A DNA stretch of 64,000 nucleotides, from NCBI GenBank assembly GCA_013822735.1, contig PNKZ01000001.1:930001-994000 (forward strand), written 5' to 3'. This document shows positions 1 through 64,000 of this stretch, piece after piece. The notes beneath the pieces are model-generated. The model had not been told where the DNA came from. It saw only the letters and a program-made list of their open reading frames with translations, and did no database searches. This DNA is from Pirellula sp. (lineage in GTDB: Bacteria; Planctomycetota; Planctomycetia; Pirellulales; PNKZ01). Position numbers and translations under genes: made by a program. Position 1 is the first letter of the stretch. Each line of letters opens with the position of its first letter.

Positions 1-799
1 AATCGTTCGGCTGCGGCGCGATGTCGTCGTAGCCGACGCTCACAAGAAACAAACCTTGCGCGGGGACCTTCATGCCGGCCTGACGGCGATCGCCGACCTT
101 GATAATCTCCGCGGCCCAAGCTTCCGGCTTCCGTGCGCGGCCGATTTCCACCAGCGTGCCGACCATCGTGCGGACCATATTGTAGAGAAAGCCGTCGGCT
201 TCGAACTCGAAGTAAATGCGCTTCTCCAGCGGCGCCGGAAGGCGGAAGCACTGCGCATCGAAAATCGTGCGTACGCTGGAGCTGCGCTGCGGCCATTGGG
301 TTTCGAAGGCGCGAAAGTCGTGGGTGCCGACCCAATGTTGCGCGGCGCGGTGCATGGCCTCGGCGTCGAGCTTGCCGAAGCAGTAATGCCAGGAGCGATG
401 CCGTTCGAGGACGTCGTGCGTTCGGCTGTTGTGAATGACGTAGCGATAGCGCTTCCGCTTCGCTTGCTTGCGGGCATGCCAACCGGAAGGCGCTTCCTCG
501 GCCTTGAGCACGGCGATATCGCCGGGAAGTTCGGCGTTGAGCGCTCGTTGAAAGGCGAGCGGCGTCAGCCGGGCCGACGTGTGGAAGCTGGCGACCTGTC
601 CTAAGGCGTGCACGCCGGAATCGGTGCGGCCGCTGCCGGCGATGATGATGCTCTCGCCGGTGATGCGCTTAATCGCCTGCTCGATCGCATCTTGCAACGT
701 CGGCTTACCCGGCTGCCGCTGCCAACCGGCGTACGCGGTGCCGTCGTAAGCGAGCGTGAGCTTGATGGTTCGCAGGTCGGTTCGGGGTTCGGGGTTCAT
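1..799 (-). CDS. truA: tRNA pseudouridine(38-40) synthase TruA, 3' end cut by window edge
   Basis: Isomerises uridines 38-40 in the anticodon arm of many tRNAs. The reverse strand reads open from ATG at 799 to the window edge (266 codons), so only a few C-terminal residues are missing compared with the usual 260-270. The N-terminal part has YDGTAYAGWQRQP, followed by the catalytic-Asp motif GSGRTDSGVHALGQ; further on come the family blocks RYRYVIHN, HDFRAFE and FLYNMVR. The first residues (NPEPRTDLRT) are encoded by a 7-base repeat array that runs through the start codon, so the extreme N-terminus is probably not conserved. asd lies 67 bases upstream on the same strand. Confidence 0.93.
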   Translation of the reverse strand, partial: MNPEPRTDLRTIKLTLAYDGTAYAGWQRQPGKPTLQDAIEQAIKRITGESIIIAGSGRTDSGVHALGQVASFHTSARLTPLAFQRALNAELPGDIAVLKAEEAPSGWHARKQAKRKRYRYVIHNSRTHDVLERHRSWHYCFGKLDAEAMHRAAQHWVGTHDFRAFETQWPQRSSSVRTIFDAQCFRLPAPLEKRIYFEFEADGFLYNMVRTMVGTLVEIGRARKPEAWAAEIIKVGDRRQAGMKVPAQGLFLVSVGYDDIAPQPND

Positions 800-856
800 G
801 GTTCAGGGTTGGAGAATCTGCAGCGAATCTTTCTCAACCCTAAACCTTGAACCGAA
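776..856 (-). repeat. Inverted pair of 7-base tandem arrays over the truA start
   Basis: On the minus strand five in-phase heptamers of the form AACCNNN (776-810) run through the truA start; the ATG sits inside the unit at 797-803. On the plus strand three related heptamers, again AACCNNN, occupy 836-856. The two arrays face each other and can pair as a roughly 21-bp stem with a few mismatches. No Shine-Dalgarno sequence is visible before this ATG. Confidence 0.8.
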
Positions 857-866
857 TCACCCTGAA

Positions 867-1880
867 CTAGACGGCGGCGGCCGTCTTGGCCAATAGCTCC
901 GCGATTTGCACCGCGTTCGTCGCCGCCCCCTTGCGGAGGTTGTCGCTCACGCACCAGAAGGCGATACCGTTGGGGCTCGAGATATCTTCGCGGATGCGGC
1001 CGATGAACACTTCGTCGCGGCCGTCGACCGTCATCGGCATCGGGTATTGCTTCTTCTCCAGATCGTCGATGACGATGATGCCCGGGAAGTCTTGGAACAG
1101 CTTCGTCGCTTCGGCGACGGTGAGCTTTCGTTCGGTTTCGACCAGGATGCTTTCGCTGTGGCAATTCGAAACGGGCACGCGCACGCAGGTCGGGCAGACC
1201 TGAATCGATTCGTCGCCCATGATCTTGCGCGTTTCGTACACCATCTTCATTTCTTCCGAGGTGTAACCGGCATGCTTCGGGCCGCCGATCTGCGGAATGA
1301 GATTGAAGGCGATCGGATGGGCGAACGTTTCGTAAGCGTGATCACCGCCGGCGAGCTTGGTGCGCGAACCGTTTTCCAAGTCGCGCTGGCCGGCCACCCC
1401 TGCTCCGCTCGTGGCTTGGTAGCTGCTCACCACCACGCGCTTGACGCGGGCCGCATCGTGCAGCGGCTTCAACGCCACGACCATTTGCGTGGTCGAGCAA
1501 TTGGGGCTGGCGATGATTCCTTGATGGTTGCGCACCGCGTCCGGGTTCACTTCCGGAATCACCAGCGGCACCTTCGGGTCCATGCGCCAGTAGCCGCTTT
1601 CATCGACGACGATGCAGCCGGCCTTCACGGCCCAAGGACAGAAGTCGCGAGCCGTTTCATCGGGCGTGCTGCCGATGGCGAGATCGACCCCGGCAAAGGA
1701 ATCGGGCGTGAGTTCTTCGACCGTGTGTTCTTCGCCGCGGAACGAAAGCTTCTTGCCGGCGCTGCGCTTCGTGGCCAGAAACTTCACTCGCTTAGCGGGA
1801 AAGTTCCGCTCTTCCAACATTTGGCGAATCAAAGTTCCGACGGCGCCGGTGGCGCCCACGATGGCAATCGTCTCAAACAC
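867..1880 (-). CDS. asd: Aspartate-semialdehyde dehydrogenase
   Basis: Reduces aspartyl phosphate to aspartate semialdehyde, the branch point to lysine/diaminopimelate, threonine and methionine. Visible motifs are the N-terminal NADP-binding GATGAVGTL, the catalytic-cysteine block SPNCSTTQMV and the substrate-binding region around CHSESILVE. I chose the GTG at 1880: it has GGAG six bases upstream and gives 337 residues, the normal family length. An ATG reading further upstream adds about 30 residues translated from a 7-base repeat array and is unlikely to be protein. truA lies downstream on the same strand. Confidence 0.93.
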   Translation of the reverse strand: MFETIAIVGATGAVGTLIRQMLEERNFPAKRVKFLATKRSAGKKLSFRGEEHTVEELTPDSFAGVDLAIGSTPDETARDFCPWAVKAGCIVVDESGYWRMDPKVPLVIPEVNPDAVRNHQGIIASPNCSTTQMVVALKPLHDAARVKRVVVSSYQATSGAGVAGQRDLENGSRTKLAGGDHAYETFAHPIAFNLIPQIGGPKHAGYTSEEMKMVYETRKIMGDESIQVCPTCVRVPVSNCHSESILVETERKLTVAEATKLFQDFPGIIVIDDLEKKQYPMPMTVDGRDEVFIGRIREDISSPNGIAFWCVSDNLRKGAATNAVQIAELLAKTAAAV

Positions 1881-1895
1881 GGCAAGCTCCGAAGA

Positions 1896-1923
1896 GAAGG
1901 GGTCAGGGGTGAGGGGACAGGGG
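1896..1923 (-). repeat. Four 7-base tandem units upstream of asd
   Basis: Read on the minus strand, four consecutive in-phase heptamers CCCCTNN occupy 1896-1923, ending 15 bases before the asd GTG start. Unlike other arrays of this kind here, a Shine-Dalgarno sequence lies between array and start. Confidence 0.75.
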
Positions 1924-2090
1924 GCAGTAATTGAATAGAGAGCGGCGACGATCCGGCAGGGTTCGCAAGGCAAACGCTCAGGCGACGAAATCGCTGCAAA
2001 ACCGAACTATCTAATATATCCTCCCCTCCCCTGCCCCTTCAATGAGGGCGGCACCCATGGTTGCGACACGGGGATGCCGCATAAACGGCT

Positions 2091-2867
2091 TTAGCAAACT
2101 TTACGCTTGCGCTTCGCCGCGGGCTTCTTGCCTTCCTGACGAGCCCACATCTTCGCAATGTAGGTCTCGGCGTCGGGTGTTTTGCAGTCGGTGTCGCCGT
2201 GGTCGATTTCGACCGGGCCGATGCGCTTGGCTGCGATGAGTGCGAGTTGCTTGAACTTCACGTCCCGGCCGCCGATGGCAATGAGAGCGCCGTTCATGGC
2301 GTAGCGCGTGTGGTTGGGGGCGTTTTGAATGTTGGCCTCGATCGCGGCGACGCAGGTGGCGAAGAGTTCGTCGAGCGCTTCGTTGTCTTCTTGGTCCGTG
2401 CCGTGGTCATGTCCACAAGGTTCGTCGGGGCCGTGGTCGTGGTGGTCATGGTCGTGGCTCATGGCCAGCACGGCGATGGCGCTCCAGCCGGTGGCGCTGA
2501 GGAGATCGTTCTTCGCCGCACACCATTTGCTCGCCAACTTCCAGGCGTGCTTCGTGTCGGCGACGAAACTGCCGAGCATGCCGCACAGCCCGCGATTGTC
2601 TACTCCCCTGCCCCAGGCGTTGAGCGTCGCGAGTTTTATCGTGTCGGGATCAGCGATGAAAATCGCGAGGCTTCGGCAGTCGAAGTTGCCGGTCGCCCAA
2701 AGTTTCTCGGCGAGCGGCTGGTCGACGCCGATCTGCTTCGCGAGCTTCTTCAGATGCGCGAAGCTCACGCCGAACATCGGCTCCGGGATGCCGTGCCGCG
2801 CGTAAGTCTTGCGGGTCTGCGCCGTGCCGGCGGCTTTCAGGTTGCGAACGACGGCGGCCAGTTGCAT
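2091..2867 (-). CDS. AlkD-like DNA alkylation repair (HEAT-like) protein
   Basis: The N-terminal block (residues about 1-130) resembles the DNA alkylation repair family related to AlkD, which removes alkylated bases using helical HEAT-like repeats. Recognisable parts are the helix with RHGIPEPMFGVSFAHLKKLA, the segment LWATGNFDCRSLAIFIAD and CAAKNDLLSATGW. Residues about 137-161 are a His/Asp/Gly-rich insertion beginning SHDHDHHDHG that is not part of the fold and looks metal-binding. The C-terminus is basic (KKPAAKRKRKVC). Size (258 residues) fits the family plus the insertion. Start is ATG. It is on the same strand as the HTTM genes but 78 bases away from them. Confidence 0.75.
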   Translation of the reverse strand: MQLAAVVRNLKAAGTAQTRKTYARHGIPEPMFGVSFAHLKKLAKQIGVDQPLAEKLWATGNFDCRSLAIFIADPDTIKLATLNAWGRGVDNRGLCGMLGSFVADTKHAWKLASKWCAAKNDLLSATGWSAIAVLAMSHDHDHHDHGPDEPCGHDHGTDQEDNEALDELFATCVAAIEANIQNAPNHTRYAMNGALIAIGGRDVKFKQLALIAAKRIGPVEIDHGDTDCKTPDAETYIAKMWARQEGKKPAAKRKRKVC

Positions 2868-2945
2868 GACGGGAATCTCTCTACGACGTGGAAGTGTACG
2901 AGAGATTATCGTACCCGCGATCGGCGGCTTTGGCGACGACGCGCG

Positions 2946-4019
2946 TTATCGTCGGCCGGAACGTGGGGCGGCGCGCCGGCCCGTCGTGGCCGACGGGGCT
3001 AAGCCGGATTGCTTCGTCGATTCAGATTTTATGCTCCCCTCCCCTGCACCGCTTGTCGTTGCGACTTCCGGGCGGCGTTCGACTAATCGCCGCGTCCACT
3101 CCGGCGGCACGAACGCGTAGACGGCGATCGGCATGATGAGCCCGAACGTCATCAGGCCCATGCAGATGCCGATGCTCAGGTGCAGCGCCAGAGCCACGAA
3201 CAACATCAGCGGCCGCAACAGCCGGGGCCAGATCAGCACGCAGAAGAACAGCTCCCAATAGGCGGTGAGTTGCGTCAGCAGCGCCATGAGCACCGGCACG
3301 TGCGCCAGCCAAGTGAGGTCGACCGTGCGATATTCCATATTCGCCGCCGCGCCCCAGAGCGCGTAGCCGGCCCACCAGGAGTCGCCTTGCAGCTTACCGA
3401 TGCCGGCGAAGAAATAGATCGCGCACATGTGCAACTGAATCAACCGCGCGGCGATGTTCGCGGTCGTCGAAGGGGGCGCGTCCGGCAAGGGCCCCCCTGC
3501 CCCGTACCGCTCTCTCTTCCGCGCGGCTCGCCAACGATCGAGCGAATACGCTTGGCCGCACGGCGCAAGCGCCAGGTACAGCGCGAGCATGGCGTTCAAT
3601 TGGTCGGTGCCGAAGAGCACGAGCGGCAGTCGATGGATGTAGCTGAGCGTGAGTAGGCAGGTGAGGATCGACGTGACGCGCGTGAACAGCCCCGCCGCAA
3701 ACATCGCGAAGACCGCCAGCGCCGCAAGGTGCGCGGTCCACAAAGCCGCCGGCGATCGGAACATCCACAAGTGCGTAAACGCGTAGCCGGCGTTGGCGCC
3801 GTAATACGCATCGAACGTAGTGCGCGGGAGCAGGCCTTCGGGGCTCAGAAAATCGCGGAAGCCGAGCCCCCACACGAAATGCGTGTAGAACAACATCGCC
3901 CCGGCGCCGATGCGAACCAGCGCGAGCGTGGCGACGTCCGACGGCGTGAACCAGAAACGGTTCCAGCCGTCGCCGGCGGCACGGCTAAGTTCGCGGAGAT
4001 AGGCGACGGCGAGGTTCAC
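2946..4019 (-). CDS. HTTM-domain (vitamin K gamma-carboxylase-like) integral membrane protein
   Basis: A polytopic protein of 357 residues resembling the HTTM (horizontally transferred transmembrane) domain of vitamin K-dependent gamma-glutamyl carboxylases. It shows WNRFWFTPSDVATLALVRIGAGAMLF near the N-terminus (block positions about 18-45), several hydrophobic helices, and a central helix containing QLHMCAIYFFAGIGKLQG. The family usually lacks the carboxylase C-terminal part, as here; the reaction is unknown. The tail after about residue 315 is low-complexity and basic. Its ATG overlaps the stop of the upstream gene by four bases (ATGA), so the two are translationally coupled. Family assignment is good; function is open. 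Confidence 0.8.
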   Translation of the reverse strand: MNLAVAYLRELSRAAGDGWNRFWFTPSDVATLALVRIGAGAMLFYTHFVWGLGFRDFLSPEGLLPRTTFDAYYGANAGYAFTHLWMFRSPAALWTAHLAALAVFAMFAAGLFTRVTSILTCLLTLSYIHRLPLVLFGTDQLNAMLALYLALAPCGQAYSLDRWRAARKRERYGAGGPLPDAPPSTTANIAARLIQLHMCAIYFFAGIGKLQGDSWWAGYALWGAAANMEYRTVDLTWLAHVPVLMALLTQLTAYWELFFCVLIWPRLLRPLMLFVALALHLSIGICMGLMTFGLIMPIAVYAFVPPEWTRRLVERRPEVATTSGAGEGSIKSESTKQSGLAPSATTGRRAAPRSGRR

Positions 4020-4717
4020 TTCTGCTCCCCCGGCGTGTAACTGACGAGCAGTTGTTCGCGATAGGTGTCGGGGTCGTCCGACTTCCGGCCTGCTGCGAGA
4101 TCGGGCGGATCCAAGAAGAGGTGCGTCCGATAGAAGACGTCGACTCGCGACGCGCCGTGCTTCCGCGCCAGGCGCTCGGCGATGCCGCGGTAATAGATTT
4201 CCGCCGGCGGCGGACCTTCGGCCGGCGGCGCGCGGGGCACGTTTTCGGCCGGGACTATTTCGCCAAGCGTGGCGACGCCCGGTGCGCTCGCCGGCGGAGT
4301 TTCGCGCGGCCGCGGCAAACTCTCGGCGAGCATAAAGTAGCGGTGGTAAAGCAGTCGCGGCCAGTGCTGCGTCTTGTCGGGAAACTGGTTCCGCAGGTCG
4401 CCGATCTCTTTACGGCCGTCGGCGTAGTACAAGTCGTACCGCAGCAAATGGCTCGGGCCGGGATTGGGCGCGAAGAACTTATAGGTGTGATCCAGCGATA
4501 GAGCCGTGATGTACGGCTGAAACGCGGGTCGGACCGTCTCGGGCAGAATCGGCGGCGCGCCCGGGGTGTCAAACTGCGGCATCGTCCCGAGCGGGTGAAT
4601 CAACACCGCGACGAGATGATAGAGCAGTGCCGCGCTAACGACGACGCGCGCCCCCAAGCTCCACCCAATCGGCGGTGCGGCAGGCTTCGCGGCAAACTTG
4701 TCGGCGGCGACGGACAT
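4016..4717 (-). CDS. Membrane-anchored partner of the HTTM protein, function unknown
   Basis: A 233-residue protein with one N-terminal transmembrane helix (about residues 24-45), then a mostly extracytoplasmic part with FFAPNPGPSHLLRYDLYYADGR and a Pro/Ala-rich linker near residue 140-170. Segments of this kind are commonly encoded next to HTTM genes. Coupling by a four-base overlap with the HTTM gene supports a two-component membrane complex. No catalytic motif was recognised. Confidence 0.7.
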   Translation of the reverse strand: MSVAADKFAAKPAAPPIGWSLGARVVVSAALLYHLVAVLIHPLGTMPQFDTPGAPPILPETVRPAFQPYITALSLDHTYKFFAPNPGPSHLLRYDLYYADGRKEIGDLRNQFPDKTQHWPRLLYHRYFMLAESLPRPRETPPASAPGVATLGEIVPAENVPRAPPAEGPPPAEIYYRGIAERLARKHGASRVDVFYRTHLFLDPPDLAAGRKSDDPDTYREQLLVSYTPGEQK

Positions 4718-4851
4718 CAGGCGACTCGCACCGAGGGAGCGGTAATCAATACCGCGGAAACGAATACTCGAAGTATCGGCGCGCCGGACGACGTGCGGCG
4801 AGTTTTCCGTGACGGGCCTGCACGTCGGAGCGCAGGTCGCGCAAGCGCACG

Positions 4852-4891
4852 AAAAAACCCTCGGTAAGGTCGTGAAACCTTACCGAGGGTT
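4852..4891 (-). terminator. Rho-independent terminator of the TIGR03000 gene
   Basis: A perfect 15-bp stem (4856-4870 with 4877-4891) with a six-base loop is followed on the minus strand by six Ts (4852-4857). It lies about 58 bases past the stop of the gene ending at 4949. Confidence 0.9.
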
Positions 4892-4948
4892 CGTGTTTTA
4901 ACGATTGTCGCAGCCGCTTGGTTCCCGCAAGCGGGAGCGACGACGAGC

Positions 4949-6022
4949 TTACTTCAGGGCCACGAGCTTCGGCGAGTCGAGGTTGAACTCCATCGCGCGG
5001 GCTTCGCCGCCGACGAGGCTCAGCTTCTCTTCGGCCGAAACCGTCTTGCCGTCACGCGTCACTTCGACACGCACGGTGTAGTTGTCCCAAGCTTGGCCTT
5101 CGGCGAGCTTGGTGGTGGCGAATTCGCGAACTTCGCCGGCAGCCTTCGTTTCCTTGCCGGCGATGAACACCTTAGCGTCGGCCGGAACGTGCAACGTCAG
5201 CTTCGTCTTCGTCGGTTCGCTGACGATCTTGTCCGAAGGTTGAGCGACGTCGTCGAACGAGAATTGCAGCTCGCTCACTTGACCGGCTTGCAGCTTGATG
5301 ACCTTCGTCTCGGTGACCGGTTGGCCGTTGCGGACCACTTCGGCCTTGAGTTCGTAGGTGTAGCTCTTGCCTTCGACGAGGCCGTTCGAAACGTAGCGAC
5401 GGGCTTCGCCGGTGCTGGTCGTTTCATAGCCGTTGACGAACACCTTGGCATCGGCCGGCACGGCGACGTTCAACACGGCCGTGTCGTTCGAATCGAGAAT
5501 CATCGCAGCCTTGCCCGGAGCAACCGGAGCGGCCGGAGGAGCCATCGGAGCGCCAGGAACCACCGTGCCCGGAACCATGTAACCGCCCGAGCTGCCGCCC
5601 GAGGAGCCGCCGCTCGAACCACCCGAGCTGCCGCCGTAGCTGTAGCCGGAGCTACCGCCGTACGAGTAGCCGCTGCTGCCGCCGCTCGAACCGCCGGAGC
5701 TGCCGCCCCAACCGTGATGGCGGTGAATGTGCGAATGAAGACGCGAGAAGAAGCCGACGTGGCCGTAGCCGCCGCTGGATCCGCCGCTCGAACCACCGGA
5801 GCTGCCGCCATAGGAATAGCCGCTGCTGCCGCCGTAGCTGTAACCGCTGCTGCCGCCGCTCGAACCACCGCTGGAGCCGCCATAGCTGTAGCCGCTGCTG
5901 CCGCCCGAGCTACCGCCCGAACCACCGTGCCAGCCGATTGCTTCGGCCTTCGAAAGATCGACGACCGAGCTACTGAGACCGACCAATGCGGCCAGGACCA
6001 ACTTCTTCCAATTCAACGCCAT
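4949..6022 (-). CDS. Secreted Gly/Ser/Tyr-repeat protein with two TIGR03000-type domains
   Basis: A 357-residue exported protein. Residues 1-28 form a signal peptide ending near KAEA. Residues about 30-150 are tandem GGSSGYSY and GGSSGG units interrupted by a His-rich patch (HSHIHRHHGWGG). Two domains follow, at about 173-255 and 270-350, each with the pattern of an Ala-Asp-Ala-Lys-Val-Phe core (VPADAKVFVNGYET and VPADAKVFIAGKET), matching TIGR03000, a domain known mainly from planctomycetes. It is a single-gene unit with a strong terminator. A structural surface or matrix role is inferred from composition only. Confidence 0.88.
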   Translation of the reverse strand: MALNWKKLVLAALVGLSSSVVDLSKAEAIGWHGGSGGSSGGSSGYSYGGSSGGSSGGSSGYSYGGSSGYSYGGSSGGSSGGSSGGYGHVGFFSRLHSHIHRHHGWGGSSGGSSGGSSGYSYGGSSGYSYGGSSGGSSGGSSGGSSGGYMVPGTVVPGAPMAPPAAPVAPGKAAMILDSNDTAVLNVAVPADAKVFVNGYETTSTGEARRYVSNGLVEGKSYTYELKAEVVRNGQPVTETKVIKLQAGQVSELQFSFDDVAQPSDKIVSEPTKTKLTLHVPADAKVFIAGKETKAAGEVREFATTKLAEGQAWDNYTVRVEVTRDGKTVSAEEKLSLVGGEARAMEFNLDSPKLVALK

Positions 6023-6367
6023 GATATTGCGCTCCTGTGGGAACTGCGGGGTTTGCGTAGGCTATATCGCTCACGAAGATAATCAAAGCTAGCACGCAAT
6101 TCAAGCAAACTGGGTGGTTTTTCGCGGTTCAGTAGAATGCTTAAAATGAGTGCACGTTTGGCATTTACGACGGTTTAGCCCCCCTCCGGAAATGACGAGG
6201 AAATCGATTAACCGGCCGCGCAGAGCCCGGAAAACCCCAAAAGACGGGTTTGCGTTTCGGACTGCCGCAGCGACGACGATTACAATGAAGCGTGATCCTC
6301 AATAGAGCTCCTCCGACTGCGCTTTCGCGCACCTGACGCCCCCCTGCCCGGCACCCCAAGGCCCGAA
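6023..6367. other. Divergent intergenic region
   Basis: Separates the minus-strand TIGR03000 gene from the plus-strand peptidase. It is AT-richer near 6070-6170 and presumably holds promoters for both. A short inverted repeat of AAACCC and GGGTTT lies near 6235-6255. No gene or convincing promoter hexamers were identified. Confidence 0.5.
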
Positions 6368-7921
6368 GTGACTTCACCGCACGCACTGTTCTGGCGAAGT
6401 CGACCGGCCCAGAGCTCCGGAGCGTTTCGGCGCAGCGTATTCCGCCTCGCGGCGATCTGCGGCGCAGCGGCCATGTTCGCAACGGGGGCGGTCGACGTCT
6501 TCGCGTCCGAGTCCACTTCTCCGCTGGGCGCAGAGTACGAACGATCGACGACGCGGTATCGTGCCGCGTTGGAAGAACTGGCCGCTTGGGCCGCGGAGCA
6601 CGATCAGAAGTTGCAGGCGGAACGTGCCCGCGCTTGGTTGCCGGCCGACTCCGATCGGGCCCGATTCTACTTGGCCGGTGAACCCGAATCGGCGCTTGTC
6701 GGCAACGCGACCTCTTCCGAAGATGCCGCCACGTTTCAAGATCGGTTCGCCAAGCTCCGGCAAGCTCGCGCCGCGGAACTCTTTGCCTTGGCGCGGCGCG
6801 CGGCCGAGGGGAAGCAGTTCTCGCAAGCCGTGGCTTGGACTTACGAAACGCTGCGCGAAGATCCGGCCCATGCCGACGCCGGGCGCGTGCTCGGGTGGCA
6901 ACTCCACGACGGTCGGCAAATGTCGGCCTTTGCCATTGCGAAACGGCGCGCCGGGCAAGTGTGGCATCCGTCGTTCGGCTGGCTCCCGCAGGATCACGTG
7001 GCCCGTTACGAAGCCGGCGAGCGCTACCTCGGCGGCAAATGGGTCACCGCCGCCGAAGATGCCCGCATTCATGCGACGATCGACCGCGGCTGGACGATCG
7101 ACACGGAGAATTTCCGCGTCGTCACGAACCACAGCTTGGAAGAAGGCGCCCGACTGGCCGAGCGTTTGGAAAAGATGCATCAGGTCTGGCGTCAACTGTT
7201 TGCCCGTTACCATACGGCCGAAGCGGAATGGACGCGTCTCTTCGCCGGCGGTACGCCGCGCGAGTACAACCGCAAACGTTACAACGTCGTCTACCTCCGC
7301 AATAAAGACGAGTACGTCGCGGCCCTCGTAAAGCGCGAGCCGAAGGTCGGGCTCACCTCCGGCATCTTCATGGCCGACGACGATCGAGCCTACTTCTTCG
7401 CCGACGCCGAGCGGAGTAACGATCCGTTCGTCTTCCACGAAGTGACGCACCAACTTTTCTCGCTCGCCAAACCGACGGCTCTTCGGGTCGGCACGCGCGG
7501 CAACTTTTGGATGGTCGAAGGAGTCGCCTGCCACTTCGAATCGCTTGCGCTGCAGAGCGACTATGCGGAACTCGGCGGCGTCGACAACCCGCGCATGAAG
7601 GCGGCCCGCTTCCGCTTGCTGCAAGACAAGTTCTTCGTGCCGACCACCGAATTCGCCGCGATGTCGCTCAGCCAGATGCAGAACAACCCGCGAATTGCGA
7701 CGCTCTACAGCCAAGCGGCGGGCATGGCCTCGTTTCTCATTGAAGCCGACGGCGGCCGCTATCGCGAAGCCGTGGTCGACTACCTGCAAGCGATCTACGG
7801 CAACAAAGACACGGCGACGACGCTCGCTCAAGTGACAGGCCGGAGCTTTGCCGAACTGGATGCGGAGTACCAGGCGTACATCGCGGGACTAGTGCAACCG
7901 CCTGCCGGCGCGGCGCCGTGA
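6368..7921 (+). CDS. Secreted gluzincin-like metallopeptidase
   Basis: An exported 517-residue protein: a basic n-region and hydrophobic stretch (about residues 20-46, ending VDVFASE) form a signal peptide. The middle part is helical and TPR-like (LARRAAEGKQFSQAVAWTYE). The C-terminal half has the zinc motif HEVTH at about residue 357 and a downstream Glu in WMVEGVACHFE at about 383, the arrangement of gluzincin (peptidase MA-like) enzymes. The GTG at 6368 gives a complete signal peptide, although the ribosome binding site is weak. Substrate unknown. It stands alone between a divergent promoter region and a repeat-rich gap. Confidence 0.78.
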   Translation: MTSPHALFWRSRPAQSSGAFRRSVFRLAAICGAAAMFATGAVDVFASESTSPLGAEYERSTTRYRAALEELAAWAAEHDQKLQAERARAWLPADSDRARFYLAGEPESALVGNATSSEDAATFQDRFAKLRQARAAELFALARRAAEGKQFSQAVAWTYETLREDPAHADAGRVLGWQLHDGRQMSAFAIAKRRAGQVWHPSFGWLPQDHVARYEAGERYLGGKWVTAAEDARIHATIDRGWTIDTENFRVVTNHSLEEGARLAERLEKMHQVWRQLFARYHTAEAEWTRLFAGGTPREYNRKRYNVVYLRNKDEYVAALVKREPKVGLTSGIFMADDDRAYFFADAERSNDPFVFHEVTHQLFSLAKPTALRVGTRGNFWMVEGVACHFESLALQSDYAELGGVDNPRMKAARFRLLQDKFFVPTTEFAAMSLSQMQNNPRIATLYSQAAGMASFLIEADGGRYREAVVDYLQAIYGNKDTATTLAQVTGRSFAELDAEYQAYIAGLVQPPAGAAP

Positions 7922-7956
7922 CAGGTACACGGCGACATTTGCCGGTGCCTGTATGA

Positions 7957-8064
7957 TTGCAAATTACAAATCGAGAATTGCAAATTGCAAAATGACCGAG
8001 TGCCCAGTCCCGGTTCATCTGACAACTTGCAATTTGCGATTTTCAATTAACAATTTGCAATCCC
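7957..8064 (+). repeat. Facing 7-base tandem arrays before the creatininase gene
   Basis: Five in-phase heptamers related to TTGCAAA lie at 7957-7991, and six related to CAATTTG at 8023-8064. The arrays are mutually complementary, so together they form an imperfect inverted repeat with arms of about 35 bases. The second array ends directly against a TTG codon (8065) of the downstream reading frame. The block is strikingly AT-rich for this genome. Confidence 0.85.
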
Positions 8065-8079
8065 TTGGACACGCGTGCG

Positions 8080-8907
8080 ATGGCTGATATCCCGTCGACC
8101 TCCCCTGCCCTTCCCTTCGCCTACACCGCGCGTCCTTGGGTCTTGGCCGAGACGAACTATGCCTACGCGAAGGGGAACCCTTACGAAGTGGCCGTGTTGC
8201 CGCTCGGGGCGACGGAGCCGCACAATTTGCATCTGCCGTACGCGACCGATACGTACCAGTGTGACGAGATCGGCGAACGCGTGTGTGCGGCGGCCCACGC
8301 GCGTGGAGCCAAGGTCGTGCTGCTGCCGACGATGCCGTACGGCACGGAGACGAATCAGCAAGAGTTTCCGTTGGCGATGAACGTCAATCCGTCGACGCTC
8401 GCGCTAGTGATTCGTGATCTGTTGGGCTCGCTGGTGAAGAGCGGCGTACGCAAGGTCGTCTTGCTCAACGGCCACGGCGGCAACGACTTGAAGCCGGTGC
8501 TGCGGGAGTTGTTCGATAAAACGCCGGCGCAGTTGTTCTTGTGCAACTGGTATCAGGTCGCCGCCGATCGGTATCCGGAGATTTTCGTCGACGCGGGGGA
8601 TCATGCCGGGGAAATGGAAACGGCGATGATGCTCGCCTACCGCCCGCACTTGGTCGAGCATGAAGCCGACGGCAAACTCACGGCCGACGACGGTGCGACG
8701 GCATCGACACGGTTCGAAGCGGTGAACCGCGGCTGGGTATCGATCACCCGCCCTTGGCATTTGCTCACGACCAACACGGGAGTCGGCAACCCGCACCCGG
8801 CGACGGCGGAAAAGGGACGGCAGACGACGGACGTCGTGGTCGAGCGCTTGGCGCAGTTCTTAGTGGAACTCTCGGCCGCGAAAGTTGACGATCGGTTTCC
8901 GTATTAA
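8080..8907 (+). CDS. Creatininase-family amidohydrolase
   Basis: Member of the creatininase/MftE-like family of metal-dependent amidohydrolases. Ligand blocks are visible: GATEPHNLHLPYATD near residue 45, NGHGGND near 140 and DAGDHAGEMETAMML near 180. Length (275 residues) is normal. The substrate cannot be told from sequence; the family includes creatininase and enzymes of flavin and cofactor pathways. ATG 8080 was chosen, but the frame extends to a TTG at 8065 that exactly abuts a 7-base repeat array, so the true start may be that TTG. It is monocistronic. Confidence 0.87.
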   Translation: MADIPSTSPALPFAYTARPWVLAETNYAYAKGNPYEVAVLPLGATEPHNLHLPYATDTYQCDEIGERVCAAAHARGAKVVLLPTMPYGTETNQQEFPLAMNVNPSTLALVIRDLLGSLVKSGVRKVVLLNGHGGNDLKPVLRELFDKTPAQLFLCNWYQVAADRYPEIFVDAGDHAGEMETAMMLAYRPHLVEHEADGKLTADDGATASTRFEAVNRGWVSITRPWHLLTTNTGVGNPHPATAEKGRQTTDVVVERLAQFLVELSAAKVDDRFPY

Positions 8908-9454
8908 CCGTTCTCCCGCCGCAGGATGCTCAGGGTGGCCCAGTTTGCTTGGCAAATTGGGTTGAAGAGAGGCCCAAACCGGTCCTGGTCAAAACCGATT
9001 GTTGTCGCACAAGACGACGGGTGGCCCCGACAACTTGTTGTCGGGGTCGCATCGCGACAAGCGGCGGTGTGACGTCGTATCCAATCGGGGCGACCCATCT
9101 AGCGCCTGCGGCGCACGGACAACGAGTTGTCCGTGCCACCCAGCGTCGATGGCGATAGTCGACGGCGACGAGTCGCGGCGACCGACGGCACGCGGAGCGT
9201 GCCTACTGCTTTCGACTCCGGTCGCTGACGCTCCCGGCTCGCCTCAGAATTCATCCCCCCAATCTCCTCTCTCATCCCCCTCATCTCCCTTTCTTCTCTC
9301 CGTCCGCTTGGCGTCTCTGCGTCTTGGCGCGCACTCTGAGAAAATGGCCGCCGGCCAAAAATGCGCCTGGCCAAATCTGCTCTGGAAAATGGGCCGGCGG
9401 GTTCGGGATAATGCGGCGTGATTTACTACACGCTCCTTGTCATGAGATGCAGCC
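8908..9454. other. Gene-free palindrome-rich region
   Basis: No protein gene was found. It contains, in order, a CCCAGTTTG/CAAATTGGG hairpin (8939-8961), two facing GGGTGGC-flanked palindromes (9019-9141), a GGCACGC-GGA-GCGTGCC hairpin (9187-9203), a pyrimidine-rich stretch with weak 7-base periodicity (9252-9293) and a GGCCGGCC-like box near 9346-9370. Confidence 0.75.
9019..9141. repeat. Facing GGGTGGC-flanked palindromes
   Basis: Two palindromes point at each other. The left (9025-9046) has stem CCCCGACAA and loop CTTG; the right (9113-9136) has stem GCACGGACAA and loop CGAG. Both carry GGGTGGC on the outer side (9019-9025, and its complement at 9135-9141). The inner ACAAC/GTTGT part is common and the outer stem bases differ, with both strands changed together. 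Confidence 0.8.
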
Positions 9455-9500
9455 ATGCCGAGCCGTGCCGGGAATTGTCGTTCGATGAAGGACGCCGTCG

Positions 9501-9551
9501 CCCCCTCACCCGCCCCTGCGGGGCACCCTCTCCCGCAAGGGGCGAGGGGAG
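9501..9551 (+). repeat. CCCCTCACCC...GGGGCGAGGGGAG repeat, copy 1
   Basis: A repeat of about 50 bases with outer words CCCCTCACCC and CCCTCTCCC...AGGGGCGAGGGGAG. Between them sits a small palindrome, GCCCC-TGC-GGGGC (9512-9524). Two further copies lie at 50590-50731, one of which has a much longer palindrome around the same TGC centre. Confidence 0.85.
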
Positions 9552-9615
9552 TTCCATTGTGCGCCTTTCAAGCATTTGAGAATCGAAGTAAGTCCTGCGC
9601 ACTAAATCGTCGAAA

Positions 9616-9696
9616 TGCGCACAACTGGGCCCCCGTTGTGCGCGTCGGAGCGCTTACCAACAAGGGGGCACACAACGGTTGCGAACTAGTGCGCAC
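9616..9696 (+). repeat. GCGCA double-palindrome element, copy A
   Basis: A first palindrome has arms GCGCACAAC (9617-9625) and GTTGTGCGC (9635-9643). After a spacer with AACAAGGGGG (9659-9668) comes a second GCGCA-type half beginning CACACAACGG and ending TGCGCAC at 9696. The order, spacing and outer words match copy B at 25699-25777, but the variable stem letters differ. ACTTACGTCGA follows at 9718-9728, as it does beside copy B. Confidence 0.8.
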
Positions 9697-9844
9697 GGCG
9701 TGGGTGGCGCTTCGAAGACTTACGTCGATTATGGTCGCGATGACCGTTTACATTTTCCGCGAACGGCGAGGTCCGGCCGGAGGGGCTGAGAGGGACGTGC
9801 GCATTGGTGCGCACATTGCGGAACGCCACGCAGCGCGTTCCCTA

Positions 9845-9907
9845 CAGCAAAATGCGCGTTCCGCGCAGCAAAATGTGCCGTCGGCGCATCAGGATGTGCG
9901 TTCGGCG
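9845..9907 (+). repeat. Three tandem 21-base units downstream of rfbA
   Basis: Three consecutive 21-base units (9845-9865, 9866-9886, 9887-9907), the first two starting CAGCAAAATG, then a partial fourth. The period is three times seven. It lies just past the rfbA stop, in a region with no gene of its own. Confidence 0.8.
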
Positions 9908-9937
9908 CACGATGCGCTCGGCAAACGGCCGGCCCCT

Positions 9938-10840
9938 CTAGCTGCCTGCGGCTTCGCCGCGTTGGGCCGATTCGAGAATCTCGAGCAGATACTGGCCGTA
10001 CGGGTTTTTCATGCCCCGGCCGAGGCGCTCCAGTTGAGCGGCGTCGATGAAGCCTTTGTGGAAGGCGATCTCTTCCAGGCAAGCGACCTTGAAGCCTTGG
10101 CGGGCTTCGATGGTCTCGATGAAGTTCGAGGCCTGCAGCAGCGACTCATGCGTGCCCGTATCGAGCCAGGCAAAGCCTCGGCTGAAGGTTTGCACGTCGA
10201 GCGAACCTTGCGCGAGGTAGGCCTTGTTGACGTCGGTGATCTCAAGCTCGCCGCGAGCCGACGGCTTCAGATTCGCGGCGATGTCGATCACTTGGTTGTC
10301 GTAGAAGTAGAGCCCGGTGACGGCGAACTTCGACTTCGCGACGGCCGGTTTTTCTTCGAGCGAGACGGCCTTCCCGGCGGCGTCGAACTCGACGATGCCG
10401 TAGGCTTGCGGATTCTTCACGGCGTAGGCGAAGACCGTGGCGCCGTGCTCCTTCGAAGCGGCGCGGGCCAGCATTTGTTGCAGACCTTGGCCGTAGAACA
10501 GGTTGTCGCCGAGCACCAGGGCCACATGATCGCGGCCGACGAACTCGCGGCCGATGTGGAAGGCTTGCGCGAGTCCCTCGGGCTTCGGCTGCTGCGCGTA
10601 GCGGATGTTCATACCGAGCCGCGAGCCGTCGCCGAGCAAGCGTTCGAAGCTCGGCGCGTCTTGCGGAGTAGTGATGATCAGCGCTTCGCGAATGCCGGCG
10701 AGCATCAACGTCGACAGCGGATAGTAGATCATCGGCTTGTCGTACACCGGCAGCAACTGCTTGCTGACGGCGATCGTCACCGGATGCAAACGCGTGCCGG
10801 AGCCGCCCGCGAGGATGATGCCCTTCTGGAAGTAATTCAT
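9938..10840 (-). CDS. rfbA: Glucose-1-phosphate thymidylyltransferase
   Basis: Forms dTDP-glucose from dTTP and glucose 1-phosphate, the first step of the dTDP-rhamnose and related sugar pathways. The nucleotidyltransferase signature [11 protein letters not shown] is at residues 12-22, followed by [22 protein letters not shown] and [13 protein letters not shown]. Length is 300 residues, normal for the family. It lies 15 bases downstream of rfbB on the same strand, so the two act in sequence and are co-transcribed. rfbC and rfbD are not adjacent, so the final sugar is unknown. Confidence 0.95.
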
Positions 10841-10855
10841 GGCGAGGGCTCGGCG

Positions 10856-11923
10856 TTAGTGGGAAGCGAGACCGAGACGCTGGCGGGCATACACGCCGCT
10901 GGTGATGCGCTCGACCCAACCAAGGTTGTCGAGGTACCAGCGCACCGTGGCTTCGAGGCCGGTCGCCAGGTTTTGCTGCGGTTCCCAACCGAGCTCGCGC
11001 TTGATTTTGGACGCGTCGATGGCATAGCGACGATCGTGGCCGGGGCGGTCTTTCACGAAGGTGATCAGCTTTTCGCACGGGCCGTGGGCGAGGCCCGGGC
11101 GGAGGCGATCGATGGTGGCGCAGATGGTGCGGACGATCTCAATGTTGGCTCGTTCGCAATTGCCGCCGATGTTGTAGGTCTCGCCCGGCACGCCGCGTTC
11201 GAGCACGGCGCGGAGCGCGCGGCAGTGATCGTCGACGAAGAGCCAATCGCGGACCTGCATGCCGTCGCCGTAGACCGGCAGCGGTTTGCCTTCCAGCGCG
11301 TTCAAGATCACGAGCGGAATCAGCTTCTCGGGAAATTGGAACGGGCCGTAGTTGTTCGAGCAGTTGGTGATGACGGTCGGCAGATGAAACGTGTGTTCGT
11401 AGGCCCGCACGAAGTGGTCGGACGAAGCCTTGCTGGCGGCGTACGGCGAGTTCGGGGAGTAACGCGTGGTTTCGGTGAAAGCGCCGGTGGGGCCGAGCGA
11501 GCCGTAAACTTCGTCGGTAGAAACATGCACGAAGCGGAAGCGTTCGCGCTCGGCGGCAGGCAGCTCGCGCCAGTGCTTCAACGCGGCATCGAGCAACGTG
11601 AACGTGCCGACGACGTTGGTTTGAATGAACGCGCCGGGACCGTCGATGGAGCGATCGACGTGCGACTCGGCGGCGAAGTGGACGATGGCCCGCGGCTTGT
11701 GTTCGCGGAGGAGTTCGGCAACGAGCGCGGCATCGCAGATGTCGCCGTGCACGAACTCGTGGCGCGGATTGTCGCGCACGGAAGCGAGCGAATCGAGATT
11801 GCCGGCGTACGTGAGCGCGTCGAGATTGACGATGCGGCCCGGCGAGTCGGCCAGCGATTGGCGGACGAACGAGCCGCCGATGAAGCCGGCGCCGCCGGTG
11901 ACCAGAATTGTATCGTCAAGCAT
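10856..11923 (-). CDS. rfbB: dTDP-glucose 4,6-dehydratase
   Basis: Converts dTDP-glucose to dTDP-4-keto-6-deoxyglucose with bound NAD. Rossmann motif GGAGFIGG is near the N-terminus, then [15 protein letters not shown], the active-site [10 protein letters not shown], and the YxxxK motif in [11 protein letters not shown] chose ATG 11923, which is preceded by GGGATGGGA and gives 355 residues as usual for RfbB; a GTG 33 bases upstream is possible. First gene of an rfbB-rfbA pair. Confidence 0.95.
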
Positions 11924-12196
11924 ATTGTCCCATCCCATCAAGCGTTCGGCGGCCACGCGAAGTCTCCCCGGTGCAGATCGGCGACTACTAATCGGAAAAC
12001 GGTAGTGAACTATATGTCACTCCGGGGGAGCGGGTTGCGAAAACGATTATACGGGCCGGCGCGGTCGTATCGCGGGGCGACGGCAAGCGTGAAAACGGTC
12101 TGCTCGTGGAAAGTTGCGGCGAACCGGCGGGCCGAAACCGGTGTCGCTGACCCTTGCCGGAGGCGGAAAACTTGCTTAAGTTAGAAGGCTCTTCAC

Positions 12197-12271
12197 GGTG
12201 GCTATAGTTCAGCTGGTTAGAACGCTTGATTGTGGTTCAAGAGGTCACGGGTTCGAATCCCGTTAGCCACC
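12197..12271 (+). tRNA. tRNA-His (anticodon GTG)
   Basis: A cloverleaf is readable: acceptor stem GTGGCTA/TAGCCAC, D arm GTTC/GAAC, anticodon arm CTTGA-TTGTGGT-TCAAG with anticodon GTG, and T arm ACGGG-TTCGAAT-CCCGT. An extra G at 12197 pairs with C at 12271, the histidine-specific G-1:C73. CCA is not encoded. Confidence 0.95.
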
Positions 12272-12683
12272 CTGCTCTTTTCTTTGATGAGAGCGCTTCT
12301 TCCGTCGGCCCGGGCTCCTCAGCACGCTCACTTTGGCCGGCGAGTGCCGTTTGTCGCAGGCGGTTTTTCGGGCGTTTCCACTAACTAAGTTGTGGATTCC
12401 CGACGTTTTTCCCCAGTTGCCGCCCGGCGGACGTAAGAAATCGATCGTAGCACCGGCACGACCGATACTATCGCTTCGCAGCGCTTGCCGATTTCCACCA
12501 CCTGCGACGGGCCGCCGCACGAGCGGTTTGGATTGCAACCTAGAGTTCTCCGAGGCGTGATCCGGGCGATCACGAGGCGACCTCGTTTTACCCGCGCGAC
12601 ATCGATGATGCCGCGTGCCGTTGCACATTTGCGCTCCGCAGGCCTGAAGCAGGCTCGTCGGATCGCAATGGAATCGAGAATCC
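12272..12683 (+). other. Long leader before the Amt-kinase gene
   Basis: About 410 bases with no gene on either strand that looks real. Between 12460 and 12600 it contains several short GC-rich inverted repeats, but I recognise no riboswitch or named element. It should contain the promoter of the Amt-kinase gene. Confidence 0.5.
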
Positions 12684-15600
12684 ATGACGATGTCGGCCGT
12701 TTCACTCGTGAATCTCGGTTGGGTCTTGGGCTGCGCCACTTTGGTCATGCTCATGCAGGCCGGCTTTTGTCTCTTGGAAACCGGCTTCTCGCGCGCTAAG
12801 AACGGTATCAACGTCGCCATCAAGAACCTGGTCGACTTTCTTATCTCGTCGCTGTTGTATTGGGCATTCGGTTTCGCCCTGATGTTCGGCACGTCGTACG
12901 GGGGCTGGTTCGGCACGTCGCTCTTTGCGCCGGGCATCGATCTTTCGCCGACGCTGATGGCCGGCTTCCTCTTTCAACTGATGTTCTGTTCGACGGCCAC
13001 GACGATTATCTCCGGCGCCGTCGCCGAACGGATTCGCTTCAGCGCCTATCTCGTCACGGCCGTCTTCGTTTCGGGTTTGATCTATCCGGTGTTCGGGCAT
13101 TGGGCATGGGGCGGAGCGTTCGACGGCGTACCGACCGGCTGGCTCGCAAAACTCGGCTTCCTCGACTTCGCGGGTTCGACCGTCGTGCATAGCGTCGGCG
13201 GGTGGATTTCCTTGGCGCTCTGCCTGAAGCTTGGGCCGCGTATCGGCCGTTTTACGCCGGGCACGCCCCCGATGGCGCCGCACAACCTGCCGATGTCGAC
13301 CGTCGGCGCGCTGATCCTCTGGTTCTGTTGGTTCGGCTTCAACGGCGGCAGCGCTATGGCCCTGACCGACGTCGTGCCGCTGGTCTTGCTCAATACGAAT
13401 CTCGCGGCCGCCGCAGGCGGGCTTGCCGCGCTCGGCTACTCGTGGCGACGTGAGCGGCGCGCCGACGTCGGGCATGTCGTCAACGGCGTGATCGGCGGCC
13501 TCGTCGCCGTCACGGCCGGCTGCAACGTCATGGCTCCCGTCGCCGCGGTTGCGGTCGGAGCCGCGGCCGGCATCATCAGCGTCTTGGGAACTTATTGGCT
13601 AGTAAAACGTCGGATCGACGATGTCGTCGGAGCGATTCCCGTTCACGGGATGTGCGGCGTTTGGGGCACGCTGGCCGTAGGCATCTTCGGCGATTCCGCG
13701 ATGTTTCCGCATGGAGTTTCGCACTTCACGCAATTCGGCATTCAGTTCTTGGGCATCGGCGTTTGCGGCGTTTGGTCGTTCGGCTGCACGTGGTTCATCT
13801 TGGTGCCCGTGCTTAAGCGGTTCGGATTCCGTGTTTCGCGTGAAGCGGAGCTGCGCGGTTTGAACGTCGCCGAGCATGGAGCCAGCACCGAACTGTTTGA
13901 ACTGCTCACGAACATGGATCGCCACCAACGCGCGGGCGACTTCCGTACGCCGGTGCCGGTGGAGCCGCATACCGAAGTGGGGCAGATCGCCGCGGAATAC
14001 AATCGCGTGATCCGCCGTGCCAGCTCCGAGATTCGCGCCCGCGAAGAAGCCGCCGCCTCGGCGCGCACCGCGGAAGAAAAATACCGCAGCATCTTTGAAA
14101 ATGCCGTCGAAGGGATGTTTCAAACCACGCCCGACGGAAGCTATCTGAGCGCCAATCCCGCCTTGGCCGGCATCTATAAGTACGATAGTCCCGCAGAGCT
14201 GATCCGGTCGTTGGATAAGCTCGATGTGCAGCTTTACGTCGAACCCGGCCGCCGTGACGATTTCCGCACGCTCGTCGAGCGCGACGGTATGGTCCGCGAC
14301 TTCGAATCGGCCGTCCGTTGCCGCGACGGGTCCATCATTTGGATCTCGGAAAACGCCCGCGCCATTCGCGACGCCAAGGGTAACGTCACCTGCTATGAAG
14401 GCACGGTAGTCGACATCACGGCCAAGCGTGAAGCGCATTCTCTCCAAGCGGAAAAGGAAGCGGCCGAAACGGCGAACCGCACCAAGAGCGAATTCCTGGC
14501 CAACATGAGCCACGAGATTCGTACGCCGCTCAACGGCGTGATGGGCATGCTCGAATTGCTCGGCACCACCACGCTCAACGCTCGACAGAAGCGCTTCCTG
14601 CACCTGGCACAATCGTCGTCGGATACGCTGCTCGGTCTCATCAATCAGTTGCTCGATTTCTCGAAGATCGAAGCCGGCAAACTCGAGCTTGAGAAGATTG
14701 AGTTCCGCTTGCACCCGCTGGTGGAAGATTTGGCGGAAGTGTTCGGCCATCGGGCTCAGAAGAAGGGGATCGAACTTGCCTGCCGCATTCGGCCGGAGGT
14801 TCCTAACTCGGTGATTGGCGATCCGGAACGCATTCGCCAAGTACTCGTGAATCTGACGAACAACGCCGTGAAGTTCACCGACCTCGGTGAGGTGCGGATC
14901 GAAATCTCCTGCGAAGCAGAAGAGGGTTTGCAGCGCCAAGTTCGCTTCGCCGTCTACGATTCGGGCATCGGCGTTCCCGCCGATCGTCGCGATCGTCTGT
15001 TCCAGCCGTTCACGCAAGTCGACGCTTCGACGACGCGCAAATACGGCGGCACCGGGCTGGGACTTTCGATCTGCAAGCAGCTCGTGGAAGCCATGGGAGG
15101 CGCCATCGAGTATCTTGATCGGCCTGAGAAGGGTTCGATCTTTCAATTCACCGTGCCGTTGGAAATTGCCGCCGAAGCGGCTCCGTACTCGCGTTTGTTG
15201 CCCCACGCTTTGCGACAGATGCGGGTCTTGGCGGTTGACGACGTCGAAGCCAATCGCGAACTCCTGCACGAAAACTTCTCGCGCTGGGGACTTACGGTCG
15301 ACACGGCCGTCGACGGCCTGGATGCGATTGAAAAGGCCAAACAGGCCGCGACCGACGGGGTTCCCTATCGATTGCTGGTCCTCGATCGTCGCCTGCCCGA
15401 CCTCGACGGCTTGGATCTCGCCGAGCGTCTCCACGCCGAAGAGGCGTACGCCGATACGCGAATCTTGCTGCTGACGTCGCTGAGCGATTCGCCCGATACG
15501 GAAGAGCTGCAACGGCTCGGCATCTTCAATGTGATGAGCAAGCCGATTCGCCAATCGCAGTTGTTCGACGCCGTGGTCGAGGCCGCCGAACGCCGCGACG

Positions 15601-16565
15601 TCGCGTCCAATGCGGCCGTCGCCTCGTCGCTGGTCGGCGCCGCTACGAAGTCGACCCTTCCGGCGCGTCGTTGCACCGACGGCGACACGAGCCGACGAAT
15701 CCTCGTTGCCGAAGACAATGAAATTAATCAGATGGTCACCGAGGAAATCCTCCGCTCCGCCGGCTACGATTGCCGCATCGTCGACACCGGCTTGGCCGCG
15801 CTCGAAGCGCTCGATCAAGAGTCGTTCGGCTTGGTGCTCATGGATTGCCAAATGCCGGAGATGGACGGCTTCACCGCCGTCGGCGAACTCCGCAAACGGG
15901 AAGCGGCAGGGCGTCGCTACGCCGCGGAAGGTCCGCTGCCCGTCGTGGCTCTGACGGCCAACGCCGTGCGCGGCGATCGCGAACTATGCATTTCCGCAGG
16001 CATGACCGACTACACCACGAAGCCGATCGACCGGATCGCGCTGCTTTCGATCATCGCGAGACTGCTGCCGCCGAAAGCCGCTGCGGAAGCGGCGACCGTC
16101 GCCGTCGCGACAGTCGCAAGAGCCGAACCGCCGCAAGAATTCACGTTCGGCAAGGAGACCACGGCGTCGAGTATCGCCGCGACCGACGACGCCGACGTCG
16201 AGTCGGCCGTACTGGCTGAAGCGTTGCACGTCGGCGATTTGCTCAACCGTTGCCAGGGGGATAAGGCCTTCGCCTCACGTCTGCTGGAAAAGTTCCGCAG
16301 CAGGCTTCCCGGCGACTTCGACGCCCTGCGCTTGGCCGCCGCCGCGGGCGATCACGAAACCGTACGTAGCCGAGCCCATCAGCTCAAGGGTTGCGCGAAG
16401 AACCTCGGCGCCCAAAAGCTCGGCCAACAAGTCGCCGTCATCGAAGCCGAGGCCGCGACCGGCACTGCCATGTATGCCGAAGCGGCCGTCGATGAGTTGC
16501 GCAGCGAAATCGAAAACTGTCTGAACCACGTCGATTCGTTGATCCAAGAGTTCCAAAAAGCGTAA
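12684..16565 (+). CDS. Ammonium channel fused to hybrid sensor histidine kinase (Amt-PAS-HisKA-HATPase-REC-REC-HPt)
   Basis: A 1293-residue fusion. Residues about 5-385 are an Amt/Rh ammonium channel with DFAGSTVVHS (D161, twin-His H169), the pore Phe in WFGFNGGSA (about 219) and the second twin-His in IPVHGMCGVWGTLAVGIF (H321). A PAS domain with its C-terminal part follows at about 462-585, HisKA with phospho-accepting H610 in NMSHEIRTPLNG, and HATPase with NLTNNAVKF, DSGIG and GGTGLGLS. Receiver domains follow with D901 and D1054, then an HPt domain with H1232 (AHQLKGCAKNLG). All phosphorelay residues are present. Amt-kinase fusions are known as ammonium sensors in anammox planctomycetes. 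The likely output partner starts 12 bases downstream. Confidence 0.93.
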   Translation: MTMSAVSLVNLGWVLGCATLVMLMQAGFCLLETGFSRAKNGINVAIKNLVDFLISSLLYWAFGFALMFGTSYGGWFGTSLFAPGIDLSPTLMAGFLFQLMFCSTATTIISGAVAERIRFSAYLVTAVFVSGLIYPVFGHWAWGGAFDGVPTGWLAKLGFLDFAGSTVVHSVGGWISLALCLKLGPRIGRFTPGTPPMAPHNLPMSTVGALILWFCWFGFNGGSAMALTDVVPLVLLNTNLAAAAGGLAALGYSWRRERRADVGHVVNGVIGGLVAVTAGCNVMAPVAAVAVGAAAGIISVLGTYWLVKRRIDDVVGAIPVHGMCGVWGTLAVGIFGDSAMFPHGVSHFTQFGIQFLGIGVCGVWSFGCTWFILVPVLKRFGFRVSREAELRGLNVAEHGASTELFELLTNMDRHQRAGDFRTPVPVEPHTEVGQIAAEYNRVIRRASSEIRAREEAAASARTAEEKYRSIFENAVEGMFQTTPDGSYLSANPALAGIYKYDSPAELIRSLDKLDVQLYVEPGRRDDFRTLVERDGMVRDFESAVRCRDGSIIWISENARAIRDAKGNVTCYEGTVVDITAKREAHSLQAEKEAAETANRTKSEFLANMSHEIRTPLNGVMGMLELLGTTTLNARQKRFLHLAQSSSDTLLGLINQLLDFSKIEAGKLELEKIEFRLHPLVEDLAEVFGHRAQKKGIELACRIRPEVPNSVIGDPERIRQVLVNLTNNAVKFTDLGEVRIEISCEAEEGLQRQVRFAVYDSGIGVPADRRDRLFQPFTQVDASTTRKYGGTGLGLSICKQLVEAMGGAIEYLDRPEKGSIFQFTVPLEIAAEAAPYSRLLPHALRQMRVLAVDDVEANRELLHENFSRWGLTVDTAVDGLDAIEKAKQAATDGVPYRLLVLDRRLPDLDGLDLAERLHAEEAYADTRILLLTSLSDSPDTEELQRLGIFNVMSKPIRQSQLFDAVVEAAERRDVASNAAVASSLVGAATKSTLPARRCTDGDTSRRILVAEDNEINQMVTEEILRSAGYDCRIVDTGLAALEALDQESFGLVLMDCQMPEMDGFTAVGELRKREAAGRRYAAEGPLPVVALTANAVRGDRELCISAGMTDYTTKPIDRIALLSIIARLLPPKAAAEAATVAVATVARAEPPQEFTFGKETTASSIAATDDADVESAVLAEALHVGDLLNRCQGDKAFASRLLEKFRSRLPGDFDALRLAAAAGDHETVRSRAHQLKGCAKNLGAQKLGQQVAVIEAEAATGTAMYAEAAVDELRSEIENCLNHVDSLIQEFQKA

Positions 16566-16577
16566 GCGAGTTTGAAC

Positions 16578-17648
16578 ATGTCGAAACGAATGTTGCGGAT
16601 CATGGTGGTCGACGACGACGAAATCTCGCGCGACCTGATCGAACATACGCTGACCTCGGCCGGCTACAGCGTCGCCACGTTCGCCAACGGCGCCGAAGCG
16701 CTCGATGCGCTGCGCGACGGGCAGTTCCGACTCGTCATCTCCGACTGGGACATGCCGGTCATGAGCGGCGTCGAACTTTGCCGGGCCGTGCGCGGCAGCG
16801 ACATCGACGGCTACGTCTACATGATCCTGCTCACCGGCAACGCGGGCCCCGCCGAAATCGTCGAAGGCATGACGGCCGGCGCCGACGACTTCATCGCCAA
16901 GCCGTTCAACCCGAACGAACTCGTCGTCCGTGTCCGGGCGGGAGAACGCATTCTGAGTTTGGAAACGCGCGACATGGCGATCTTCGCTTTGGCGAAACTC
17001 GCTGAATCGCGCGATCCGGAAACCGGCCACCACTTGGAGCGCGTACAGCTTTACTCGCGCATCCTGGCACAACACATGGGCCGGCTGCCGAAGTTTCGCG
17101 ACCAGATCGACCCCGAGTACGTGCGGCTGATCTACCAAACGAGCCCGTTGCACGACATCGGCAAAGTGGCGATTCCGGACTGCGTACTTCGCAAGCCGGG
17201 GCGTTTCAGCGACGCCGAATTCGCGATCATGAAGACCCACGCACAGGCCGGCGCCGAGACGCTCGATGCCGCCTTGGAGCGCTTTCCGGAAGCGCGCTTC
17301 TTGCAAGTGGCCCGCGAGATCGCGGCGACGCACCACGAGCGCTGGGACGGCACGGGCTACCCGCGCGGTTTGAAGGAAGACGCCATTCCGCTCTGCGGCC
17401 GCATCGTGGCCTTGGCCGACGTGTACGACGCGCTGACGAGCCGACGCTGCTACAAAGAGCCGTATGCTCACAGCATTGCCCGATCGATCATTGTCGGCGA
17501 TGCCGGGAAGCACTTTGATCCGGACGTCGTCGAGGCGTTTATCCAAGTCGAGGAAGAATTCGTGTCGGTGTACAACCGCTTCCGCGAACCGGACGAAGGG
17601 GAAATGATGCCCCCGTCGAAGGCCGCGCCCATCGGCGCGAAAGTGTAA
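16578..17648 (+). CDS. Response regulator with HD-GYP c-di-GMP phosphodiesterase domain
   Basis: A 356-residue RpfG-like protein. The receiver domain (about 6-122) has the acidic pair D12/D13, phospho-acceptor D56 in LVISDWDMP and K108 in IAKPF. The HD-GYP domain (about 135-330) has H192-D193 in LHDIGKVAIPD and GYP at 260-262 in WDGTGYPRGL, so it should hydrolyse c-di-GMP. It begins 12 bases after the Amt-kinase stop and is very probably co-transcribed and phosphorylated through that kinase's HPt domain. ATG 16578 was preferred over an in-frame TTG six bases upstream. Confidence 0.92.
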   Translation: MSKRMLRIMVVDDDEISRDLIEHTLTSAGYSVATFANGAEALDALRDGQFRLVISDWDMPVMSGVELCRAVRGSDIDGYVYMILLTGNAGPAEIVEGMTAGADDFIAKPFNPNELVVRVRAGERILSLETRDMAIFALAKLAESRDPETGHHLERVQLYSRILAQHMGRLPKFRDQIDPEYVRLIYQTSPLHDIGKVAIPDCVLRKPGRFSDAEFAIMKTHAQAGAETLDAALERFPEARFLQVAREIAATHHERWDGTGYPRGLKEDAIPLCGRIVALADVYDALTSRRCYKEPYAHSIARSIIVGDAGKHFDPDVVEAFIQVEEEFVSVYNRFREPDEGEMMPPSKAAPIGAKV

Positions 17649-17698
17649 CTTCGAACGTCAGCTCCCCCAATCAGGAGCCTACCGCGTGCCGGAAGCGA

Positions 17699-19375
17699 CT
17701 ACTTCGCGGCGGCCGTCAATTCATTGACGCGGGCGTCGAGGTCGTCCTTGATCGACGGATCGATCTCCAGCGCGCGGGCGAAATCGGCGTCGGCCTGCGC
17801 TTGGCGCTTTTCGAGCAAGTGAATGAGCCCCCGACCTGCGTAGGCCCAAGCAAACTTGGGATCGAGTTTGATCGCCTGATCGTAGTCGGCGACGGCTTCC
17901 TTATAGCGCTTCTGCAGCTGGCGCGTGTTGCCGCGGTTGAAATACGCCAGCACGAACTTGTCGTCGAGCTTCAACGCCGCCGTGAAATCGGCCTCGGCCT
18001 CGATGAGTCGATCGAGCGACTCCTTTACGATGGCCCGATTCACCAGCGGCTCGGGATTCTGACGATCGAGCTCGTGGGCGCGGTCGTAATCTTTAAGGGC
18101 CTTCTCCCATTCCTCTTTCCCTTCATACGCAAAAGCGCGGTGGAAGTAGGCGCCGGCGAGTCGTTTGTCGAGCTCGGCGGCGGCGGTGAAATCCGCGATG
18201 GCCGCGTCCCAATCTTCTTGCTCTAACCGCACGGCGCCGCGCAATACAAGAATTTGCGCATCACGCGGGGCGAAGTGCGCGGCGCGGCTGAAATCGGCAA
18301 TCGCCTCGGTGTACTTCCGTTGCGCCTGACGCACGGCGGCGCGGCGCAGAAACAGGGCCGTGTCGTCGGGGCGTTGCTGCACGAGCTTGGTATATTCGGC
18401 CTCGGCGGCGGCAAAATCGCCGCGATCTTCATAGACGCGGGCTCGATTCTTGTAGGCGTCGAAGAGCTTGGCGTCGAGCTCGATGGCGCGATTCAGGTCG
18501 GCCAGAGCCTCGTCGAACTTTTTCTGCACGCGACGCGTGCTGCCGCGATTGTTCCAGGCCAGCACGTCTTGCGGGTTGAGCTCAATGGCGCGGTCGTACG
18601 CGGCGACGGCTTCGTCGAGCTTGCCTTGATCGGTGAGCACATTGCCGCGATCGACGTAGGCATTCGACGACTTCGGATTCAGCGCGATCGCCTTGTCGTA
18701 GTCGGCCAGCGCGCCTTCGAAGTCGCCGCGGATTTTTCTCACCCGTCCGCGCAAAAGGTACTTGAGTGCATCGTTCGGGTCGATTTCGATCGCTTTGGCA
18801 AGGTCGGCGAGTGCGAGAGCATGCTCCCCTTTCGCCAACCGCACACTACCTCGCCCTAAGTACGCGGAGGCATCTTCGGCATTGAGCGCGAGCGCTCGAT
18901 CGAAATCGGCGATGGCCCCGGCATGGTCACCTTGTTGCAGCAGATATTCGCCCCGGCCGACCAGCGCGTAGCCGTAGTCGGGGTGATACCGCACGGCGTT
19001 ATTGAGGTCGTCCATTGCGGCGTCGGACTTCCCCTGCTCCGCCAATGCCTTGCCGCGCCGCACGAGCACGTAGGAGTCGTCGGGCGCGGCTTCGAGAAAC
19101 TTCGTAAAGTCGGCGACCGCCCCGGCGAAGTCTTTCACGTCTTGGCGCGCCATGCCGCGAAAGCGATAGCCGGGCATCAGGGCCGGATCGAGCTTTAGCG
19201 CGGCGTCGAAGTGCGGTAGGGCGCCGGCTGCGTTGTCTTGGTTCAGTAGCCCGATGCCGCGGCTGAGCACGACGATCGGCTCTTCACTTTCCGCGTGAAC
19301 GATTCCGGCAAGGGCGAACAAGAGCAGCGGCGCAGCGAGGAAGCGTCTCGCGGACGAAGGTTGAAGAGCGTGCAT
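17699..19375 (-). CDS. Exported TPR-repeat protein
   Basis: A 558-residue protein with a signal peptide (residues 1-28, cleavage near IVHAES). The rest is about 14-15 consecutive 34-residue TPR units of the A..DFxxAixLdP type, such as YDRAIELNPQDVLAWNNRG. TPR arrays are protein-binding scaffolds; no catalytic domain is attached. It converges with the HD-GYP gene and lies just downstream of another secreted protein gene on the same strand. The partner is unknown. Confidence 0.88.
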   Translation of the reverse strand: MHALQPSSARRFLAAPLLLFALAGIVHAESEEPIVVLSRGIGLLNQDNAAGALPHFDAALKLDPALMPGYRFRGMARQDVKDFAGAVADFTKFLEAAPDDSYVLVRRGKALAEQGKSDAAMDDLNNAVRYHPDYGYALVGRGEYLLQQGDHAGAIADFDRALALNAEDASAYLGRGSVRLAKGEHALALADLAKAIEIDPNDALKYLLRGRVRKIRGDFEGALADYDKAIALNPKSSNAYVDRGNVLTDQGKLDEAVAAYDRAIELNPQDVLAWNNRGSTRRVQKKFDEALADLNRAIELDAKLFDAYKNRARVYEDRGDFAAAEAEYTKLVQQRPDDTALFLRRAAVRQAQRKYTEAIADFSRAAHFAPRDAQILVLRGAVRLEQEDWDAAIADFTAAAELDKRLAGAYFHRAFAYEGKEEWEKALKDYDRAHELDRQNPEPLVNRAIVKESLDRLIEAEADFTAALKLDDKFVLAYFNRGNTRQLQKRYKEAVADYDQAIKLDPKFAWAYAGRGLIHLLEKRQAQADADFARALEIDPSIKDDLDARVNELTAAAK

Positions 19376-19414
19376 CTCTCAATTCTCTCCCGCAGGTTTC
19401 CGAGGGGCGGCGTC

Positions 19415-19446
19415 AAAAAAAGCGCCCGGTCGAGGACGACCGGGCG
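19415..19446 (-). terminator. Rho-independent terminator
   Basis: Perfect 10-bp stem (19423-19432 with 19437-19446), four-base loop AGGA, and seven Ts on the minus strand (19415-19421). It ends the transcript of the gene that stops at 19479. Confidence 0.88.
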
Positions 19447-19478
19447 AAGGGAACTTTTATCGTCGGCAAGTCGCGGCG

Positions 19479-20567
19479 TTACTTCCGCATCTGCTGTTGG
19501 CGTTGCGGTTGCGCCACGCGTTGTTGCGGCGGCGCGACGCGTTGCAGCGTCTTCGTCGTTTGCGGTTGCGCGGTTTGCGTTGCTTGCGGCGCCGTGGCGG
19601 CCGGCTTCGGCTTCTGCACGAAGCGTTGACCGTAGGCCTCGAGTTTTTCGCCGCCGCGCACCACGTACAGCGTCGGATCGTCGATCACGAACGGCGTCGA
19701 CCACGAGCGACCGTCGTCGCGATTGAAGCAATCGTAAAAGAACGTCTCCAAGATGCGGCACGGCATGTTGTACGGCACGTAAGAGGCGAGGTAATCGTCC
19801 GGCCCGAGGTTATCGACGCCGGGATGGGCGTAGTAGTGCACGCGGCCGTCGGCGGTGAACGACATACCGAGCGTCCACCAGCCGGTCTGCGGCACCGGAA
19901 TCGAATGGATGTCGCGACCGCGGCCGTCGGCGCGGATGACGAGGAAGATCGAGTCCTGCCGGGTCTTAGTGGCGGCTCCGCTTTGGAACTGGATGAAGAG
20001 GCCCGGCCAGTATTCTTCGTTTTCCGGTCCGCCGCGCACGCCGGCTCGCATTGCGAACTGGCTCCCGCTGCGACGTTCCCATTGTTCGACCGGCGGCAGG
20101 TAGACGCGCGTGACGATGCTCGGTTCGTAGCTTACGGAAATCGGACCGCCGACGCGCTGACGCACGTTGGCGATGAAGTCGTCTTGTTGATCCTGATTGC
20201 TCGGCTGGCCGGGAATGCCCGACTGGAGCGTACGCAACATCAGCGCGCCGCGGCTGCCGGGCAAACCGCCGGGAGGCGTGTCGACCCGTTGCACGTAGTC
20301 GGGCTGGCCGCGCAAGGCCGCTTCAAACCAACGGCTGTTGCTCGAGATGCCGCCGGGATTACGCGTGCGCTTGTCGATGTTGTTGCTGCTCTTCGGCCAG
20401 TTGGGATAGTACTCCCACGTGGGATCTTCAAAGTCGTCGCCGACGGTCGTGATCGCTTTGCCGTAGCCCGGCACGAGCGGACCGGCCGCCGAGGCGTCGG
20501 GCGCGAGATTCGAAAGGGCGGCCGAAAGCAGACCGCCGAACAACAAGCGAAGGCTTCGCGAACGCAT
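19479..20567 (-). CDS. Secreted protein of unknown function
   Basis: An exported protein of 362 residues. The N-terminus (MRSRSLRLLFGGLLSAALSN) is a signal peptide ending near DASAAG. The central part has blocks such as FEDPTWEYYPNWPKSSNNID and a jelly-roll-like distribution of aromatic residues, and the last 50 residues are Gln/Thr/Ala-rich. I know of similar predicted secreted proteins in planctomycetes but no assigned function. ATG 20567 was chosen over an upstream TTG because GGGGAAAG precedes it. It has its own terminator. Confidence 0.7.
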   Translation of the reverse strand: MRSRSLRLLFGGLLSAALSNLAPDASAAGPLVPGYGKAITTVGDDFEDPTWEYYPNWPKSSNNIDKRTRNPGGISSNSRWFEAALRGQPDYVQRVDTPPGGLPGSRGALMLRTLQSGIPGQPSNQDQQDDFIANVRQRVGGPISVSYEPSIVTRVYLPPVEQWERRSGSQFAMRAGVRGGPENEEYWPGLFIQFQSGAATKTRQDSIFLVIRADGRGRDIHSIPVPQTGWWTLGMSFTADGRVHYYAHPGVDNLGPDDYLASYVPYNMPCRILETFFYDCFNRDDGRSWSTPFVIDDPTLYVVRGGEKLEAYGQRFVQKPKPAATAPQATQTAQPQTTKTLQRVAPPQQRVAQPQRQQQMRK

Positions 20568-20810
20568 AGGGCTTTCCCCACTCGACAAGATCGATATGTG
20601 TATTTCACGGCTCGACGCGGCTCCGCCGCCGACCGCGCCGGCAAACTTTTCCGAAGGATCGGATTATTCCACCTATCGGAAGTTTCCGGAGCGGCGCACA
20701 CTCATAATTGGCGAGCGTGACGAAACCGCGCACCGCTTACGATTGCCGGCATTCGATTGCCGGCGTGCCGCCTGCACGGAAGGGCCTACGATAATTGCCC
20801 CCGGCGCGCA

Positions 20811-20842
20811 AAAAAAGGGGGCGGCCGAAGCCGTCCCCTTTT
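20811..20842 (-). terminator. Rho-independent terminator of the pilin-like gene
   Basis: GC-rich hairpin (about 20817-20838, loop CGAA at 20826-20829) followed on the minus strand by a run of Ts (20810-20816). It lies about 30 bases after the stop at 20870. Confidence 0.8.
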
Positions 20843-20869
20843 GCGAGCGACAAATGAAACTTTTCTGGC

Positions 20870-21700
20870 TTACCCCTGACGTCCGCCGTCCGGGAGCGAT
20901 TCGTTGAACTGTTGTTGCGAGTAGTCCGGCGTCCGGCCGTAGCTATCGCTTACGCCGACCAGCGAGGCGCGTTCGCCGCTGGCATAGAGCTTGAAGTAGA
21001 CGATGTAGCGGCCGTAGTACCTGCCGTCGCAGCCGGGATAGATCGGCGAATTGGTCAGCGTCTTGCTCACGGCCGTATTGCGCGGACCGACGCCAAACGC
21101 CACGACGCGCTCGCCGGTCTTCAGCCCCTGCGGTACGAGCTTGCCCAACATGTAGGTGCCGGTGACTTCAGCCACGTCGATCGACGAGGGCGCGGTGTTT
21201 CCGGTGCCGTTGGCGTCGGCCACGAGAGGCCGAAATGTGGCGCCGGAATTGTTCGCGTTGGTCGCCGCAGAGTCGTGGTCGTAAAGCCAATCGAAGCCGC
21301 TGCGCGTGAGGGATCGGGCGTACGTCGCGTCGGAAACGGTAAGCGTCGCCTTGGTTAGCTGCGCCTGCAGTCGCGTGCCGTCGGCCCCGGAATACGGCAG
21401 GCCGCGCGATTGCGTGTCGCCGTTCGACGTGTCCGACGCGTACACGGCGCCCGAGGTGTCGAGGAGTGAATCGAGCCCTTGCGGGTAGCGCTTCTGCAGC
21501 GTGAAAAAGAGTTGCACGTTGCTTGCGATGTCGGCTTGAGTCTTGGCCGTGGCCGCCATGTCGGACGAGCGGCCGATCATGCCGATCTGCGGGATGACGA
21601 ACCCGGCGATCGTGGCGATGATGACAATCACCACGACAAGTTCGATGAGCGTGAAACCACGACGATGACGAGTCAAGCGTGCGAACAGACCAGCGTTCAT
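20870..21700 (-). CDS. Type IV pilin-like protein with N-terminal methylation signal
   Basis: A 276-residue protein whose N-terminus MNAGLFARLTRHRRG precedes the prepilin motif FTLIELVVVIVIIATIAGF (cleavage after Gly, Glu at +5). The remaining part resembles GspG-like pseudopilins in having one N-terminal helix and a globular domain with two Cys-poor beta segments. Planctomycetes carry many such proteins, whose assembly systems are mostly uncharacterised. ATG 21700 follows GGAAG. No secretion-system genes are adjacent, so the apparatus must be encoded elsewhere. Confidence 0.82.
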   Translation of the reverse strand: MNAGLFARLTRHRRGFTLIELVVVIVIIATIAGFVIPQIGMIGRSSDMAATAKTQADIASNVQLFFTLQKRYPQGLDSLLDTSGAVYASDTSNGDTQSRGLPYSGADGTRLQAQLTKATLTVSDATYARSLTRSGFDWLYDHDSAATNANNSGATFRPLVADANGTGNTAPSSIDVAEVTGTYMLGKLVPQGLKTGERVVAFGVGPRNTAVSKTLTNSPIYPGCDGRYYGRYIVYFKLYASGERASLVGVSDSYGRTPDYSQQQFNESLPDGGRQG

Positions 21701-21966
21701 GGGGGAGCTTCCTGTGACGGGAATTTGCGACCGGCGGGCCCGGAAACCTTGCCTGTTTGCAAGGATCATGCCGCCAAGCCCATACCCGTGTTGGTCGCGC
21801 CTTGATCATCGCCGGAAGACGATACTGTAGATACCGTTATGAATATTGCGGTTTATTCAGATGGTCGCCTCGGGTAGCTGATGACGCCGTATGTCCATCG
21901 ATGGTGCGGCGATTTTTTCGCCGCCGACGGCGATTGGTTCGCCGCGATCGTTTTCGTCTTTGGGCA
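21701..21966. other. Intergenic region with small hairpins
   Basis: No gene seen. It contains GCGGCGA...TCGCCGC hairpins near 21907-21945, which could end transcription of the sialidase-like gene on the minus strand, and presumably the promoter of the pilin-like gene. Confidence 0.5.
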
Positions 21967-23256
21967 TTACGAAGCCAAGACCCGAGCCAAGGTCGTGTTC
22001 CCACGAAAGGCTTTGGGGTCGTAATCGCCAACGGTGACCCATGCTTCCCTTGGACCCGCAACACAACAGTGGAAGTTGCCCAAGTGCGGCACACGGTCCC
22101 CTGCCCCGACACCGTCTCCCTCCAGCGGTACGACGATCCGTTCCGTGTTTCGTACCAACCGGAGCGTACGCCGATCGACGAGTGCGATGAAGAGCGGCGC
22201 CCGCCAACGCATCACGCTCAGATTGGTCGGGTCTTTACGCACGTAGACGAGGTACAACTCGCCGTCGAGCGTGAGCCAACGCTGTTGCGTGGTCGAAGTG
22301 ACGAGCGGTTCGCCGTCGTCGAAGGCCCAAGCGATTTGCGGCGTCCAAGTGCTTCCTTCATCGTCGCTGGTGCTTACGTAGCCGCGCTCGTCTTCGGCGC
22401 GAATCGTGAGGTAGTGCCGGCCGTCGAGCTGCGCGAGCGACGGCTCGAGCAGGCCGCGTCCTTTCGTGTTGGTGAGTTCGTTGCTCGTGGAGCGAACGCG
22501 AAGTTCACGGCCGTCGAACGCGCAACGCACGACCACGACGCTCCGTGCGGCGGATGTCGCTCCGACGGAAAGAGGGACCAAGATGTCGCCGCCGGTGAGC
22601 GTCGTGCGTTGGGCGCAGTTGCAGGTATAGATGAACGCGCCGCGCGGATCGTTCCACTCCAGTCGCTGGAGCGGCCCCCACGTGCCGTCGGCGGCGCGCA
22701 CTAAATACACCGCATGTCGCGGCGGCTGATCGCGGAAGAAATGGCCGTCGCGATAGAAGACGTCGTGCCCCATGGCGAGCACGGTGCCGGTCTGCCGATG
22801 AAACTCCGGCACCATGTCGCAAACGGTCACTTCCGTTCCGGCGGAGTCGCCCAGCGGCGTACGACCGAGCCCGGGCACCGGCGTGGGCACGTTCCACGTC
22901 TGGCCGGAATCGGTCGACTCGGTGACGTGCGTCGGCCCGAAGTAATCGCTGCCGGTGATTTCACAAAGCAACATCAGTGCCGTAGGAGTCGTCCGCTCCG
23001 CGTTTGCCGGGGGCGGAATGAGGCAACAGCGCGTACTAAACCAAGTCGTGCCGAGCGGCTTCCCGGCGGCATCGAGCGTACCGCGAAAAATGGTGCTCCG
23101 CTTGATGGCCCGAATCCGATCGCGCGGCGCGGCAAGGGGCGACGAACCGCACTCGCCAAGTGTTCCGGTGACCGTTGCCGGCAAACAAGTCGTGGCGACG
23201 AGGCCGACCAAAGCTTCGCGCCGCGATATCACCGACAAACGCCCCTGACGACTCAT
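21967..23256 (-). CDS. Sialidase/neuraminidase-like six-bladed propeller, Tat-exported
   Basis: A 429-residue protein beginning MSRQGRLSVISRREALVGL, a Tat-type signal. BNR/Asp-box-like motifs recur (STDSGQTWN and STSDDEGSTWTP), the hallmark of sialidase-fold propellers. Arg residues that could form the sialidase triad cannot be placed with certainty, so hydrolase activity on sialic acid is not assured. The DUF4139 gene lies upstream on the same strand across 54 bases. Confidence 0.75.
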   Translation of the reverse strand: MSRQGRLSVISRREALVGLVATTCLPATVTGTLGECGSSPLAAPRDRIRAIKRSTIFRGTLDAAGKPLGTTWFSTRCCLIPPPANAERTTPTALMLLCEITGSDYFGPTHVTESTDSGQTWNVPTPVPGLGRTPLGDSAGTEVTVCDMVPEFHRQTGTVLAMGHDVFYRDGHFFRDQPPRHAVYLVRAADGTWGPLQRLEWNDPRGAFIYTCNCAQRTTLTGGDILVPLSVGATSAARSVVVVRCAFDGRELRVRSTSNELTNTKGRGLLEPSLAQLDGRHYLTIRAEDERGYVSTSDDEGSTWTPQIAWAFDDGEPLVTSTTQQRWLTLDGELYLVYVRKDPTNLSVMRWRAPLFIALVDRRTLRLVRNTERIVVPLEGDGVGAGDRVPHLGNFHCCVAGPREAWVTVGDYDPKAFRGNTTLARVLAS

Positions 23257-23310
23257 GGCGGAATTCCGTACTTGAAATTAGTTTCGTCTCGCGCCGCAGG
23301 TTAGACTCGG

Positions 23311-25407
23311 TTAGGAAGTAGTCGTTGATTCGCTCTCCCAATCTGCGGAAAGCGCTTGTAGTTCCGCGCGCAGTCGATTGCGAATCGTGCGTTCCTCCTC
23401 GCGAAGCCGCGGCACGAGTTGTTCGTCGATTTCCAAGATGCGATTTTCCGCCTTCCCAAGATCGACGCGCCATTGTGCGGTTTGCGCATCCTGACCGCCG
23501 GCAGCGATGTTCTTTCGGAGTCGCTCCTGACGTTCGGCCAGCCGCGCGGTTTCACTGACGGCATCGCTGATCTCCTGCTTCTTCGTGTCGAGTTCGGCTT
23601 GAATCTCCAAGCAGCGCACGAGGCCCGGATGTTGAGACAGGGGGCCGTTGGAAGCGATGAGAGTTTCTTGCAAATAGGCCGTTTTCAATTCCTCCTTGGC
23701 CCCCTCGCCGACAATAAAGCGCACGACGCTGGTTTCTACGCGAGACTCATAAACCACCAATTCCAGCGTTTCATGAGGCGCCAAAGTAATGAGATAACGG
23801 ACTCCGGCCTTAAGCTTCTCGCTAGGCTCGAGTGGTTCGTCATCACTGTTTCGACGTTTGACGATCGCACGTCGTTTCGGCGAAGTCAGCCCTTCTTCGT
23901 GATCGACTAAAAGCTCGAAGGTCTCGTCTTTCAGGCTTTCCACTCGGTAGGAATAAGTCTTCTCGTTCATCCTGCGGATACTGCAGGCTCCTTGTGAGAG
24001 TTGCAAGCCGATCACCGTGTCGCGTCCGGAAACATATTTGCGGCGGATCTTGACGCCCGACTCCAAGGCGTGTGCGAGTAGAGTTTTTTCACCGATTACC
24101 GAGGCCGGCAGCACGCAACTTCCGGCATAGGTTCCCGTTTCGAAGACCGTGCAGACGCCACGTCCGAGTGGATGCCCGGTCTCATTCTTGAATTGCACCG
24201 TTCGAAACGAACGCTCGGCATGATTGCTTTCGTTGTAATGCAGAATCGAGCGCGTTTCGGCGAGCGCCGTTTGAAACACGGGAACTATCGCCGAGCGATT
24301 AGCACCGATGGTGACCGGCTCGTCGGCTTCGAAGATGCAAAAGTCGCCGATTTCACGGCTGGTTGCTTTGGGCAAGTCGGCCCTTTGTTCCACCATGAGA
24401 TCCATGCTCGCATAGTCGCGACTAACCTTGGCTTGAGACTGCTTGCTTTCCAATCCGCGAGACTTGCTCATTTTGAGCGCACCGGCTGGTGCACCTGCGG
24501 CGGGCCCCGCGATTGATTGCATTAGGATGCGTTCGCCTTCTTCGATTTCAACCGCGCTCAAAGCATCACTACGCACGACGTTGACGCGCTGTCGCAACGG
24601 CGTTTTCGATTCAGCCAAGTCTGTGGAAAACGTGATCGGTTCGCCGGTAACTACCGCCAAGCGAAAATCGTTCCAGTCTTCATCGGTGTTGTTATCGACG
24701 ACCGCAAACCCGTGTAGCTCATACCGGCCGTCGGTCTGCGCGATAAGGCGATAGGAAATCTTCCAGGCCGCGGCGGGGAGCGTGTATTGCAGCACCGCTT
24801 CGGTTTCCGTTTCCGCGGTCGTGAGCGTAAGTTCGACGAACGTGCTGTGCGGCTTGATCTTTTGGAAATTGCGCTTGAGCGCCTTGTCAATTTCGTCGCG
24901 CACTCCGGCGTCGGCAAAGCGTAAAGCGGTGATGTCTCGCAAGGCAACGCGCACGAAGCCCGACGGGCCGAGCACGACCAGCGACTTAAGGTAGGTTCTT
25001 TCCGCCGGTTTCCCTTCCGGTTCGCCGTGCAGTCCGACGACGACGCCTTCGACCACTCCCGCCGCCGTATCCACCGAGGCATGAGCGCCGGAAAGTTGGT
25101 CGGCCAAGCCTTCCAACACGTTCTTCGTGTCGAGTGTCAAATTACCGTCGCTTTGATTGACCGGTCGATAACTGGGGGGCGACGACAATCGAACCGTTCC
25201 GAATACATTCAGCGACGCCAGGACATCCCCCACGTGATCTTGACGGACGGGAATGGAGATTCGTGTGGGCGCATCGCCGCGAACTACATAGCTGCGTTGC
25301 ACATCGGCGATGCCGTTCGAGAAAATAACGATGCGATTGTGGGGCATGTTCTGCTTCAGTAGCGCGTTGAGAAGGAAAGTATCTTCGTACGAAGAGATTC
25401 GCGACAT
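23311..25407 (-). CDS. DUF4139-domain protein
   Basis: A 698-residue protein without a signal peptide. The middle (about 180-560) matches the DUF4139 pattern, with LTLTTAETETEAVLQYTLPAAAWKISYRL and DNNTDEDWNDFRLAVVTG, known from proteins of unknown role in bacteria and eukaryotes. The last 120 residues are a predicted coiled coil (AELDTKKQEISDAVSETARLAERQE). Base composition is less GC-rich than the neighbours. It lies downstream of a palindrome-rich gap. Confidence 0.78.
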   Translation of the reverse strand: MSRISSYEDTFLLNALLKQNMPHNRIVIFSNGIADVQRSYVVRGDAPTRISIPVRQDHVGDVLASLNVFGTVRLSSPPSYRPVNQSDGNLTLDTKNVLEGLADQLSGAHASVDTAAGVVEGVVVGLHGEPEGKPAERTYLKSLVVLGPSGFVRVALRDITALRFADAGVRDEIDKALKRNFQKIKPHSTFVELTLTTAETETEAVLQYTLPAAAWKISYRLIAQTDGRYELHGFAVVDNNTDEDWNDFRLAVVTGEPITFSTDLAESKTPLRQRVNVVRSDALSAVEIEEGERILMQSIAGPAAGAPAGALKMSKSRGLESKQSQAKVSRDYASMDLMVEQRADLPKATSREIGDFCIFEADEPVTIGANRSAIVPVFQTALAETRSILHYNESNHAERSFRTVQFKNETGHPLGRGVCTVFETGTYAGSCVLPASVIGEKTLLAHALESGVKIRRKYVSGRDTVIGLQLSQGACSIRRMNEKTYSYRVESLKDETFELLVDHEEGLTSPKRRAIVKRRNSDDEPLEPSEKLKAGVRYLITLAPHETLELVVYESRVETSVVRFIVGEGAKEELKTAYLQETLIASNGPLSQHPGLVRCLEIQAELDTKKQEISDAVSETARLAERQERLRKNIAAGGQDAQTAQWRVDLGKAENRILEIDEQLVPRLREEERTIRNRLRAELQALSADWESESTTTS

Positions 25408-25461
25408 TCGTTAGGTTCGCGTCTTCGCGAGCGTCGCAGACGAAAGGTCGATCGTCAATGA

Positions 25462-25483
25462 AACTTTTGGCCGGCCAAAAGTT
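25462..25483. repeat. Perfect 22-bp palindrome
   Basis: AACTTTTGGCC followed by its exact complement. The right part overlaps a GGCCGGCCAAAA...GCCTGG box (25469-25489) that also occurs, slightly altered, at 9346-9370. Confidence 0.85.
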
Positions 25484-25537
25484 GCCTGGAGAACGGCGGA
25501 TGATTTCGCTACGTTGCCGGATGATCTTTGGCAATTC

Positions 25538-25563
25538 ATTGTAGGCCGCCACTACGTGGCGGC
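25538..25563 (+). repeat. ATTGTAGG-flanked hairpin, copy 1
   Basis: ATTGTAGG (25538-25545) followed by the perfect stem GCCGCCAC/GTGGCGGC with loop TAC (25545-25563). A second copy of the flank with a different stem is at 56489-56517. Confidence 0.78.
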
Positions 25564-25672
25564 AGAGGGCGTTGCGCCGTCGTGGGTGATGGCTATCGCC
25601 ATCCGCTGAGAACGCGTAATTCGGCCGCGGAGCGGCGGACTCCTTTGTCGTAAGTTGCTGGTCGTTTTCCTC

Positions 25673-25831
25673 ACTTACGTCGACGGTCATTTTTGCCCTG
25701 CGCAGATAACTCGAGTTATCTGCGCACAACCCCGAAACCCACAAGGGGGGGCGCAGATAACTGAAGTTATGTGCGCAGGCACGTTTTGGAAGTCGACGTA
25801 AGTCTCGCAAGCGTTTGGCGACTTACGTCGA
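25673..25831 (+). repeat. GCGCA double-palindrome element, copy B, with ACTTACGTCGA boxes
   Basis: Core 25699-25777: a perfect 28-bp palindrome (25699-25726, half TGCGCAGATAACTC), a spacer with CACAAGGGGGGG, then a second near-palindrome (25751-25777) repeating GCGCAGATAACT. ACTTACGTCGA boxes lie at 25673-25683, 25821-25831 and, inverted, at 25793-25803. The architecture matches copy A at 9616-9696. Confidence 0.82.
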
Positions 25832-25916
25832 GTTGTCGTCACGCGAAACCAAACGCGTCAGATTGCGGCATCGATTCCGCGTGGGCCTCGCGGTGTTCGA
25901 CCCACCCAACTTTCTG

Positions 25917-27047
25917 TTACGCAAAACAAACCGCGTAGACCGGCGGCAGGCGGGCCGGCAAGGCGTGCCAATGTTCGCCGCCGTCGGCCGTGGTCCAGAC
26001 GCCGCCGGTCGTCGAGCCGAACACCAGGCGTTCGCCGGTTTCGTCAACGGCCAGCGCGTGCCGAAACACGATATCGTACGCGTGGTCTTGTGGGAGCCCG
26101 TTGGCGAGCGTTTCAAACGTTCGGCCGCCGTCGCTGGTGCGGGTCACGACGAGCTTGGCGTCGACCGGAACGCGGCGTTCGTCTTTCACGCCCGGCACGA
26201 ACCACGCCGTTTTGGGATCGTGCGGATGTACGGCGACTGCGAAGCCGAAGTTGGCCGGAGCGACGTCGGTGCTCTCTTCCCACAAAGCGCAATCGTTCGA
26301 CGTGTGGAAGATGCCGTTGTGGTGCTGAATCCAATAGTGGTCGGGGGACGACGGGCACTGCACCATGCGATGCGGGTCTTGGGCATCGAGATCGTAGGCC
26401 AGATCGGGCGGCATGTACGCGGCCCGCATTCCTTGCGAGACGTTGGTCCAGGTGTCGCCGCCGTCCCGCGACGTCCAGGCTCCGCCGCAAGAGATGGCGA
26501 CGCTCACATGACGCGCGTCGCGCGGGTCGACGCAAATCGAATGGATTCCGGCTTCGTCTTTACCGCCGCCGAACCACTTGGCGCGTTCGGGTCGGTCCCA
26601 GAGTGAGCGAATGAGTCGCCATGACGCGCCGCGGTCGTCGCTGCGGAATAAGCCGCCGGGAATCGTGCCTGCCCACAAAACGCCCGACTCATCGGGGCCG
26701 CCGGGTTCGAGCGACCAGATCTCCATTAATGTCGCAGGGCGTTCCTTGCTGCGAACGTCGGTCGGCGCCGCGAATCCGTTGGCATAGAGCGTGCAGCCTT
26801 CGGGAAACTCCGGCACGGCGAGCTCCGTCCAAGTGGCGCCTTCGTCATCGCTGCGGCGGAGCTTGGTGCCGAAATGCCCGAGGTTGAGCACCGCGTAGAG
26901 AGCGCCGTCGCGCGGGTCGCGCAGCGCGAGATTGAGCGGGTCGCCGAGAAAGTCGACCTTCGCAATGTGCCACGGCAACGCAGGGTCGCTGGTCGGTGCG
27001 AGTGTGAACAATCCCTTACGGGTGGAAACGAGAATCTTGGAAGACAT
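25917..27047 (-). CDS. BNR/WD40-type glycosyl-hydrolase-like propeller protein
   Basis: A 376-residue cytosolic protein (no signal peptide; starts MSSKILVSTRKGLFTL) made of repeated Asp-box motifs: SDDEGATWTEL, SDDRGASWRLI, SRDGGDTWTNV, TSDGGRTFETL and TADGGEHWHAL. This resembles the VPS10/sialidase-like 'exo-alpha-sialidase' group that bacteria often encode next to a MoaD/ThiS-like protein, as here. No enzymatic activity can be assigned. It is the last gene of the run starting at 28668. Confidence 0.82.
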   Translation of the reverse strand: MSSKILVSTRKGLFTLAPTSDPALPWHIAKVDFLGDPLNLALRDPRDGALYAVLNLGHFGTKLRRSDDEGATWTELAVPEFPEGCTLYANGFAAPTDVRSKERPATLMEIWSLEPGGPDESGVLWAGTIPGGLFRSDDRGASWRLIRSLWDRPERAKWFGGGKDEAGIHSICVDPRDARHVSVAISCGGAWTSRDGGDTWTNVSQGMRAAYMPPDLAYDLDAQDPHRMVQCPSSPDHYWIQHHNGIFHTSNDCALWEESTDVAPANFGFAVAVHPHDPKTAWFVPGVKDERRVPVDAKLVVTRTSDGGRTFETLANGLPQDHAYDIVFRHALAVDETGERLVFGSTTGGVWTTADGGEHWHALPARLPPVYAVCFA

Positions 27048-27114
27048 GTTTGCTTTTGCTTCTCAACATTTGGCCTGGAGCTTGCCTCCGGGAGATTTTA
27101 CATCGCTGGAAATG

Positions 27115-27384
27115 TTAACCGCCGGAGAGCGCCTGCAAAACATAGATTTCGCTCGTCGGGCCGACGGCGTCGCTCAAGCCTTCTCGATCGGTGATCGGTT
27201 GGTTGTCGACGAAGATCACGACATGTTTGCGCAGGCGAAAACGTTCATCGACGATGTAGCCCCGGAGCGGTTCGTTGGCGAGGAACACTTGCTCCAGCGC
27301 CTCGCGCACGGTGCCGGCCGACACGCTTTGCGGCGGACAGGAGAGGTGGCGCTGAAGGTGCGGAGTGAAGACGATGCGCGGCAT
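27115..27384 (-). CDS. MoaD/ThiS-family ubiquitin-like protein
   Basis: An 89-residue beta-grasp protein ending in Gly-Gly (VLQALSGG), the residue pair adenylated and thiocarboxylated in sulfur-carrier proteins. No cognate E1-like or Moa/Thi gene lies nearby; instead it neighbours a BNR propeller gene, a pairing seen in many bacteria. That context points to an accessory role or a sulfur donor rather than molybdopterin synthesis. The spacing to the deaminase gene is 12 bases. Confidence 0.8.
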   Translation of the reverse strand: MPRIVFTPHLQRHLSCPPQSVSAGTVREALEQVFLANEPLRGYIVDERFRLRKHVVIFVDNQPITDREGLSDAVGPTSEIYVLQALSGG

Positions 27385-27396
27385 GATTTCCGTTCG

Positions 27397-27852
27397 CTAA
27401 ACGCCGATGTCTTCGTTCCAGAGTTCCGGGCGGTCGCGAATGAAGTTGGTCATCAGCGCGATGCAGCGCTGGTCTTGCACCACTTCCACTTGCACTCCCC
27501 TGCTCCGCAGCAATTCTTCATCGCCGAGGAACGTTTGGTTCTCGCCGACGATCACGCGCGGAATCTTGTAGAGCAAGATCGCGCCGGTGCACATCGGGCA
27601 GGGCGAGAGGGTCGTGTAGAGCGTGCTTTCCGCATAGATGCGGGCCGGCAGACGCCCGGCGTTCTCCAAGGCGTCCATTTCGCCGTGCAAGGTCGGGCTG
27701 CCGCGCTGAATGCGGCGGTTGTGCCCTCGGCCGAGGATGCGCCCGCCGGCTTGCCCAGGAGGAGTGTGAACGAGCACCGAGCCGATGGGGATGCCCCCCT
27801 CGCTCAGACCTGCTTCCGCTTCTTCAATCGCCGCCAAAAGAAACGGATCCAT
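27397..27852 (-). CDS. Yeast-type cytosine deaminase (CDA superfamily)
   Basis: A 151-residue zinc deaminase with H56-G-E58 in LHGEMDALENAGRL and C85-x2-C88 in LSPCPMC. Beyond the zinc motifs it resembles yeast Fcy1 over nearly its whole length: GRGHNRRIQRGSPTLHGE, STLYTTLSPC, PRVIVGEN and a C-terminal IRDRPELWNEDIG. The proposed reaction is cytosine to uracil; guanine or another base cannot be excluded. ATG 27852 (preceded by GAGGG) was preferred to a TTG at 27870. It sits between the PhyH and MoaD genes on the same strand. Confidence 0.86.
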   Translation of the reverse strand: MDPFLLAAIEEAEAGLSEGGIPIGSVLVHTPPGQAGGRILGRGHNRRIQRGSPTLHGEMDALENAGRLPARIYAESTLYTTLSPCPMCTGAILLYKIPRVIVGENQTFLGDEELLRSRGVQVEVVQDQRCIALMTNFIRDRPELWNEDIGV

Positions 27853-27882
27853 CGCCGAACCCTCGCGCAAGGTTGCGCGAGT

Positions 27883-28668
27883 TTACGTCGTGAGGCCGTG
27901 GTCGCGCGCCCAGTGCCGCACCGCGCCGTCGTCGACGCGTTCGAGATAAGTATAACGCGGGTGGCGACCTTCTTTGTATGGATTATTTCTGGCCAAGTTG
28001 TAGCAGCAGATCAGCGACCAACGCGGGTCGGGCGAAGTGTTCTGGTCGCTGCGGTGCAGCAAGTTGCCGTGGAAGAAAAGAGCGTCGCCCGGCTCGGCCT
28101 CGATGTATTCCAAGGGGAACATCTGCATGGCCGCGTCGATACGTTCTTGCTCGATGCCCACCTGATCGCCGGTCTTGCCGTGTTCGAGCCGGCCCATTTC
28201 GTGCGAGCCGCGCAGGACCTGCAAGCAACCGTTGGCTCGCGTCGCGCGATCGACGGCGATGAGGCAACTGGCCATGTGCGGCAGGAGGCAGCCGTTGTTG
28301 TACCAGTAGCCGTAATCTTGGTGCCATTCCCAGGCGCCGCCGACGTACGGTTCCTTCAGCATCATCTTGAAGTGGTAGAGATACGCTTCGCCGCCGAGAA
28401 CCTGCTCGACGCGCTCGACGATGCGCTGCGACTTCGCGAAGACGCTGTAGAGATCGTCGCCGGGATGGTTGTAGAGTGCGAGCTTGGTGACTTGGCCCGT
28501 GGCGTCGCGCCGGCCGTAGGCGTCGCCGGCCAGGCGCTCGTCGCCCCGCGCGTATCTCAGCAGCAACTGCATCTCTTCGCGATCGAAGAGGCTCCGAATG
28601 AAGAGATAGCCGTCGCGGTGCCAAGCGGCGAGTTCTTGTTCGGTGAGAGGCGAAGCGATCGTGGCCAT
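27883..28668 (-). CDS. Phytanoyl-CoA dioxygenase (PhyH) family oxygenase
   Basis: A 261-residue Fe(II)/2-oxoglutarate dioxygenase. The metal triad is H116-x-D118 in WEWHQDYGYWY and the distal H205 in FFHGNLLHRSDQN, and an Arg for 2-oxoglutarate follows in DPRWSL. Substrates in the family range from phytanoyl-CoA to ectoine and small metabolites, so the target is unknown. First gene of a minus-strand run (PhyH, deaminase, MoaD, BNR). A CTCGCGCAA/TTGCGCGAG hairpin lies directly after its stop. Confidence 0.85.
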   Translation of the reverse strand: MATIASPLTEQELAAWHRDGYLFIRSLFDREEMQLLLRYARGDERLAGDAYGRRDATGQVTKLALYNHPGDDLYSVFAKSQRIVERVEQVLGGEAYLYHFKMMLKEPYVGGAWEWHQDYGYWYNNGCLLPHMASCLIAVDRATRANGCLQVLRGSHEMGRLEHGKTGDQVGIEQERIDAAMQMFPLEYIEAEPGDALFFHGNLLHRSDQNTSPDPRWSLICCYNLARNNPYKEGRHPRYTYLERVDDGAVRHWARDHGLTT

Positions 28669-28955
28669 GGCTATTGTCTCTGTGCGTTTCCATTTAGCCC
28701 CCGAGCATATCTCCGGGGCTGCGACTCGTTCTCATATCAGTATCGGCGAACAACTGATCTATTCGCAAGCGAAGTTGTCGACGGTTTTGCGAGTTTTCCG
28801 GGCGTTTTGAGGGAGGGGGCCGTCGGAGCTGATATGAAATGAGCAACTGATATGAGTTCGACGCCGGAGTTCGGTACATTGGTCCGTCTGCCGATACGGA
28901 TGATCGCGCGGAGGCAAGCTCCGCAGCTGAATGACGACGCGTAATTACGCCGACT
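28669..28955. other. Intergenic region with distant inverted repeat
   Basis: No gene recognised. CTCATATCAGT at 28731-28741 and its exact complement at 28846-28856 form an 11-bp inverted repeat 104 bases apart; a further partial copy of CATATCAG lies at 28829-28837. It is a divergent region, so operator sites are possible. Confidence 0.55.
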
Positions 28956-28990
28956 GACAACGGACTACGGACAACGGACTACGGACAAAT
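28956..28990 (+). repeat. Five 7-base tandem units abutting the QOR start codon
   Basis: Five in-phase heptamers, four of form GAC[A/T]ACG and a last GACAAAT, occupy exactly 28956-28990. The ATG at 28991 follows with no gap and there is no Shine-Dalgarno sequence. Confidence 0.9.
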
Positions 28991-29980
28991 ATGAAAGCCG
29001 CCTTCATTCGTGAGACCGGACCTGCGACGAACATTGTGTACGACGAGTTGCCGACGCCGGAGCCGGCGGCAGGGCAAGTGCTCGTGCGCATGGGGGCCGT
29101 GTCGGTGAACCCGATCGATACGTACATCCGCGCCGGCGGGATCAAGATGCAGATTCCGCTACCGTTTGTGATCGGTTGCGATCTCGCAGGCACGGTCGAG
29201 CGCATCGGCCCGACCTGCTCAAGGTTCAAGGTCGGCGATCGGGTGTGGGGAAGCAATCAGGGACTTTTCGGCCGACAGGGAAGCTTCGCGGAGTTTGCGG
29301 CCGTCGATGAGCAATGGCTTTATCCGACGCCGGCCGGCGTGAGCGATGAGAACGCTGCGGCGGTTGCGCTCGTCGGGATCACCGCGCATCTAGGTTTGCA
29401 TCGCGCGGCGCTAAAGCCGGGCGAGACGTTGTTCGTCAACGGCGGCACCGGCGGCGTCGGCTCGACCGTCGTGCAGATGGCCAAGGCGATGGGAGCACGC
29501 GTGGCGACCGTCGGCGGCAGCGATGAGAAAGTTCGGCTGTGCCCGAAGCTGGGGGCCGACGCGGCTTGGAATTACAAGACGGAAGATGTCGATGCGAAGC
29601 TCAAGGAGTTTGCCCCGAGTGGCGTGAACGTCTGGTGGGAGACGTTGCGCGACGCGAACTTCGATCGTAGCGTCGGCCACTTGGCGATGCGCGGGCGGAT
29701 GGTGCTCATGGCCGGGCGCGACGCACGGCCGCAGTTTCCGGTGGGGCCGTTCTATACGAAAGACCTGACCTTGATCGGCTTCGCGATGTTTAACGCCGCG
29801 CCCGACGAACAACGGGCCGCCGCAGAGGATATCAACCGTTGGTTGGTCGAAGGAAAGCTTAAGCCGCGGATCGATCGCGTGCTGCCGCTCAGCGAAGCCG
29901 CCGCCGCGCATCAGCTGCAGCAGGACAACACGCTCGATAAGAAGGGAACGCTGGCAGGGAAGATCGTGCTCAAGCCGTAG
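28991..29980 (+). CDS. Zinc-independent quinone-oxidoreductase-like MDR enzyme
   Basis: A 329-residue medium-chain dehydrogenase/reductase. The N-terminal catalytic domain has VSVNPIDTYIRAGG and IGCDLAGTVERIG, and the nucleotide-binding motif is NGGTGGVGSTVVQMAKAMG at about 155. No zinc-ligand cysteine clusters are present, so this is the quinone reductase (QOR) branch that uses NADPH. The exact substrate is unknown. The ATG directly abuts a 7-base repeat array. Confidence 0.88.
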   Translation: MKAAFIRETGPATNIVYDELPTPEPAAGQVLVRMGAVSVNPIDTYIRAGGIKMQIPLPFVIGCDLAGTVERIGPTCSRFKVGDRVWGSNQGLFGRQGSFAEFAAVDEQWLYPTPAGVSDENAAAVALVGITAHLGLHRAALKPGETLFVNGGTGGVGSTVVQMAKAMGARVATVGGSDEKVRLCPKLGADAAWNYKTEDVDAKLKEFAPSGVNVWWETLRDANFDRSVGHLAMRGRMVLMAGRDARPQFPVGPFYTKDLTLIGFAMFNAAPDEQRAAAEDINRWLVEGKLKPRIDRVLPLSEAAAAHQLQQDNTLDKKGTLAGKIVLKP

Positions 29981-29997
29981 AGGCTTCGGGGCGCGAG

Positions 29998-32900
29998 TTA
30001 CTCCGCGGGAATCGCCGGTTCTTCGCTCGCCGCGGCGAGCGTATAGGAATCGAACCGTTCGCGCAGCACGGTCGTTTGCCGGCGGAACTCGCCGAGGAGC
30101 TCTTCCGAGTCGCGATAGTCCAGCGAACGGGCCAGCTTCGTCAGTTCGATTTCGTCTCCCGGCAGGTCGTTGCGGGCCGTAAGGCTGAGCAATCGCAAGC
30201 GGCTCTTGAGGCTGCGGAGGAAGCCGTAGCCGGAAGAGAGTATCTCGTAGTCGGCGGCCGAAAGCTTGCCCGCCTGTTGTAGTGCGCCGAGCGCTGCGAT
30301 GGTGTTCGGCACGCGCAGGTTCGGCGCTTCGCCGGCGTAGCGCAGTTGCCAAAGCTGAACCAAGAATTCGACGTCGAGCGCCGCGCCGGGCGAACGTTTG
30401 ACGTTGCGCGCGCCGGCGTCGCTTTCCAGCCTGGCGCGCATCTCACGGATTTGCAGGGCGTCTTCCGGCCGCCAGGGGTGCCCGAAGGCCGCTTGTTGAA
30501 CCACTTCGAGCGCTTCCCGCGCCGCGAGCTTGTCGCCGAAGATCACCCGGGCGCGGCAGAGCGACTGACGTTCCCAAAGTGCGGCGTGCCCTTCACCGTA
30601 GTAACGGGCAAACTCGGCGTGGCTCGTGGCCAGCGGCCCGCTCTTGCCGGTCGGACGGAGCCGCGGATCCACTTCGTACAGCCTGCCGAACGTCCCGAGG
30701 TTGGAAGCCGTCTTGATAATGCGTTGCCCGAGTTCGCCGAAGAAGTGCTGATTCGTCGTCGGCTCGCCGCGCCTCGGACGGCGGATTTGCGTATGCCCCT
30801 CGGCTTGGTAGAGGAACACGATGTCGAGGTCGCTGCGGTACGTGAGCTCGCGAGCGCCGAACTTGCCGAGCGCCACGACGGCAAACGAGCAAGGTTTTCC
30901 GGCGTCCGCCCCTTCCCCGATCGTCGGTTCGCCGAGCTTTTCGACCAATTTCTCAAATTCGGTGCGCACGATCCGCTCGAGGCAGGTCTCCGCGAGATCC
31001 GTCAGCGCTGCGCCGATTTGCTGGGCGTCGTCTTTGCCGAGAATGTCGCGCACGCCGATTCGCAGCAGGCCTGCGTTCTTGAAGCTGTGCAGGATCGGCT
31101 CCAGGTCTTCGGCGCCGGAGCAGAGTTCTTCCAAGTGGTCGCGCAGATCGTAGCGCGTCGGCAGCTTATTGAGGACGAGGCCGTCCATCAACTCGTCGAT
31201 CATGCCGGGGTTGCCGACCAAGATGCCCGAGAGATACGGGCTCGTGGCGCACAGTTCGACATACAGCTTCATCGACGGCGGATTAAAGCTGAACAATTCC
31301 CAGAGCACGCCTTTGCCGCCGAGCGAATCGCTCACGTGCGCGAGGTTGATGAGCGTCGAGTCGGGATCGGTCGTGGCGGCGACGGCTTTCAACAACCGCG
31401 GCGCAATCGAAGCCAGGAAGTGCCGGCAGCGGCGGGTGCTGAGAAAGCGAATCCGTTCGGTTGCCAGCGAATCGAGCAGATGATACGCCTGCTGCGGATC
31501 GCGGAACTGATAGCGGCCGAGCACCTCGGCGATCTTCTCTTCCGGCGGATCGGGGTCGAGCACCAAGTCGACTTCCGGTTCCGTTTCGGCGTCTTCACCG
31601 AAGGCGTCGTGCAGCAAGTGGTCGAGAATCTTCCGGTTCACCTCGGACCGCTCGCGGTACTCGGTTTCGAACGCTTCTAGGGCAGTGCGCTCCGCCGTGT
31701 CGACGAAGCCGAGGCGGATGGCGAGGCGACGCAGTTCGATCGGGTCGCTCGGAATGAGATGCGTCTGCAAGTCGAACATGATCTGCAAGCGATGCTCGAT
31801 GCGACGCAAGAAGGCGTAGTTCTCCTCAAGCAGCATCCGTTCTTGGTGCGTGAGGCAACCGCACGCTTCGAGTTGTTCGATGGCTTCGAGCGTACCGGTG
31901 ACGCGAACCTTGGGAAGGTCGCCGCCGTTGAGCAGTTGCAGGAATTGAATAACGAATTCGACGTCGCGAATGCCGCCGCGGCCGGTCTTGGCGTTGCGGG
32001 AGTCGTGCCCTTCACGAATGACGCGCTGTTCGATGCGCCGCTTCAGGGCCTTGATGCCCGTGATATCGGCCAGACCGAGATAGCGGCGGTAGATCCAGGT
32101 CTCCAAATAGCCGAGAAACTCCCGGCCCAGGTCCATGTCGCCGGCGCAAGGGCGGGCCTTCACATAGGCTTGGCGTTCCCAAGTACGGCCGAGCACGTCG
32201 TAGTAGTGCATCGCACTTTCCAGGTTGCGCACGATTGGTCCGCGCTCCCCCTCGGGTCGGAGTCGCAGGTCAACACGGTACGCAATTCCCAGCGGCGTGC
32301 TCTCGGAGAGCAACTTCACGACGTCTTGCGCCAGGCGGTCGAAAAATTCGGCGTTCGACCAGCCGCGCGCCGCGGAAGCGGGCGCTCCCTTTTGCGGTTC
32401 GGTCTTGCCGTCGACGTCGTAGAGGAAGATTAGATCGACGTCGCTCGAGTAGTTGAGCTCGTTGCCGCCGAGCTTTCCCATCGCCAAGACGACGAAGCGG
32501 GCCGGGCGACCGTCGGGGCGTTTCGGCGCCCCACGCTTTTGCTCAAGCCGGCGGCGCGCAAACCGCACGGCCGCTTCGATGATCGCATCGGCCAGATAAG
32601 AGATTTGCGTCGTGACGACGCCGAGCCGCTGATTGCGGATAATATCGCCGTAGGAAATGCGCAACGTCTCGCGGCGCTTGAACCGGCGGAGGGCCGTCAT
32701 CACGGCGGCTTCGTCCGGCGCCCCGTCGATCTCGGCCGTGATCTCGCCGACGAGCATCTCGCGCGAGACGGGACTTCCTTCGGTGAGCCGGAGCAAGTCG
32801 TAGCTTTCGCCGTCGCTAATGAGCAAGTCGCCCAAGTGCCGGCTCGTGGCGAAGATCTGCAGCAGCGTCGGGAGAGCGTCTTTGTCGCGCTCGAAAAACG

Positions 32901-33159
32901 CGGCCAGGGCCAACGGCGAACGGGCCCCTTCGAAGAATCGTCCAAGGCTCACGATCGCCAAATCGGCGTCGCTGGAGCGCGGCAGGTGCTCGGCTAATTG
33001 GTTGCCGAGCGTCACGAGCAAATCGATGGTCACGCCGAGATCGGCCAGCCGCACGAAGACGCCGTGCGCGGTCGCCGGATCGGTCAAGCCGAGCGAGCGC
33101 AGCCAGGGTTCGGCCGCCGCGGAATCGTCGAGCAGCGGGCGAAGTTCGGCTTCGTTCAT
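29998..33159 (-). CDS. glnE: Bifunctional [glutamine synthetase] adenylyltransferase/adenylyl-removing enzyme
   Basis: Controls glutamine synthetase by adding or removing AMP. Two nucleotidyltransferase halves are visible: GGNELNYSSDVDLIFLYD (about residue 230, removing domain) and GARELTYRSDLDIVFLYQ (about 770, adding domain), each with its helical region. Length (1053 residues) is full. GlnE in proteobacteria answers to PII proteins; none is in this window. It follows miaB by 39 bases. The Amt-kinase at 12.7 kb is another nitrogen-sensing gene in the window. Confidence 0.95.
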   Translation of the reverse strand: MNEAELRPLLDDSAAAEPWLRSLGLTDPATAHGVFVRLADLGVTIDLLVTLGNQLAEHLPRSSDADLAIVSLGRFFEGARSPLALAAFFERDKDALPTLLQIFATSRHLGDLLISDGESYDLLRLTEGSPVSREMLVGEITAEIDGAPDEAAVMTALRRFKRRETLRISYGDIIRNQRLGVVTTQISYLADAIIEAAVRFARRRLEQKRGAPKRPDGRPARFVVLAMGKLGGNELNYSSDVDLIFLYDVDGKTEPQKGAPASAARGWSNAEFFDRLAQDVVKLLSESTPLGIAYRVDLRLRPEGERGPIVRNLESAMHYYDVLGRTWERQAYVKARPCAGDMDLGREFLGYLETWIYRRYLGLADITGIKALKRRIEQRVIREGHDSRNAKTGRGGIRDVEFVIQFLQLLNGGDLPKVRVTGTLEAIEQLEACGCLTHQERMLLEENYAFLRRIEHRLQIMFDLQTHLIPSDPIELRRLAIRLGFVDTAERTALEAFETEYRERSEVNRKILDHLLHDAFGEDAETEPEVDLVLDPDPPEEKIAEVLGRYQFRDPQQAYHLLDSLATERIRFLSTRRCRHFLASIAPRLLKAVAATTDPDSTLINLAHVSDSLGGKGVLWELFSFNPPSMKLYVELCATSPYLSGILVGNPGMIDELMDGLVLNKLPTRYDLRDHLEELCSGAEDLEPILHSFKNAGLLRIGVRDILGKDDAQQIGAALTDLAETCLERIVRTEFEKLVEKLGEPTIGEGADAGKPCSFAVVALGKFGARELTYRSDLDIVFLYQAEGHTQIRRPRRGEPTTNQHFFGELGQRIIKTASNLGTFGRLYEVDPRLRPTGKSGPLATSHAEFARYYGEGHAALWERQSLCRARVIFGDKLAAREALEVVQQAAFGHPWRPEDALQIREMRARLESDAGARNVKRSPGAALDVEFLVQLWQLRYAGEAPNLRVPNTIAALGALQQAGKLSAADYEILSSGYGFLRSLKSRLRLLSLTARNDLPGDEIELTKLARSLDYRDSEELLGEFRRQTTVLRERFDSYTLAAASEEPAIPAE

Positions 33160-33198
33160 GGCGACGGCGCGTGCGTTGTGAAAGTCGAGGTGTGCGTA

Positions 33199-34674
33199 TT
33201 AGAGCGAGAGTGAGACCATCTGCGGGCCGACGTGCTCCGTCACCACTTCGCCGAACAATGTAAACGAGTTCGCGTCGTACACCGTCACCGGAAGAATCTG
33301 CCCGATCTGTCGCGGGTTGCCGTCGAACACGACGATCCGGTCGCAATTCGTCCGGCCGACGAGTTGCAACGGGCCGTGCACATGATCGTGACTCTGTTCA
33401 CCGCCTGCTTCGGGCTGGTCGTCGCCGTGCGCGTGGTCTTCTTGTCGACGGGCTCGTTCGCTCGGGCCTTCCACCAAGATTTCGACGACGCGCCCCAAGA
33501 ACGCTTGATTGTCTTCGTAGCTGATGCGGTTCTGCACGGCCAGCAATTCGTTATTGCGGCGGCGCTTCACGTCGTCCGGCACGTCGTCCGCGTAAAGTTC
33601 GTCGGCCTTGGTCCCTTCGCGCGGACTGTACTTGAAGATGAAGCTGTTTTTAAACCGCGATTCTTCGACGAGCGCGACGGTCTTCTGAAAGTCTTCTTCC
33701 GTTTCGCCGCAGAAGCCGACGATAAAATCGCTCGTCACGGCCGCGTCGGGAATCGTCGTGCGAATGCGCTGGAGCATTTCGCGATACGATTCGACCGTAT
33801 AGTTGCGCTTCATCCGCTTGAGCTGCTCGTTCGAACCGCTCTGGCAAGGGACGTGCAGGTAGTGCGAACACTTCTTGACGTCGCGCACGGCGTCGAGCAG
33901 GTCTTGCGTCATGTCGTTCGGAAAACTCGTGACGAACTTGAGCCGCGCGATGCCGTCAATCTCGCTCAGTTGGTGGAGCAAGTCGCTCAGGCGCGTCGTG
34001 CGATCGCCGTCTTTGTATTTGTAGCTGTTCACGGTTTGCCCGAGCAGCGTGATCTCGCGGCAGCCTTCATCGGCCAGCTTACGAGCCTCGGCGACGATCT
34101 GTTCCGGGGGCCGGCTTTGTTCCGGCCCGCGCACTTTGGGGACGATGCAATAGGTGCAGAACTTATCGCAGCCGATCATGATCCGGACGAAGGCCTGATA
34201 ACGCGAGGGGCGCATCGCTTCGTCGCGGAGCGGATCGTAACTCTCGAAACTGCGCTCGACGTCGGAGCGTGCGCCGCCGGTGCGGTCGAGACTCACTTCG
34301 AGCTTCTGGCCGCCGCCGGCCGCGATGTCGCGCACGAGCTGCGGGATTTGGTGGAGTTGTCCCGGGCCGACGACCAAGTCGACGTACGGGGCGCGCGTGA
34401 ACACCGTCTTCTGATGGTTCTGCGCCATACAACCGATGACGCCGATGATCTTTTCCGGATTGCGCTTCTTCGCGTTCTTCAGCCGTCCGAGAGCGCTATA
34501 GATCTTTTCTTCGGCATGGGCACGCACGCTGCAGGTGTTGAAGAGCACCAGATCGGCGGCCGCCGGAGCGTCGACGAGTTCGTAGCCGTTGCGGCGCAGA
34601 TCGGCGACGACCAGCTCGCTATCGAGCATGTTCATCTGGCAGCCGACGGTTTCGATATAGAGCTTGCGGGTCAT
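33199..34674 (-). CDS. miaB: tRNA-2-methylthio-N6-dimethylallyladenosine synthase
   Basis: Radical-SAM methylthiotransferase that adds the ms2 group at A37 of tRNAs reading U-starting codons. Domains in order: UPF0004 with ETVGCQMNMLDSE and CSVRAHAEEKIYS, radical SAM with the CDKFCTYC cluster, and a C-terminal TRAM domain near residue 400-485. The TRAM region carries an inserted acidic/His stretch of about 30 residues (QEDHAHGDDQPEAGGEQSHD). ATG 34674 was chosen over a TTG four codons upstream. It lies between a small membrane protein gene and glnE. Confidence 0.94.
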   Translation of the reverse strand: MTRKLYIETVGCQMNMLDSELVVADLRRNGYELVDAPAAADLVLFNTCSVRAHAEEKIYSALGRLKNAKKRNPEKIIGVIGCMAQNHQKTVFTRAPYVDLVVGPGQLHQIPQLVRDIAAGGGQKLEVSLDRTGGARSDVERSFESYDPLRDEAMRPSRYQAFVRIMIGCDKFCTYCIVPKVRGPEQSRPPEQIVAEARKLADEGCREITLLGQTVNSYKYKDGDRTTRLSDLLHQLSEIDGIARLKFVTSFPNDMTQDLLDAVRDVKKCSHYLHVPCQSGSNEQLKRMKRNYTVESYREMLQRIRTTIPDAAVTSDFIVGFCGETEEDFQKTVALVEESRFKNSFIFKYSPREGTKADELYADDVPDDVKRRRNNELLAVQNRISYEDNQAFLGRVVEILVEGPSERARRQEDHAHGDDQPEAGGEQSHDHVHGPLQLVGRTNCDRIVVFDGNPRQIGQILPVTVYDANSFTLFGEVVTEHVGPQMVSLSL

Positions 34675-34719
34675 GCTTCGTGACAACTGCGAACGTGTTC
34701 GGTGCGACTACGATTTCCG

Positions 34720-34869
34720 CTACTGCGATTTCTTCTGGCGTTTTTCGGCGGCAACCTTAGCCTGCCACTCTTGCAGCACTTGGTTGCGCCGCGCCGTCAT
34801 GATTTTTGCCAAAGCCGCGACGGCGATAAATCCGCCGACGACCCACAGGCCGATCGTCCAACCGTCCAT
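34720..34869 (-). CDS. Small single-pass membrane protein
   Basis: A 49-residue protein: MDGWTIGLWVVGGFIAVAAL forms a transmembrane helix at residues 1-22, followed by a basic, Gln/Lys-rich cytoplasmic tail (ARRNQVLQEWQAKVAAEKRQ). GGAGAGGAG lies upstream of ATG 34869 and fixes the start; a longer reading frame begins 51 bases further up but lacks such a site. It sits between fmt and miaB. Function is unknown. Confidence 0.7.
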   Translation of the reverse strand: MDGWTIGLWVVGGFIAVAALAKIMTARRNQVLQEWQAKVAAEKRQKKSQ

Positions 34870-34964
34870 GATCGAACTCCTCTCCAGTCGGCCTCGGTTC
34901 TCAAGGCCTAGCTCCGCCATTGTAATCGAAACCGGTGCGGCCTGGGGAGACGGTTGCCGGCGGC

Positions 34965-35933
34965 TCAGACCGCGGCGGGGCCGAACTTTTCGCCAACTTT
35001 TACCTGATAGCCGCGCAGAAATTCGCCGGGGGCCATCACGCGCTTACCGGCCGGCTGCACTTCGCGAATCAGCAGCAGGCCGTCGCCGGTCGATATGACC
35101 AAGTCGTCCCCCGACGCATTCACGATGGTACCCGGCAGCGCGGCGGCGCCCCCTGCAACGGCTTCGGCCCTGCACAAGATCAGTCGGAGCGGCTCGCCCG
35201 CGGCACGTAGCCAGCAAGTCGACGTGCGCGGCCAGGCGTAGAGCGCTCGAATCTGATTTTTGATCTGCTGTGCCGAGCGGTTCCAGTCGACTTCGCCGTC
35301 GGTCTTGCGAAGTCGGCGGGCCGGCGTCGCCAGGCTACCGTCTTGTGGAAGCGGTTCGACTTTGCCTGCGGAGAGGCGATCGACGACGTCCATCACCAGC
35401 GGCGCACCGAGTTCGGACAGTCGGTGCTCGAGCTCGACGGCGTTCTCGTCCGGATCGATCGGGGTCGCCGCTTTGGCCAAGCAAGCGCCCGCGTCGACCT
35501 TCGACGACATCTGAATGACGGTGACGCCGGTTTCCAGGTCGCCGTTGTAAATGGCCCAATTGATCGGGGCGGCGCCGCGATACTTGGGGAGCAGCGAGCC
35601 GTGCAGGTTCACGCCGCCGAGCGGGGCCACATCGAGCGAGGCGTTCGAAAGGATCTGCCCGTAATCGGCGACGAGCAGTAAGTCCGGCGCGAATTCGCGC
35701 AGTGCGGCCCGGGCTTCGTCGGTGTTGATGCTCTCGGGGTCGAGGATCGGCAGGCCGCGCTCCGAAGCAACTTGCCGCATCGGGCTTGGCGGGGCCGGCC
35801 GATTGCCGCGCCCTTCGCGCGCCGGCTGCGTGACCAACGCCGCCACGGCGTGCGACGACGCCAAAGCCGCGCGGAGCATCGGCACGGCAAAGGGCCCGGT
35901 GCCCATGACGACGAGTCGCAAACGCTCAGTCAC
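34965..35933 (-). CDS. fmt: Methionyl-tRNA formyltransferase
   Basis: Formylates initiator Met-tRNA with 10-formyl-tetrahydrofolate. The N-terminal hydrolase-like domain has MGTGPFAVPMLRA and the catalytic loop HGSLLPKYRGAAPINWAI; VTVIQMSSKVDAG follows. The C-terminal tRNA-binding domain begins near residue 205. Length 322 is typical. It lies 32 bases downstream of def, its usual partner, which removes the formyl group after translation. Confidence 0.96.
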   Translation of the reverse strand: MTERLRLVVMGTGPFAVPMLRAALASSHAVAALVTQPAREGRGNRPAPPSPMRQVASERGLPILDPESINTDEARAALREFAPDLLLVADYGQILSNASLDVAPLGGVNLHGSLLPKYRGAAPINWAIYNGDLETGVTVIQMSSKVDAGACLAKAATPIDPDENAVELEHRLSELGAPLVMDVVDRLSAGKVEPLPQDGSLATPARRLRKTDGEVDWNRSAQQIKNQIRALYAWPRTSTCWLRAAGEPLRLILCRAEAVAGGAAALPGTIVNASGDDLVISTGDGLLLIREVQPAGKRVMAPGEFLRGYQVKVGEKFGPAAV

Positions 35934-35965
35934 GCGCGGTTCCTTCCACAGATGCTGCGGGCCAA

Positions 35966-36547
35966 TTACGTTCGCAACTTCTCGAGTTGCGCCAAATGCT
36001 CAAAAATCTTCGCGTCCGCCGGAATCTCTCCGGTTTCGCGGCGGTGTTGAAACTCCTCGCGGAAGTTCTCAAGTTCGTCGCGCACGTCCATCAGCGTCGT
36101 TTGGCTGATGCGGTCAATAAACATCACCCCGTCGAGGTGGTCGTTTTCATGTTGGATGACGCGGGCCAAGAGTCCGTCGGCGTCAAACTCCACGGCTTGC
36201 CCGGCCATGTTGTACGCGGAAACGTGGATGGTCGCCGGACGTCGGACCGGGGCGTAAAGCTTCGGCAGGCTGAGGCACCCCTCTTCTTTCTCTTCCGAAC
36301 CTTTCGGTTTGCTCAGCACCGGATTGATAAACGCGTATTCGAGATCCTTCTCCTTCGGATCGCCCGATGCGTTCACGACAAACAGTCGGTACGGCAGATC
36401 GACTTGCGGCGCAGCCAAGCCGATTCCGTCGTGCTGATACATCAGTTCGAACATCTCGCCGACCATCTTCCGGAGTTCGGCATCGACGCGCGCCAGCGGC
36501 TTGGCAGGCCGCAAAAGTGTGGGGTGAGGATAATGCAAAACGCGCAC
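35966..36547 (-). CDS. def: Peptide deformylase
   Basis: Removes the N-formyl group from nascent proteins using a divalent metal. All three motifs are present: GIGLAAPQV, EGCLSLP (Cys ligand) and HENDHLDG (His ligands and catalytic Glu; Asn replaces the usual residue at the third position of HExxH). Length is 193 residues. First gene of a minus-strand run def, fmt, small membrane protein, miaB, glnE. Confidence 0.96.
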   Translation of the reverse strand: MRVLHYPHPTLLRPAKPLARVDAELRKMVGEMFELMYQHDGIGLAAPQVDLPYRLFVVNASGDPKEKDLEYAFINPVLSKPKGSEEKEEGCLSLPKLYAPVRRPATIHVSAYNMAGQAVEFDADGLLARVIQHENDHLDGVMFIDRISQTTLMDVRDELENFREEFQHRRETGEIPADAKIFEHLAQLEKLRT

Positions 36548-36773
36548 GGCGAACTCCGAGAGACTTGGCGAAACGTTCGATTATAGGTATCGACCTCGTT
36601 TCGCAGTAGGCGACCCGAGGGCATGTTTACCCGTTGGCTTGAGCGACGCTTTGCCGTTGCGCCGTGTCGCCTGCCGTTTCGCTGCAATTGACTCCGCTGC
36701 GCACGACGCCCTAAAATTGACGGAGTCGCATCGCTGTAATCGGTTGTCCTGCTTTGATTTCGGGAGTTTTTCG
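36548..36773. other. Divergent region between def and the vWA gene
   Basis: About 225 bases without a gene, separating the minus-strand def run from the plus-strand vWA cluster, so promoters for both should be here. No convincing hexamers or hairpins were identified. Confidence 0.45.
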
Positions 36774-37796
36774 TTGTCGCGCCAGCCCGCTACCGCCGTC
36801 GTTGCGCAGGTCGGCCCCCGCGGTGCCGAGCCGCGCGATCGGCGTTGGGTGGTGACGCTCGAAACCTGGGGGCTTTCAATCCTCTTTCACGCCTCGCTCA
36901 TCGTCGTACTGGGGCTCACGTGGAAAGCCGCCGCTAAGCCGGCCGGCGATGCGCCCGAGGTGCTGCGAACGGTCGAACTGGTCGCCAAACGCGAATCGGC
37001 GGCGGGCCCCGTGTATCTCGACCAAGCGGCGGCGGAAGCCGAAGCCGCGGCGGCCGCCGCAACCAGCGACACGGTCGACATGAAAGCGCTCTTCGGCGGA
37101 GCCGGCGGCGCGCCGCAGTCGCCCATTGATATTAGCGGCGCGCTGCCCAAGGCCTCCGACGTCGCAGGACTCGGCCTCGGCTCCGGCCCGCCGCTTCTGG
37201 GCGGGGGCGGCCTGCTCGATGGCCCGGCCGGCAAAACCGGCGTCTCCGGCGGCAAGGGACGCACGAAGGTCTACGGCCTCAAGGGGGAAGGCTACAAGTT
37301 CGTGTACGTCTTCGATCGCTCCGGCAGCATGGGAGGCTCCGGCAATCGAGCCCTCAACTCCGCCAAGCGCGAGCTGCTGCAAAGCATCGACGACCTTGGC
37401 GAGACGCACCAGTTTCAAATCATCTTCTACAACGAACTGCCGACCATCATGCGGCTCGACGGCCAGTCGCAGCTGATGTTCGGCACCGAAGCTAACAAGA
37501 AGGAAGCGCGGGCCTTCGTGAACTCGATCGCCGCCGACGGCGCCACGCAGCACGAACCGGCGATCAAGCTCGCCATGCAACTCTCGCCCGACGTCGTGTT
37601 CTTCCTTACCGACGCTGATCAGCCGGAACTTTCGCGGGCACAGCTCGATCGCATTGCTCGGATGAACGACGGTCGAGCCGTGATCAACACGATCGAGTTC
37701 GGCTTGGGGCCGAAGATTCGCAAAGCCAACTTTCTTGATCGCTTGGCGGAAGAAAACGGCGGACAGAGCGTCTACGTGGATATCAGCCGCCAATGA
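36774..37796 (+). CDS. Membrane-anchored von Willebrand A (vWA) domain protein
   Basis: A 340-residue protein with one transmembrane helix (about residues 33-49, LSILFHASLIVVLGLTW) and a periplasmic vWA domain. The MIDAS motif D181-x-S183-x-S185 (FDRSGSMGGSG) is intact, with TDAD further on. Between them lie a Glu/Ala-rich and a Gly-rich linker (about 82-165). TTG 36774 was chosen because GGGAG precedes it. First gene of a six-gene cluster with TPR, ExbB and ExbD proteins, overlapping the next gene by four bases. vWA with TolQ/TolR-like proteins suggests a force- or metal-linked envelope complex. Confidence 0.82.
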   Translation: MSRQPATAVVAQVGPRGAEPRDRRWVVTLETWGLSILFHASLIVVLGLTWKAAAKPAGDAPEVLRTVELVAKRESAAGPVYLDQAAAEAEAAAAAATSDTVDMKALFGGAGGAPQSPIDISGALPKASDVAGLGLGSGPPLLGGGGLLDGPAGKTGVSGGKGRTKVYGLKGEGYKFVYVFDRSGSMGGSGNRALNSAKRELLQSIDDLGETHQFQIIFYNELPTIMRLDGQSQLMFGTEANKKEARAFVNSIAADGATQHEPAIKLAMQLSPDVVFFLTDADQPELSRAQLDRIARMNDGRAVINTIEFGLGPKIRKANFLDRLAEENGGQSVYVDISRQ

Positions 37797-38860
37797 TTCT
37801 TCCTCGCGCTCTCCTCACGTTTGGCTCGACTGGGTGTTGCACGGTTGCGGCCGTTTGGTTCGCGGCGACCGTCGCTTCGGCCCAAGCTCCGGCAGCCGCC
37901 GCGCCTGCGGTCGATACCGTGGTGCTCGCGCCGCGCGCGGATGCCTCGGGACGAATCGTCGTCTCGGGGCGCATCCTCGACTACACCGGCGCTGCGCTGG
38001 TGCTCGAAGCTTCCACGGGGGGCAAACAAACGATTCCCGGCGGACAGGTCGTGGAAGTGCGGAGCACGTGGACGCCGGAACAAACGGCCGGCGACGAACT
38101 TTGGCGGCGGCGCGACTACGCGGCGGCCCAGGCCAAGTACGCGGCCGCGTATGCCGCCGAGCCGCGCCGTTGGGCGAAGCGTTTCGTGCAAAGCAAACTT
38201 ATCGCTTGCTTGCGCGAACAAGATCGTTGGGAACCGGCGGCGGAAGAGTTCTTGCGACTGGTGCGTGACGATCCGGCGACGCCGTATTTCGACGTGATTC
38301 CGTTGCCTTGGACGACGGCGGCGCCCAGCCCGACCCTGGAGGTGAAGGCCCGAGCTTGGTCGGCGGATGCCTCATCGAACGTCGCGCCGCTCTTAGGCGC
38401 AAGCTTTCTCATGGCCACGTCCGAGCGGACGGCCGCCATGAAGCGAATGCGTGAGCTCGCGCTCGACGGGGATAAGCGGATTGCGCTCTTGGCCGAAGCG
38501 CAGCTGTGGCGCTCGGCGGCCGTGACGGCGGACAACGGTGCCGTCGAAAGCTGGGAACGGCTGCTCGATAAACTCCCGGAGGCGCTCCGAGCCGGACCGG
38601 CGCTCGTCGTCGGGCGAGCGTGGGCGCAGCGTAATGAGCCGGAGCGTGCGGCGCTCCTGCTGCTACGCGTGCCGATCTTGTATGACGACCAACATCGCTT
38701 GGCCGCCGAAGCGCTGTGGAGCGGCGGCCAGATGTTGGAGAAGTTGTCGCAGCCGGCGGAAGCCGCGACGCTCTACCGCGAACTCTTGCGAGATTTCCCT
38801 AAAGCGCTCGTCGCCGGGCCGGCGGCCGATCGCGCGAAGGAACTCTCGGCAAAGCCCTAA
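37793..38860 (+). CDS. Exported TPR-like protein of the vWA/Exb cluster
   Basis: A 355-residue protein with a signal peptide (residues 1-32, VAAVWFAATVASAQAP). A short beta-rich N-terminal part (VVSGRILDYTGAALVLEAS) is followed by helical repeats rich in Ala, with TPR-like patterns such as YAAAQAKYAAAYAAEPRRWA. It overlaps the vWA gene by four bases (ATGA) and precedes ExbB by 25 bases, so it is translated with the cluster. Probably a periplasmic scaffold for it; function not known. Confidence 0.75.
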   Translation: MILPRALLTFGSTGCCTVAAVWFAATVASAQAPAAAAPAVDTVVLAPRADASGRIVVSGRILDYTGAALVLEASTGGKQTIPGGQVVEVRSTWTPEQTAGDELWRRRDYAAAQAKYAAAYAAEPRRWAKRFVQSKLIACLREQDRWEPAAEEFLRLVRDDPATPYFDVIPLPWTTAAPSPTLEVKARAWSADASSNVAPLLGASFLMATSERTAAMKRMRELALDGDKRIALLAEAQLWRSAAVTADNGAVESWERLLDKLPEALRAGPALVVGRAWAQRNEPERAALLLLRVPILYDDQHRLAAEALWSGGQMLEKLSQPAEAATLYRELLRDFPKALVAGPAADRAKELSAKP

Positions 38861-38885
38861 CTCTCACGAAGAAACGAGTTGTCGG

Positions 38886-39677
38886 ATGGATCGACTGTCG
38901 AGACGGACGTTCGGATGCGTCGCTGCAATCGCCGTAGTATTCGCGGCTGCGCCGGCTTGGGCTCAGTCGAAGAGCGCAGCCGCCGCCGAAGCAGCCCCGG
39001 CTAATGGATTTATCGACCTCATCAAGGCCGGCGGTTGGGTCGGGCACACCATCATCGTGCTCTCGGTCGTCGCCGTGTCGATTTCCATCGAGCACTTGCT
39101 GACCATTCGCCGCAGCACGCTCATTCCGCCGGGGCTCCCGGAAAAGGTGCGCGACTTGTTGCGGGCCGGGCAAGTCGCGCAGGCCGACCAACAGTGCAAG
39201 CTGCAGCCCAGTGCGCTGGGGCACGTCTTGCAAGCCGGCATCGGCGAACTCGACGGCGGTTGGCCGGCAGTTGAGAAAGCGATGGAAGACGCCATGGCCG
39301 AGCAAGCGGCCCGCCTGCATCGCAAGGCGGAGTACATCTCCGTGATCGGCAACATCGCACCCATGCTCGGGCTGCTGGGCACGGTCATGGGAATGATCGA
39401 GGCCTTCAGCATGGTCGCGGCATCGCAAGGTACGGCCCGAGCCGCCGATCTTGCCGAAGGGATTTATTTGGCGCTGGTCACGACGGTCGAAGGGCTCGTC
39501 GTCGCGATTCCGGCCTTGGCGGTGTTTGCCATCTTCCGCAATCGCATCGACGGGCTGGTCGCGGAAGTCGCTTACTGTGCGCACCACGTATTTGCTCCGT
39601 TGCGTCGCGCCGCCGCCGCGCCGGTAACGCGCCGCCCTGCCCCACCGGCTCCGCCGCCGGTTGCGGGTCCCGCGTAA
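38886..39677 (+). CDS. MotA/TolQ/ExbB-family proton-channel protein
   Basis: A 263-residue protein. The N-terminus MDRLSRRTFGCVAAIAVVF resembles a signal sequence and precedes the ExbB core. Three transmembrane helices are visible: WVGHTIIVLSVVAVSISIEHL, NIAPMLGLLGTVMGMIEAF and TTVEGLVVAIPALAVFAIF. The last two have the conserved small residues of the TolQ/ExbB channel. With ExbD it uses proton motive force. It is followed by two ExbD genes. ATG 38886 was chosen over longer readings. Confidence 0.9.
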   Translation: MDRLSRRTFGCVAAIAVVFAAAPAWAQSKSAAAAEAAPANGFIDLIKAGGWVGHTIIVLSVVAVSISIEHLLTIRRSTLIPPGLPEKVRDLLRAGQVAQADQQCKLQPSALGHVLQAGIGELDGGWPAVEKAMEDAMAEQAARLHRKAEYISVIGNIAPMLGLLGTVMGMIEAFSMVAASQGTARAADLAEGIYLALVTTVEGLVVAIPALAVFAIFRNRIDGLVAEVAYCAHHVFAPLRRAAAAPVTRRPAPPAPPPVAGPA

Positions 39678-39764
39678 CGGCGGGCGATTGCGCGATCCCG
39701 CTCGTGGACGAGCGGGCTAAGCACGGTAGACGAGTGAGTAAATTGGCCCGCTGCCCGCAGTTTG

Positions 39765-39799
39765 TTCAGTATTCAGCATTCGACATTCAGCATTTCCGC
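39765..39799 (+). repeat. 7-base tandem array before the first ExbD gene
   Basis: Four in-phase heptamers related to TTCAGCA at 39765-39792, then a degenerate fifth to 39799. ATG 39802 follows after two bases. No Shine-Dalgarno sequence is visible. Confidence 0.85.
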
Positions 39800-39801
39800 C
39801 G

Positions 39802-40218
39802 ATGCGCCTCCCCAAGTACCAAGATCGCGGCAGTCTGGAGTTCAACATGACTCCGATGATCGACGTTACGTTTCAGCTCATCATCTTCTTTTTGGTGTCG
39901 AGCCATTTGGCGCAGCAGGAGATTCAGGTCGACGTCGATCTACCAACCGCTTCGAGCGGCGACGAAATGAAAGATGAGCCCGGCCGACGCATGACCGTGA
40001 ATCTCTTGGCCGACGGGCGCTTGCTCTTGGCGGGCGAAGCGATCGACGCCGAAGAACTCGGTCGCCGGTTGGGGCTGGAGCGGCGCACGAATCCGCAATT
40101 CGAGTTGCGCATCCGGAGCGATCGACAGGTCGAATACGGCCGCGTGAAACCGCTTTTGCGGCAGTGTCTGCTGCACGATGTCTGGAAAGTAACGTTCGCC
40201 GTCGTGAAACCTTCCTGA
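39802..40218 (+). CDS. ExbD/TolR-family protein, first copy
   Basis: A 138-residue ExbD/TolR protein. The single N-terminal transmembrane helix carries the proton-linked Asp in MTPMIDVTFQLIIFFLV (about residues 16-32), and a periplasmic domain follows with LRIRSDRQVEYGRV near residue 105. The ATG follows a 7-base repeat array. A second ExbD starts 10 bases downstream, so the motor probably has two different ExbD subunits. Confidence 0.92.
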   Translation: MRLPKYQDRGSLEFNMTPMIDVTFQLIIFFLVSSHLAQQEIQVDVDLPTASSGDEMKDEPGRRMTVNLLADGRLLLAGEAIDAEELGRRLGLERRTNPQFELRIRSDRQVEYGRVKPLLRQCLLHDVWKVTFAVVKPS

Positions 40219-40228
40219 CGAACCAAGC

Positions 40229-40687
40229 ATGCGATCCAGCGGTTACAACTCGAAGCGGGCCCGATTCGACGTCCAGATGACGCCGATGATCGACGTCGTG
40301 TTTCAGTTGCTGATTTTCTTCGTATGCACGGTGAGCTTCCAGAAGCAGGAGCAATCGTTGCAGGCGACGCCCAAGGCAAGTGCGGCGAAAGGCTCCGGCG
40401 GCGCGCAGCAGCAGATCCCGCCCGAGTTGGAAGACTTGCGACAGGTGGACGTGTTGCTCCGTCGCACGGCGGGGCGTACGGAGTGGCTCGTCAATCAAGA
40501 CGTTTGCACCACGGCCGCCGCCGTGCGAGCCCGCTTGACGAGCTTGGCGCGGATCGCCGAATACAAACGGATCGTACCTGTCGTGCTCGACGCAGCCGAC
40601 GACGTGCCGTTGGCCGATGCGATCGACATGTACGACCTTTGTCTCAGCCTGGGCTTTGCGAAGGTGCAGTTCGTGACGCCGGAATGA
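40229..40687 (+). CDS. ExbD/TolR-family protein, second copy
   Basis: A 152-residue ExbD paralogue. The transmembrane helix holds the conserved Asp in MTPMIDVVFQLLIFFV. The periplasmic part begins with a Lys/Ala/Gly-rich linker (KASAAKGSGGAQQQ) not present in the first copy, then QVDVLLRRTAGRTEWLVNQD. Divergence from copy one suggests a heteromeric assembly or an alternative partner specificity. The next gene's start is separated from its stop by a repeat array. Confidence 0.92.
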   Translation: MRSSGYNSKRARFDVQMTPMIDVVFQLLIFFVCTVSFQKQEQSLQATPKASAAKGSGGAQQQIPPELEDLRQVDVLLRRTAGRTEWLVNQDVCTTAAAVRARLTSLARIAEYKRIVPVVLDAADDVPLADAIDMYDLCLSLGFAKVQFVTPE

Positions 40688-40693
40688 CGGCGC

Positions 40694-40735
40694 GATGGGA
40701 GATGGGAGATTTGAGACGGGAGCGGCGAAATCTGA
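40694..40735 (+). repeat. Six 7-base units between ExbD2 and the TPR gene
   Basis: Six in-phase heptamers, the first two exactly GATGGGA and the others degenerate, occupy 40694-40735, five bases before ATG 40741. Confidence 0.82.
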
Positions 40736-40740
40736 CGCGG

Positions 40741-43221
40741 ATGTCCTTCGCATTTGCGATGGTGTCGTGCGCCGTTGCGCTTGGCCTCGCTAGTCCGGCT
40801 GTTGGGCGCGCGGAGCTCTCGGAAGCGTCTGAGGTCCGATATCTGGCAGGTCTGCGCGAGCGGCGGTTGTTTTCTTTGGCCGAGAGTTACTGCCGCCGGC
40901 GTTTGGCGGATGCCTATGTGCTGGATCGCCGGCGGACGGAACTCACGGTCGAACTAAGCCGTACGTCGCTCGAGGCGGCCCTCTTTGCGAAACCGCCCGA
41001 GCGCGATGCGCGGTTTACGCAAGCTTCGCAAGTGTTGGACGAGGAGCTTCGTCGCAAGCCGAACGGCGCGTGGCGGGCCCCATTGCTCGTGCAGCGCGGG
41101 CTGGTCGACTTGATCTGGGGAGAACGGCTGCGCGAAGAGGCGCAAACGCTGCATTCCGGTGATGCGGCATTAGAGCAGGCCCGCGAGCGTTTGCGCGCCG
41201 CGGCCGCGCAACTCAAGCAGGCGGCCGAACTTGTGAAGGAAGGGGCGATCGAAGCGGGCCGCAAGCGCGGCGGCGCGGATGCGCCCGATGTCCCGACGCC
41301 GGCCCACTGGTCGTCGCTTCGGCGGCAACTCGAATACCATCAGGCGCGCACCCAACGCAACCTCGGCGAGAGTTACGCGGCGCGCAGCCCGGATCGTTTA
41401 TCGGCGCTGGAGCAAGCGGTCGAGATGCTTGAGGCGCTATCGCGCAGCGAAGCGATCGACGCGGTGACGTGGGCCGCCCGGCTCGACGAAGCGAATTGTC
41501 GCCGGCTGCTTGGCGATTTGAACGCTTCGGAACGCGTGCTCGATCTCATCGACGGACAATTGCCGCCGAGCGACGTCGCCGATCGGGCGCGAGCGCAGCG
41601 GATTCGCAATCGCATCGCCGCGGCACGGCTCGACGAAGCGCAGAAGTTCTTCCGCGAGGACGATGCGGAGCCGGCGTTTCACGTTGATCCCGAAGTGCGG
41701 CTGGCCGAACTGGAGTGGCTGATCGCTTCCGCGGCGGCCGCAGAAAAGGAAGGAAATGCGAAGAACGTCGCCGACTATCGCGGTCGGGCCACGGCGATGG
41801 CCTCGCTGATCGAAGAGCGGCACTCGCCGTACTTCGCCCGTCGCGCGGAGACATTATTGGCGTCATCGGTCGCAGGCACAACAACGGGCGGACACGACGA
41901 CGGGGCGTTGGCCAAAGCGGCAGAGAGTTTCTATCGCCAGGGGAATATCGAAAAGGCGCTCGAGCTTTACGATCAGATGTTCGCACAGGCTCAACAGAAG
42001 GGGAACTCCGCGGGCGCGTTCGCCGCAGCCTTCACGGCGGCGGCCTTGGAGCAGCAACGCGGTAAGTTTGCGGCGGCGTCCGAGCGCTTCGAGCGGCTGG
42101 CCGCCACGCTGCCGCAACATGCCCGGGCCGGCGAAGCGTCGCTCTTGGCGGCGTTTAATTGGGGGCAGAGCTTGGCGGCGGTGGCGGATGCCGCGGCCGG
42201 GCAAGTCGGCTTGGAGCGGTACGTCGGGTTGTTGGAGTCGCATCTGCAGCGACACCCCATGGACAAGACCGCATCCCAGGCGCGGCTCTGGCTCGCGAAG
42301 GTCTACGTTCAGCGTAAGCAATACGACGGGGCAATCGCGCAACTGCGGCAAGTGCCCGCCGGCGACGCGCTCGCGGCTCAGGCGGTCGAGGCGCTGCAGC
42401 AAGCGGCGAACTTGGCAATGCGTGCGCCGCGATCGGCGAAGGAACGTGCCGCGGTCGCCGATTCTTATGCGGAGGCGTTGCGAACGTTCGGCGCTGCCGG
42501 GGCCGCCGCCAAGCTGCAACTTACGTACTGCGAGGATCGCTACGCTACTTGTGCGGAACAACTACGGACTCTGGTGCAAAAGCCCGGATTTCCTGAAGAG
42601 GAGCGCGACGGACTCGTTGCCTGGCTCGCGCTTGCGGAAGCCGGCGCAGGTCGATTAGACGCGGCAACCGCCGAAGTTGCGAAGTTGAAGTCGCCTTTAG
42701 ATAGTTCGGCAATGCCGATCGTCGCGCGGCTCGACAACTTGGCCGCGCGGGCACCGGTCGACCAGCGCGACGCATTCGCCTCGCTGGTGACTCGATTCGT
42801 CGAGCTGCTCCGCTCGCGAAGGGAGACGATGCCCGAAGTTTGGATCGCGCAGGTGGCGCCGGCCGAGGCTCGGGCCCTGTCGCATTTGGGGCGCGTCGCC
42901 GAGGCGCGGCGCGTGTGGAGCGACCTGGCCGCGGCACGTCCGCGCGATGCGGCGGTCCAAGAGGGGTACGCGGATTTCTTGTTGGCGCAGGCCGATCGCG
43001 AATCGTTGCAACTTGCCGCGGCGCGCTGGCGCGAAGTGGAGCGCGCCGTGCCGGAAGCCACGCCGGCCTGGTACCGCGCGCGGTTGGGTACGGCACTGGC
43101 GTACCAAAAGCTCGGGGATAGTGCGAGGGCGCGACAAATTGCCGACCTCACCGCGGCTTTGCACCCCGACCTTGGCGGACCGTCGCTCAAGCCGCGATTC
43201 GATGCGCTGCGAAGTAAATGA
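40741..43221 (+). CDS. Large exported TPR protein of the vWA/Exb cluster
   Basis: An 826-residue protein. The signal peptide is MSFAFAMVSCAVALGLASP...GRAELSE. Most of the remainder is Ala-rich helical solenoid with TPR/Sel1-like units, such as FYRQGNIEKALELYDQMFAQ and HAAFTAAALEQQRGKFAAAS-type segments. ATG 40741 follows a 7-base array; the reading frame extends further up to ATG 40684, which overlaps the ExbD2 stop, but that would place a basic, non-signal segment in front. Last gene of the cluster; it converges with ptsI with 11 bases between. Confidence 0.82.
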   Translation: MSFAFAMVSCAVALGLASPAVGRAELSEASEVRYLAGLRERRLFSLAESYCRRRLADAYVLDRRRTELTVELSRTSLEAALFAKPPERDARFTQASQVLDEELRRKPNGAWRAPLLVQRGLVDLIWGERLREEAQTLHSGDAALEQARERLRAAAAQLKQAAELVKEGAIEAGRKRGGADAPDVPTPAHWSSLRRQLEYHQARTQRNLGESYAARSPDRLSALEQAVEMLEALSRSEAIDAVTWAARLDEANCRRLLGDLNASERVLDLIDGQLPPSDVADRARAQRIRNRIAAARLDEAQKFFREDDAEPAFHVDPEVRLAELEWLIASAAAAEKEGNAKNVADYRGRATAMASLIEERHSPYFARRAETLLASSVAGTTTGGHDDGALAKAAESFYRQGNIEKALELYDQMFAQAQQKGNSAGAFAAAFTAAALEQQRGKFAAASERFERLAATLPQHARAGEASLLAAFNWGQSLAAVADAAAGQVGLERYVGLLESHLQRHPMDKTASQARLWLAKVYVQRKQYDGAIAQLRQVPAGDALAAQAVEALQQAANLAMRAPRSAKERAAVADSYAEALRTFGAAGAAAKLQLTYCEDRYATCAEQLRTLVQKPGFPEEERDGLVAWLALAEAGAGRLDAATAEVAKLKSPLDSSAMPIVARLDNLAARAPVDQRDAFASLVTRFVELLRSRRETMPEVWIAQVAPAEARALSHLGRVAEARRVWSDLAAARPRDAAVQEGYADFLLAQADRESLQLAAARWREVERAVPEATPAWYRARLGTALAYQKLGDSARARQIADLTAALHPDLGGPSLKPRFDALRSK

Positions 43222-43232
43222 CGCAACGCATC

Positions 43233-45122
43233 CTATGAGCCTAGCATCGCCAGGTTCGGGGCGATCTCTTGGAGTTGCTCGTCCATGTAGCGGATGATTT
43301 GCGCCGTGGTGCGCATTTTGAGCACCTGTTTGAGTATGGCATCCGCGCGCTCCGTCGTGAGTCGGCGCAGGAGCTCTTTGACCACCGGCACAAAGGCGGG
43401 GCTCATGCTGAAGCTGCGCAGGCCCATGCCGAACAGCAGCACAAAGGCCCGAGGCATCGCCGCGATCTCGCCGCAGAGCGTCACCGGCTTTTGTGCCGCG
43501 TGACAGGTTGCAATCACATGCGTGAGGACCTGCAACACCGCCGGGCTCAGCGGCTCACACAGCGCGCTGACCTTCGGGTTATCGCGATCCGCGGCCATGA
43601 GGTATTGCACTAAGTCGTTGGAGCCGATGGATACGAAATCGGCTTCTTCCAGCAACACGTCGATCGAGACGGCGGCTGCCGGAACTTCGAGCATGAGCCC
43701 GACGGGCACGCGCGCATACGGCACCTTCCGTTCGACAAGTTGCCGTTCGGCCTTATGCACGAACGAGCGAATCTTGCGCATTTCTTCGACGGTGGTGACC
43801 ATCGGAAACATTAGCCGAACGTCTTTCGGGCGGCCGTCAGGGGCCGCGGCGCGGAGAACGGCCCGGATTTGTGCCAGGAAAAACTGCGGATGCTCGAACG
43901 AAATGCGAATCGAGCGCCAGCCCATAAACGGATTGGCTTCGCGGCTTTCGCCGATGTAAGCGATCTTCTTGTCGCCGCCGACGTCGAGCGTGCGAATCGT
44001 GATGCTGCGGTTGGGGGAAGCCTCGACGGCGTCGCGGTAGTTTTGATACTGCTCTTCTTCGTCCGGCACGTCGGGGTGCGTGAGGAAGAGATACTCGGTG
44101 CGATAGAGACCGACGCCGGCCGCGCCCATCGGGCAAGCGGCTTTGGCATCCGCCACGCCGGAGATGTTGGCCATGAGTTGCACCTTCTGGCCGCAAGCGG
44201 AAATCGCAGGCTCGTCGCAATGCTCCGTAAGCTGATCGCGAAGATGCACGAACTCGCGCTGAATCTTTCGGTAGGCGGTGAGTGTTTCGTAGTCGGGGTT
44301 GATGAGCACGACCCCTTCGCGACCGTCGACGACGACGATGTCGCCCGACATTGCTTTCTGCAAGACCCCTTCGACCCCGGAGACGGCGGGAATGCCCCGG
44401 CTGCGGGCCAAGATCGCCGCGTGGCTGGTGCGTCCGCCCGTCTCGGTGACGATGCCGACGACGTCGCGATCGCCGAGCATGAAGACGTGCGACGGTACTA
44501 GCTCGCCGGCGATGAGAATGTTGGGCTCCCCTTCCAGCGCCGCTTCGTCGGCCGCCGCTTCGTCGCTACGCTCGGTTTCGTTCAAGTGACCCGCGATGCG
44601 AATGATCACGTCGCGGATATCGGCGAGTCGCTCTTTGAGGAATTCGTCGGTCGTATAGGCGAAGAGATCGGTGTACTCGCCGAGTAGTCGCTGCAACGCG
44701 GCCGGAGCGGCCTGCTTGGAGTCGACGATCCACGTGCGGACCTTGGCCGTGAAGGCGGGGTCGTGCAGAATCGCTTCATGCGCCAAGAAGATCGAGGCCT
44801 GCTGCTCGCCGAGCTGGTCGAGCACCTTCTTGTAGACGGCCTTCAAGTCGGCGGCCGTGCGTTCTCGAGCGGCATCGTAACGGTCGAGCTCGCGCAGGGC
44901 CGCGGTGTCGTCGAGCGGTCGTGATTCGTCGCCGATGAAGATGTCGCGAATACAATAGGCGCGACCGACGGCGACTCCCGGCGAAACGGCGTTGCCTCCC
45001 CGCAGTACGGCGGGCGGGCGGCGTCGAACGTCGCGCAGCGCCGCCTTATCGCGGGGCGGCGCATCGTTGCCGACCGCGGGCTTGTTGCCGCTGGAAGTTG
45101 TAGGCTTGCGCTTTGCCGCCAT
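43233..45122 (-). CDS. ptsI: PTS enzyme I (phosphoenolpyruvate-protein phosphotransferase)
   Basis: Transfers phosphate from phosphoenolpyruvate to HPr. The active-site His is in GGRTSHAAILARSRGIPA at about residue 236, followed by the PEP-binding TIM-barrel blocks GLYRTEYLFL, RTLDVGGDKK, GLMLEVPAA and GSNDLVQYLMAADRDN, then CGEIAAMP. The N-terminus has a roughly 50-residue low-complexity extension after the start. ATG 45122 is preceded by GGAG; a longer frame is unlikely. No HPr or sugar permease is nearby, so this may be a regulatory PTS. Confidence 0.93.
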   Translation of the reverse strand: MAAKRKPTTSSGNKPAVGNDAPPRDKAALRDVRRRPPAVLRGGNAVSPGVAVGRAYCIRDIFIGDESRPLDDTAALRELDRYDAARERTAADLKAVYKKVLDQLGEQQASIFLAHEAILHDPAFTAKVRTWIVDSKQAAPAALQRLLGEYTDLFAYTTDEFLKERLADIRDVIIRIAGHLNETERSDEAAADEAALEGEPNILIAGELVPSHVFMLGDRDVVGIVTETGGRTSHAAILARSRGIPAVSGVEGVLQKAMSGDIVVVDGREGVVLINPDYETLTAYRKIQREFVHLRDQLTEHCDEPAISACGQKVQLMANISGVADAKAACPMGAAGVGLYRTEYLFLTHPDVPDEEEQYQNYRDAVEASPNRSITIRTLDVGGDKKIAYIGESREANPFMGWRSIRISFEHPQFFLAQIRAVLRAAAPDGRPKDVRLMFPMVTTVEEMRKIRSFVHKAERQLVERKVPYARVPVGLMLEVPAAAVSIDVLLEEADFVSIGSNDLVQYLMAADRDNPKVSALCEPLSPAVLQVLTHVIATCHAAQKPVTLCGEIAAMPRAFVLLFGMGLRSFSMSPAFVPVVKELLRRLTTERADAILKQVLKMRTTAQIIRYMDEQLQEIAPNLAMLGS

Positions 45123-45266
45123 GGAGCTCCGCTCGCCAAAGTGCCGCCGGCGTACAGGTCTGGGGTGCCCCTGTTCCGGTTGCCGAAGCCGCCAATCTAT
45201 CAGGCCGCCCGCGATTCGAGTAGGCACCGGCTCGCTCGCACCCGATTCCGGCGCAGAACGCCGCAA
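45123..45266. other. Short intergenic region between MFS and ptsI
   Basis: About 144 bases on the minus strand, without a gene; presumably carries the ptsI promoter or is read through from the MFS gene. Confidence 0.4.
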
Positions 45267-46781
45267 CTAGCGGGCGCCGCGCTCCGGCGACTGCGGGTTG
45301 ATCAACGAGTTCGACGGCACGGGGAGCGACGCGGCTGGTTGCGCTCCGGCGCCGTGCGGCGTGGACGCGGCGATGTCGATGGAGTGCGTCGGGCGTGCGG
45401 GACGATGGTAGCCCGCCCGCGGCGAAGCGGTGAACTTAGGACGCAGCAAACCGAAGACGATGCAGCGCAACACGGCCGAGCCGACGAAGAGGCCGAGATA
45501 AACCTCGCGCTCGGCTCCCAAGCCCAACAGCACGGCTCCGCCCAAAAGCGAACCGACGACCGAAGCGAGCGAGTGCCCGAAATTGAAGGTGGTGAGGACG
45601 CTGGTGCGCTCTTCCTTCGGCAGCATTTCGAAGAAGAGAAGGAACCAAGCCAACTCGTATGCGGCCCAGCCGACTCCGCCGGCGAGTTGCAGGCCGAGCA
45701 GATACCAATAGTTGTTGCTGACGAGCCACATCGCGGAAAGCGGCAAGATGCCGATGCTGCCCCAGACGAGCAACTTGCGAGCCCCGTGACGGTGGGCCAA
45801 GTGCCCGAGCCACGGGAGCGCGAACATCTTGGCGGCGAACGCGGCCGCGACGAGCGTCATGTAGTCGACGTACGACAACTGCAGCTGCTTGAGCATGTAC
45901 GGCGTGAAATACGGCCCGGAAAACTGCACGGCCGCCTGCACCGCCATGAGGTAGAGCAGGAACTTGCCGTCGGCGCGGCGGCCGATGCGGGTTGCAAACT
46001 CGCGGAGCGTCACATGTCGTTCGGTTCCGTGAGGCGGCACCGGTTCGGTTTTTCCGGCCAGCGCCATGCCGGAGATAAACCGCGAGACGGCGGCCGCAAG
46101 AAAGAGGAAGGCAAACGCCGTGAGCGCCGCGCCCCGGCCGGCGCCGTATTGCAAAGCCATGCCGCCGCCGACGAAGCCGACAAGCGTGCCAAGCTGCACT
46201 AAGCGCGTACGCCAAGCGAAGAACCTCGCGCGAATGGTGACGGGCACCAACGTGCCGATCCAAGTGTTCCAAGCCGGCCCCGTGGCGAGGCCCATACCCC
46301 AATAGATGGCGGTGAACACAAACACGAGCTCGGCCGGAATGCGCTGATCGAGCGCCATCGCGATGAGCGGAATAAAGATCGCCGCCTGACAGAGCACGGC
46401 GCAGACGATCCATTTCCGATAGGAACCGAACCGCCGCAGCATGTAGGGCGCGGCAAGTTGCAGCATGGAGCCGGCCAACAGGGGCAACGTCGCGACGAGC
46501 CCCGAGGCCACTTGGCTTAAGCCGAGCGCGAGCGCAAAGGCGGCGAAGTAGGTTTCGCCGCAGCCGACCATAATGCTAAACGCGGTGCCGTCGACGAGGC
46601 TGGCGTTCAGATTGCGTCGCAAGGCGGCGCGACGCACCGCCGCGGGAGAGACGTCCGACGAGATTCGAACCTGTGAGGCGCCATTCTGAACGGGCGCGTC
46701 GAACCGCGGCTGCGACTCGCGACGGAGGGCCGACGGACGAGATTCGGAAACAGCGGACTTGAGCGGTGCTATCACGGGCAT
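45267..46781 (-). CDS. Major facilitator superfamily transporter
   Basis: A 504-residue polytopic protein with about 12 predicted transmembrane helices. An 80-residue N-terminal cytoplasmic segment precedes ETYFAAFALALGLSQVASGL and LQLAAPYMLRRFGSYRKW (an MFS-like loop 2-3 region). The C-terminal tail is a proline/serine-rich disordered region. Substrate is not identifiable. It is read toward ptsI, but the 144-base gap leaves co-transcription uncertain. Confidence 0.85.
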   Translation of the reverse strand: MPVIAPLKSAVSESRPSALRRESQPRFDAPVQNGASQVRISSDVSPAAVRRAALRRNLNASLVDGTAFSIMVGCGETYFAAFALALGLSQVASGLVATLPLLAGSMLQLAAPYMLRRFGSYRKWIVCAVLCQAAIFIPLIAMALDQRIPAELVFVFTAIYWGMGLATGPAWNTWIGTLVPVTIRARFFAWRTRLVQLGTLVGFVGGGMALQYGAGRGAALTAFAFLFLAAAVSRFISGMALAGKTEPVPPHGTERHVTLREFATRIGRRADGKFLLYLMAVQAAVQFSGPYFTPYMLKQLQLSYVDYMTLVAAAFAAKMFALPWLGHLAHRHGARKLLVWGSIGILPLSAMWLVSNNYWYLLGLQLAGGVGWAAYELAWFLLFFEMLPKEERTSVLTTFNFGHSLASVVGSLLGGAVLLGLGAEREVYLGLFVGSAVLRCIVFGLLRPKFTASPRAGYHRPARPTHSIDIAASTPHGAGAQPAASLPVPSNSLINPQSPERGAR

Positions 46782-47119
46782 AGGGCGGACGGGAAACTCG
46801 CTCGACGGCGGCTTGCCGAAAGCGGTCGAACGTCTGGATTTTAGGCGAATTGACTGCGAAGAAAAGTCATAGCGACGTGCGGGTCGGGATCATAGCAACG
46901 CCGCTCGGACGGGCAAAGGCAGATCGAACGGCAGGGCTAACCATCCGCCGTACGCCAACTTGCGCTCGCCGGCCGACCGGCAGAAATTCTTGCCGGCGGC
47001 GTTTGCATGCACTGTTTTAGTTGCCCACAATAAGACATCGGTCACATCTTTCGGCAGGTTGTCCGAAGTTTCTTCCCACGCCGGTTCCGGCAGCTGCGCA
47101 TTCCCGCACGAGCTAAACT
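46782..47119. other. Divergent region between MFS and dacB
   Basis: About 340 bases, no gene seen. A CCGGCAGAAATTCTTGCCGG near-palindrome lies around 46976-46996. Promoters for both flanking genes should be here. Confidence 0.5.
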
Positions 47120-48820
47120 ATGACGCGATGTTCGCGGGCGTTATTAGTTGTTTGCTTGTCGCTATGCGCCGTGATCGCCGACTCCGCCTTCGGAGCCGAC
47201 GACGCTACGAACGGCGCATCAGCCGCCAACGGCGCGGCAAGCCCTTCCACCGCCGCGCAACAAGTTGCGGCCCCCGCTAAGTCGGTCGCCGTGGCAAGCG
47301 CGCAAACTCCTTCGGCAGTCGACGCGAGCACGACTGCCGCATTGGCGGCCGCCTTGAAGCCGGTGTTCGATGCACCCGAGTTTAAGCATTCGCATTGGGG
47401 ACTCCTCGTCGTCGATCCGGAAACGTGTCGCACCCTCTATGACCACAACGGCGACAAATTGTTCGCGCCGGCGAGCGTGACAAAATTGTTTTCCGTCGCG
47501 GCGGCCCTCGATGAGTTGGGGGGTGACTATCGTTTTGAAACGCCCGTGTATCGCCGCGGCGATGTCGACCAAGACGGCATTCTCGACGGCGACTTGGTGC
47601 TCGTCGCGTCGGGAGATCCGAATCTCGGCGGCCGCGCCGAAGGTCCCGACCGCATTGCGCTGCGCAACACCGATCACACGTACGCCGGTTTCGCCAATGG
47701 CGCCGAGCTCACGGAGCCCGACCCGCTGGCGGGGCTCGACTCGTTGGCGCGGCAGGTTTATGAGTCGGGCATTCGCGAGGTGACGGGGGACGTGCTGGTC
47801 GACGATCGCCTTTTCGCACCGGCGATCGCGACTGGGAGCGGACCGACGAAGCTCTCGCCGATCGTCGTCAACGACAATGTGCTCGATTTCACGATCAGCC
47901 CGGGCGAACTCGGCAAGAGCGCCACAATCGATTGGCGCCCGAAGACGGCCGTCTACATGATTGATGCACAGGTACAAACCGTTGCTGCCGGCGGCAAGAC
48001 CGCGATCAAGATCGAAGAGCCGCTCGCCGGCACCGTGACGATGCGCGGCACGATCGCCGCCGACCGCAAGCCGATGGTCATGGTGCACGAAGCGGACAAC
48101 CCGGCGTCGTTTGCCCGGTCGCTCATGATCGAAGCGTTGCGTCGGGCCGGCGTGCGCGTCGAAGCCTCGCCGCTCACGGCCAACGACATGAGCCGCCTTC
48201 CCAAGTCGGAAGCGGTTGCCATGCTCGAACGGGTGGCGGTTTGGAAGTCGGCTCCCTTCGCCGAAGAGGCCAAGCTCATTCTGAAGGTCAGCCACAACCA
48301 GCACGCGAGCATGTTGCCGTTGCTCCTGGCCGCGCGTCACGGCAAACGGACGCTCGCCGAAGGCCTCCATTTGGAGCGCGAGGCGCTTGCCAGAGCGGGC
48401 GTTTCGGTCGATGCCATTTCTTTCGGAGGGGCCGCCGGCGGCGATCGGGCCGATTACGTCACGCCGCGAGCCGCCACCGAGTTGCTTTGCGCGATGGCTC
48501 GGCGCGACGACTTCGCCGTCTATCGCGATGCGCTGCCGATCTTAGGCGTCGACGGTACGCTGGCCACGGCGGTCGGTGAAAGCTCGTCGGCCCGCGGGAA
48601 GATCCGCGCGAAGACCGGCACCTTGGCTTGGACCAACGTACTCAACGACCGCACGTTGCTCCAAAGTAAGGCTTTGGCCGGCTATGCCGAGACCAAAAGC
48701 GGGCGCACCGTGGTGTTCGCATTCTTCGTAAATCTCGTGCATTTACGCGAACCGGGCGATCGCGACCGGATCGGCCGCGTGCTCGGCACGCTCTGTGAGA
48801 AGTTGCACGAAACGCTGTAG
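47120..48820 (+). CDS. dacB: PBP4-type D-alanyl-D-alanine carboxypeptidase/endopeptidase (S13)
   Basis: A 566-residue exported protein, signal peptide at residues 1-25 (LLVVCLSLCAVIADSAFGAD), then an Ala/Ser linker. The penicillin-binding motifs are S119-x-x-K122 (PASVTKL), SHN around residue 390 and KTG near 497 (RAKTGTLAWTN). The S13 family trims or cleaves peptidoglycan cross-links. Planctomycetes were long thought to lack peptidoglycan, so an intact PBP4 is of note, consistent with current evidence that they have it. Monocistronic. Confidence 0.93.
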   Translation: MTRCSRALLVVCLSLCAVIADSAFGADDATNGASAANGAASPSTAAQQVAAPAKSVAVASAQTPSAVDASTTAALAAALKPVFDAPEFKHSHWGLLVVDPETCRTLYDHNGDKLFAPASVTKLFSVAAALDELGGDYRFETPVYRRGDVDQDGILDGDLVLVASGDPNLGGRAEGPDRIALRNTDHTYAGFANGAELTEPDPLAGLDSLARQVYESGIREVTGDVLVDDRLFAPAIATGSGPTKLSPIVVNDNVLDFTISPGELGKSATIDWRPKTAVYMIDAQVQTVAAGGKTAIKIEEPLAGTVTMRGTIAADRKPMVMVHEADNPASFARSLMIEALRRAGVRVEASPLTANDMSRLPKSEAVAMLERVAVWKSAPFAEEAKLILKVSHNQHASMLPLLLAARHGKRTLAEGLHLEREALARAGVSVDAISFGGAAGGDRADYVTPRAATELLCAMARRDDFAVYRDALPILGVDGTLATAVGESSSARGKIRAKTGTLAWTNVLNDRTLLQSKALAGYAETKSGRTVVFAFFVNLVHLREPGDRDRIGRVLGTLCEKLHETL

Positions 48821-48967
48821 CCCGGTAAATTCAGCGATTCGATTTTTCGCGGCCCCAGTTACTATGTGTGCCATTGCCGGCTCGTCCGGCGGTGTGCTTG
48901 GGTCGCGTCGCCGGCTCAAGCCGGCCGCGTCGCCGTTCACGTTCCTTCACGCCCTTAAGAGTTCGCC

Positions 48968-50068
48968 ATGAAAGCCGTCGCCGTTCGCCCCGGGAATCCC
49001 AACAGCGTCCACATGGTCGACGCTCCCATGCCCAAGGTCTCCGATATCCCCGACGGTCGCGGCGTGCTCGTAAAGGTGCTCAAGGTCGGCGTCGACGCGA
49101 CGGACAAGGAAATCAACGAAGCCAAATACGGCAACGCGCCGGAAGGGTGCAACTACCTCATCATCGGCCACGAAGTGTTCGGCCTGGTGCAGGAAGTCGG
49201 TCCCGCCGTTAAGCATGTGAAGCCCGGCGACTATGTGACGCTCACAGTTCGACGCCCCGGCAACTCGATCTACGACATCATCGGCACGAACGATATGACG
49301 AGCGAGTCGACCTATTACGAACGGGGCATCAACCTGCGGCACGGCTTCATGACGGAATATGTCGTCGACGACCTGGAGTTCGTCGTGCCGATGCCGAAGG
49401 GGCTCAAGCACATGCACATTCTGGCCGAACCGATGAGCTGCGCGGCCAAGGCAATTCACCAAGCCTACGAAGCCCAGCGCCGGCTAAAAGTGTGGCGTCC
49501 CAAGGTCGCCTACGTGCTCGGCGTCGGGCAGATCGGCCTACTGGCGACGCTCGTCCTCCGGCTCCGCGGCATCGAGGTGTATTCCTGTGCCCGTAGCCCG
49601 AAGGGAACGATCAATTCAAAGATCGTGGAAGGGCTCGGCGCGCACTACGTGAGCACGCGGGAAACATCGCTCGCCGACTTAGCGGCCAAGGTCGGTAAGG
49701 CGGACCTGATCATCGAATGCACCGGTTCCAGCGCTTCGGCTTTCGGCGCGATGGAAGTGCTCGGGCTCAACGGCGCGCTGGTTTGGACCAGCGTCACCGG
49801 CGGGCAAGCTAAGACCGAAGTCCCGTCGGATAAGATCAATCTCGATTGGGTGCTCGGGAACAAGCTGTTGCTCGGCAGCGTGAACGGCAACCGCGAACAC
49901 TTCGAGATGGGCATCCGCTATCTATCGCAAGGGGACCTGATGTACCCCGGTGTGATGCAGCAGATTCTCACGACACCGGTGCGCGGGCTCGACAACTACC
50001 AAGAGATGATGCGTCTTTTGGTGGAAGGCAAGAGCCTGAAGGTGTTCCTGGAAGTCGCCGAAGGATAA
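48968..50068 (+). CDS. Glucose 1-dehydrogenase, zinc MDR family, Asp zinc ligand
   Basis: Oxidises glucose to gluconolactone with NAD(P). A 366-residue MDR protein closest in feature to archaeal glucose dehydrogenases: the catalytic-zinc position is Asp43 in [10 protein letters not shown] where most have Cys, with H68-E69 in IGHEVFG and E154 in ILAEPMS. Haloferax glucose dehydrogenase shows the same Asp-for-Cys ligand. The nucleotide motif is [12 protein letters not shown] (182-193). Feeds into a non-phosphorylative route that would need gluconate enzymes not found nearby. Confidence 0.85.
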
Positions 50069-50080
50069 GGCGACAAAAGC

Positions 50081-50156
50081 GAGCGGCGGGGTTTATCCCC
50101 GCCGTCTTTTACGTGCGATTACGATGCGCAGACGGCAGGGATAAACCCTGCCGCTC
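50081..50156. repeat. Nested inverted repeat, possible bidirectional terminator
   Basis: Arms of 26 bases (50081-50106 and 50131-50156) around a 24-base loop, with two mismatches. Each arm is also a hairpin by itself: GGCGGGG/CCCCGCC in the left and GGCAGGG/CCCTGCC in the right, so the G-C to A-T change is compensated inside each arm. It sits between the convergent glucose dehydrogenase and lipoprotein genes. A 2-unit GCAGTAT heptamer repeat follows at 50157-50170. Confidence 0.8.
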
Positions 50157-50191
50157 GCAGTATGCAGTATGTGGTTGACGAACGCGCAGCG

Positions 50192-50386
50192 TTATTGGCA
50201 TGCACACGGCTGCGCATATTGCGGCGCCGCGTAATTCTGTTGCACCGGTTGCAAGGCCGGGGCCGGCATCTGCGGATAGCAGTAGCCGTTTTGAAACGAG
50301 CCGCCTCGTTGCCAACAACACATTCGGCAACAGCCCGACGAAAGTAGCGCGGCCGCCAGCGCGGTCCAGAGTCCAAGTTTTCGCAT
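50192..50386 (-). CDS. Small predicted lipoprotein
   Basis: A 64-residue protein with lipobox LLSSGC at residues 13-18 (MRKLGLWTALAAALLSSGCC), then a Cys-rich start and a Pro/Gln/Ala/Tyr-rich tail (QPVQQNYAAPQYAQPCAC). ATG 50386 is spaced eight bases after GGAG; another ATG six bases upstream is too close to it. Function unknown. Confidence 0.68.
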   Translation of the reverse strand: MRKLGLWTALAAALLSSGCCRMCCWQRGGSFQNGYCYPQMPAPALQPVQQNYAAPQYAQPCACQ

Positions 50387-50589
50387 GTGCATCGCTCCGT
50401 ACGTCGCGCATCGCTTTCGTGCGGCGCAATGCATCGCCGCGACCGAACCGCGAAACCGTCGCACGCCCAAGTAAGATGTGATGGGAGGGGGACGTGAGGG
50501 GGCGGAAAAGTAGGCGACCGGGCGAACTACGTCAAGACACGTCGCTTGCCGGCACTGCTCCGCCGCGATCGCCGATCCGGGAAATCCGC

Positions 50590-50731
50590 CTCCCCTCGCC
50601 CCTTGTGGGAGAGGGGCCGGGGGTGAGGGGTTGAACCTCTAACGACGCAACCTTCAGACTCACCCCTCACCCGTCTCGGTTCATGTCTGCGACATGAACC
50701 GAGCCACCCTCTCCCGCCAGGGGCGAGGGGA
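50590..50731. repeat. CCCCTCACCC repeat, copies 2 and 3, facing
   Basis: Copy 2 (50590-50630, minus orientation) has only a CCGG between the outer words. Copy 3 (50663-50731, plus orientation) holds a 29-base palindrome with stem CTCGGTTCATGTC and loop TGC (50675-50703). Both have the same flank words as copy 1 at 9501-9551. The pair forms a larger inverted repeat between two minus-strand genes. Confidence 0.85.
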
Positions 50732-50760
50732 GAATCTCACGGGCGAGCGCACAGAGCAGT

Positions 50761-52173
50761 TTAGTAATCCCGGAACGGGCCGCGCGGCTCGGCGGCGTCC
50801 ATTTCTTTCCGCCAGGCGGCGAACTCCGTCTCCAACTGTCGGGCCAGTTCGGGGCGCTCTGCCGTGAGGTCGTACTTCTCGCCGGCGTCGACGGAGAGAT
50901 CGAACAAGCCGCTTCCCTTTTCCGACGACACCCATTTCAGATCGCCGACCCGCGCCGCACGGTCGCCGCGACGTTCCCAAAACATCTTCGTTCGCGACGA
51001 CTTCTCGCCCCCCGCCAGCACCGGCAGCATGTCGAAGCCGTCGAGCTTCACGCCGTCCGGAAGCTTCGCACCGGCGGCCTTCGCGAACGTCGGCAATATT
51101 TCCAGCGTGCTCAGTAGCGCGTCGCTAAGCCGGTTCGCCGGCAGCTTCCCCGGCCACCACGCAATCATCGGCACGCGCAGGCCTCCTTCAAACATCGTCG
51201 ACTTCTGCCCTCGCAGCGGCACGTTGTGCACGTTGCCGGAGCCGCCGTTGTCGCTCGTGAAGACGATCAGCGTGTTGTCGATCGCGCCGGTCTCTTCCAG
51301 CGCTTTACGAATCAGCCCGACTTGCTCATCCATCCGCGTGACCATCGCGTAGAACTTCGTCAACTTGTCCTTAGGATCGCGGTTCGGATACAGCGTCAAG
51401 GTTTCGGCCGGCGCCTGATAACTATCCTTCTCCAAGTTCGATGCCGCATGCGGCGCATTAAACGGCACATAGAGGAAAAACGGCCGGCCGCGGCTCTCGC
51501 GCACGAAGCGCACCGCCTCGCGCCCGAACAGGTCGGTCGCATACCCTTCTTCTTCGATCCGCGAGTTGCCGCGAAACATCGATTCGATGCCGTAGCGCTG
51601 ATGCGTGTAGTAGTCGATGCCCGTGTTGGCGAAGCCGTAGAAGAAATCGAAGCCCCGTTGCAACGGCAAGTAGCGGCGTGCCCGCCCTGAGTCCCATTTG
51701 CCGACGACGCCGCACGTGTAGCCCGCGCCCTTGAGCACTTCGGCGATCGTCGTTTCCCGCTCGTCGAGACCAAGCGTCATCTCGGGCGACAAGGCATATT
51801 CGGCTTCCGTGTACTTGTGGCCGTAGTTCACCATGTCGTTGCGAATCATGTCGTAAAGGCCGTGCCGCTGCGGATAGCGCCCGGTAAGCAAACTCGCCCG
51901 CGACGGCGTACAGGCCGGCCACGTCACATAAAACTGCGTGCAACGGACTCCCTCTTTCGCGAGGCGATCAATATTCGGGGCGATCGTTTCCCGGTTGCCG
52001 TAGCAACCGAGATCGCCAAAGCCGAGATCGTCGGCGTTGATCAAGACGATGTTCGGGCGATGCGGACGAACCGCATTATCCGCCGCGACGGTCGGCGAAA
52101 CGCAGCAACTCAATGTGAATGCGATGACCAGTCGCTGATACCGGTTCGCCGCCGGAAATGATCGGGGATCCAT
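50761..52173 (-). CDS. Formylglycine-dependent sulfatase
   Basis: A 470-residue exported sulfatase that hydrolyses sulfate esters of carbohydrates or small molecules. Signal peptide at residues 1-30; D48-D49 in NADDLGFGDLG bind calcium; C88-T-P-S-R92 is the formylglycine motif (CTPSRASLLTGR); GKWDSG and FTSDNGG follow. The Cys must be converted by a formylglycine-generating enzyme, which is not here. ATG 52173 is preceded by GGCGAGG; a longer frame starts at 52281. Sulfatases are numerous in planctomycetes that feed on sulfated polysaccharides. Confidence 0.92.
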   Translation of the reverse strand: MDPRSFPAANRYQRLVIAFTLSCCVSPTVAADNAVRPHRPNIVLINADDLGFGDLGCYGNRETIAPNIDRLAKEGVRCTQFYVTWPACTPSRASLLTGRYPQRHGLYDMIRNDMVNYGHKYTEAEYALSPEMTLGLDERETTIAEVLKGAGYTCGVVGKWDSGRARRYLPLQRGFDFFYGFANTGIDYYTHQRYGIESMFRGNSRIEEEGYATDLFGREAVRFVRESRGRPFFLYVPFNAPHAASNLEKDSYQAPAETLTLYPNRDPKDKLTKFYAMVTRMDEQVGLIRKALEETGAIDNTLIVFTSDNGGSGNVHNVPLRGQKSTMFEGGLRVPMIAWWPGKLPANRLSDALLSTLEILPTFAKAAGAKLPDGVKLDGFDMLPVLAGGEKSSRTKMFWERRGDRAARVGDLKWVSSEKGSGLFDLSVDAGEKYDLTAERPELARQLETEFAAWRKEMDAAEPRGPFRDY

Positions 52174-52399
52174 CGTAGCCTCGCCCATCGCAAAACAGAT
52201 ATTCGCCGCGGCCGCCAATATGGACATGAACGCGGCGCGGGTCAAATCGTGCGCGAGGCATGCATCGATTGTGAATCGCACCGCTAGGCGACTACCCGGC
52301 GTTCACGGCACGTAACAGTTTATCCAGCATCGCGCTTCAGTTAGCTATCTCCGCCGTGCGGCGGACAACTGTTGTTTAGCCGGAGAAACGGAATCTGTC

Positions 52400-52645
52400 A
52401 TGAAAGGCCTCGTCCTTAGTCTCGTCACCTCGCTGGCGCTCGGTCTCACCGGTGCGGCCTCGACCGCCGAAGCCGGCGGAAGCCACCCGCATCACCATCA
52501 CCGCTACCAGGCCTATCGCCCGGTCTACCCGGTAGTGATTTATCCGAACCCGTACTACATCAATGCCTGGAACGGCGGCTTCTACTATCCGCATCCGTTT
52601 TATCCGCAACCGTATCCGCCGGTGATTTTTTACAACCGGTACTAA
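52400..52645 (+). CDS. Small secreted His/Tyr/Pro-rich protein
   Basis: An 81-residue protein with a signal peptide (MKGLVLSLVTSLALGLTGAAS) and a mature part of HPHHHHRY and repeated YP/PYY elements (VIYPNPYYIN, FYYPHPFYP). Possibly metal-binding or envelope-related; no family recognised. GGAG lies upstream of ATG 52400. A hairpin terminator follows. Confidence 0.65.
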   Translation: MKGLVLSLVTSLALGLTGAASTAEAGGSHPHHHHRYQAYRPVYPVVIYPNPYYINAWNGGFYYPHPFYPQPYPPVIFYNRY

Positions 52646-52669
52646 GGTTTGCGCCGCAACGCCGCGAAT

Positions 52670-52695
52670 GCTGCCGGAATAGCTCCGGCAGCTTT
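52670..52695 (+). terminator. Likely rho-independent terminator
   Basis: Perfect 9-bp stem GCTGCCGGA/TCCGGCAGC (52670-52678, 52684-52692), five-base loop, followed by only three Ts. It lies 25 bases after the small secreted protein's stop. Confidence 0.6.
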
Positions 52696-52856
52696 CGTTG
52701 CGCGCCCTGGGAATATGTGAGAGGGGCGATTCGAGATCGATCTAGGTGAGGGGCAAGAAGTTGCTCCGCGCGTGCCGAGCACTTACGATAGGCCGGCAGT
52801 TCACGCAGCACATGTGTTGCGCCCGCCCACCAATCGCCTCTCGAATCAGGTTCTCC

Positions 52857-54452
52857 ATGCCCTCCGCTCCGTATCGCGTCGCATTGCCGCGCTTCCCACT
52901 ACGTCCATTACTCTGCGCTTTGACCTTATTCTGCTCGCCGGTAGGCTTCGTCGGCGCCGCCGACAAGCCCGCTCCCAACGACGGGGGCGAAGGGGTAAAG
53001 CCTGCATCGTTGCTCGGCGTCGTACAGGGAACCGTCGACGCCCTGGTCGAACATGGTCGCGATCAATGGGGCGAGCGCAAGACGGCGATGATCGCCTCGA
53101 TGCTCGATCGCAAAACCCTCGCCCCGCCGAAGAAAATGCCGGGCGCATCGATCGGCGTCCGTGAAAGCGACCGCACCAACACGTTCGGTAGCAATGCCGA
53201 CATGCAGCAGAATCTTTATCGCACGATGTTTCTGCTTTCGGAGCTGACGGGGGACCCGCGCTACGGCAAGGCGGCCGAAGATGCGTTGGTCGATTTCGTC
53301 CGCTATACGCAGTCGACGGAAACGCATTTGCTCGGCTGGGGCGAACATTTGTTCTACGACATGGAGAAAGAGCAGACCGCGACGAACACCGACGCGGGCC
53401 GCGCGACGCTGATTCACGAAATCAAGAAGCCGCTGGAGTATTGGGACCTGCTCTATGCCCGCGAGCCGGAGCGGATGCTCGCCTACGCACGGGGGCTGTG
53501 GGAACATCAGATTTTCGATCACAAGACGGGAGACTTTAGTCGCCACACAACCTGGAACAAGCACGACCCGCGCCGAGGGTTCGACTTCACGAAAGAAGCC
53601 GGGTACATGATCGAGATTTGGTCGCGCGCGCAAGCCGCCAAACCGGATCCGGTGTTTGCACAGGCGATTTCCGTGATGGTGAAGCGCTACACCGACAAGC
53701 TTAATGACCTGAACCTGCTCGACTACGACGGCACGCGCAAGAACTACTGCAACAACGGGCACAACGTCACGCTCGCGATGGAGTGTCAGGCGGCGGCCGA
53801 TCGACTCGGGCCTGCCGACTCGGAACTCGCGGAACGATTGCGAAACCTGGCGACGCGCATCGACAAGGGTTACCTCGCCTGCCGCCATGCTCCTGACGAT
53901 CCCGCGCGGGGCTTCATCGCCACTTGCTACACGAACAGCGGCGAGCCGTGCGATCGCGAAGCGGCGGGCCCGGGCGGCAACTCGGTGCTGTGGGGCCTTG
54001 GTTACGGCAAGCAAACCACGGCGATGAACGCGCTGCACTGTTTCCACCGGATGCGGCAGTTGCCCGACGGTCCGACGCGGCGGGCGTATCGCGATCTGTT
54101 CCTTGCGGCGGCTCGCACGTATCGCGATGCGAAATTGCCGGATCGCAAGAAGATGACGGAAGAGACGAAGATCGACGTTTGGCCGGTTGAGCCGGGCCTG
54201 GCGATTCAGTTGGAGATCGCCGCGTATCGCGAGACGAAAGACGCGGAGTTTCTGGAGGCCGCGCGACGGTTGGCCGACGAATCGGTCGCGGCGTTTTGGA
54301 GCGCTTCGAGTCCGCTGCCGAAAGCCAGCTTGTATCGCGACCATTACGAAGCGATGACCGGCGCCGATGCACTGCTCTTGGCGTTGCTCGCGGTGCACAC
54401 GACCGAGCAGAAGAGCAAGGTCGAAGTGCCGATCAGCGACGTCGACCGATAA
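52857..54452 (+). CDS. Exported (alpha/alpha)6-barrel-like protein, possible polysaccharide lyase or hydrolase
   Basis: A 531-residue exported protein; signal peptide ending near VGFVGAADK. The helical body has paired-helix features typical of six-hairpin carbohydrate enzymes: DMQQNLYRTMFLLSELTGDPRYGKAAEDAL near residue 120-150 positions, LLGWGEHLFYDM, and SLYRDHYEAMTGADALLLAL at the C-terminus. I cannot assign the exact lyase or hydrolase family or a catalytic residue. ATG 52857 starts directly before the signal peptide; a GTG further up would add a non-signal segment. Upstream of a subtilase by 20 bases. Confidence 0.65.
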   Translation: MPSAPYRVALPRFPLRPLLCALTLFCSPVGFVGAADKPAPNDGGEGVKPASLLGVVQGTVDALVEHGRDQWGERKTAMIASMLDRKTLAPPKKMPGASIGVRESDRTNTFGSNADMQQNLYRTMFLLSELTGDPRYGKAAEDALVDFVRYTQSTETHLLGWGEHLFYDMEKEQTATNTDAGRATLIHEIKKPLEYWDLLYAREPERMLAYARGLWEHQIFDHKTGDFSRHTTWNKHDPRRGFDFTKEAGYMIEIWSRAQAAKPDPVFAQAISVMVKRYTDKLNDLNLLDYDGTRKNYCNNGHNVTLAMECQAAADRLGPADSELAERLRNLATRIDKGYLACRHAPDDPARGFIATCYTNSGEPCDREAAGPGGNSVLWGLGYGKQTTAMNALHCFHRMRQLPDGPTRRAYRDLFLAAARTYRDAKLPDRKKMTEETKIDVWPVEPGLAIQLEIAAYRETKDAEFLEAARRLADESVAAFWSASSPLPKASLYRDHYEAMTGADALLLALLAVHTTEQKSKVEVPISDVDR

Positions 54453-54472
54453 GAACATCACTGGATTATATT

Positions 54473-55447
54473 ATGATGCTGCGTTCCGTTTGTTTCACCG
54501 CGCTCGCGTGCTTTGCTGCTCCGTTTGTTTCGCAATGCGCGGAGCCCGTGCCTGCTCAATCGCCCGGCTTCGAACGGGCCGGCATCGTCGCCGTGTGGGA
54601 GAAATACGCCGATCGGCTTACCTTCGGCCGAGGGCAAACCTTAGCGCTGCTCGACGACGGCTGCAAGCCGGGCCTGCCGGAGTGGAGCGCGAAGAACGGC
54701 GACGGCAAGCCGAAGACGCTGGTGATTTACGACGCGGTCGACGGCGACGACGACGCCAAGCACGAAGGACGCGGCTACCACGGGTCGACCATCGCCGGCC
54801 CGTCGTCGGTGAACTACGGCGGCAAGCGCGGCGTGGCGTATGAGAACCAGATTGCGATCGTGCGCAGCCTGGAGTGTTGTCATTGTAAGACGGCGGACGG
54901 CGTGCCGCTGGCTCGCGCCTTGCAATGGGTGATCGACAATCATGCGAAGTACAATATCACGACGGTGAACCTGGCGCCGGTCGACGACCAAGAACATGCC
55001 GAGCCGGTGCCGACCGATATCGACTCCAAACTTGCCCAACTCCGCAAACTCGGCGTTTGGGTGAGCGCTCCGGCCGGCAACCATAAGTTCACCGCGGGTA
55101 TCTCCTGGCCTGCGTGTCAGCCGAACTGTTTTGCCATCGGTGCGGTTTCTCCCAAGACAGACGTCGTCTATCTCGACCGGAGCCCAAAGATCGATCTGGT
55201 AGTGCCGGCCGCGGCGACGAGCTCTTCGAACGCCATCACGTGCGGCGCGGTAATGCTGCTGCGCGAAGCGATCGAAAAATCCGGCTATGATTGGAAAGCC
55301 GACGGCCCGACGCTGCCGGACGCGATGCTGAAGATTTTGCAAACGACCGGCGTGCCTGTGGACGACCCCGGCTCGAAGCAAACGTTTCGCCGGCTGGATC
55401 TCTTGGCGGCGATCGATTACGTGTTTGCCAACGGCAACACAAAATAG
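54473..55447 (+). CDS. Subtilase (S8) family secreted peptidase, atypical Ser motif
   Basis: A 324-residue protein, signal peptide MMLRSVCFTALACFAAPFVS. The S8 triad is readable as D61 in LALLDDGC, H103 in GRGYHGSTIAGP and Ser near 250 in AATSSSNAITCGAVMLL, with oxyanion Asn203. The Ser block lacks the usual GTSMAxPxVAG form, having Ala-Thr-Ser-Ser and no Pro after it, so activity needs testing. It lies 20 bases after the (alpha/alpha)6-like gene and is probably co-transcribed. Confidence 0.78.
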   Translation: MMLRSVCFTALACFAAPFVSQCAEPVPAQSPGFERAGIVAVWEKYADRLTFGRGQTLALLDDGCKPGLPEWSAKNGDGKPKTLVIYDAVDGDDDAKHEGRGYHGSTIAGPSSVNYGGKRGVAYENQIAIVRSLECCHCKTADGVPLARALQWVIDNHAKYNITTVNLAPVDDQEHAEPVPTDIDSKLAQLRKLGVWVSAPAGNHKFTAGISWPACQPNCFAIGAVSPKTDVVYLDRSPKIDLVVPAAATSSSNAITCGAVMLLREAIEKSGYDWKADGPTLPDAMLKILQTTGVPVDDPGSKQTFRRLDLLAAIDYVFANGNTK

Positions 55448-55454
55448 CGACTCA

Positions 55455-56480
55455 TCATCCGGCATTCAGCTCCGCCGGCGTCAGTTCGTTCCAAAGCGGC
55501 TTGCCCGCGAGATAGTGCTCGATGTTGTGCGTCACGATCTCCCAGAACCGCGGCACGAAGTGCGGACCCTTGTCGGACCCGGAAATGTGCGGCGTGAGAA
55601 TCACATTCGGCATTTGCCAGAGCGGATGTTCGGGCGGCAGCGGGTATTTGAAATGCGTGTCGAGCGCGGCGCCGGCGATGCGGCGGTCGGCGAGCGCGCG
55701 CAAGAGCGCCGCTTCGTTCACCAGCGGGCCGCGGGCTGGGTTAAGTAGAAATGCGGTCGGCTTCATGGCCGCAAACTCGCGCTCGCCGACGAGGCCGGTG
55801 TTCTGCGGGGTGATCGGCATCGAGAGGATCAGGAAGTCGAGGCCGGCGAGAAACTCCAGCTCCTGCCCGGTCGTGAACGAGCGATCCGGCAGCGTGCCGT
55901 CGGGGTCGCCGGTGCCGGGCACCGCGTACACGTCGTCGCCGCGCACGCCCACCGGCCTGCGCGTGAGCGTGTGGACGGTCAGCCCGAGCGCTTTGGAAAG
56001 CCGCGCCGTTTCGCGGCCGATGCCTCCGTAGCCCCAAATGCCCACGGTGCTCCCGCGAATCTCATGCTGGAAGCGCACGCCGGACGTATCCCACTTCGAC
56101 GCCTCCTGGTTGCGAATCAACTGCCGCAAGTCGCGCGCGAGGTTGATCATCATCGCCACGTTCCACTCGGCGATCGCCGTGTCGAACACGCCGCGGGCGT
56201 TCGCAGCGCGAATGCCGCGCTGCGGCAGGTTCTTGCCGTAGAGCTGCGCATAGCCGACGGACGAAATCTGCAAGAACCGCAATTGCGGCATCTCGGCGAG
56301 ATTCGTCGGCGGCAACGTGCAGACCAGCACCTCCGCATCTCGGGCCATCTCCTTCGGCAAAGGTTGCGGCGCGGCCATCAGCGCGAGCGGCTCGGTGCGA
56401 CTCACCCGCACGTCGGGCAAGGCTTCCAGGCGCGCGAGGCCCGCCGGATCGACTTTCGTTTGAACAATAACGTGCGGCAT
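55455..56480 (-). CDS. D-2-hydroxyacid dehydrogenase family protein
   Basis: A 341-residue member of the D-isomer-specific 2-hydroxyacid dehydrogenases (phosphoglycerate dehydrogenase/hydroxypyruvate reductase type). Nucleotide-binding WGYGGIGRETARLSKALG; catalytic Arg in LLNPARGPLVNEAAL and His in ILTPHISGSDKG. The exact substrate is not identifiable. It converges with the subtilase gene and starts 44 bases downstream of the enolase-superfamily gene on the same strand, across a hairpin. Confidence 0.88.
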   Translation of the reverse strand: MPHVIVQTKVDPAGLARLEALPDVRVSRTEPLALMAAPQPLPKEMARDAEVLVCTLPPTNLAEMPQLRFLQISSVGYAQLYGKNLPQRGIRAANARGVFDTAIAEWNVAMMINLARDLRQLIRNQEASKWDTSGVRFQHEIRGSTVGIWGYGGIGRETARLSKALGLTVHTLTRRPVGVRGDDVYAVPGTGDPDGTLPDRSFTTGQELEFLAGLDFLILSMPITPQNTGLVGEREFAAMKPTAFLLNPARGPLVNEAALLRALADRRIAGAALDTHFKYPLPPEHPLWQMPNVILTPHISGSDKGPHFVPRFWEIVTHNIEHYLAGKPLWNELTPAELNAG

Positions 56481-56488
56481 AGGAAATT

Positions 56489-56517
56489 ATTGTAGGGAAC
56501 GCCCTCCGTGGCGTTCC
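56489..56517 (+). repeat. ATTGTAGG-flanked hairpin, copy 2
   Basis: ATTGTAGG (56489-56496) followed by stem GGAACGCC/GGCGTTCC (56496-56503, 56510-56517) with loop CTCCGT. Same flank as copy 1 at 25538-25563, with wholly different stem bases. Confidence 0.78.
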
Positions 56518-56524
56518 GTGGTGG

Positions 56525-57736
56525 CTAGTCGGTAAGTATCTTCCCCGGCACGCTATTAAATTCCCCGCTCCCCGGCACAAACGGATACCGATTCTTGATC
56601 TCGTCGGTCAGCGTAACCCCCAGGCCCGGCTCTTCCGGCGGCAGCACGTCGCCGTCTTCAAAGCGGAAGTCCGTCGCAATGTCCGTGTGAATGGTTCCTA
56701 AGGCCGGGAGCACTTCGCAGATCACGCAGTTGCCCGTGGCGAAGGCCGTGTGCGTGTTCTGCATCAGCGCACCGCCCGCCCCGGCCGAGTGCGTGGCCAC
56801 GTGTTTCCCGCGACCCTCTAAGAGCGCCGACACGCGCATAAACTCCCCCAACCCGCCGGTGAACGCCGCATCCGGCTGGCCGATATCGAAACAATCGCGC
56901 TCCGCAAACACGCGCCATTCGTACATCGCCGTCAGGCACTCGCCGCCGGCAATCGGCACCGACGTCCCGCGACAAAGTTCCGAGTAGCTCCAAGGATCGG
57001 TGTAGTGCAGCGGCTCTTCGAAGAAGAACAGCCCTCCCGGCTCCACCGCTTTCATCACGGCCTGCGCGATCCCCAGATCCCAAGTAAATCGCGAGGCGTT
57101 CCCCATGTGGCCGTCGAGCATCAGCTTCACGTTCTGGCCTACGTGCTTCCGCGCAAACGCCACCTTGTCTCCTTCAAACTCCGCGGCTTCCACCGCCGTG
57201 CGCGGCGTGTAGCCCCCCTGCCCTTGCGTATAGCTTCCTGCCCCGAGTTTCACCCCGGTGAAGCCCAGGCCCAGGTAGAAGTCGAGCTTCCGCGCGAGTT
57301 CGCTTTGCGGATAGTTGCTCGGCCCCCCCGAGGCGTAGCAAGGCAACCGGTCATGCTTTTTGCCGCCGAGCAATTGATACACGGGCAGTCCGTACTCCTT
57401 CCCCTTCAAATCCCAAAGCGCCGCTTCGATGCCGTTGAGCACCGTGACGCCGAGCCCGACCCGACCCCAGAAATTTCCGGAGTGATACATCCGCTGCCAG
57501 AGCGTGGCGATATCGTCGGGCGATTGGCCGATCAGAATCGGCTTCATAAATTCGACGATCGGCGGCACCCCTTCCGGAAAAAAGTAGCCGGCATACGTCT
57601 CGCCGATGCCCACATGCTCCGTGTCGGTGACGATCTCGATGAAGGCCGCGCTGCGCCGCGGTCGCAAAGCGCAGATATACGGATCGTTGCTGTACGGACC
57701 GGTGAGTAACACCGTGCGAACGTCGGTGATGCGCAT
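56525..57736 (-). CDS. Mandelate racemase/muconate-lactonizing (enolase) superfamily enzyme
   Basis: A 403-residue enolase-superfamily protein. The N-terminal capping domain ends before GVKLGAGSY; metal ligands appear in LMLDGHMGN (Asp), FFEEPLHY (Glu) and GGECLTAM (Glu), and a His in THSAGAGG. The family includes sugar-acid dehydratases (gluconate, galactonate, fuconate), which would fit a sugar-acid role, but substrate is not determined. ATG 57736 (preceding LRITDVRTV-type homology) was chosen; a longer frame starts at 57820. Confidence 0.86.
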   Translation of the reverse strand: MRITDVRTVLLTGPYSNDPYICALRPRRSAAFIEIVTDTEHVGIGETYAGYFFPEGVPPIVEFMKPILIGQSPDDIATLWQRMYHSGNFWGRVGLGVTVLNGIEAALWDLKGKEYGLPVYQLLGGKKHDRLPCYASGGPSNYPQSELARKLDFYLGLGFTGVKLGAGSYTQGQGGYTPRTAVEAAEFEGDKVAFARKHVGQNVKLMLDGHMGNASRFTWDLGIAQAVMKAVEPGGLFFFEEPLHYTDPWSYSELCRGTSVPIAGGECLTAMYEWRVFAERDCFDIGQPDAAFTGGLGEFMRVSALLEGRGKHVATHSAGAGGALMQNTHTAFATGNCVICEVLPALGTIHTDIATDFRFEDGDVLPPEEPGLGVTLTDEIKNRYPFVPGSGEFNSVPGKILTD

Positions 57737-57941
57737 GGCGGTGAGCGATGTTGTGGGTGGGCGGTTTGCGAGGGGCGAGCGTGCGGCCCGTAGCGTCGCA
57801 CCTCGCGCCGTCGAACGCAAGTTTTTTGAAACGAAATCGGCCGCGGCTTTTGAGCCGCGGCTTTCGAACGGCCCCGCCTCGGGCTAAAGTGAAACGCGCT
57901 CCGTTGCACGTATTACGAAACCTCAACCAGCGGATACTCGA

Positions 57942-58556
57942 ATGATCATGTCGCTCTCGGCATTGTGCTTGGTCTGCTGCGCGGCGGAACCGGCGCCCGC
58001 GTTAGTGACGGTGCCGCAAGCCCCGGCTTGGCTCAAGCCGCATCCCGCCGCGGTCGCCAACATCCATCCGCCCGGCGAGGTCGATGTCCCGGCGCTCGTG
58101 CCGTTCATCGTGGCCGATCCCAAGTCGCTCCCCGGCATCGTCGTCGACGAAACGGAAGCCGTGCTCGTCGGCAGTTGGCAATATTCCACCCACACGCCGC
58201 CGTACGTCGGGCTCGGCTATATCCACGACCAAAAAGCCGGCAAAGGAACAAAGAGCGTCACGTTCACGCCTGATCTACCGCGTGCCGGTTGGTACGAAGT
58301 GCGCCTCGCCCATTGCTACAACGTCCGCCGCGCAACCACCACGCCGGTCACGATCCATCACGCCGACGGCGATACCACCGTCCGGATCAATCAGCAAGAG
58401 CCGTCGCCGCACGACAAACTCTTCCGCACGCTCGGCACGTTTCGCTTCGAGGCCGGCAAGTCGGGCTACGTGCGCATCGACACCGACGGCACCGAGCCGA
58501 ACAAGGTCGTCATCGCCGACGCCGTGCAATGGCTCGAGCGGCCGGCGAAACCATAG
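57942..58556 (+). CDS. Exported golvesin-like C-terminal domain protein
   Basis: A 204-residue protein with a short signal peptide or lipobox (MIMSLSALCLVCCAAEPAPA; LVCC may be a lipobox). The second half resembles the golvesin C-terminal / xanthan-lyase-like beta domain: IVVDETEAVLVGSW, YIHDQKAGKGTKSVTFTPDL and RAGWYEVRLAHCYNVRR. It is probably carbohydrate-associated. The next gene starts 51 bases downstream. Confidence 0.78.
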   Translation: MIMSLSALCLVCCAAEPAPALVTVPQAPAWLKPHPAAVANIHPPGEVDVPALVPFIVADPKSLPGIVVDETEAVLVGSWQYSTHTPPYVGLGYIHDQKAGKGTKSVTFTPDLPRAGWYEVRLAHCYNVRRATTTPVTIHHADGDTTVRINQQEPSPHDKLFRTLGTFRFEAGKSGYVRIDTDGTEPNKVVIADAVQWLERPAKP

Positions 58557-58607
58557 TTCTCACGTCGCAAGACACCTCGTTCCCATCGCACACTTCGGAA
58601 CCGCCCG

Positions 58608-59567
58608 ATGCCCGCCGCTCCCCTCCCCCGCGTCATGGCCGATGGTCCGCTGGCTCCCGCCGTGCTCGAACCCTTGGCAGGCCAAGTCGAGTGGCTCCCT
58701 TGGACCAACGAGCCGGGCACGGACTATGCCGACGTCGCGGCCGTCTACACGTACGGCCATCCGCATGTCGGCGGCGCGCTGCTCGATCGCTTGCCGAAGT
58801 GCCGCGTCGTCAGCAACTACGGCGTCGGCGTCGATCACATCGATCTGAAAGCCGCGGCGGCCCGCAACATTCCCGTCGGCAATACGCCGGGCATTCTCGA
58901 CGGCGCCACGGCCGACATGGGCTTCACGCTCTTGCTCGCCTCGGCCCGCCGCCTGATCGAAGGAGACACCTACGCCCGCTCGCCGCAGTTCACCACGTAC
59001 GATCCCGGCTACATGCTCGGCCGCGAAGTGCATGGCGCGACGCTCGGCATCCTCGGCATGGGGCGCATCGGCGCGCAGGTCGCCAAGCGAGCTCGCGGGT
59101 TCGACATGCGCGTCCTCTACCACAATCGCAACCGTCGGGCCGAGGTCGAAGCGTCGCTCGGCGTGGAGTACATGGCGCTAGACGTTCTGCTCGCCGCGAG
59201 CGACTACGTGATGCTCTGCTGCCCCCTCTCCGACGCCACGCGCGGCATCATCAACCGTGAGACCTTGGCGAAGATGAAGCCGACCGCCACGCTGGTGAAC
59301 ATCGCCCGAGGCCCGGTCGTCGACACCGCGGCACTCTACGAAGCCCTGGCCGAGCAGAAGATCGCGGGTGCCGGCCTCGACGTCACCGATCCCGAACCGC
59401 TCCCGCGCGACCATCCGCTCTTGAAGCTGCCGAACGTCGTGATCGCCCCGCACCTCGGCAGCGCCACGATCGAAACCCGCCGCAAGATGGCCGAACTCTC
59501 GGTCGCCAACTTGCTCGCAGGCTTGGCGGGTAAGGAACTGCCACATCGGGTCGCCCCCCCGGCGTAA
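58608..59567 (+). CDS. D-2-hydroxyacid dehydrogenase, glyoxylate/hydroxypyruvate reductase-like
   Basis: A 319-residue dehydrogenase. NAD(P)-binding LGMGRIGAQVAKRARGF at about residue 147; catalytic Arg in VNIARGPVVD, Glu in DVTDPEPL and His in IAPHLGSAT. Together with the sibling at 55.5 kb and the enolase-superfamily enzyme it suggests sugar-acid or glyoxylate metabolism, but the substrate is not proven. Converges with the small hypothetical gene after 15 bases. Confidence 0.88.
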   Translation: MPAAPLPRVMADGPLAPAVLEPLAGQVEWLPWTNEPGTDYADVAAVYTYGHPHVGGALLDRLPKCRVVSNYGVGVDHIDLKAAAARNIPVGNTPGILDGATADMGFTLLLASARRLIEGDTYARSPQFTTYDPGYMLGREVHGATLGILGMGRIGAQVAKRARGFDMRVLYHNRNRRAEVEASLGVEYMALDVLLAASDYVMLCCPLSDATRGIINRETLAKMKPTATLVNIARGPVVDTAALYEALAEQKIAGAGLDVTDPEPLPRDHPLLKLPNVVIAPHLGSATIETRRKMAELSVANLLAGLAGKELPHRVAPPA

Positions 59568-59582
59568 GTTCTTTCTTTGGGT

Positions 59583-59819
59583 TTAATCGTCCCAACTGCC
59601 CCAATGAACTGGGTGGTAACCGGCATCACGAATCGCATGAGAAAATGCCATTGCGTATTCGTCGGTGTCGAATTCAAACCAAAGTTCAATGCAATGCGAT
59701 TCTGGTGGCTGGTCTTCTGAATGAAGCACCCCGGAGTAGGAGTTCGCAATGCGGATAATCGCTTGATCGATCACTTTGTCTTTTGGCGGTTTATACTCGG
59801 CAGCAATAACGGTTTTCAT
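59583..59819 (-). CDS. Small hypothetical protein, low-GC
   Basis: A 78-residue protein (MKTVIAAEYKPPKDKVIDQA...) with no signal peptide and no recognised domain. The region is clearly lower in GC than the neighbours, and the ORF uses AT-rich codons, suggesting recent or foreign origin. It has a Trp/His-rich C-terminus (GYHPVHWGSWDD). Convergent with the gene before it. Confidence 0.55.
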   Translation of the reverse strand: MKTVIAAEYKPPKDKVIDQAIIRIANSYSGVLHSEDQPPESHCIELWFEFDTDEYAMAFSHAIRDAGYHPVHWGSWDD

Positions 59820-60005
59820 GCCGCAATATTAACTCCCGCGTATGGTTGCCGGAATAAATCAAATCTGCCACAATAGATGTAATCGCTCGGGCCCGTTCCG
59901 CCCCCCTTTGCCCCGCGATTCGGCTTGTCGAAATTCCCGGGTGCACCTCGGCCCTGTCGATGAGCTCCCGCCTTACCGCATCCCGCCGCAATCCATGAGT
60001 TCTCC

Positions 60006-63000
60006 ATGATGGTTTCGGACCTTCGTCTTCGCGTTGCGCTCGCTGCCCTGTGTGTCGCCTTGAGCATGGTCGCCGGCGTTGTTACTTCGCCCGTCGCCCA
60101 CGGCGTCGAGCCGTTGGCCCCCGGCACGGGTCCTGCCTCGCCGGTCGTCATGTGGGACTTCGATCCGGAAGAGGAAACGCCGCTCATCGCGGTCGGCGGC
60201 GTCCACCGCGATCTCCCCGGCCCGCGCCCGCCGCAGTATCCCGACTTCGATGCTTCGAACTCGGCCGTGAAGTTCGACGGCAGCGGCGCTCGCTTCACCT
60301 ACGCCGATACCAATAACAAAGGTCCGCTCGATTTCACCAACGGCGACGCCATCACGATCGAAGCCTGGGTGAAGACCGAGGAATTACGCGACGGCCAGAA
60401 CGTCTACATCATCGGCAAGGGGCGCACCAACGACCCCGGCTTCGAGCGCGACAACCAGAACTGGGCCTTGCGCCTCCGCGGTCAGGGGGGCAAGGCGTGC
60501 GTCAGCTTCCTTTTCGCCACGCCGCAAGTGGCCGGCGCCGAACGCTCCGACGCCCATTGGCATCGCTGGACCACGAAAGACGGCTTCAAGCCGGGCGCCG
60601 GCTGGCATCATATTGCCGCCACGTATCGCTTCGGCGAGCCGGAAAGCGTGCGCGGTTGGGTCGACGGCAAATCGCTCCCCGGCAGTTGGGACATGGGAGG
60701 CTCGACCAAGGAAGCCCCCGTCGTCGACAACGACGCCGTTTGGATCGGTTCCTCCATGGGAGGCAGCGCGGGCAACAGTTTCCGCGGCATGCTCGACCTC
60801 GTCGCCCTGCATCGCTCGGTGCTCGACGACAAGACGCTCTCCGCGCGCTTTCGCCGCGTCGGCGATGAGCCGGTCGTAAAGCTCGCGCCGGAAAAGATGC
60901 CGGACCTCGGTACGCTGCCGGCCGATCAGGTGACGGTGACGTTCCTAGAAGGAATGCCCGCCCATGAGCGCTGGCTCAACGAAGATGAGAAGTGGCCGGC
61001 GGAAACCATGCGCTGGTCAGGCGATGCGTTTCTGCTGCCGCGCTTGCCCGTGCGTTACGACGACTGGGGCATTCGCGAAAGCTGGAAAGCGCCGGTGCTC
61101 GTGCGCATGGCGGCCGACGTGAAGTTGCCCCCCGGCAAGCAAACGTTGCTTGTGCGCGCTCGCGCCTTGAGCCGGCTGTGGGTCGACGGCAAAGCGGTGG
61201 CCCGCACGAAGCCGATCTCCGGCTCCCCGAGCGGCGAAGAGCCGATCACGCCGGTCGCCGAACCCCCTGCCCCCGGCATGCGACGGGCCGGACATCGCGA
61301 ACAAGAACAAATTGTCGAAGTAGAGATCCCCAAAGTCGAAAACGGGGAGCAGCCGACGACGCGCATCGTCCTCGAGGCGTTGGCCGGCGGATCAAAGTTC
61401 CGCGCCGAGCCGGGCGAACTCTGCGTGGCGCTAAAGTCGGCCGACGGGAAGTCGTTCGCTGTGTTGCAACCTGCCGGCTTCTCTGGGCCCGAGCTTCCGC
61501 TCACCGACGCAGCCGTCGAGGTGAAGCTCGCAGAGATCGGGCAATCGCTCGGCAGCTACGACGACCAAACTCGTCGCACGGCCGCGGCGACGCAAGATGC
61601 CTTCTGGGCGCGACGTCACAAGATCGCAGCCGAATGGGCCAAGCAGAATCCGGCCCCGGCCGCACCGTCGAGTTCGACGAACACGAACCAGCCGATCGAC
61701 GCGTTCTTGGTCGACAAGATCGCCCGCGCCGAAGCGGCCGCGGCAGGCACGTCGCCCGACGAAGCGAAGCACTTCCACGAGAAGGTGCTGCCGATCCTTC
61801 GCAACGAATGCTTCCGCTGCCACGGTGAGAAAGATCAGGGAGGCCTCCGACTCGACTCCCGCGCCTTGGCGTTAAAGGCCGGCGATTCCGAACTGCCGGC
61901 GATCGTGCCGGGCAAGTCGTCGGCGAGTGAGTTGATGCGCCGCATTCGCCACGAAAGCGAAGACGAGCGGATGCCGCCGACCGGCAAGGGACTCACGGCC
62001 GAACAAGTCGACATCTTGGCGAAATGGATCGACTCGGGCGCCCCGTGGCCCGCACTGCCGCTCGCGCCCGAGCAAACGGCGCTTGCCCCCCTCGTCGACG
62101 ATGCCAAGTTCCTGCGACGCGCCTATCTCGACACGGTCGGCGTCCCGCCGACAGTCGATGAGGCCCGCGCGTTCCTGGCCGACAAATCGCCGACCAAGCG
62201 CACCGATCTGATCGATCACTTGTTGGCCGACGAGCGCTACGCTGATCATTGGATCAGCTACTGGCAAGATTTGCTGGCCGAGAACCCGACTTTGATCAAC
62301 GCCACGCAGAACAGCACCGGCCCGTTCCGCTGGTTCTTGCACGACGCGTTGCGCGACGACAAGCCGCTCGATCGGATGGTGACGGAGCTCGTGATGATGC
62401 GCGGCAGTCAACATGAAGGGGGCAGCGCCGGCTTCGGGCTGGCCGCCCAGAACGACGCACCGCTGGCCGCGAAGGCCCACGTGGTCGCCGGAGCGTTTCT
62501 GGCGCTCGAGCTGCAATGTGCCCGCTGCCACGACTCGCCATATCACAGCACGACGCAGCGCGACTTATACTCGCTCTCAGCCATGCTCACGCGCAAAGCG
62601 GTGACCGTGCCGAAGACGAGCAGCGTTCCGGCGGCGTTCTTCGAGAAGAAGGCCCGCGAGTCGCTCATTAAGGTGACGCTCAAGCCGGAAGAATCGATTC
62701 CGCCGAAATGGCCGTTTGCCGAAGTGACCGGCGCGGCCGACGATGAACTGCTCGACGCCTTGTGCGAAGAGCCGAAGGACACGCGGGAACGGTTTGCCGC
62801 GCTCGTGACGGCGCCGCAGAACACGCGCTTCTCGCAAGTGGTCGTGAATCGCATTTGGCGACGTCTGATGGGCTCGGGCATCGTGGAGCCGGCCAACGAT
62901 TGGGAAGGTCGCCGCGCGAGCCATCCGGAGCTGCTGCGTTGGCTGGCCAATGAACTCGTCGCCAACGACTATAGCCTCAAGCATGTCGCGCGCTTGATCA

Positions 63001-63809
63001 TGACCTCGGACGCATACCAGCGCGAAGCGGTGGGCGAGAATTTGAAGGCCGACGCCGATGCGCGGTTCTTCAATGCACCCGAACGTCGCCGACTTTCGGC
63101 CGAGCAAGTGGTCGACTCGTTCTTCGCGGCCGCCGGCGTGCCGATGGACGTGGAACTCATGACGCTCGATCCGGACGGACGCCGCCCGGCGAGCAACAGG
63201 AATTCGTTCGACAAGCCGCGCCGGTCTTGGATGATGGTGAGCTTGTCGAACGAGCGTGATCGCCCGAGCCTGACGTTGCCGCGAGCCGCGGCCGTGGCGG
63301 AAGTGCTGGAAACGTTCGGCTGGTCGGCCGCGCGGCAAGTGCCGAAGAACGATCGCGAGACGGCTCCCAACGTGCTCCAGCCTGGTGCGCTCGGGAATAG
63401 CTCGCTGGCGACGTCGCTGACGCGGGCCGCTTACCGTTCGCCGCTGGCCGAGCTGGCCGTCGATGCGAAGGAGCCGGGCGAGGTTGTCGATACCGTGTTC
63501 CTGCGGTTCTTGAGCCGGCAGCCGACGGACGCAGAACGAAAGTTGTTTGTCGCGGCGCTCAGCCCCGGCTTCGACGAACGTTTGACGCCGGCCGACGAGA
63601 TCAAGCTGCCGCCGCCGCCGGAACTGCTGCCGCGCGTCACCTGGTCGAACCATTTGCGTAACGAAGCGAACACCATTCAACAAGAATGGGAAAAGCGCAC
63701 ACGCGACGGGCCGCCGGTCGATCCGCGACTGAAGCCGCAGTGGCGCGAGACGTACGAAGACTTTGTTTGGAGCGTCGTGAACCTGCGCGAGTTTGTGTGG
63801 ATGCCTTAG
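60006..63809 (+). CDS. Exported LamG / planctomycete cytochrome / DUF1549 / DUF1553 protein
   Basis: A 1267-residue exported protein typical of planctomycetes. In order: signal peptide (1-35), LamG/concanavalin-like domain (about 80-270, with GAGWHHIAATYRF), a middle segment, a c-type heme motif CFRCHGE near 602 in the PSCyt1 domain, DUF1549 (about 695-905, with a second CxxCH motif CARCHDSPYH near 838) and DUF1553 (about 945-1225). These proteins are thought to act in periplasmic electron transfer or polymer degradation; role unproven. The next gene begins a Tat-signal protein, often DUF1501, the usual partner. Confidence 0.92.
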   Translation: MMVSDLRLRVALAALCVALSMVAGVVTSPVAHGVEPLAPGTGPASPVVMWDFDPEEETPLIAVGGVHRDLPGPRPPQYPDFDASNSAVKFDGSGARFTYADTNNKGPLDFTNGDAITIEAWVKTEELRDGQNVYIIGKGRTNDPGFERDNQNWALRLRGQGGKACVSFLFATPQVAGAERSDAHWHRWTTKDGFKPGAGWHHIAATYRFGEPESVRGWVDGKSLPGSWDMGGSTKEAPVVDNDAVWIGSSMGGSAGNSFRGMLDLVALHRSVLDDKTLSARFRRVGDEPVVKLAPEKMPDLGTLPADQVTVTFLEGMPAHERWLNEDEKWPAETMRWSGDAFLLPRLPVRYDDWGIRESWKAPVLVRMAADVKLPPGKQTLLVRARALSRLWVDGKAVARTKPISGSPSGEEPITPVAEPPAPGMRRAGHREQEQIVEVEIPKVENGEQPTTRIVLEALAGGSKFRAEPGELCVALKSADGKSFAVLQPAGFSGPELPLTDAAVEVKLAEIGQSLGSYDDQTRRTAAATQDAFWARRHKIAAEWAKQNPAPAAPSSSTNTNQPIDAFLVDKIARAEAAAAGTSPDEAKHFHEKVLPILRNECFRCHGEKDQGGLRLDSRALALKAGDSELPAIVPGKSSASELMRRIRHESEDERMPPTGKGLTAEQVDILAKWIDSGAPWPALPLAPEQTALAPLVDDAKFLRRAYLDTVGVPPTVDEARAFLADKSPTKRTDLIDHLLADERYADHWISYWQDLLAENPTLINATQNSTGPFRWFLHDALRDDKPLDRMVTELVMMRGSQHEGGSAGFGLAAQNDAPLAAKAHVVAGAFLALELQCARCHDSPYHSTTQRDLYSLSAMLTRKAVTVPKTSSVPAAFFEKKARESLIKVTLKPEESIPPKWPFAEVTGAADDELLDALCEEPKDTRERFAALVTAPQNTRFSQVVVNRIWRRLMGSGIVEPANDWEGRRASHPELLRWLANELVANDYSLKHVARLIMTSDAYQREAVGENLKADADARFFNAPERRRLSAEQVVDSFFAAAGVPMDVELMTLDPDGRRPASNRNSFDKPRRSWMMVSLSNERDRPSLTLPRAAAVAEVLETFGWSAARQVPKNDRETAPNVLQPGALGNSSLATSLTRAAYRSPLAELAVDAKEPGEVVDTVFLRFLSRQPTDAERKLFVAALSPGFDERLTPADEIKLPPPPELLPRVTWSNHLRNEANTIQQEWEKRTRDGPPVDPRLKPQWRETYEDFVWSVVNLREFVWMP

Positions 63810-63838
63810 GAAGTCGTTCGTTGCCCGGCCCGTCGTTT

Positions 63839-63880
63839 ATCACTCGCCACCCACCACTCATCACTCACCACAAAACAGCC
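63839..63880 (+). repeat. Six 7-base units abutting the last start codon
   Basis: Six in-phase heptamers of the type A[T/C]CACTC (degenerating at the end) occupy exactly 63839-63880; the ATG of the next gene follows with no gap and no Shine-Dalgarno sequence. Confidence 0.88.
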
Positions 63881-64000
63881 ATGTCAATTCCTCGTCGCCA
63901 ATTTCTTGCATCGGCCGCCGCTGCTACGCTTGCACCTTCGCTCCTTGCCGGCAACTTGGCCCGGGCGAACTCGGAAGGGGCTCGCCTCCGGGGCAAGGCC
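63881..64000 (+). CDS. Tat-signal protein, 5' end only (likely DUF1501)
   Basis: The first 40 codons encode MSIPRRQFLASAAAATLAPS..., a twin-arginine signal peptide (RRQFL). The rest lies outside the window. Following a DUF1549/DUF1553 gene, the commonest partner is a DUF1501 sulfatase-like protein, which is inference from context only. The ATG directly abuts a 7-base repeat array. Confidence 0.7.
   Translation, partial: MSIPRRQFLASAAAATLAPSLLAGNLARANSEGARLRGKA

Follow-up and report, generated by a model that had tools for sequence, protein, structure and literature searches.

A probable PMF-coupled vWA transducer encoded with an ExbB/ExbD motor and two TPR proteins in a Pirellula genome

For ExbBD/TolQR-type motors, only a few outputs have been worked out. 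A run of six genes in a Pirellula sp. genome encodes a vWA protein, a TPR protein (TPR1), ExbB, two ExbDs (ExbD1 and ExbD2) and a second TPR protein (TPR2), and raises the question of what such a motor would drive. The window, by which we mean the whole stretch of 64,000 nucleotides analysed (G000:C1:930001-994000, that is contig PNKZ01000001.1 of assembly GCA_013822735.1), had been suggested in an initial annotation to hold an energised envelope machine that is neither Tol nor Ton. This is still the best reading, backed by a docking motif in the vWA protein, by proton-path residues in the motor and by a recurrent gene order: with a probability of roughly three in four, the cluster is a PMF-driven trans-envelope machine of a PMF-coupled vWA transducer type.

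In the ORF list of the window, the six genes occupy positions 36774–43221, all on the forward strand as first annotated, and are flanked by reverse-strand genes: glnE, miaB, fmt and def on one side, PTS enzyme I and MFS on the other. Both fmt (34965–35933) and def (35966–36547) are divergent and lie upstream of the vWA gene. Of the four-base overlaps that the initial annotation placed at the start of the cluster, the one between vWA and TPR1 (37793–37796) is the sole certain case; an overlap of TPR2 with ExbD2, from position 40684, is possible and disfavoured, and ExbB and ExbD1 are 124 bp apart. Its statement that Tol, Ton and flagellar genes are missing holds for the locus and its named neighbours and fails for the genome, which elsewhere encodes three TonB_C proteins (PF03544), three TonB-dependent plug domains and a flagellar motor. 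No Rfam matches were found around the cluster. The nearest named relatives among the matches are Planctomycetaceae/Pirellulales MAGs, and Blastopirellula marina was also matched.

The vWA gene (36774–37796, forward strand) begins with TTG and encodes a putative force-transducer protein of 340 residues, in which a membrane helix, a hairpin and a linker precede the vWA domain. The helix, WGLSILFHASLIVVLGLTW, spans residues 22–53 in the AF2 model and contains S35-I-L-F-H39 (codons at 36876–36890, forward strand), a motor-docking motif of the TonB/TolA type. S35 and H39 align with S16/H20 of TonB and S18/H22 of TolA from E. coli K-12, and among 61 class homologs they are kept in 58 and 59 sequences, respectively, which makes them the most conserved helix positions (3.96 bits for S35 and 4.08 of 4.32 bits for H39). 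Compared with the SHLS-type pattern, L42 fits the leucine and the final serine is not conserved. Beyond the helix, 26–33 residues past H39, lies a conserved segment, R65-x-V-G/E-I/L, and a beta-hairpin is predicted by AF2 at residues 71–82, so that the D-box-like strand or hairpin region covers residues ~65–82. The TonB D-box peptide bound by ExbD comprises residues 43–54 (PMC10907165); it follows H20 by 23–34 residues, a comparable distance, and its hydrophobic pattern is matched only in part by the vWA segment. By this predicted architecture the vWA protein is the counterpart of TonB/TolA. Because it carries both the docking motif and the D-box-like strand, the bare adjacency of a vWA gene to ExbBD becomes a specific coupling model.

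The motif is widespread, occurring at 119 of 128 unique vWA loci. Of 20 genomes searched in other families, 13 gave a best match (L285–L297) whose hydrophobic helix carries S-xxx-H; the majority of the long vWA proteins encoded in those 13 are devoid of it, and two chance matches fall outside an anchor context. A vWA paralog in the window's own genome (L065:6935-8203; G000:C9:187k) also has an S-xxx-H helix (SGVTH), with no ExbB or ExbD in the 16 kb fetched. Overall, a vWA match, ortholog or paralog, is present in 243 of 262 good class genomes.

The vWA domain itself (residues 162–340) matches PF13519 at 2.6e-05, under the gathering score; with Pfam alone, both the vWA and the TPR domains stay under cut-off and structure prediction was required. 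The fold is confirmed by the AF2 model, with pLDDT mostly >90, and by Foldseek, with E=1e-11 to solved vWA domains. It is joined to the hairpin by a linker of ~80 Gly/Ala-rich, disordered residues (~83–161; pLDDT mostly <60). The initial annotation described a membrane-anchored vWA protein with an intact MIDAS, and this is borne out: D181, S183, S185, T258 and D280 make up a complete site and are invariant in a 51-sequence alignment of vWA homologs. That alignment was picked for motif-bearing sequences, so the invariance of H39 in it is partly built in and the larger set (59/61) should be used for that residue; MIDAS invariance does not depend on the choice in the same way, and D181, S183 and S185 are each found in 61 of 61 sequences of the larger set.

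The motor genes encode what the initial annotation called a proton-channel pair with two different ExbDs, and the domain matches and the tree agree with this description. The ExbB/TolQ-type proton-channel subunit (38886–39677, forward strand; 263 aa; PF01618, 1.3e-28) has an apparent N-terminal signal peptide. ExbD1 (39802–40218, forward strand; 138 aa; PF02472, 3.8e-22) and the divergent second ExbD, ExbD2 (40229–40687, forward strand; 152 aa; PF02472, about 8e-16), both carry the transmembrane aspartate equivalent to D25 of E. coli ExbD, which is present in all 138 aligned sequences. Equivalents of E. coli ExbB T148 and T181 are invariant in the 45-member ExbB clade, and the proton-path residues, threonines in ExbB and aspartate in ExbD, are thus kept. 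Two other residues were rejected as markers: E176 of E. coli ExbB is replaced by Q, K, L or R in this clade, and a glutamate one turn beyond it in the window's ExbB occurs in just 11 of 45 orthologs. The phylogenetic comparison with TolR and ExbD separates ExbD2 from ExbD1 and pairs E. coli ExbD with TolR outside both, at modest support for the deeper nodes, and the window's ExbDs are therefore not ordinary TolR.

Two exported TPR scaffolds had also been proposed, and both proteins have apparent signal peptides and weak TPR-like Pfam/NCBIfam matches. TPR1 (37793–38860, forward strand; 355 aa) consists of the signal peptide, a short N-terminal segment and TPR-like repeats with weak TPR/YbgF-like matches, and recurs immediately after the vWA gene. 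The TPR2 reading frame is open further upstream, for example to the ATG at 40684 that would create the overlap with ExbD2; the start at 40741 is favoured because it fits both the signal peptide and the length of the orthologs, mostly 823–876 aa. From this ATG the protein (40741–43221, forward strand) has 826 residues, and its AF2 model (mean pLDDT 90.6) is a solenoid of ~40 helices. Foldseek returned generic TPR solenoids with low TM-scores; the second match, a C. jejuni flagellar periplasmic scaffold, is an analogy at most and not a relation.

Whether gene order is conserved in planctomycetes, a point raised by the initial annotation, has a divided answer. Loci were chosen for vWA similarity and so as to spread over families, irrespective of their motor content, and the 90 of 128 unique vWA loci with at least 8 kb downstream were used for order counts. 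ExbB lies downstream on the same strand in 50 of these 90 loci, 46 of them with at least two ExbDs, and the full set of TPR1, motor and TPR2 is found in 29. This recurrence across the class is beyond chance. On the other side, 40 of the 90 loci have no adjacent motor, and 18 of the 90 combine the vWA gene with TPR1 and/or TPR2 and no ExbB nearby. The motif persists in 34 of the 40 vWA proteins at motor-less loci; hence it does not predict an adjacent motor, and the vWA protein need not be coupled to this one motor.

The genes are only partly dispersed. Among 25 genomes examined for an incomplete locus, 15 have a separate locus whose ExbB belongs to the window's clade, in many cases followed by ExbDs and in some by TPR2. 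Five more, near-complete genomes (G049, G104, G112, G260 and G278) have the vWA gene, mostly with TPR1/TPR2, and only a more distant ExbB. As for the position of the vWA gene, 42 of 101 sampled loci have def, fmt or both no more than 3 kb upstream of it (16/47 without and 26/54 with an adjacent motor), and because motor-less loci are so often beside def/fmt, many of them are true orthologs. The vWA-TPR unit can thus persist with no motor next to it, presumably by using one in trans. We also observed vWA, TPR1 and TPR2 together without ExbB or ExbD at L072, L074, L079 and L084 (from G112, G104, G260 and G278, respectively), with an unrelated ORF of ~1050 aa between TPR1 and TPR2 at L079.

How might such a machine work? 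From the family, ExbB would be a pentameric channel around an ExbD1/ExbD2 pair, a complex and stoichiometry that we infer. The vWA helix, in the role of TonB/TolA, would dock on ExbB through S35 and H39, and the strand just outside the membrane would be captured by the ExbD periplasmic domains in the manner of the TonB D-box. The flexible linker would span the periplasm, allowing the vWA tip to grip a putative ligand via its metal-ion site, and motor cycles would then exert a pulling force on this ligand. TPR1 and TPR2 may act as periplasmic scaffolds that position the ligand or form it.

For the physiological role, we tentatively favour general envelope tethering or maintenance, akin to Tol, over import of one nutrient; it is the likeliest single output, at odds below even, because vWA homologs are near-universal in the class and the gene is often beside def/fmt. 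An alternative keeps motor and vWA transducer alike and makes the output macromolecule import at the crateriform structures of planctomycetes. In its favour, CCCP abolishes uptake of dextran and GFP into the planctomycete periplasm, and crateriform structures join the outer and cytoplasmic membranes (PMC5394234). Against it, family f18 (probably Gemmataceae) showed only divergent anchored vWA proteins and no ExbB within 1.5 kb flanks, yet Gemmata takes up dextran. We therefore regard import as an unlikely output. Both this alternative and the gliding-type machine considered below rest on the same motor model as the favoured reading and depart from it in output alone, so the confidences overlap.

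A different possibility is that ExbB-ExbD1-ExbD2 mainly energises the genome's TonB proteins for nutrient uptake, the vWA and TPR proteins being merely co-transcribed envelope factors. The three TonB_C genes (G000:C1:68k, C7:153k and C9:146k) each have a plug-domain gene nearby, the plug domains being on C7, C9 and at C1:67k with none at the six-gene locus. None of the TonB_C or plug-domain genes is beside an ExbBD pair, and cross-talk of TonB/TolA with heterologous motors is known (PMC12204202), which would allow for such a service. Against this, the vWA protein looks like the cognate partner, given its docking motif, its D-box-like strand and the recurring order vWA-TPR1-ExbB-ExbD-ExbD, and other ExbBD clusters in the genome could serve TonB; we consider a motor mainly for TonB quite improbable.

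A machine for adhesion or gliding, resembling Myxococcus AglRQS with the vWA adhesin CglB, would also combine a MIDAS vWA, a TolQR-type motor and periplasmic TPR proteins, and gliding has been suggested for the vWA transducer family (PMC12204202). The vWA protein described here nevertheless lacks a lipoprotein signal and is held in the inner membrane by its S-xxx-H helix, and no Glt-type genes were seen at the locus, making this output very improbable. That the vWA protein is instead a chaperone or metal-site factor of the BatA/MoxR type, with S-xxx-H as a lineage relic, is the least probable reading: vWA proteins are common and the motif persists where the cognate motor is not adjacent, but the motif is generally not found in long vWA proteins of the genomes concerned, a MoxR ATPase is missing from the locus, and a neutral relic would not hold ~4 bits across the class.

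The same genome contains further ExbBD clusters. A related one at G000:C1:137-144k (L060:6949-14306) has the order TPR2'-TPR1'-ExbB'-ExbD' x3 and no obvious transducer; it was rejected as a second vWA machine, having no vWA and no S-xxx-H helix in its ORFs. Clusters of this type, TPR2'-TPR1'-ExbB' with two or three ExbDs, recur in other genomes (L145, L146 and L148). Near the ExbB-ExbD clusters no OmpA match was found, flagellar-type clusters excepted, and on the contig ~200 kb separates the six-gene locus from the closest OmpA-type domain.

At two other loci, TPR-ExbB-ExbD is followed by a candidate transducer. The one on C8 (L062:6355-11542; G000:C8:68.4-73.5k) has 631 aa with two TM helices, a Pro/Ala-rich linker and a squalene-hopene-cyclase-like domain (PF13243); its second helix has the histidine in 30 of 30 sequences and the serine in 27 of 30 (alanine in the window's genus). 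Relatives of this protein were found in 58 of 58 genomes sampled in the order, and in seven of nine genomes searched both ways the best match is within ~3 kb of ExbB. The candidate on C35 (L063:3015-10607; G000:C35:15-22.6k) has 958 aa and three TM helices, the third containing SLLFH. Its linker is very long and of low complexity, and its C-terminal domain has no match in Pfam. The protein is matched in 20 of the 58 genomes from the order. Neither the cyclase-like nor the Pfam-less type was found in the literature searched, and these two transducer-like families may be where novelty lies. We give about even odds to the view that the vWA protein belongs to a set of several modular Planctomycetia transducers, in which a common S-xxx-H helix is combined with unrelated C-terminal domains (vWA, squalene-hopene-cyclase-like or Pfam-less), each encoded with TPR and ExbB/ExbD, so that, next to Ton and the flagellum, a single genome would operate several different envelope machines powered by the PMF.

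If the PMF-coupled vWA transducer is real, it would be a near-universal planctomycete machine in which the TonB tip is swapped for a metal-dependent grip, widening the range of loads for these motors. It offers a concrete candidate for those PMF-dependent envelope processes of planctomycetes that await explanation, the CCCP-sensitive macromolecule uptake among them, and the transducer idea lends itself to direct tests through the residues that matter most: S35, H39, the MIDAS five and the ExbD aspartates.

Compared to known systems, the cluster is not a standard Tol or Ton set, in line with the initial annotation. It has in common with Ton (ExbB-ExbD-TonB) the ExbB/ExbD motor, the S-xxx-H docking helix and a predicted strand at about the D-box position; it differs in its two unlike ExbDs and vWA tip, and in having no TonB C-terminal domain and no receptor at the locus. 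With Tol-Pal (TolQRA-TolB-Pal-CpoB) it shares a TolQR-type motor, a TolA-like anchor and TPR proteins with weak YbgF/CpoB-like matches, whereas TolB, Pal and the TolA C-terminal domain are missing from the locus. The TPH-vWA family, a second vWA family (PMC12204202), also has a membrane vWA adjoining a TolQ homolog; it is without SHLS and ExbD and carries the proton-path aspartate in the vWA helix, whereas the window has ExbDs, S-xxx-H and no helix aspartate.

The closest match is to the vWA force transducers proposed from structure prediction by Williams-Jones et al., 2025 (PMC12204202, section 8, Fig. 4a/b). That class has an SHLS helix, a motor box, a disordered domain II of ~100 residues and a vWA C-terminal domain, is encoded beside TPR, a TolQ-like gene and a pair of dissimilar TolR-like genes, and has been reported from several phyla and from the PVC group, Planctomycetes among them, without a known phenotype. 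The window's cluster shares the S-xxx-H helix, a linker of ~80 residues, the vWA tip, the TolQ-like gene, two unlike TolR-like genes and TPR; it differs in placing vWA first and not last, and in its second large TPR gene, its complete and invariant MIDAS, and its split and motor-less variants. In the main text of that study, MIDAS and Pirellulales go unmentioned, as do transducers of the squalene-cyclase or any other cyclase type. The cluster thus matches the proposed class, with motor binding and PMF transduction predicted from sequence and model, and what is new here is the invariance of the MIDAS, the second TPR scaffold, the existence of variants that are split or have no motor, and a further pair of transducer-like families carrying the motif beside other ExbBD motors.
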